From Fragilaria crotonensis (Eukaryota > Bacillariophyta > Fragilariophyceae > Fragilariales > Fragilariaceae), in the NCBI GenBank assembly GCA_022925895.1, contig JAKSYS010000798.1:1-24603 (forward strand): 24,603 nucleotides of DNA, in the 5' to 3' direction. The notes under the pieces are model-generated. The model saw nothing but the letters and a program-made list of their open reading frames with translations, did no database searches and had not been told where the DNA came from. A program made the translations under genes and the position numbers. This document shows positions 1 to 24,603 of the stretch, piece by piece; position 1 is the first letter of the stretch; each line of letters begins with the position of its first letter.

Positions 1-174
1 CGAAAGAGACACGTGTCGTCTACGCAGATCCGTATGAAGACATTTTATGTAAGTGAAATTTCACTTATGGTCAGGAATTCCACTACGGTAAGTGGAATTT
101 CACTTACCGTAAGTGGAATTTCTTACATAAAATGTCTTCATACGGATCTGCGTAGACGACACGTGTCTCTTTCG
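1..174. repeat. Perfect 53-nt inverted repeat (arms 1-53 and 122-174)
   Basis: Bases 1-53 are the exact reverse complement of 122-174, separated by a 68-nt loop that is itself palindromic. The arms begin CGAAAGAGACACGTGTCG and run inward to TTTTATGTAAG. The match reaches the first base of the window, so the arm may extend further left. A perfect 53-bp stem implies a recent origin or gene conversion. Confidence 0.95.
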
Positions 175-244
175 GATTGTGAGTAAGTGAAATTCCACTT
201 ACCGTAAGTGGAATTCCACTGACCGTAAGTGGAATTTCACTTAG
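88..244. repeat. 20-nt palindromes, 21-nt period, consensus GTAAGTGGAATTCCACTTAC
   Basis: Near-perfect 20-nt palindromes start at 88, 109 (truncated by the fold-back arm), 183, 204 and 225. Each has the form GTAAG, a variable core around AATT, then CTTAC. Adjacent copies are separated by a single base, giving a 21-nt period, or about two helical turns. Another partial copy lies at 50-66. Confidence 0.85.
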
Positions 245-661
245 CATGAGAATACCTTGCCGGCTCGTTTGGATCAACCGTTCCAGCTACAAATATCGCA
301 ACACACGTTATTGGAAGCCAGCGTACGTGGAATTACTCCGGTAACGGAGCTTAACGGCTAGAACTTGTTTTGGCCGGACCTTCCTGTCGTTCTTCGAGCG
401 TCGTGGGTGCATCACAGACGCGTCTCATTTTTTTCGCTTCTGATGTTGGTCCTGTTAACTTGTTAACATGTAAACAAATTTTTCGTCGCCAATAATCCGA
501 TCGGTTGATCCTTTGCCTTGACCATAGTCCGCATCCTAGAGCGTTAATTGAGGTAGAAACCATGAGGATAGAAACTAAAGTTGTTGCAAGAAACAAACGG
601 TTCGCTTCCTTGTCCCCATTAACAACTTAGGTGTACCTGCGTCGCAAAGCTTGGCAACAAG

Positions 662-1732
662 ATGAATGTGGCACTTGAGCCTCAGGCTCATTTTGTCTAT
701 GACAGAGACTTGGCAGAATCCTTCCTGTTTCCCGAAAGTTCACATTCTGAGCACCGTTTCCGGTACGTTGGACCTCGATATGCTCTCGAGGACCCATCCG
801 ATGTCGCTTCACCAACACATAACGAACCTGAGAAAACATTAATGAAAAGCGTAGCAAGCGTTGCACGGTTTTTGAAGAAGGCACAAGAGAAGGGTTTATG
901 TTTAGAGGAACTACTAGACGACGAGACTGCAGATTCGATCATTACTTTCCTCACCGAACAAACCTGTGCCTCCACCACCGACGGATCCACTCGAGGTGAA
1001 GCAGAGAACAAGACCACGGAGCGACCCTGTCATCCAACAGAGGTTATACATTCCAAACACTGTGTACGCGAGGCGACATTAAGCGAGATTGGACCCTCGA
1101 AAGATGATACTCCACCTTCATCAACCTCAAGTGCGAAGGCGAAACGGAAGCCGACGAAGTCGAGAAAATCGCCATCATCGAAAGCGTCAAAAACCACTAC
1201 GGGTAGCTGTCCTGAGGCTAGGGGAACTCAAGAGTTTACAAATTCGAGAGAGACGCATCGAACAAATTCTGAGGCAGTCGCTTTGCGAACCAATAGTGTT
1301 GGCGTAAAATCAGCGAAGAGGAAACCCAAACGCCCGACAAGGAAATCAGTGGTATCCAAACCTTCCACACCCAAGAAGATGTCAAGGTCACGGAAACACC
1401 GCTCGGAAGCAGCGTTCGCCGAAGTCTCACGCACACACCCAGGCGTTTTTGACATGTTAGACGCTCCAGATGACTTGAAAGCAACACCCAGAGAAGCAGA
1501 AACGCCAGCCCCAGGTTTTACTTATGAGCAAAAGAGTGGAAAAAGCAATGCCTTCAGAAATCGATCGTTCCGAAACCTGCATCATCACCCTCTGAAAGAC
1601 TTTTTGCACGTCGCCATCAAAGAGCGGAGATGGTTCAATTTCCCAGTTCGTTATGCCAAAGGCGCTCGCGGGGATGACGATGTGATCAGTTTGCTTTCAG
1701 ACGTTTCGATACACCCCTCGCCGTCGCCGTAG
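662..1732 (+). CDS. Unrecognised basic, Ser/Lys-rich protein (356 aa), probably nuclear
   Basis: This is an uninterrupted 356-codon frame starting at an ATG. I do not recognise a family. The N-terminal 100 residues are mixed and mildly acidic, with a Glu/Asp-rich patch near residues 80-100. Two strongly basic Lys/Arg/Ser/Pro clusters follow, around residues 158-180 (KAKRKPTKSRK) and 216-250 (KSAKRKPKRP, then SRSRKHRSE). They resemble nuclear localisation or nucleic-acid-binding tails. The C-terminal 50 residues include a more ordered, aromatic stretch (KDFLHVAIKERRWFNFPVRY) and a Pro/Ser end. No signal peptide or membrane segment is seen. Element A ends 278 nt upstream, and an AATAAA lies about 108 nt after the stop. 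Most of the protein looks disordered, so its coding status rests mainly on frame length and lack of stops. Confidence 0.65.
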   Translation: MNVALEPQAHFVYDRDLAESFLFPESSHSEHRFRYVGPRYALEDPSDVASPTHNEPEKTLMKSVASVARFLKKAQEKGLCLEELLDDETADSIITFLTEQTCASTTDGSTRGEAENKTTERPCHPTEVIHSKHCVREATLSEIGPSKDDTPPSSTSSAKAKRKPTKSRKSPSSKASKTTTGSCPEARGTQEFTNSRETHRTNSEAVALRTNSVGVKSAKRKPKRPTRKSVVSKPSTPKKMSRSRKHRSEAAFAEVSRTHPGVFDMLDAPDDLKATPREAETPAPGFTYEQKSGKSNAFRNRSFRNLHHHPLKDFLHVAIKERRWFNFPVRYAKGARGDDDVISLLSDVSIHPSPSP

Positions 1733-2155
1733 GCAATACTTCCTAGAAACATATTGGTCTGAAAATTACAGACAACCGTATCATCGCCAATCATCTGCGT
1801 GTCTTCACGCGCTCTCGTGCCTCTCTTTGCCTAACTAGAAATAAATGCGCTAAGAACTACAATAGAAACGAAGAACAAGCAAGAGGATCCACCTTTGAAT
1901 TTTGGAAGTGGTTCTGCTTGTAAGTTGAAAGTTTGGGTAGTCATCTTCCTTCACAAACTAGCTCAGTAACCATGCACAGTTCTGGAGTTCCGTTCAACTG
2001 CTAAATGGCCTGCAGATCAAGTACGGTGTATGCAACAGACGTACGATTCGTTGAACTGAGAAAATCCCATAACAGAGTGTCATTATAATTCAAATCGATG
2101 AACCCACGAGTCCCAACGTTGGTCAGAAACGCACCAAGCAATCCAACACGTTACA
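1733..2155. other. Convergent intergenic spacer
   Basis: The spacer lies between the 3' ends of the 662-1732 gene (+) and SLD5 (-). An AATAAA at 1840-1845 could serve the + strand gene as a polyadenylation signal. I see no gene or repeat in it. Confidence 0.5.
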
Positions 2156-3039
2156 TCAAAGTTCAATTCTTGCCTCCAACACTAGTCTCTGTATCGCGCC
2201 GTACCGAGCTATCAAACACGAGCCCTTGCTGTGATATTGATCTCCGATTTCAACGTCTTCGAGAGTTTTGCAAAAGAGGAAGCGATTCAGATCTGGCGTT
2301 TCCACCATTTCAGGGTCGTCCAACTTTTTCCATGCCTCCTTGGGCATGTGGTCGAGGACAGTGCGGTGAAAGTGCTTTTCCAAGAGCTCGCCGTACGCCT
2401 TCAAATGTGAAACCTGATATGTGCGAACAGAGAAAGAGAGAGAGAAAATACGTGCCAAGAACAACGAATCAGAGGCTTGGCGAAAATTTTAAAAAAAGCC
2501 GACCACATGGAACTCACTTCTTTGTCACTCAAGCGATCCAATACTGTCCTATTGTGCAAGGCGTGTGCTTCCAGCTTGTTGAGACGCGTGACCAAAAGAT
2601 CTGACAAAATAAATTTGGTTCGCTCGACGTCCAATCGGTAGATATGGGCCACGAGGGCGTCCACATTCTTCGTCGAGGTTAGCGCGTCGATTGTCTCCTC
2701 TTGACCTTCAATCAACTCCTGCTCCAATGAGATTGTATCATGATCGTACGGTAGTAGTTCTGGACATAGCATTTCCTTGATCCAGGCAGCTTTCAGCCGA
2801 GCATAATCTTCATCTTGAGACATATGCAGGGTCGCCCCAAGGTCGTCGTCGAATTGTCCGACGACATCAACGTCTTCATCGTCATACTGGTTCTTGCGTT
2901 CGTGGGCGGCCTTCAGGACTTCAGGAACTCCTTCGTAATCGCGATCGATTTCTTCTTCACGTTCAACGGGAGGCTGCGACAAAATTTCATCTTCTTGTGC
3001 GCCGTCAAGCTCAGCGAGTAAATTGTTCAGGTCGGCCAT
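2156..3039 (-). CDS. SLD5: DNA replication complex GINS subunit SLD5 (two exons)
   Basis: SLD5 is one of the four GINS subunits. With Cdc45 and Mcm2-7 it forms the CMG replicative helicase in the nucleus. Exon 1 runs 3039-2518 (174 codons from ATG) and exon 2 runs 2413-2156. Joined in phase 0 they give 259 residues, within the usual family range of about 220-295. The N-terminal 75 residues are acidic. The alpha-helical A domain follows, with the family signature LKAAWIKEMLCPELLPYD and then the RLDVERTKFILSDLL / RLNKLE helix. Exon 2 carries the small B domain (PDLNRFLFCKTLEDVEI) and ends in the typical IARYGAIQRLVLEARIEL terminus. The intron has clean GTGAGT and CAG borders. A GTAC-rich island lies about 130 bp upstream of the ATG. 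Recognition is from conserved motifs; no search was run. Confidence 0.9.
2414..2517 (-). other. Spliceosomal intron in SLD5 (104 nt)
   Basis: On the minus strand the donor is GTGAGT directly after codon GAA (exon end at 2518). The acceptor is CATATCAG before GTTTCACATTTG (exon 2 start at 2413). Removal is in phase 0 and fuses the two halves of the GINS protein. Read-through runs into A/T-rich sequence that does not match the family. Confidence 0.85.
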
Positions 3040-3170
3040 GGTTACTGGTTACGGGATGAGATCATCGATGATATTCGGAGTTCGATGTCCTGTCTTCTAC
3101 CATTTTGTACTGGCAACTAACATATTTCAGTTCACGCTCCTGATCGTATTGCGCGCCAAAGTTTTCGATA

Positions 3171-3314
3171 TACTGGTACTCGAGTACACTGCATGTACTC
3201 GGAGACTTGGAGTACTGGAGTACTCGAGTACCAGGTACTGTAGTACAGTAGTCCGAATTCCGAATACCCATGTTCCCATCAATACCAGGTACTCGGAGTA
3301 TGTCATACTGGTAG
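3171..3314. repeat. GTAC-rich palindromic island 1
   Basis: This is a short tract dense in GTACT, GGTAC, CTCGAG and CAGTAC words, many forming small palindromes such as GTACTCGAGTAC. It lies 132-275 bp upstream of the SLD5 start codon. It is not a simple tandem repeat; the words recur irregularly. Similar islands recur at 3891, 12349, 15749 and 22772. Confidence 0.75.
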
Positions 3315-3890
3315 CAACCTTGTTAGAGCTCTTATGATGGACAACAGTTCATTATCCTGTACACCAAGCGATGTTTAGCGCTGCCAATGTTCAGTATTTT
3401 ACGGAATCTTGATTTGTTGCACTTTTTCAATTTCCATAATCCAATATGATATAAGTTTAAGAGTAAATAGTCTTGTTTTCCAGATTTTCGCAATATTGTC
3501 AATTTGGAGTTCCTTCGTTGCATGACTCATACCTTTACTGACAGTATTTTCTGTTTTACTGCTGGTACTAGATCATTAACATGCTTGCTACTCATACTAG
3601 CTCATCATTTGTTCTAGAAATGCACCCAGCCAGTGAACCATCATGTGACATGCATTGAATCCATCACAATGGAATGTTTCATCATTCTAGATTGTGGTCA
3701 AGCACAATATCAAAGCCACCAATCAACAGCAGATTTGCTGGTAACTTCTTCATGACAAAGGTCTTTTGGAGATCAACAAGGGATCCATGAATATCATGGC
3801 GAACTCATTCTTTGGCTGAAATCTCAAATATGAAGGAACTTTAGCTATAGGAGGAAAGAAAGGTACAAGGATGCAATCTGTCACAGCTCT
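3315..3890. other. Intergenic sequence, no gene seen
   Basis: This is mixed, A/T-leaning sequence between two GTAC-rich islands. I see no protein-coding frame with recognisable motifs and no RNA gene. It may hold the distal part of the SLD5 promoter region. Confidence 0.4.
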
Positions 3891-4196
3891 CCAGTACCAG
3901 GTACTCTTGGCTCGTTCATGAACAGTACATGTCCTTGCTACTGGTACCTTCTACCGGTACTTGTACCTTGTTGTGATTGGGTAAGAACAATTTGCCCGCC
4001 GTATGTCACTACCGGTAGTCTAGTAGTACTCAAATAACGATCGAAGTAGGATGTTCCGAGTTCCAAGTACGTACCTGTAGCGGTACCATTCATGTTGGTA
4101 CCAGGTACTACCGGTAGTGCCAGCCGCTGGACGCCAGATATGCATAGCTCCCGTTGAGCACCGAGAACATAGTACTGTACAAGTAGTACATGGTAT
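3891..4196. repeat. GTAC/TACCGGTA-rich island 2
   Basis: The island is dense in GGTACC, TACCGGTA, AGTACT and CAGTAC, with several perfect short palindromes (ACTACCGGTAGT occurs near 4010 and 4108). It sits about 300 bp before the decayed transposase frame. It has the same word set as the islands at 3171, 12349, 15749 and 22772. Confidence 0.75.
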
Positions 4197-4501
4197 CACC
4201 TATCACGCTATCACATATTCATATGTACGGTGGTTGGTGGTTCGCCTCCTATGACGCGTTAAACGGGGACGACGACAGCTACTGTATGGCTGGGTGCAAA
4301 AGCGGAAAACATGTAGTAGAAATACGTAGATCTGGTACAAAACGTCAGCAAAACCTCAACCTTGTGAATGAACCCATGGAACATAAAAAAAATGGCGCGC
4401 TGCTTTTCGTGCTTTGATGATCCGACAATGATGGTCCATATCTTGACGGGAACATTGCAGCTCAAAGTAGTAGGACCGGTTATAGCTCATTGATTAGCAG
4501 T
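4197..4501. other. Leader region of the decayed transposase
   Basis: A 75-codon ATG frame (4190-4417) lies in the same frame as the transposase and ends at a tandem TGATGA (4415-4420). After it the frame is open to 4502. It may be a decayed N-terminal extension or chance; it has no recognisable motif. No terminal inverted repeat pairing this side with the 7768-7986 side was found by eye. Confidence 0.3.
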
Positions 4502-7500
4502 ATGAGCAAGATGTTGCCTTACTACATCGGGCGGCAAGGCAGTAGTCATTTTATTCTCGCTTCATTTCAAGCAGCCATCTGCGAAACCTCCCTCCACAAT
4601 AAATGGTTGCACGTTGACGTTTTGCATGAATATATGCATCAACAATACTGCTCCAATGGCCTTCATTTTAGCATAGCCACAATGACCAGATGTATCAACA
4701 AAGCTTGTCAAGGCAGCTCGTATATTGCTAACTACGCGGAGCTTCCCAACGGTACGAAGCTCGACATGTATATACAGCATCAACGATGTAATGGGGAGAC
4801 AAAAAAGTCCTATTACTATTACATAACTAAGAACGGAACAGCAAAACCGACCCTTCCTTCAGCGCGTAATGCAGCAGCCTGGGAAGCAGACTTTGTCGCT
4901 GTCAATAGGCTTCTCCCTCCAGCGACACGTCAACGGCCCGAGCTTGTCAACGTAGTACTCAGCACCAACAACGACACCAATAAAAAACGACGACCACCAC
5001 CACCACCATCCTCGTCTCCGGACGAGGATGCAGCAGGAACAAAGAGGTCAAGACGACACAGTAGATTGTTGAATGGGGGGAGCTCCATAGCGCCATCGTG
5101 TGATGACGCTACTTCATCGCCCGACGATGATGCCATTTTGGCATCGTCGTCTGAGGAATGACATCTTGAAGCAGCCATAGATATCACTGAAGAACACACG
5201 GCGGCAGTAGGTAGCCAAGATGACATCCACAGTAACAATGTTTCTTCATTGGCTTCCTCGCATCGTTGTTCTGAAACGTATTGGGACTCTCCTGAAGCCA
5301 AAAAGCTGTTCCGACCGCTAGATTCTGAGCCCACTGTCATTGCTGCCGTCGATAACCAAATCGAAACCCTTTGACACGTCAACAAGAGTGCAAATGCTTG
5401 CGTCGACATCATCGCTGGAAATCTCGAGGACGAACTAAACGAAGACAACATCACACAACATCAAAAATGGGTCATTCAACAGAAAGCACAATATCTTGTC
5501 TTATCCCTGCAACTTGCGAAGGACGAGATGAACGCGTGGACATGGGAAAAATGCTGTGAGCATGCAGTCTGTCAACTAGAAAGGCAAGGCGTGACATACG
5601 CTACTCACCATGAAACTGTTTGCAAATGGTACCGAAGCTTCCGCAAGACACGTTGCTTTCTCATTCCGCAAACCAAGAAAAACCTTCCGCCATTTCTCCA
5701 AGATAATCCAGACATCTGTACCAATTTAAAGAAATACGCTCGGGAGAACCTTGACACACTCAGCATCAAGATGCTCAGTGAATACATCCACGACAAAGTC
5801 TTACCAAACCTAATCATGGACATTTTGAACGAGACAGAGAAAAGTGTGAGAGCAATGATGGCAACCAAGAAGGACAAATACAACAACCACCTTCGGCTTG
5901 TTCTCAAGCAATATGGGCTTACCTGCGTGAGCCCTGCAACAGTCTACCGCTGGATGATCCGCCTTGGCTTCCGGTATCAGCCAACTCGCAAAGGGTATTA
6001 CGTCGATGGCCACGAACGTCCGGCCACAATACAATATAGATGGGATTTCTGTCGGCGCTATTTTTCATATGAAAGAAGGATGCATTGCTGGGTGCAAGTA
6101 ACCGAAACTGTGGCAAAACAACTTGAGAAAGAGGATATGATTGCAAAAGGTAGCGGTTACTCTTACCTTACTAATGACTCGACTCCAATGCGAGAATACC
6201 ATGTTGACAGCTTTGACCCCAAAAAGAGCAAGGAGTTCTTAGGACAAATTGTGACAACCGAATTTGGTGGCAACCTCTCTGTCCGCATTCAACCATCCTC
6301 CAAGCCATTGATAAGTTTTGGGCACGACGAATGCATATTCAAACAGTTTCCAACGCCCACGAAACAGTGGTACGGTCCCAACAAAGAAACGTTCATGCGC
6401 CCGAAAGATGATGGCTGGACATGGGATAATGATCTCTGCTTTTCAATCGAGGGAATTTGGATTTGGCCTTGATGTGACGGAGGCAGACCTGAAAGAAGTG
6501 AACAGACGACAAGAAGGGGTTAGATATTGTGACACACAAGCTGCACTCGAAATGAGGAAAAGCGAATACAAGTCTCCACTTACAACTTCTCCATTTGTTT
6601 TGGAGTTTGAGTACGGACAAAACGCTGATGGCTACTGGACATATCAGCACATGGTGCTGCAGCTTGAGGACTGCGTGGACGTTCTCAATGTTAAGTATCC
6701 TCAAGAATATGACTTTCTCTTTCTATTCGACCACTCTTGTGGTCACGATCGACAACGAGAGGACGGATTAAATGTGGAGAAGATGTCAAAAACCTACGGA
6801 GGACGAGCGCAGCAGCGGAAGATGCGTGAGACAATGATCAAACAAAGAAGTCAAGGATACCTCGGCCCGCACTCACCTAAGCTTCAAGTCGGAGACACGC
6901 AATCGATGGTCTTCAGTGCAATGGACTCAGGTCCTTTCTGGATGACGGCAGTGCAGCGGGAGGAAACTTGTCATGACCAAATTCTGGACGAGCCTACAAC
7001 GCGAGAGTTCACAAAGGACGAGCTAGTTCGAGCGCTGAAGGAACGAGGAGTTAGCGCAAAAGGCAGGAAACCAGCAGTACAAAAAATTGCACAAGAGCAT
7101 GGCTTGCCAATAAAGGAGACGAAGCCAAAAGTTGTCGAGGGATGGGAGGCTAAACCAAAGGGCCTCCTACAGGTTGCAGGTTCTTTGGGAACGCGGGATT
7201 GTTGATGAGTCAAGGCTTTCAGACTATACAATCAACGGAAGACAAAACGGGTATGGTATAGTCGACAAAACCTTCGCCTTGAAGTCATTGATGGCCAACT
7301 GCCTCGACTTTGAGGAGGAAGAGACACTTCTTCAATCAATGGGAAGAGAAATGGGGGTTCTTGTGGATCGGACGCCAAAATGCCACTGCGAGATGGCGGG
7401 GGAAGGGATTGAGTACTCGTGGGGATGTGCCAAAAACAGTTTCCGTCGTGTGCCCTTGAATCCTCGGAGACGTGGGAAGGACAACTTTCGAAACGTCATC

Positions 7501-7767
7501 AGAATGTGCCTGTCAAGTGAAAAGGTGTTAGTGACAGAGCGAATCCGATTATTCTCGAGACGAGCGAGGTCTTACATCTGTGCATATTATATGATTTGGT
7601 GCAATCGACAGGAGAGTGGAAGTGATGAAGTGAACGAAAGTGCACTCACGACAGATCCCGTCAAGATGGAGAAGATGATTAAACACTTCAAAACGCATCG
7701 TTGCGCACTCGATTTTGATCACAGCTTTTGTAAGGCGACATTCATTGACTTAACAAACGAAGATTAA
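4502..7767 (+). pseudogene. Decayed DDE transposase (extended Tc1/IS630-like) with SAP domain
   Basis: One protein is spread over three frames. Frame 1 (4502 to about 6415) has in-frame TGA stops at 5159-5161 and 5372-5374. It shifts near 6405-6425 to frame 2, then at 7170-7183 to frame 3, ending at 7767. The intact form would be about 1,090 residues. The N-terminal part is unrecognised, with a KKRRPPPPP / TKRSRRHSR basic patch. A helix-turn-helix-like segment (SPATVYRWMIRLGFRYQ) and the KGYYVDGHERP motif follow. The DDE core is: first Asp in GHDECIF (6326-6328), second Asp in LFLFDHSCGHDR (6729-6731), third Glu in GIEYSWG (7411-7413). A SAP-like motif (FTKDELVRALKERGVSAKGRK) lies between the second Asp and the Glu. 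It belongs to a widespread eukaryotic family of DDE superfamily endonucleases (Pfam DDE_3-like). It cannot be translated as it stands. Confidence 0.75.
7170..7183 (+). repeat. 7-bp tandem duplication causing a frameshift in the transposase
   Basis: The sequence reads CAGGTTG then CAGGTTC, a 6-bp identity repeated at 7-bp spacing. Removing one 7-bp unit joins the upstream frame (KPKGLLQV) to the downstream frame (LWERGIVDES) without a break, matching the family's KGLLQVLWERG segment. The duplication is therefore the likely lesion behind the second frameshift. Confidence 0.65.
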
Positions 7768-7986
7768 TGGCAAAGAACAGTAATAACTGAATAGAATGTG
7801 AGAATACTATTAACAATGACAACAACAATGGAAAGATCAACTTACGTTTGTTATGGATGACCCCCGCCAGATGGATCTTTGAGGCTCAAAGAATTGCTGA
7901 TGTCACACTCCGAAAATTTGTAAACAGAATATATTCTATACTGCATTCTACGTCTTGCTACTATTCCAAGCATTAGCGTGCACCCA

Positions 7987-8578
7987 GGAAGGTCCGGCAA
8001 TACGGGCGAAGTCTTGAATAAAGGAAGTATGCGCGCCCGCCGGGAGGGAAACAAGTTCCGATCGATGTCTGGCTGGCGCAAAATTGGATGTGCCGGCGTG
8101 GTGGTGACACGGCTGACGTCTGTAAGAAAATTTGCTCACAGCGAAAAAAAATTGCTTACTGAATGAAATTGCTTAAGGAATTTGCTTACCATAAGCAAAT
8201 CTATTGTAAGCAGAAATTTGCTTACAAAATTTGCTTACTGGGAGATTAAATTTGCTTACGGGGACTGTCTTTTCTACGTAAAAACATACCAATTTTCAAA
8301 CACCTAAATAAAATTTACTTACAGCAAAGAAGAATTTGCTTACGAAAATCAAATTTGCTTACAGAAAAAATTTGCTTACAAAATTTGCTTACCGGCATAA
8401 TTTCCTTACTGATTTTGCTTACTGTCAAGAAAAATTTGCTTTCGATGCAGCAACCTTGCCGGCTTTGATGGATCATTACGATTGCTAAAATTCTCGCATC
8501 ATGCAAATCGAGCAAGGCTGACGCGCAAACTCAACTGCCCCTAACGGTACGGCTGTAACGTGCAGGGCCGGACCTTCC
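7987..8578. mobile_element. Palindrome-rich element B with 12-bp terminal inverted repeats
   Basis: The block is bounded by GGAAGGTCCGGC (7987-7998) and its exact reverse complement GCCGGACCTTCC (8567-8578). Inside are a unique left part, an array of TTTGCTTAC words (8122-8450), and a tail from ACCTTGCCGGCT (8453) to the right end. The tail's boundary words and length (126 nt here, 131 nt in element A) match element A at 254-384. No coding capacity is seen and no target-site duplication is clear. A MITE-like non-autonomous element is the best guess; a conserved promoter block for the downstream gene is the alternative. Confidence 0.5.
8122..8450. repeat. TTTGCTTAC array with GTAAGCAAATTTGCTTAC palindromes
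   Basis: About ten copies of TTGCTTAC occur on the + strand (for example near 8181, 8219, 8231, 8252, 8337, 8355, 8372, 8384, 8416). A few reverse copies (ATAAGCAAAT, GTAAGCAG) sit among them. One clear 20-nt imperfect palindrome spans 8206-8225. Spacing is irregular, unlike the 21-nt period in element A. Confidence 0.8.
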
Positions 8579-8897
8579 ATCCATATGATACATGTATGTA
8601 CGTCACGAAGCGCGCAGACTAATCCAGGAAAAGCGCAGGTCAGGCAATCACGGGGAGAAATTTAGCAAGTTTCTTTTCGTATCAATAACCGTCATTTGCC
8701 AGCTCGTCCTCCAACTGCATGATGTGTCTGTTTTGTCACTGTGTCTATCGGAGTAAAGTCGACAGCCAATCAGTTGATTGGTCACGAAAGCGCAAATCGC
8801 AAAGCAACGTAATTTCGTTCGCCCTGGCGAGTTTAGGTTTCGGGCGACTGCAGATTGTTCCACTTTCTCCTTCCATCAGCCGGACACCGGACGAAGA

Positions 8898-9827
8898 ATG
8901 ATGAATCCTCGCCTCGCCGTTTTCCTCATGAAACGATCCCTGGTGCAGAAATCTCTTCAGAGGTCGCTCAATGCAGCGGCACCATCCAAGAGCATGAGGA
9001 TACATTCGTCTGCAAAAACGTCGCAGTCGTCCATATTGAATCTCGGTCACAGAACTAATATTGCTCAAGATTCCTCGGTCACTCCCCCATCCTTCGCGCA
9101 GCTTAAGACTTTGTTCATATCGTCGGCGATTCCCATGTTCGCCTTTGGTTTCATGGACAATTTGATTATGATTCAAGCCGGCGGATATATTGATGCGACG
9201 TTTGGGGCAGCTCTCGGCTTGGCCACTCTTGCAGCAGCCGCCATGGGACAAGTTGTGTCAGACGTAAGCGGGGTCATCTTTGGAAGTACCGTCGAGCGAT
9301 TGCTGCAACGATACAATATTGCCAAGAGCCCATGCTTGTCAAATGCACAACGTAAATTGCCCCTAGTCCGCAATGTAACCATGATTGCAATGGTGGTGGG
9401 AGTCACTTTTGGGTGTCTTCTAGGAGCTTCGTCTCTCCTATTTGTCGATTTACATGCCCATGAACGTCAAAAACGAACAGCTCAACTCAAGGACGTCATC
9501 AATGACATGGTTAATGAGGACGATTTGAGTGTGGCATGTCAACAATGCCATATTCATTTGACGGCCACAGGCACGTTCGACAAGATCGATAGCCCTACTG
9601 GACCGCAAATACGGCTATTATCAGAAGGGCCAGCCGCGAATTGTGCACGAGATCAAGTTGCACTGGTTGAAGAGAAGCGCATGTATGTTCCAATTGTCTC
9701 CAAGCAGCAAACGTTGGGTGTTCTGGAGTTTGTTGGCGATTCATTTTCGCGCGAGGATCAACGGACCGCTCGGATCATGGCGCGCCATGTAGCCATTTTT
9801 ATGGAGCGCTTAGCAGACAGTGATTGA
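8898..9827 (+). CDS. TMEM65-like membrane protein with C-terminal GAF-like domain
   Basis: This is a 309-residue protein. The start is the first real ATG of the frame (8898, ATGATG). The N-terminal 60 residues are rich in Arg, Lys and Ser with almost no acidic residues, consistent with a mitochondrial presequence. Residues 65-185 match the TMEM65 family: hydrophobic segments around FGFMDNLIMIQAGGYID and then LATLAAAAMGQVVSDVSGV, followed by a third hydrophobic stretch (GVTFGCLLGASSLLFV). Animal TMEM65 is an inner mitochondrial membrane protein linked to sodium/calcium exchange. Residues from about 195 to 305 resemble a GAF domain, with the typical VPIVSKQQTLGVLEFV strand and a closing helix (SREDQRTARIMARHVAIFME). 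The ligand is unknown; Cys residues (CQQCH, NCARD) lie in this part. Element B ends 320 bp upstream. The TMEM65 call is strong, the GAF call moderate. Confidence 0.85.
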   Translation: MMNPRLAVFLMKRSLVQKSLQRSLNAAAPSKSMRIHSSAKTSQSSILNLGHRTNIAQDSSVTPPSFAQLKTLFISSAIPMFAFGFMDNLIMIQAGGYIDATFGAALGLATLAAAAMGQVVSDVSGVIFGSTVERLLQRYNIAKSPCLSNAQRKLPLVRNVTMIAMVVGVTFGCLLGASSLLFVDLHAHERQKRTAQLKDVINDMVNEDDLSVACQQCHIHLTATGTFDKIDSPTGPQIRLLSEGPAANCARDQVALVEEKRMYVPIVSKQQTLGVLEFVGDSFSREDQRTARIMARHVAIFMERLADSD

Positions 9828-12348
9828 ATCTGACAGCATTCAAGCATTAGTGAACATTGAACAGTGAGCGTATCTTAGAAAAATTTTGAGCTTTGGAAAT
9901 GTTCCCTTGACTCTAGTTCTGTTGACCCTCAGTGGCTTTTCCCGGGCGGAAGCCTCCCAAGGGTCGCATCTGTTGTGTTCTCCTCATACGGCGATTCAGC
10001 TTATTCACAACCGATTAAGTTTTTTCGGGATACAGAAACCCGCGCCCAGGCTCGCTCGAAGCCCGGTGGAACACGGAGATTTTGTGAGGTGGTAGATCGT
10101 GGATTTTCAACCATTGTTTCTACGTGGGCCTTCTTGGACTTAAGGCCCTCGAATGAGGATTATAAAATGTCCTGTTGTCAAGTCCTTCATTGTTGAAGCA
10201 TTTCTTTGTAATCTGAGGGCTTGCTTCTATGGCAATCAGACAGTGAATTTCTTTGACTGCGCTGTATGAAGCTGGATGAATGCTTATTGCTCATGGACAA
10301 TAATGTCAGTAGTAGCGTCTAGATAGTACAAATCAACATATTGGTGCTGTCGTATCGTAAAGCAATCCTGCGTTGTCACTAGTAGTATTTCTGTACTTTC
10401 CCACAATTTGCGAGTCAAGTTGATTGCCACCATTCTTCTACTACGATTGTAGAGGAGCCTCCTTAGTAGCTGCCATGTTCTCATCGTCAACATGCCTTGC
10501 ATTGTTGACAAAGGAATTGCATTGTTTCGGTTTGGAAAGACAATTCCATTCTTGATAACCCACGGGCTTTCACGGCATGATGCTGGACTACGAATTGAAA
10601 GACAAGCTCATGTAGCTTTTGCCTTGAATTCCCGTTGTTGCTTCTTTTGTTGCTCCAATAACAACATGATAGATGACCAATTCTTGAAGTGTGAATATGT
10701 GAGGTCAACTAAACTTTGATATCACTTCTCACCTTTATCTTCTTATCTCTGCTGTCATTGCTGTTGGTAGAATTACTGTTGGTGTCACCACCACTTGCAA
10801 TACAAAGGGTGACTCTGGTGGTGCCACTGCAACACTTCCTTGTGATGAAAAACTGCCTTTTATTACAAGGTGTATGCAAACCAAGGGATGAATTCAAAGT
10901 GCTTCAATCTTGCTCGGTCATCCACTTTCTTGGCTGCACCCAAGCTAGTACTTGACAATGTTTGATCCGCAATTACCAATCTACAATCTCATGTAGGTTG
11001 TCCAGCTCCCTTGAGATTGCCGCGGCATTCAGAGAAGTTATCCTTATTGGAAATGGAAATTGTCTTGAAGCTGCTTCATGAACGCCATTTACTCATCCAC
11101 AAACCCTTCCTCAATCGCATTGTTGCTGACACCAAACTTGCCAAACACCAAGTTTTCATCTGCGCCTTCTGTCAGGCTATGGGATCAAGCACAAAATCTC
11201 CGGCACGCCTCCCCACTTCCCCCAAAGAATGGGACAGAAAATGGCTGATCGACCATGAGGAGCCAACAGACCAATATCTTTATCCATTCCCTTGTGCTGG
11301 TACCTTGCGTAGGAAAGGAAGGATGGTGATACCCTCGCCTTGGTCAACAACCAAAACTGATGTGATAAGCTGCCACCTGAGCCTCTGTCTGTCTCTGTTT
11401 TTCGTGGCACTTCACACAACACTGCTGGTATCACCACTAGATTGGCAACGGAATCCTTCAAAAAAATCTTGAAGAGAGGCACTTCAACTTTGCCAACAAT
11501 GTCATCCATGTGACAAACATGTGTGGTTGTTGATTGTGGAAAGGGAGCATTATCAGCATGGAACAATGATTCAGGAGTCATGAGTCAGCTTTTTCCCACC
11601 CTTACAGAATTCAACGCAGTCTTTCACAAATGGGAATCTATGCAGGCTGACGTAAAGGTATTGTTTTTGGCACGCAATAGATAAAGTGTGATTATTTCCT
11701 GCAGACTTTATTGTCCAATTATAAGTTGTGCTGCATGGACAAGCTTGATGTTCCGGTAGTAGGTTAGACCTCTGCTGGGATTCTTCCAAGCTATAGTACC
11801 TGCCAGGCTCCATGCCAGTGGTTGCCGAGGAAAGATAAGCACTGAGAACCACATCAGTGCTAAGAACAAGGTTGTCTTCTTCTGAATAATGACATAAGGG
11901 CTTATGCCTTAGAGTCCAGGAGAGTGAAGGAATCAAATTGCTAATGGGAGGTGAGTCACATTTTAGCATTGGCTTTGTGAACCCCATCAACTGCTGTAAA
12001 TGCTAAACGTCCCATGCAAAACATACAAATTGTTCCAGTATGCTTCCCCTCAAAACCCTAGTTCTACCCACAGAGATTCAACCGCATTGAACATGATTAC
12101 AATGCAACAGGTAAATCTGCATTGGTGCAACTATTGAGTAAAACCATGTTGCCATAGTTCTTGTTACAGGACCAGACAAATGGGAGATATGCTGGCATCA
12201 AGACTTCACTGTCATTATCAAAGGTATGATTGATCCCACAAAGCACCAATTTTATAAACTTTTAAAATGTTGATCTAATCAGAACATTAGTTTAAATCTT
12301 CATTCACTTTTTTCTCAGCACTATAAAACCTGAGTAACGAAGTGCTGA
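9828..12348. other. Gene-poor region with decayed coding-like fragments
   Basis: I find no intact gene here. Short frames up to about 150 codons exist on both strands, but none shows a recognisable domain and the longest (11011-11472, +) starts at TTG. Some + strand stretches read like protein for 40-50 codons before a stop or frame change, as expected of old repeat-derived genes. No tRNA or other RNA gene was recognised. Confidence 0.45.
11361..11513 (+). pseudogene. Short relic coding fragment
   Basis: An open stretch of 50 codons reads as coherent protein (KLPPEPLSVSVFRGTSHNTA, then TRLATESFKKILKRG). TGA codons bound it on both sides, and coding-like sequence seems to continue in other frames. 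I do not recognise the family. The call rests only on protein-like composition, so confidence is low. Confidence 0.2.
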
Positions 12349-12540
12349 GTAGTACTGGGTATCGCAATTGGCAATACTCCAGATTCTGTGAAGTACACAA
12401 CCAGATACTCCGGAGAATCCGCCGGTAGTTTGTACTTAGTACTCCAAGTGCAACGTACTCGAGATCCAGTACTTGTCCATAGGTGGTCCATTATCCATGA
12501 CTGTACCGTATCATACAATCATACCTATTACTACAGTAGC
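12349..12540. repeat. GTAC-rich island 3
   Basis: The tract is dense in AGTACT, CAGTAC, TACTCC and TACTCGAG words, with the same vocabulary as islands 1, 2, 4 and 5. Here there is no recognised gene next to it, so it does not simply mark live promoters. It may mark decayed ones. Confidence 0.65.
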
Positions 12541-13610
12541 ATTACCTTGGAAATGCAACCGGTGTTGAAGTAAGACTGGTAATTATCTAATTCTACTAGA
12601 GAAGGGGCAGTTCTTAATGATTTTTGGCATTTGCATGGGGGGCATAACAACTCCAAAGAATTGTACCAGCACTTTGGGACAAAGTACAACATCTGTTGTA
12701 CACGTGGTGAAATACAAACTTGCATTTTATACGGAAATAAGAATGCACCCTGAGGTTCTCTTTTGTATATTTGTAGTACATTTGTCCCCACAACAAGACT
12801 TGTTCTTGTCATGGTAATTGTCCCCTTGGTGGTGAAAGGTGGAAGCGAGTACTATCCTCATAAAAATGTGCATACTATGGAAGTGTTGAATGCTTATTAC
12901 TCTGAATGTGTTGTGCTATCTGAATATGATGACATCATCCTGAGCTGGCAGAAGATGCAAACCCAAGTTTTGGCAATGGAATTGTTGGCAGGACAAAAGA
13001 CCAATTTTGTATTCCACGCCAAATTGTGGTATGGTGTGAAGAGTGACGAGAACCAAAGGAAACCCTACTAGTAGCCCTAGCATGCCAGTTAATGCCCTCA
13101 CCAAGCATGATGCTGTCAAGAACAAGATGGAGGTGGAGGCAAGGATACAAGGGGTGGATTTGCAAGAATGGACTGCCTGTGTTTCTTGGTCAGGAATTTG
13201 TTGTCACGCATGACCTTCTTAGAATGATAAATTTTTTATCTGCATGCCAAAGGGGCAATGATACACATAAAATTTTCTTAAAAGGCATCATATATCAGCA
13301 TTGTCAAACTTTCAATGACTCCATGCTATTTGTATTGGAACAGATTCAAACTTCATGACACAAAATGCTCCAAAAATGTGTAGATGTGGGTGACAAATGA
13401 GGTGCACAATGTTTCAAATTTGTTAGGCAGGGTTCATCAATTCCATGTACTTTGTTCTTTCTCTCTTGCTTTGTGGCTTGAGTAGATTTGAAATTGAATC
13501 TGACAGCAAATAATTTGCTGCACTTCTTTGAAGAAGTGACAATAGATGTGTTCCAAATGACGGACTCAAGTTAAGACCATAAGAACTCAAGCTGCATTTA
13601 CTGTTATGTT
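12541..13610. other. Intergenic region, decayed sequence
   Basis: No intact gene is seen. Frames of 70-102 codons are present (for example 12763-13071, +) without recognisable motifs. The sequence may be an upstream continuation of the relic gene at 13611-13979, but I could not link them. Confidence 0.35.
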
Positions 13611-13979
13611 CAGGCGCATGGTATTCAAAGGTGAAAGTGAAGGCAAAACAGGATGTGAAGTGTCAAGCATGCTGGGGGATGTCACAGTATTGGAAAATAT
13701 GCTACTACCTTCTTCCCTCAAAGATGTTGAGTGACCAAGGATGAGGAAGATATCATGGGACAATGGAAGGGAGCAACTAGAGTAGTACCTGATATGTATG
13801 ATGACATACGACATCATTACCAAGATGCAAAGGTTGCTCAGAGTTTGTGTGGAGGTCGTCCTTGCTTTCATGTGCCTGACCCAACACTCAATGCAACCAT
13901 GATGAACACGTGCATACTGAGTCTCATCATTCCAAACATGAGGAAGTAAATGCCAGATTAGCATGTCTTGCATTTGGTA
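13611..13979 (+). pseudogene. Relic of an unidentified repeat-family gene, 5' part
   Basis: Protein-like sequence continues through several frame changes. A segment ends SSLKDVE at about 13730. Then, in a shifted frame, come DEEDIMGQWKGATRVVPDMY and QDAKVAQSLCGGRPCF (13731-13949). After another shift there is EVNARLACLAFG, running into the border of the TIR element. The pattern W-K-G / Y-D-D / D-A-K-V-A / L-C-G-G / P-N resembles multicopy hypothetical proteins I associate with diatom genomes, but I cannot name the family or verify it. The same reading seems to resume at 15423 after the TIR element. Confidence 0.4.
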
Positions 13980-14036
13980 TGCATATTATCCGGATGAAAA
14001 ATGTACTTTTTGTACTTTGTACTTTCAAAGTACAAA
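13980..14036 (+). repeat. Left terminal inverted repeat of the 1.44-kb element
   Basis: The outer 20 nt are a perfect match to the reverse complement of 15403-15422. The inner part, with TTTGTACTTTCAAAGTACAAA, matches with a few differences and a small gap. Confidence 0.8.
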
Positions 14037-14741
14037 GGACAAAAAGTACAATGGGCCTCAACCGGATGCCGTATATATGAAATGTGACTTTTGCAATTTC
14101 ATTGTGAAAGACGTTTTGGGGTTCACCATCCGAAATCCCCTTTAAATCAGAAGGAGTTTTACTTACGTCGTTGAAACCTACATGGAAATCGGTACACTAC
14201 AAATACTTAATTGATTATAATCTAAGTAAAGGATATTTACTCCACGCAGACGGATTGCAAACCTAGCAAAAGTTCAAGAGACGAGCTACACAATGAAGGA
14301 AACGAGGCTTACTTAAGCAATAGCAGTCTAAATAAGTTTCAATTCAATAAATCATAAACGTAAAAAAGGATTTAAAACTTAGGGCAACACTTTTTAGGTA
14401 ATGAATCCTAACTACATATTTAGCTACATGCATGAAATGTAAATAGAAAGCAAGAAGTAGCGTACAGTGTACACACAAAATAATTTATAGGAGTACTTGT
14501 GCTTGAGTTTTGGTACAAAATGATTAGAAACATGGAAGAAGGAGTCGATCCCTGTCAAGAAGGGCAACACCATGTTGATCAATTGAATGTGTAGAGGATG
14601 GATACTACTCAACAACAATGGATATTGAAAAGAAACAATGCTTGATACAAGGATGGCAACAATGACTACGATGGCAGTGCCTTGCAAACGAAGACAAATA
14701 AATAAAACGATTGACAAAGGCAGAGACAAATTGACGACAAA

Positions 14742-14845
14742 AAACAACGATCGATTGATTGATCGAACGAAACGACTATCGATCAATTGCTCTTTAAAAA
14801 TGTCGATCAATCAATTGATCATGCAAAATGACAATCAATCAAAAG
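14742..14845. repeat. GATCAATTGATC-type palindrome cluster
   Basis: Inside the TIR element is a tract of alternating GATC, ATTGATT and CAATCAAT words (ACGATCGATTGATTGATCGA, TCGATCAATTG, CGATCAATCAATTGATCATG). It can fold on itself in several registers. No reading frame is involved. Confidence 0.6.
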
Positions 14846-15362
14846 CAGTCTAGGGCATAACAATGTTATGTCCAGAATGAGCGAGACCATGAATGACAAC
14901 GAATATAAAACTAAAATGATAATGATCATCCATTGAATATTCTTTGACCGCAACGACGAAAACGACTTACATCAGCAATGATGACGAAACCAAATTGACA
15001 ATCATCGATTGCACAATGGCAACAGAAGCAGCAATGAAGATGTAGTAGACAAGGTTACATGACACTAAATCAAATGGGCATGATGCAAAGTTTTTTTGTG
15101 TTGTACATATCGTAGGACAGAATGAGAACAAGTCACAGCCTACAGGCTGCAGTGTGCCGGCGCATGATAAATCACAGTGCCTATTTCATTCTTCAAACCG
15201 ACAGCACACAGCACACCCCATATCTCGAAAAAAGTACAAAAAGTACAATCCGGGTTCGCCTAACATCGACAATGTTATTGAAAATGTTATTGTCTTTTTG
15301 TACTTTTGAAAGTACAAAACCCGGAAACAAAAGTACATTGTTTCCGGGTTTAAGTTCCGGGT

Positions 15363-15422
15363 TTTGTACTTTTGAAAGTACAAAAGTACAATAAAGTACA
15401 AATTTCATCCGGATAATATGCA
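15363..15422 (-). repeat. Right terminal inverted repeat of the 1.44-kb element
   Basis: This pairs with 13980-14036. The subterminal word TTTTGTACTTTTGAAAGTAC occurs here and again at about 15296, each copy next to a CCGGGTTT or AAACCCGG block. The right end therefore carries extra nested hairpins that the left end lacks. Confidence 0.8.
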
Positions 15423-15515
15423 CCCTAAGGCATTGTTGTGGTTGATTTTTTCTCTGGTTCTTGTTATGTTGCCAGGCAGTAGTGAGACATTTTTTGCGCA
15501 GGTCATCTAGCAACA
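15423..15515 (+). pseudogene. Relic gene, 3' part after the TIR element
   Basis: This reads ALLWLIFSLVLVMLPGSSE then TFFAQVI before a TAG. It is hydrophobic and protein-like, and follows naturally from LACLAFG at the other border of the TIR element if one base is restored. The family is unknown, as for the 5' part. Confidence 0.35.
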
Positions 15516-16351
15516 TATTCATACACTACACTCTACACTATGACTTCGATTTTTATGCATAGTGGTGAATAGTTGTTCCTATGCATAATCTTATTTGGAT
15601 GGGTACTGTAGTAAATTTTTGCGTGGCCACCTTGGCTCAGGAGTTATCTTCGACCAAAATATGCTGTAATGTTTTAATTTTTTTTTGCACAAACAATTTC
15701 CAGACAACAATTGCTCTTCCTCTACACAGCGTGCATCCAAAAACATGACGTACGGAGTACGGAGTACTACGGTACGGGGTACTGCTTGTACAAAATACAA
15801 TACACCCAATACCTCGCTGTCCTCTGCGTTCTGCGTGTATCTTGGGGGCACGATCGGGATCGTGAAATCGTGGCATCGGTTTACGACTTACGACGTCCTT
15901 ATCGTGTAATCCCAAGAGACCTGGTTCTGTAACATGAGAATAAACACTCTTGAATAATGGGAATACTTCAATTCAAAGTTTAACCACCATTTACCGTCTA
16001 TTCCGCGGGTTTCAGGCAAGGCTGCCGGCGAAGGTTTGAAAGTAGTTGTTCTTCATAGTATCGAATAATGATTGATCATACATGTTTTATTTCAGCCCTC
16101 TCAAATAAATCGCATACAAGGATGTATAATCAATTGTCAGAGGAGGTAGTCCGATTCGTTTCCATGTGTGTCCCCTTCTTGCACGATATACACAAGTGAA
16201 ACAACTGATCACCAAACCTCGCTAATCGGGCCGATTTGTGCACTCCTTTGTTCTCACCGCAACTCAAAGTCTACCATTACTACCAGTCAGGTAATTAACT
16301 CTCCGATCAAGCCTCTTTTCTGGCCAAGCCAATTGCACCTGCCGCCGTACA
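15516..16351. other. Upstream region of the coiled-coil gene
   Basis: No gene is recognised. The region contains GTAC island 4 at 15749-15792 and a plain A/T-leaning sequence leading to the coiled-coil start codon at 16352. It presumably holds the promoter and 5' leader. Confidence 0.4.
15749..15792. repeat. GTAC-rich island 4
   Basis: A compact run ACGTACGGAGTACGGAGTAC, then TACGGTACGGGGTACTGC. It has seven GTAC-type words in about 45 bp, some 560 bp upstream of the coiled-coil gene's ATG. Confidence 0.7.
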
Positions 16352-19093
16352 ATGGCCAAGTTCATGGGCGTCATAGCTAACAGAACCATTGGGGGTGACT
16401 CGACCGCCGTACAAGCTCTAATGGAAGAATGCGCCTTTCTTCGTCAACGTGTGAAGGAACTAGACGATGACCAAGGTTCAGGCAGTGAAAAGACAGTCAA
16501 CACCGAGGCAGATTCTGACGATCAACTGGAAGTAGTCGCTCTAAGGAAGGAACTGAACAAGGTCGAGAATGAAAAGGCGACAATGGAGTTGGACTTCATG
16601 AATCAGCTGTCACAAATAGCAAGAGAGAACGCTGACAAAGTCGAAGCACTTCAGAAACAACTTGAACAAAGCAAGAATCATCTGACCGCTGGCGAATCTC
16701 CTATTCCTCAGCATCAAAAGACAGATGAAGTTGAACAACTTAAAGATGACCTTAAGGCGGCTGACAAGGAGCTCCAAGTGACTCGGAAAGATGTGGACGA
16801 TCTGTACAAAAAGGTGGATAGGCTAGAGAACCAGAAGGCTGCTCTCGTGGTCCAACTCACAGAATTGCAACTCCAGGTTGATAATGGTTCCAAGGTCATT
16901 TCGTCGCTCAATGATGCCATGGGAGAGAGCGACAAACACTTTCAAAACAAAATCGAGAAGTTAGAAGGCGAACTTTCTCAGAAGAACGCACTCATCGCGA
17001 AGCAAAACGACGATTTAGAGAAGATGAGCGAAAAAGTGACCCGGATCGGGGGTCAGAAAACCATGCTTTTGGAAGAGATCACTGACCTTCGTATGCAGCT
17101 CGATCGCAACGACGATGCTTCGAAGGCGATGAAGAAGAAGCTTGATGAGCTGAATTCGGTACAAAACGGTCAGGAGGAGTCTTCTAGAATTGGCTTTCTC
17201 AAGCAAGCTGCAATGAATGCCGAAGAAAAGTCAGAAGAGATCCAGGCCCAGATGTCTTCGCTTGAAAACGAAATGCGATCAGTCACGAAGTCATACAAAG
17301 ACGACATCTGTCGCCTGGAAGAGGCGGTCGCACTAAAGGAGACTGAGTGTGAACGCTTGCAAAAAATACTTCGTGACAAGGATCTTGAGATAAAGAAACT
17401 CAAGGATCATAAGAGTGAATCAGAAAATGCTCAAAAGGGACTCGAGCTCAAGCTGGAAGAAAATGTGCGTTCTATTGCAGACCTCAAACAACAGCTTGTA
17501 ACTCAAGGCCTCCAGCGCGTCTCCCAGGAAAAGGAGCTCATCGCGAGCTACGCAACGGAGGGTGAAAACACTAAAGACCAGCTGGCTGAACTGAAACGAC
17601 AATTCAAGAGTCTCGAGAAGAAGCTTGCCTTCGAGACAGACACAAACACAAAACTTAAGGCCCAACTGTTCGAGGCAAAGAAGCATCGGCCGCCTCCGGT
17701 ATCAACTACGTCCAGACGAGACCCTGCCCCTCCCCTTGAATCAAACAAACCAACCATTTCTCCAGCATCATTGCTGTACAGAAACCGATCGGAAAGTTTG
17801 TCGTCCTGTGATGGTCATCCTGGATTATCACCAACGTATTCAACAGTCTCCGGCCCTCCCTCAAATCGAAGCGTCAAAGCCCTCGCTGCGTGCTTTGAAA
17901 CAAACAAAATTGGCAAGAAGCCTGACAGCCCTGTCCTCGCGCAGGTGTCGGTCTTTCCATTCCCCGAACCCGAAGCAGAAGTCCCTGAGGGACCTGATAT
18001 TGAAGGCTTTCGACGCCAGATAAACGATCTCGAGAGCCAGCTCGACGAGGCCAAGAGTCACAACGACTTCCTTCAGGAAAAGTTGCACAAACAATGCGAA
18101 CAGGTGGCTGAGCTGCACGCAGAGATTGCATTATTGAATGCGACGAGGGCATCAATTCAAGAGTCTTCGAGAAAGGAGGTGGAGCAAGCGAGAGTTGAGA
18201 AAAAGGCAACCATCGACAGACTCGAGCAGGACCTGGTCACGGTCCGAAAACAGCTTGAGGTCGAGTCTAAGTTGGTCGAGAAGTTGCAAAATGAGGTTCG
18301 TGAGATGACTTCTGAACGCCTGGCGTACGAAGAGTGCACAATGGATGCATTCGAGAAGCAAAAGGTGAAGGGTCAGAAGAACCATCAGTCCGAACTCAAC
18401 AGCTTGAGGAATGACCTTACGAACGCGCAAATGAAGCTTGCTTCTATGGAAAAGGAACACCAGAAGCAAGTCAAGGAGTTGGAGGAGACCATAGAAGACA
18501 TTAACGTGGAGTGCGATAAGGAACTTGAGGAAAAATCAGGAGAAGTTGATATGTTCAAACACATGTACGAGCAACAGCTCGACATGGTTACCAAGTTGGA
18601 AAAGGAAAGGTCTCAGCTATGTGAGCAAATGAAGATCATATCCAACAGCCGCAGAGAGGAGATAGATGAAATGCAGGCCGACCTCATGGACAAGTCTGCT
18701 GCTGTCAAGAATCTGCAGAGAGCGCTGCAGACTGTTGAAATGCAGGTGGAGCATCAGACGAACAACACGAAGGAACTGGAATATCTTCGAGAAAGGGTGA
18801 GTGAGCTCGAGAAGGAGCGAGTGCCCAAGGGAACTGCTAAACACCTGAAAGCCTTCGAAATGGAGAAGCTTGAGGAGGAAAATCGCAAGTTGAAGGATCA
18901 AGTACGCAGCATAACTGTTGAGCGGCGTGGCCTACAAGAGAAACTGAAAGCAGTGATTGATGACCACAACGCACTGCGAACTCAACCTCAAGTACTAAGG
19001 GAGCGAAATGAAAAGCTGAAGAAAGAACTCGCTCGATTGTCGAAGAAGTTAAGTAGTTTTGAGAGTGGAGGCACCAGTCGAATCGCCATTTAG
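16352..19093 (+). CDS. Long coiled-coil protein (913 aa), function unknown
   Basis: A single uninterrupted 913-codon frame starts at ATG (MAKFMGVIANRT). Residues about 20-440 are continuous heptad-rich coiled coil, high in Glu, Lys, Leu and Gln (for example VEALQKQLEQSKN, DDLYKKVDRLENQK). Residues about 443-548 form a Pro/Ser-rich, probably disordered linker (RPPPVSTTSRRDPAPP, FPFPEPEAEVPEGP). Residues about 550-900 form a second long coiled coil, ending in NEKLKKELARLSKKL. No motor, ATPase, CAP-Gly or membrane segment is visible. Such architecture is typical of cytoskeletal, centrosomal or Golgi tether proteins, but similarity to myosin tails or SMC arms would be compositional, so I assign no function. 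It converges with clpB downstream. Confidence 0.85.
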   Translation: MAKFMGVIANRTIGGDSTAVQALMEECAFLRQRVKELDDDQGSGSEKTVNTEADSDDQLEVVALRKELNKVENEKATMELDFMNQLSQIARENADKVEALQKQLEQSKNHLTAGESPIPQHQKTDEVEQLKDDLKAADKELQVTRKDVDDLYKKVDRLENQKAALVVQLTELQLQVDNGSKVISSLNDAMGESDKHFQNKIEKLEGELSQKNALIAKQNDDLEKMSEKVTRIGGQKTMLLEEITDLRMQLDRNDDASKAMKKKLDELNSVQNGQEESSRIGFLKQAAMNAEEKSEEIQAQMSSLENEMRSVTKSYKDDICRLEEAVALKETECERLQKILRDKDLEIKKLKDHKSESENAQKGLELKLEENVRSIADLKQQLVTQGLQRVSQEKELIASYATEGENTKDQLAELKRQFKSLEKKLAFETDTNTKLKAQLFEAKKHRPPPVSTTSRRDPAPPLESNKPTISPASLLYRNRSESLSSCDGHPGLSPTYSTVSGPPSNRSVKALAACFETNKIGKKPDSPVLAQVSVFPFPEPEAEVPEGPDIEGFRRQINDLESQLDEAKSHNDFLQEKLHKQCEQVAELHAEIALLNATRASIQESSRKEVEQARVEKKATIDRLEQDLVTVRKQLEVESKLVEKLQNEVREMTSERLAYEECTMDAFEKQKVKGQKNHQSELNSLRNDLTNAQMKLASMEKEHQKQVKELEETIEDINVECDKELEEKSGEVDMFKHMYEQQLDMVTKLEKERSQLCEQMKIISNSRREEIDEMQADLMDKSAAVKNLQRALQTVEMQVEHQTNNTKELEYLRERVSELEKERVPKGTAKHLKAFEMEKLEEENRKLKDQVRSITVERRGLQEKLKAVIDDHNALRTQPQVLRERNEKLKKELARLSKKLSSFESGGTSRIAI

Positions 19094-19483
19094 ACTTCAG
19101 GAGGGGACAATACTTGATGCATAACAATTGGTATGTGTTCGCTTTACTTAGACCTTGTCATATCTAAGAAAGATGGGGACCCAAGTCCCGGTCAGAGCAA
19201 AATACTCCACTCTACTGGAGTCCTGGTAAATGCCCAAGTCGTTTACTGTGAAGTATTAATTATGATAGCCGTTCCGGCTTTAGGTGCAACTAGCCACATA
19301 GTCTCGTTCCACAACCAAGTAACTTCCGACGGGTCTGAATGGAGCGGTAGTGGAAACCATACCTTCTTAGAGAACCAGGTGGCAAACTTCCTAACAAGGC
19401 CATGCGGCGCTCACTTTCGTCGTGTATAGGGACAACATCTAATTGAAACATATTTTGGTCGGATCTGCTATCATCGCTCACTT
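19094..19483. other. Convergent spacer between the coiled-coil gene and clpB
   Basis: This 390-bp stretch must hold both 3' UTRs. No canonical AATAAA is obvious on either strand. Short frames present here have no recognisable content. Confidence 0.5.
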
Positions 19484-22400
19484 CTACTCAAAGGCATCGA
19501 CAGGAATTGCGACAGTGTTTCCAAGTCTCTGCACATTAATTTTTCCATCCACGGCATCAACGACGATAGTATCACCGTCAAAGAAGTCACCGCGAAGAAT
19601 TCCCTGGGCAACCACAGTTTCTAATTCTCTTTGGATTGCTCTCTTGAGTGGGCGTGCTCCATATACTGGGTCGAAGCCGACGTCCGCCAAGTGATCCAAC
19701 GCAGCGTCCCTGATATCCATTGTAATGTCGCGGTCGGCAAGTCGTTGTTCCAGCTTTCGTGCCTCCAACTTGACAATTTTACGAAGACCACTTCTATCGA
19801 GACTGTTGAAAATGACAGTTTCGTCAAGACGATTCAAGAACTCCGGCTTGAAGTGGTCTCGCATTGCCTGGTCGACTCGCTCACGCATGAGCTCTCTGTT
19901 CGACCCATTTAAGTCCAGAATATCCTGGCTGCCAATGTTACTTGTGAAAATGATGACAGTATTCCGGAAATTGACGACATTTCCCTTGCTGTCGGTAACT
20001 CGTCCATCGTCAAGCATTTGAAGAAACACGTTGAACACCTCAGGATGAGCCTTTTCTACCTCATCGAAGAGAATGACGGAGTAGGGGTTGCGACGAACGG
20101 CGTCGGTGAGCTGACCCCCTTCGTCGTACCCAACATAACCGGGTGGAGCACCAAGCAAACGAGAAACTGTATGTTTCTCCATGTATTCACTCATATCGAT
20201 CCGAATCATTTCGTCAGTGTCGAACATAAACTCATTGAGTGCCTTGCACACTTCTGTCTTGCCAACTCCCGTAGGTCCCAAAAGCATCAGAGACGCAATT
20301 GGCTTTGAAGGATCGTTAAGACCTGCCCTAGATCTCTGGATGGCTTCCGTGATGATTTCGACGGCTTCGTCTTGCCCAACGACTCTTTCCTTGAGCTTGT
20401 CAGCCATTGTGAGGATGCGCTCACGCTCGCTCTCAACTAACTTGCTAGACGGAATTCCAGTCCACGCTGCCACCACGTTGGCGATATCTTCCGCTACCAC
20501 CTCATCACGAAGCATCTTCTCGCCGTTAGCTGTATCGGAAGTGCCCATCGCTTCTAGTTGCATCAGCTCTTGCTCCAATCGCGGTAGTTTCTCGTACTTC
20601 AATTGAGCTGCAGTGTTAAGTTCGTAGTCCCGCTCTGCCTTTTCGATATCGATCTTCACCTGAGCAATATCTTCCTTAATAACGTTCAGACGATCGACAC
20701 CACCCTTCTCAAACTGCCATTTAGCTGTCACCTCGGCAGATTGAGATTTAAGGTCCTCTAATTCAGACTCGATTTTCCGCAGTCTCTGTTCCTCGACCTT
20801 CGCCTCTTTTTGGCAGCGCTATCACCGCTGTCAAAGTCAGACTGCAAAGACAAACGCTCCATCTCAAGTTGGATGATACGTCGATCGATTTCGTCGAGCA
20901 AGATTGGCTTGGAAGTTAGCTCGTTCTTCAATTTCGCACACGCCTCGTCAACGAGGTCAATAGCCTTATCAGGAAGAAAGCGATCCGGGATGTAGCGTGC
21001 GCTCAACTTCGCTGCAGCAAGGAGTGCTTCATCACGGATACGGACCCCATGATGGAGCTCGTACCTGGGCTTCAAGCCGCGAAGTATACTGACTGTATCT
21101 TCCGGGCTTGGTTCGTTGATCATGACTTGCTGAAAACGACGCTCCAAAGCCTTGTCTTTCTCGATGTACTTTCTGTATTCATTGATGGTGGTTGCACCAA
21201 CACACCGAAGCTCTCCTCTCGCAAGCGCAGGTTTCAGGAGGTTTGACGCATCCATGGATCCTGGGCTGCACCGGCGCCCACCAAGGTATGTAGCTCATCA
21301 ATGAAAAGGACGATCTCCCCGTCACTTTTCGTAACCTCCTCCAATACGGCTTTCAAGCGTTCTTCGAATTCACCCCTCATGCTGGCTCCGGCAACAAGGA
21401 GTCCAAGATCCAATCCAACGAGTCGACAAGGAGGCTTGAGCGAATCTGGAACGTCTCCGGCGACCATACGCTGGGCAATACCCTCGGCAATCGCAGTTTT
21501 TCCCACACCTGGGTCACCAATCAGAATTGGATTGTTCTTACGACGTCGACTCAAGACCTGAATTGCTCGTCGAATCTCGTCATCACGACCAATAACCGGA
21601 TCGAGTTTTCCGTCAGCCGCCAGAGCCGTAAAGTCAATTCCATACTTCATCAGGGATTCGTAGTTATTCTCGGCAGCTCGGGTAGTGGCTGGACCCGACT
21701 TCTCGCGAGCCGCCTTGACGGCTTCGAGCACAGCATTGTAGGTCACATTCTGCTTCTTCAATGCTTCCTGTAAAAATTGGGTCTCCTCCTTTACAAGAGC
21801 CAGCAGCATAGCCTCAGTCGAAACAAAGGAGTCCTAAACGCAAGCCAAGGGAGGCAGGGTGAGGGGAAAAGGTCTTGTGAAGGTTACGAGGGAATCGGGT
21901 CTGGCGAACGCAGTACAACTTACCCCCAAGATGCTCTTGGTTTCACGAGCTGTCTCCAATACTTTTTGGAGACTCCTACCCATCATTTTTTGAGCCGCAC
22001 CGCCAATCTTGGGCTGCTTTGCGAAATACTTCTCCAATTCTGAGCGAAGGTCCTTCAGGTTCGCTCCGGCACTTTGAAGGATCTTTTCCACCACACGCTT
22101 GGCAGCCTCAGCATCATCTCCTGCATTGTGTTTCTGTGGATTTAGAAGAATGTCCAACAAGATAGGTGCCTCAATTGTGCTCGCCTCATAGTAGTCGGCA
22201 GCCTTCGTCAACGTGGCGATGGTCGACCAAGCAGCTTCGGTGTACTTGGATTCGTTGAAATCATCCGAAGCCATACGCAAAGGCAAGGAACGACCAGTTT
22301 TGAACTTGATGCCGACCCGATTTGACGTGAATGAGCTTGTCGAAGTCATAGGAGGAATGAAAGCAGCCGACGATATGCTGGCTACCCTCGTAGAAGTGCT

Positions 22401-22496
22401 GGGATTCAGAAAGGCCGACGAGTGATCCACACCACATGCGACAAGCAGCGCCATCGCAAGCACGGTGGTTCTGTATTGAGAAGATATGATTGCCAT
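19484..22496 (-). CDS. clpB: Plastid-targeted ClpB (Hsp100) disaggregase, two exons, two single-base frame breaks
   Basis: ClpB is a hexameric AAA+ ATPase that pulls apart protein aggregates with Hsp70. Exon 1 (22496-21924, 191 codons) encodes a signal peptide, an ASAF-like cleavage site (HSSAFLNP), a transit peptide, and the N-domain from about residue 80. Exon 2 (21833-19484) begins [16 protein letters not shown]1 has Walker A GDPGVGKT (about residue 297) and Walker [19 protein letters not shown]. The Glu/Arg-rich middle coiled coil follows. NBD2 has GPTGVGKT (about residue 710) and [11 protein letters not shown], then the C-terminal domain ([15 protein letters not shown]). The frame breaks at about 21260 (one C short on the + strand) and in the T-run 20807-20811 (one T short). 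Restoring both gives about 974 residues with all family motifs. With every motif intact, sequencing or assembly error is likelier than a pseudogene. Location in the plastid stroma is inferred. Confidence 0.92.
21834..21923 (-). other. Spliceosomal intron in clpB (90 nt)
   Basis: The donor is GTAAGT after ATC TTG GGG (exon end 21924). The acceptor is GCGTTTAG before GACTCCTTTG (exon start 21833). Phase 0 joining gives SILG-DSFVSTE, the expected ClpB N-domain sequence. Confidence 0.88.
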
Positions 22497-23068
22497 GATG
22501 ATTAGTTTTGCCTTAATGGAGAAAAGTGGGTGTTGTAAATGGGAATGCGATGGTTTCTCGGTTGTCTACAAGTGAAATGCGAAGGTCTATGATGACACCA
22601 AAGAAATCTGACGGTTCGCAACAAGTTGAGGAGAAAGGTTCCACGTGGGAATTCGTATGGGTTCCACGTTCCACCTCCTATCGATTCCAAGAAATTCTAA
22701 ATCCGTCAGCTTGCCTTTCTCCTTCTCGCACTGATCTGTCATCACGTACCTCATCGAGTAAGATGCATAATACAAGTACTACCGGTAGTACCGGTAGACT
22801 GCATGTACTTGTACTTCTGTACAACTTGAATCTCTGAATACAGTACTGTACACAAGAGTACGCAGCTGTACCAGGGTTCCAGGGTACGTGTACTGTGTAC
22901 TGGTACCGCGTGCTTGCGTGAAACATTGTATACCTTTGATTCCTGTGACAACCCAAACCAAATCTTGCTTGTGAGGGAAAGACATTCCGTATCTTCTACT
23001 AGATCACACTATCACACTAGCTCGAGCATTGACCAGAGAGTGTTCAGAGACTACTCGGAACTCGGAGT
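22497..23068. promoter_or_regulatory. Divergent promoter spacer between clpB and the BTB gene
   Basis: This 572-bp region must contain both 5' ends. It includes a direct repeat GGTTCCACGT at 22638-22647 and 22660-22669 (22 bp apart, the first overlapping a CACGTG box) and GTAC island 5. No convincing TATA box or heat-shock element was found by eye. Confidence 0.4.
22772..22908. repeat. GTAC/TACCGGTA-rich island 5
   Basis: It contains ACTACCGGTAGTACCGGTAG, several GTACTTGTAC and CAGTACTGTAC words, and GTACTGGTACC. It is the same word family as islands 1-4 and lies between two divergent genes. Confidence 0.75.
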
Positions 23069-23911
23069 ATGAACAATTGTCTTAGCAGTACTAGTACCCT
23101 GCTATTCCTGAAGGCGACGTACCCCAGGATGAGCATCAGGAGCGGTGGATTCCTATTATTGCGACGTTCTAAGGCTACGTCTGCTGTAACCACTCGTCAA
23201 CCATTCCCTTTCGCATCGTCATCCAATGTCATTGTGAAGTGTGACGAGCCTGCTACATCGCTTGTACGGCACGGACCTGGTGACGGTGTCGTCAAGCTCA
23301 ATGTTGGCGGCAAGGAGTTTTTGACGCTTCGGAGTACAATTCAGTCCAACGCTGTGCTTGCTGACTATGTCGCACGAGCCGAAGCCAACAGTGAATTTAA
23401 CGGTGGTGCAGTTTTTCATTGATCGGGATCATACACACTTTGGCGTGATCCTAACGTTCCTGAGGAACAGAATGGAGAAGATCGCGTACAACTCCACGTT
23501 CACTAGGAAGGACTGTCACGAAAAATTATCCCACAAACCGAAGTATGTTCGCTTACCGAAAGATGGGGTGCTCCAAGACTTGTACGTCAGGCATCCCACT
23601 ATAAAATCTATGATCTTCAAAGGCAGCTCTGTGAAGCATCATTTGTTACAACTGTTTTCAGTTACTGGAGGTGGTGGAAATCCGTATCAGCAAGCTAGTG
23701 ATTTTTTCAAGCGATTGAGGACCTGGTCTGCTGTCGCCTTTGTGGGCACGACAGGAGGGATCGTGGCGAATCTCCAAGCAGATTTGGACAAAATGTTTAT
23801 GACCGTTCATTTAAATTGCCAACCATGGGTGGTGGTGACAAGTTGGAAAGAGGCAAGTCTCCGCAGCGTCCTAAAATGTTGGAAATGAGGTCTGGGTGTA
23901 TTGATATTTGA
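23069..23911 (+). pseudogene. BTB/T1 (KCTD-like) domain gene, frame broken by about four single-base changes
   Basis: The start ATG is at 23069 (a second at 23129 gives an Arg-rich, presequence-like N-terminus). The T1-type BTB domain reads VVKLNVGGKEFLTLRSTIQS, then, after one extra T in the run 23412-23416, FIDRDHTHFGVILTFLRN. A missing base near 23588 changes frame to ASHYKIYDLQRQLCEASFVT, the expected EAxxY helix of KCTD domains. Further shifts near 23691-23697 (one extra) and 23796-23798 (one T short) lead through a hydrophobic stretch (WSAVAFVGTTGGIVANL) to a hydrophilic end (PTMGGGDKLERGKSPQRPKM) and a TGA at 23909-23911. The shifts cancel, so start and stop share a frame and the intended product is about 280 residues. 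KCTD-type domains form oligomers and often act as adaptors. It could be a true pseudogene or a gene spoiled by base-calling errors. Confidence 0.65.
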
Positions 23912-24372
23912 GCCGGTGCGTGCCTTTTGTTCCCTGGTATAGCTTAGCATCATCCGTGCCTGAACTATGCAAATACTCTACACCGTCACTTTTATCTCTC
24001 ACGGCATCGCCTTTGTCGCATGACAATAACCTACGTGTCTCCTCGTAACATGGATGGCATAAAACATGTTTACTCGAATGTGCAGCTCATTCTTAGTCCA
24101 CAACTCATTTTGAGCACTGGAGAGACGCACAGTTTAGCTTCTGCATAATGTGAAATGGCTTGCTAATTGGGTGGCACGTTCCTTTGATTACAACTAAAAT
24201 TTAAGAGAATTTGTGGTACTATAGCTTTGGAAGACACCGAGTGTTTATACCAAAACCAAAAGAGCCGAGACAAAGAATAACTGACACCTAACGTGACTTG
24301 TATTATTACGAGAAAGGCACCAGCTGCTTCCTGCCTGTTAGTGCATGAATCTAGTCTTGTTTTTCCGTCTCC
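23912..24372. other. Intergenic region, nothing recognised
   Basis: This is mixed sequence downstream of the BTB gene and of the minus-strand frame at 24373. I see no gene, RNA or repeat in it. Confidence 0.4.
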
Positions 24373-24545
24373 TTACAAACCCTTCGTATACTGAGCCATC
24401 ACGGTTTGCACCGCACCGAACATTTTGAGCCTTGTATTGTTTGAGAAGCTTGTCAGCCTAAATTTGACCAACTCCTTAGCAACGTCAACTGAGTGTTCAT
24501 CTACTACTTGCTTTTAGTGGCATTCGCAGCTGTAGCGAAAAGCAT
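24373..24545 (-). pseudogene. Small gene or terminal exon with one frame break, unrecognised
   Basis: On the minus strand, an ATG at 24545 opens MLFATAANATKSK and then hits TAG. Restoring one A in the adjacent AAG joins it to VVDEHSVDVAKELVKFRLTS and on to GAVQTVMAQYTKGL and a TAA at 24373-24375. The joined reading of about 57 residues is smooth and protein-like. It may be a whole small protein or the last exon of a gene that leaves the window on the right; a pyrimidine-rich CTTTTCGCTACAG acceptor candidate precedes GCGAATGCC. No family is recognised. Confidence 0.35.
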
Positions 24546-24603
24546 TTGAAACCATCACCAACCCAAACATGGCTCTCTTATTACTGGCATCAATTCCAAC
24601 GCT

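Follow-up and report, generated by a model that had tools for sequence, protein, structure and literature searches.

Layout of elements A and B

The window analysed here, a 24,603-nt stretch of a contig from the diatom Fragilaria crotonensis, carries two small elements in which an array of short motifs is followed by a right-hand tail. Element A occupies the left edge of the window (1-384) and element B lies at 7987-8578. Pfam matches among the open reading frames (ORFs) of the window include TMEM65 and Sld5, which fit a eukaryote. The features of the two elements are as follows.

1-174, no strand assigned: inverted repeat at the window start; perfect 53-nt arms at 1-53 and 122-174, with 68 nt between them
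49-244, + strand: motif array of element A; half-site AATTYCACTTAC, near-perfect 20-nt palindromes, 21-nt period (TRF, with palindrome and half-site counts)
254-384, + strand: right-hand tail of element A, ending in the terminus GCCGGACCTTCC (373-384)
7987-7998, + strand: left terminal inverted repeat of element B, GGAAGGTCCGGC (exact match search)
7999-8121, + strand: left domain of element B, G+C rich, with GCCGGC at 8092
8122-8443, + strand: half-site array of element B, AATTTGCTTAC, mostly direct, 30% G+C
8453-8578, + strand: right-hand tail of element B, homologous by alignment to 254-384 and closed by the right terminal inverted repeat (8567-8578)

Element B is closed by inverted termini

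Element B is a closed unit of 592 nt, in which GGAAGGTCCGGC at 7987-7998 is mirrored by its exact reverse complement at 8567-8578 (12 of 12 nt). This closure is absent from the sequence-only reading of the locus that preceded our analysis, which had described A and B as two arrays of 20-nt GTAAG...CTTAC palindromes. The composition of B changes along its length, with a G+C content of 0.585 in 7987-8121, 0.303 in the array and 0.528 in the tail, compared with 0.454 for the window. The hexamer GCCGGC occurs at 8092, 105 nt from the left end of B, and at 8458, 115 nt from its right end; it is further present at 259 and at three places outside both elements. When the 12-nt terminus is counted, the left domain of B compares with its own tail at z 2.3 and with the tail of A at z 3.4; in both cases the shuffle maximum exceeds the observed score, and the left domain would be related to the tails weakly at best.

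Within B, AATTTGCTTAC occurs with up to one mismatch 14 times on the + strand and once on the − strand; one more copy lies outside B. Allowing two mismatches gives 27 matches over the whole window, for which 9.2 would be expected, and 17 of the 27 lie in B; none of 100 shuffles reaches 27. A stretch of the array at about 8260-8311 is free of half-sites. Start-to-start distances between half-sites (8129-8433) repeatedly take the values 13, 17 and 21 nt, which make up 10 of the 14 distances in this small sample. The single-strand fold of B is better than that of shuffled sequences (z −5.6), and we draw no inference from it because the motif array alone could produce such a value.

The arrays of A and B differ in design

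The array of A is resolved by TRF into two parts, 49-122 and 183-243, both of period 21, with a spacer at about 123-182 interrupting them. It contains four 20-nt palindromes, starting at 49, 88, 183 and 204, each with one unmatched arm position. The half-site AATTYCACTTAC, allowing one mismatch, is found in A five times on the + strand and seven times on the − strand (of the seven, the one at 323 belongs to the tail); the rest of the window has none. Of the 13 matches to AATTCCACTTAC in the whole window, 12 fall inside 1-384 (one in the tail, at 323); the expected number is 2.1, and 0 of 100 shuffles reach 13. Element B has a single GTAAG...CTTAC 20-mer, at 8206-8225, and its arms disagree at two positions.

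Both arrays are therefore real and above chance, as had been proposed, although neither of the palindromes originally quoted occurs exactly. The 20-nt palindrome design describes A, with its four near-perfect copies, but not B, where the half-sites are mainly direct, the only 20-mer is imperfect and the palindrome as quoted has a core of 18 nt instead of 20. The edit distance between AATTTCACTTAC and AATTTGCTTAC is two and that between AATTCCACTTAC and AATTTGCTTAC is three. The cores of A and B differ by one indel and one substitution, which, together with the mostly direct half-sites of B, gives no support to the idea of a core that is swapped within a fixed 20-nt palindrome frame. The site-free spacers of the two arrays are dissimilar (114 of 300 shuffles reach the observed score, and 125 of 300 on the reverse strand), and we rejected spacer homology on these counts.

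A and B share a tail and an exact terminus

The claim that the same tail follows both arrays was borne out. The opening ACCTTGCCGGCT-N5-GGATCA is present in each element, with ACCTTGCCGGCT at 254 and 8453 and GGATCA at 271 and 8470, and the closing GGCCGGACCTTCC lies at 372-384 in A and 8566-8578 in B, which delimits tails of 131 and 126 nt. GGATCA itself is found elsewhere in the window, six more times on the + strand and nine times on the − strand. Local alignment of the tails gives a score of 30 over about the first 50 nt; the maximum among dinucleotide shuffles is 22, and 0 of 300 reach the observed score. The tail interiors (first 23 and last 13 nt removed) score 32.0 with z 3.1, and the maximum of 500 simple shuffles is higher, at 36.5. 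The 120-nt right flanks of A and B show no likeness, with 94 of 300 shuffles scoring at least as high, so the homology stops at CCTTCC.

The exact 12-nt terminus has three copies in the window, all of them element ends (two in B, and one on the right of A); in 100 shuffles three copies are never reached and none has even one. With up to two mismatches there are four matches, a number that 4 of 100 shuffles reach, and the weight therefore rests on the exact identity of the terminus. Judged by sequence comparison, the two tails are homologous. It is highly improbable that A and B are unrelated arrays with a coincidental resemblance. In this respect the motifs taken alone are modest evidence, as 28 of 3000 random 11-mers lie within two edits of some window of the A palindromes, and the tail interiors alone are weakly similar; the common tail and the common exact terminus argue against coincidence. 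The likeness of the motifs is suggestive by itself and becomes convincing only together with the tail. With homologous tails that stop at CCTTCC, a common 12-nt terminus and half-sites two edits apart, the earlier assignment of A and B to one family is supported.

The inverted repeat at the window start

Only the right end of A is inside the window; its left end is beyond position 1, and the window begins within the inverted repeat. The single-strand fold of 1-384 is very stable (z −22) because of this 53-nt perfect repeat. Its location at the contig edge means that the repeat may be real, as a foldback, or an assembly product. One could regard A as one half of a large inverted repeat with its centre near 87 and B as a decayed form of the same foldback-type family, an explanation that draws on the perfect arms and the stable fold; by coordinate arithmetic, A mirrored about this centre would measure about 593 nt, against 592 nt for B. 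We consider this rather improbable, since A contains a long perfect inverted repeat and B does not: at its two ends B has the 12-nt pair only, no inverted pair of at least 18 nt is listed within it, and at z 2.3 its left domain does not clearly mirror its tail. A perfect inverted repeat at a contig edge, moreover, can arise in assembly.

Position relative to open reading frames

A and B are equally oriented upstream of ORFs. The tail of A ends 277 nt before the ATG at 662, and that of B 319 nt before the ATG at 8898; the latter ORF is the one with the Pfam match to TMEM65. These positions are what would be expected if A and B were host cis-regulatory modules, each an array of transcription-factor half-sites with a promoter-like tail upstream of a gene. 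This explanation seems unlikely to us. A mobile unit accounts better for the perfect inverted termini at both ends of B and for homology that goes no further than the terminus, and the motif is not the same in A and B. Miniature inverted-repeat elements (MITEs) are also often located near genes.

Comparison with known classes of element

Like MITEs, A and B are short, non-coding (the longest ORFs are 50 aa in A and 53 aa in the 592 nt of B) and located near ORFs, and perfect terminal inverted repeats are seen at B (12 of 12 nt). Unlike a MITE, B, the one complete copy, shows no target-site duplication: its flanks read CACCCA on the left and ATCCAT on the right, no 4-mer or longer word adjoins both termini, the adjoining two and three bases differ, and agreement is limited to the one base next to each terminus (A and A). 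A further difference is the motif array, which at 8122-8443 takes up over half of the 592 nt of B. The duplication may have been lost by mutation or by recombination between copies, or insertion may have taken place without one. Because it was looked for and not found, we call the elements MITE-like and do not file them as MITEs.

With non-autonomous CACTA (En/Spm) elements, as described in an excerpt of PMC2613891, A and B have in common arrays of a short motif, both direct and inverted, within short inverted termini; allowing one mismatch, the motif of B occurs there 14 times on the + strand and once on the − strand, and that of A occurs in A five and seven times. CACTA subterminal repeats likewise occur in both orientations, and their motifs diverge between two soybean subfamilies, as the motif does between A and B (PMC2613891, same excerpt). 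The termini of A and B differ from CACTA, being of the form GGAAGG...CCTTCC with GGAAGGTCCGGC as the terminus, and B has one central array instead of two subterminal motif zones. The 2-3 nt target-site duplication of CACTA elements is absent from B, where the left flank ends in CCA and the right begins with ATC, and a Pfam scan of 10 ORFs of the window (49 are listed) gave no match to a tnp2-type transposase.

Searches for relatives

No further copy and no autonomous partner was found in the viral, bacterial/archaeal and phage collections searched; as these collections were not made for algal repeats, the absence of relatives from them says little. The exact tail pattern had no match in viral or in bacterial/archaeal contigs, and the tandem B motif had none in viral contigs. 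The A palindrome in its originally quoted spelling was also absent from viral contigs, a weak test, given that the window itself lacks an exact match to this spelling. A looser frame pattern picked out one viral and four bacterial stretches, none of which (0 of 5) has the exact tail opening or terminus. Within 300 nt on either side these contain 3, 3, 4, 3 and 7 copies of CTTAC/GTAAG, compared with 9 for A and 14 for B, where the loose-frame match itself supplies three and one stretch ends at a contig end. We took these five stretches as chance matches and not as relatives.

A blastn search of 7960-8620 against phages gave no match, and neither Rfam at the gathering threshold nor ARAGORN reported anything. 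Literature searches with the terminus and motif strings returned no paper on algae by title, and among the matches listed for the motif strings and for diatom and repeat terms, titles and abstract openings do not describe the family. MITEs are reported in the diatom Phaeodactylum tricornutum in an excerpt of PMC5859163. The repeat family is real and of an ordinary kind, and it is probably undescribed.

A model for the A/B family

The perfect inverted termini, the sharp end of homology and the two diverged copies point to a DNA transposon family. The interpretation that we favour, as the likely one, places A and B, as diverged copies, in one family of small DNA elements that are non-coding, MITE-like and bounded by terminal inverted repeats, a family known here from one complete copy (B) and one partial copy (A). 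Such elements would be non-autonomous, and cleavage at GGAAGGTCCGGC would be the work of a transposase encoded by an autonomous element at another place in the genome. A transposon-encoded protein may load on the CTTAC-type half-sites in the manner of TNPA, which recognises the subterminal repeats of Spm/En, these repeats being needed in cis for excision (excerpt of PMC2613891). By analogy only, an Spm/En-like mode of working would be the most economical account, with CACTA termini and duplication absent.

Within each copy, the likeness of the motifs could be kept by local duplication of array units, through slippage or unequal exchange. Between copies the motifs would have diverged to AATTYCACTTAC and AATTTGCTTAC, presumably along with the binding protein's specificity. 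With a period of 21 nt, close to two turns of DNA, the sites in A would come to lie on one face of the helix. It is also conceivable, though we do not expect it, that the binding-site array of this inverted-repeat family is a replaceable module, with the ends and tail staying recognisable and insertion leaving no target-site duplication; the array motif would then follow a rapidly evolving binding protein, changing and being rehomogenised lineage by lineage. For CACTA elements, subfamilies with diverged motifs have been described before (excerpt of PMC2613891). By themselves A and B amount to a new repeat family of an ordinary sort. Should there be more copies, the family would reveal transposon binding motifs and their protein diverging together while the cleavage site stays fixed.

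Other features of the window

A similar layout recurs in the window at 13980-15422. This unit is 1443 nt long, has inverted ends of 30 nt (93%) and carries GTACTTT motifs, direct and inverted, near both of them. Among these motifs is a 24-nt repeat found in identical form at 15296 and 15362, and the longest ORF of the unit is 90 aa; TA or TATGCA can be read on both of its sides. A single weak inverted match to B is listed (8148-8177 with 14088-14117, 73%), which we take as chance. As a 20-mer, the inverted end of the unit had no match in viral contigs.

Transposase-like open frames, broken by frame changes, extend over 4421-7767. They give weak Pfam matches below the cut-offs, to the winged helix-turn-helix family HTH_33 (E 0.00051) and to SAP (E 0.0057). 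The frame at 6507-7202 had three pattern matches and no relatives in viral contigs, and that at 6315-7205 had no match among solved structures. We rejected these frames as the autonomous partner of A and B, the exact left terminus being absent to their left; a match to the terminus with two mismatches lies inside them, at 6013.

The window contains 133 copies of the tetramer GTAC, where base composition would predict about 94, with clusters at 3176-3292, 3863-4228, 12352-12506, 15750-15791 and 22746-22906 that hold up to 14 copies in 161 nt. These clusters seem to form a separate palindrome-rich class.
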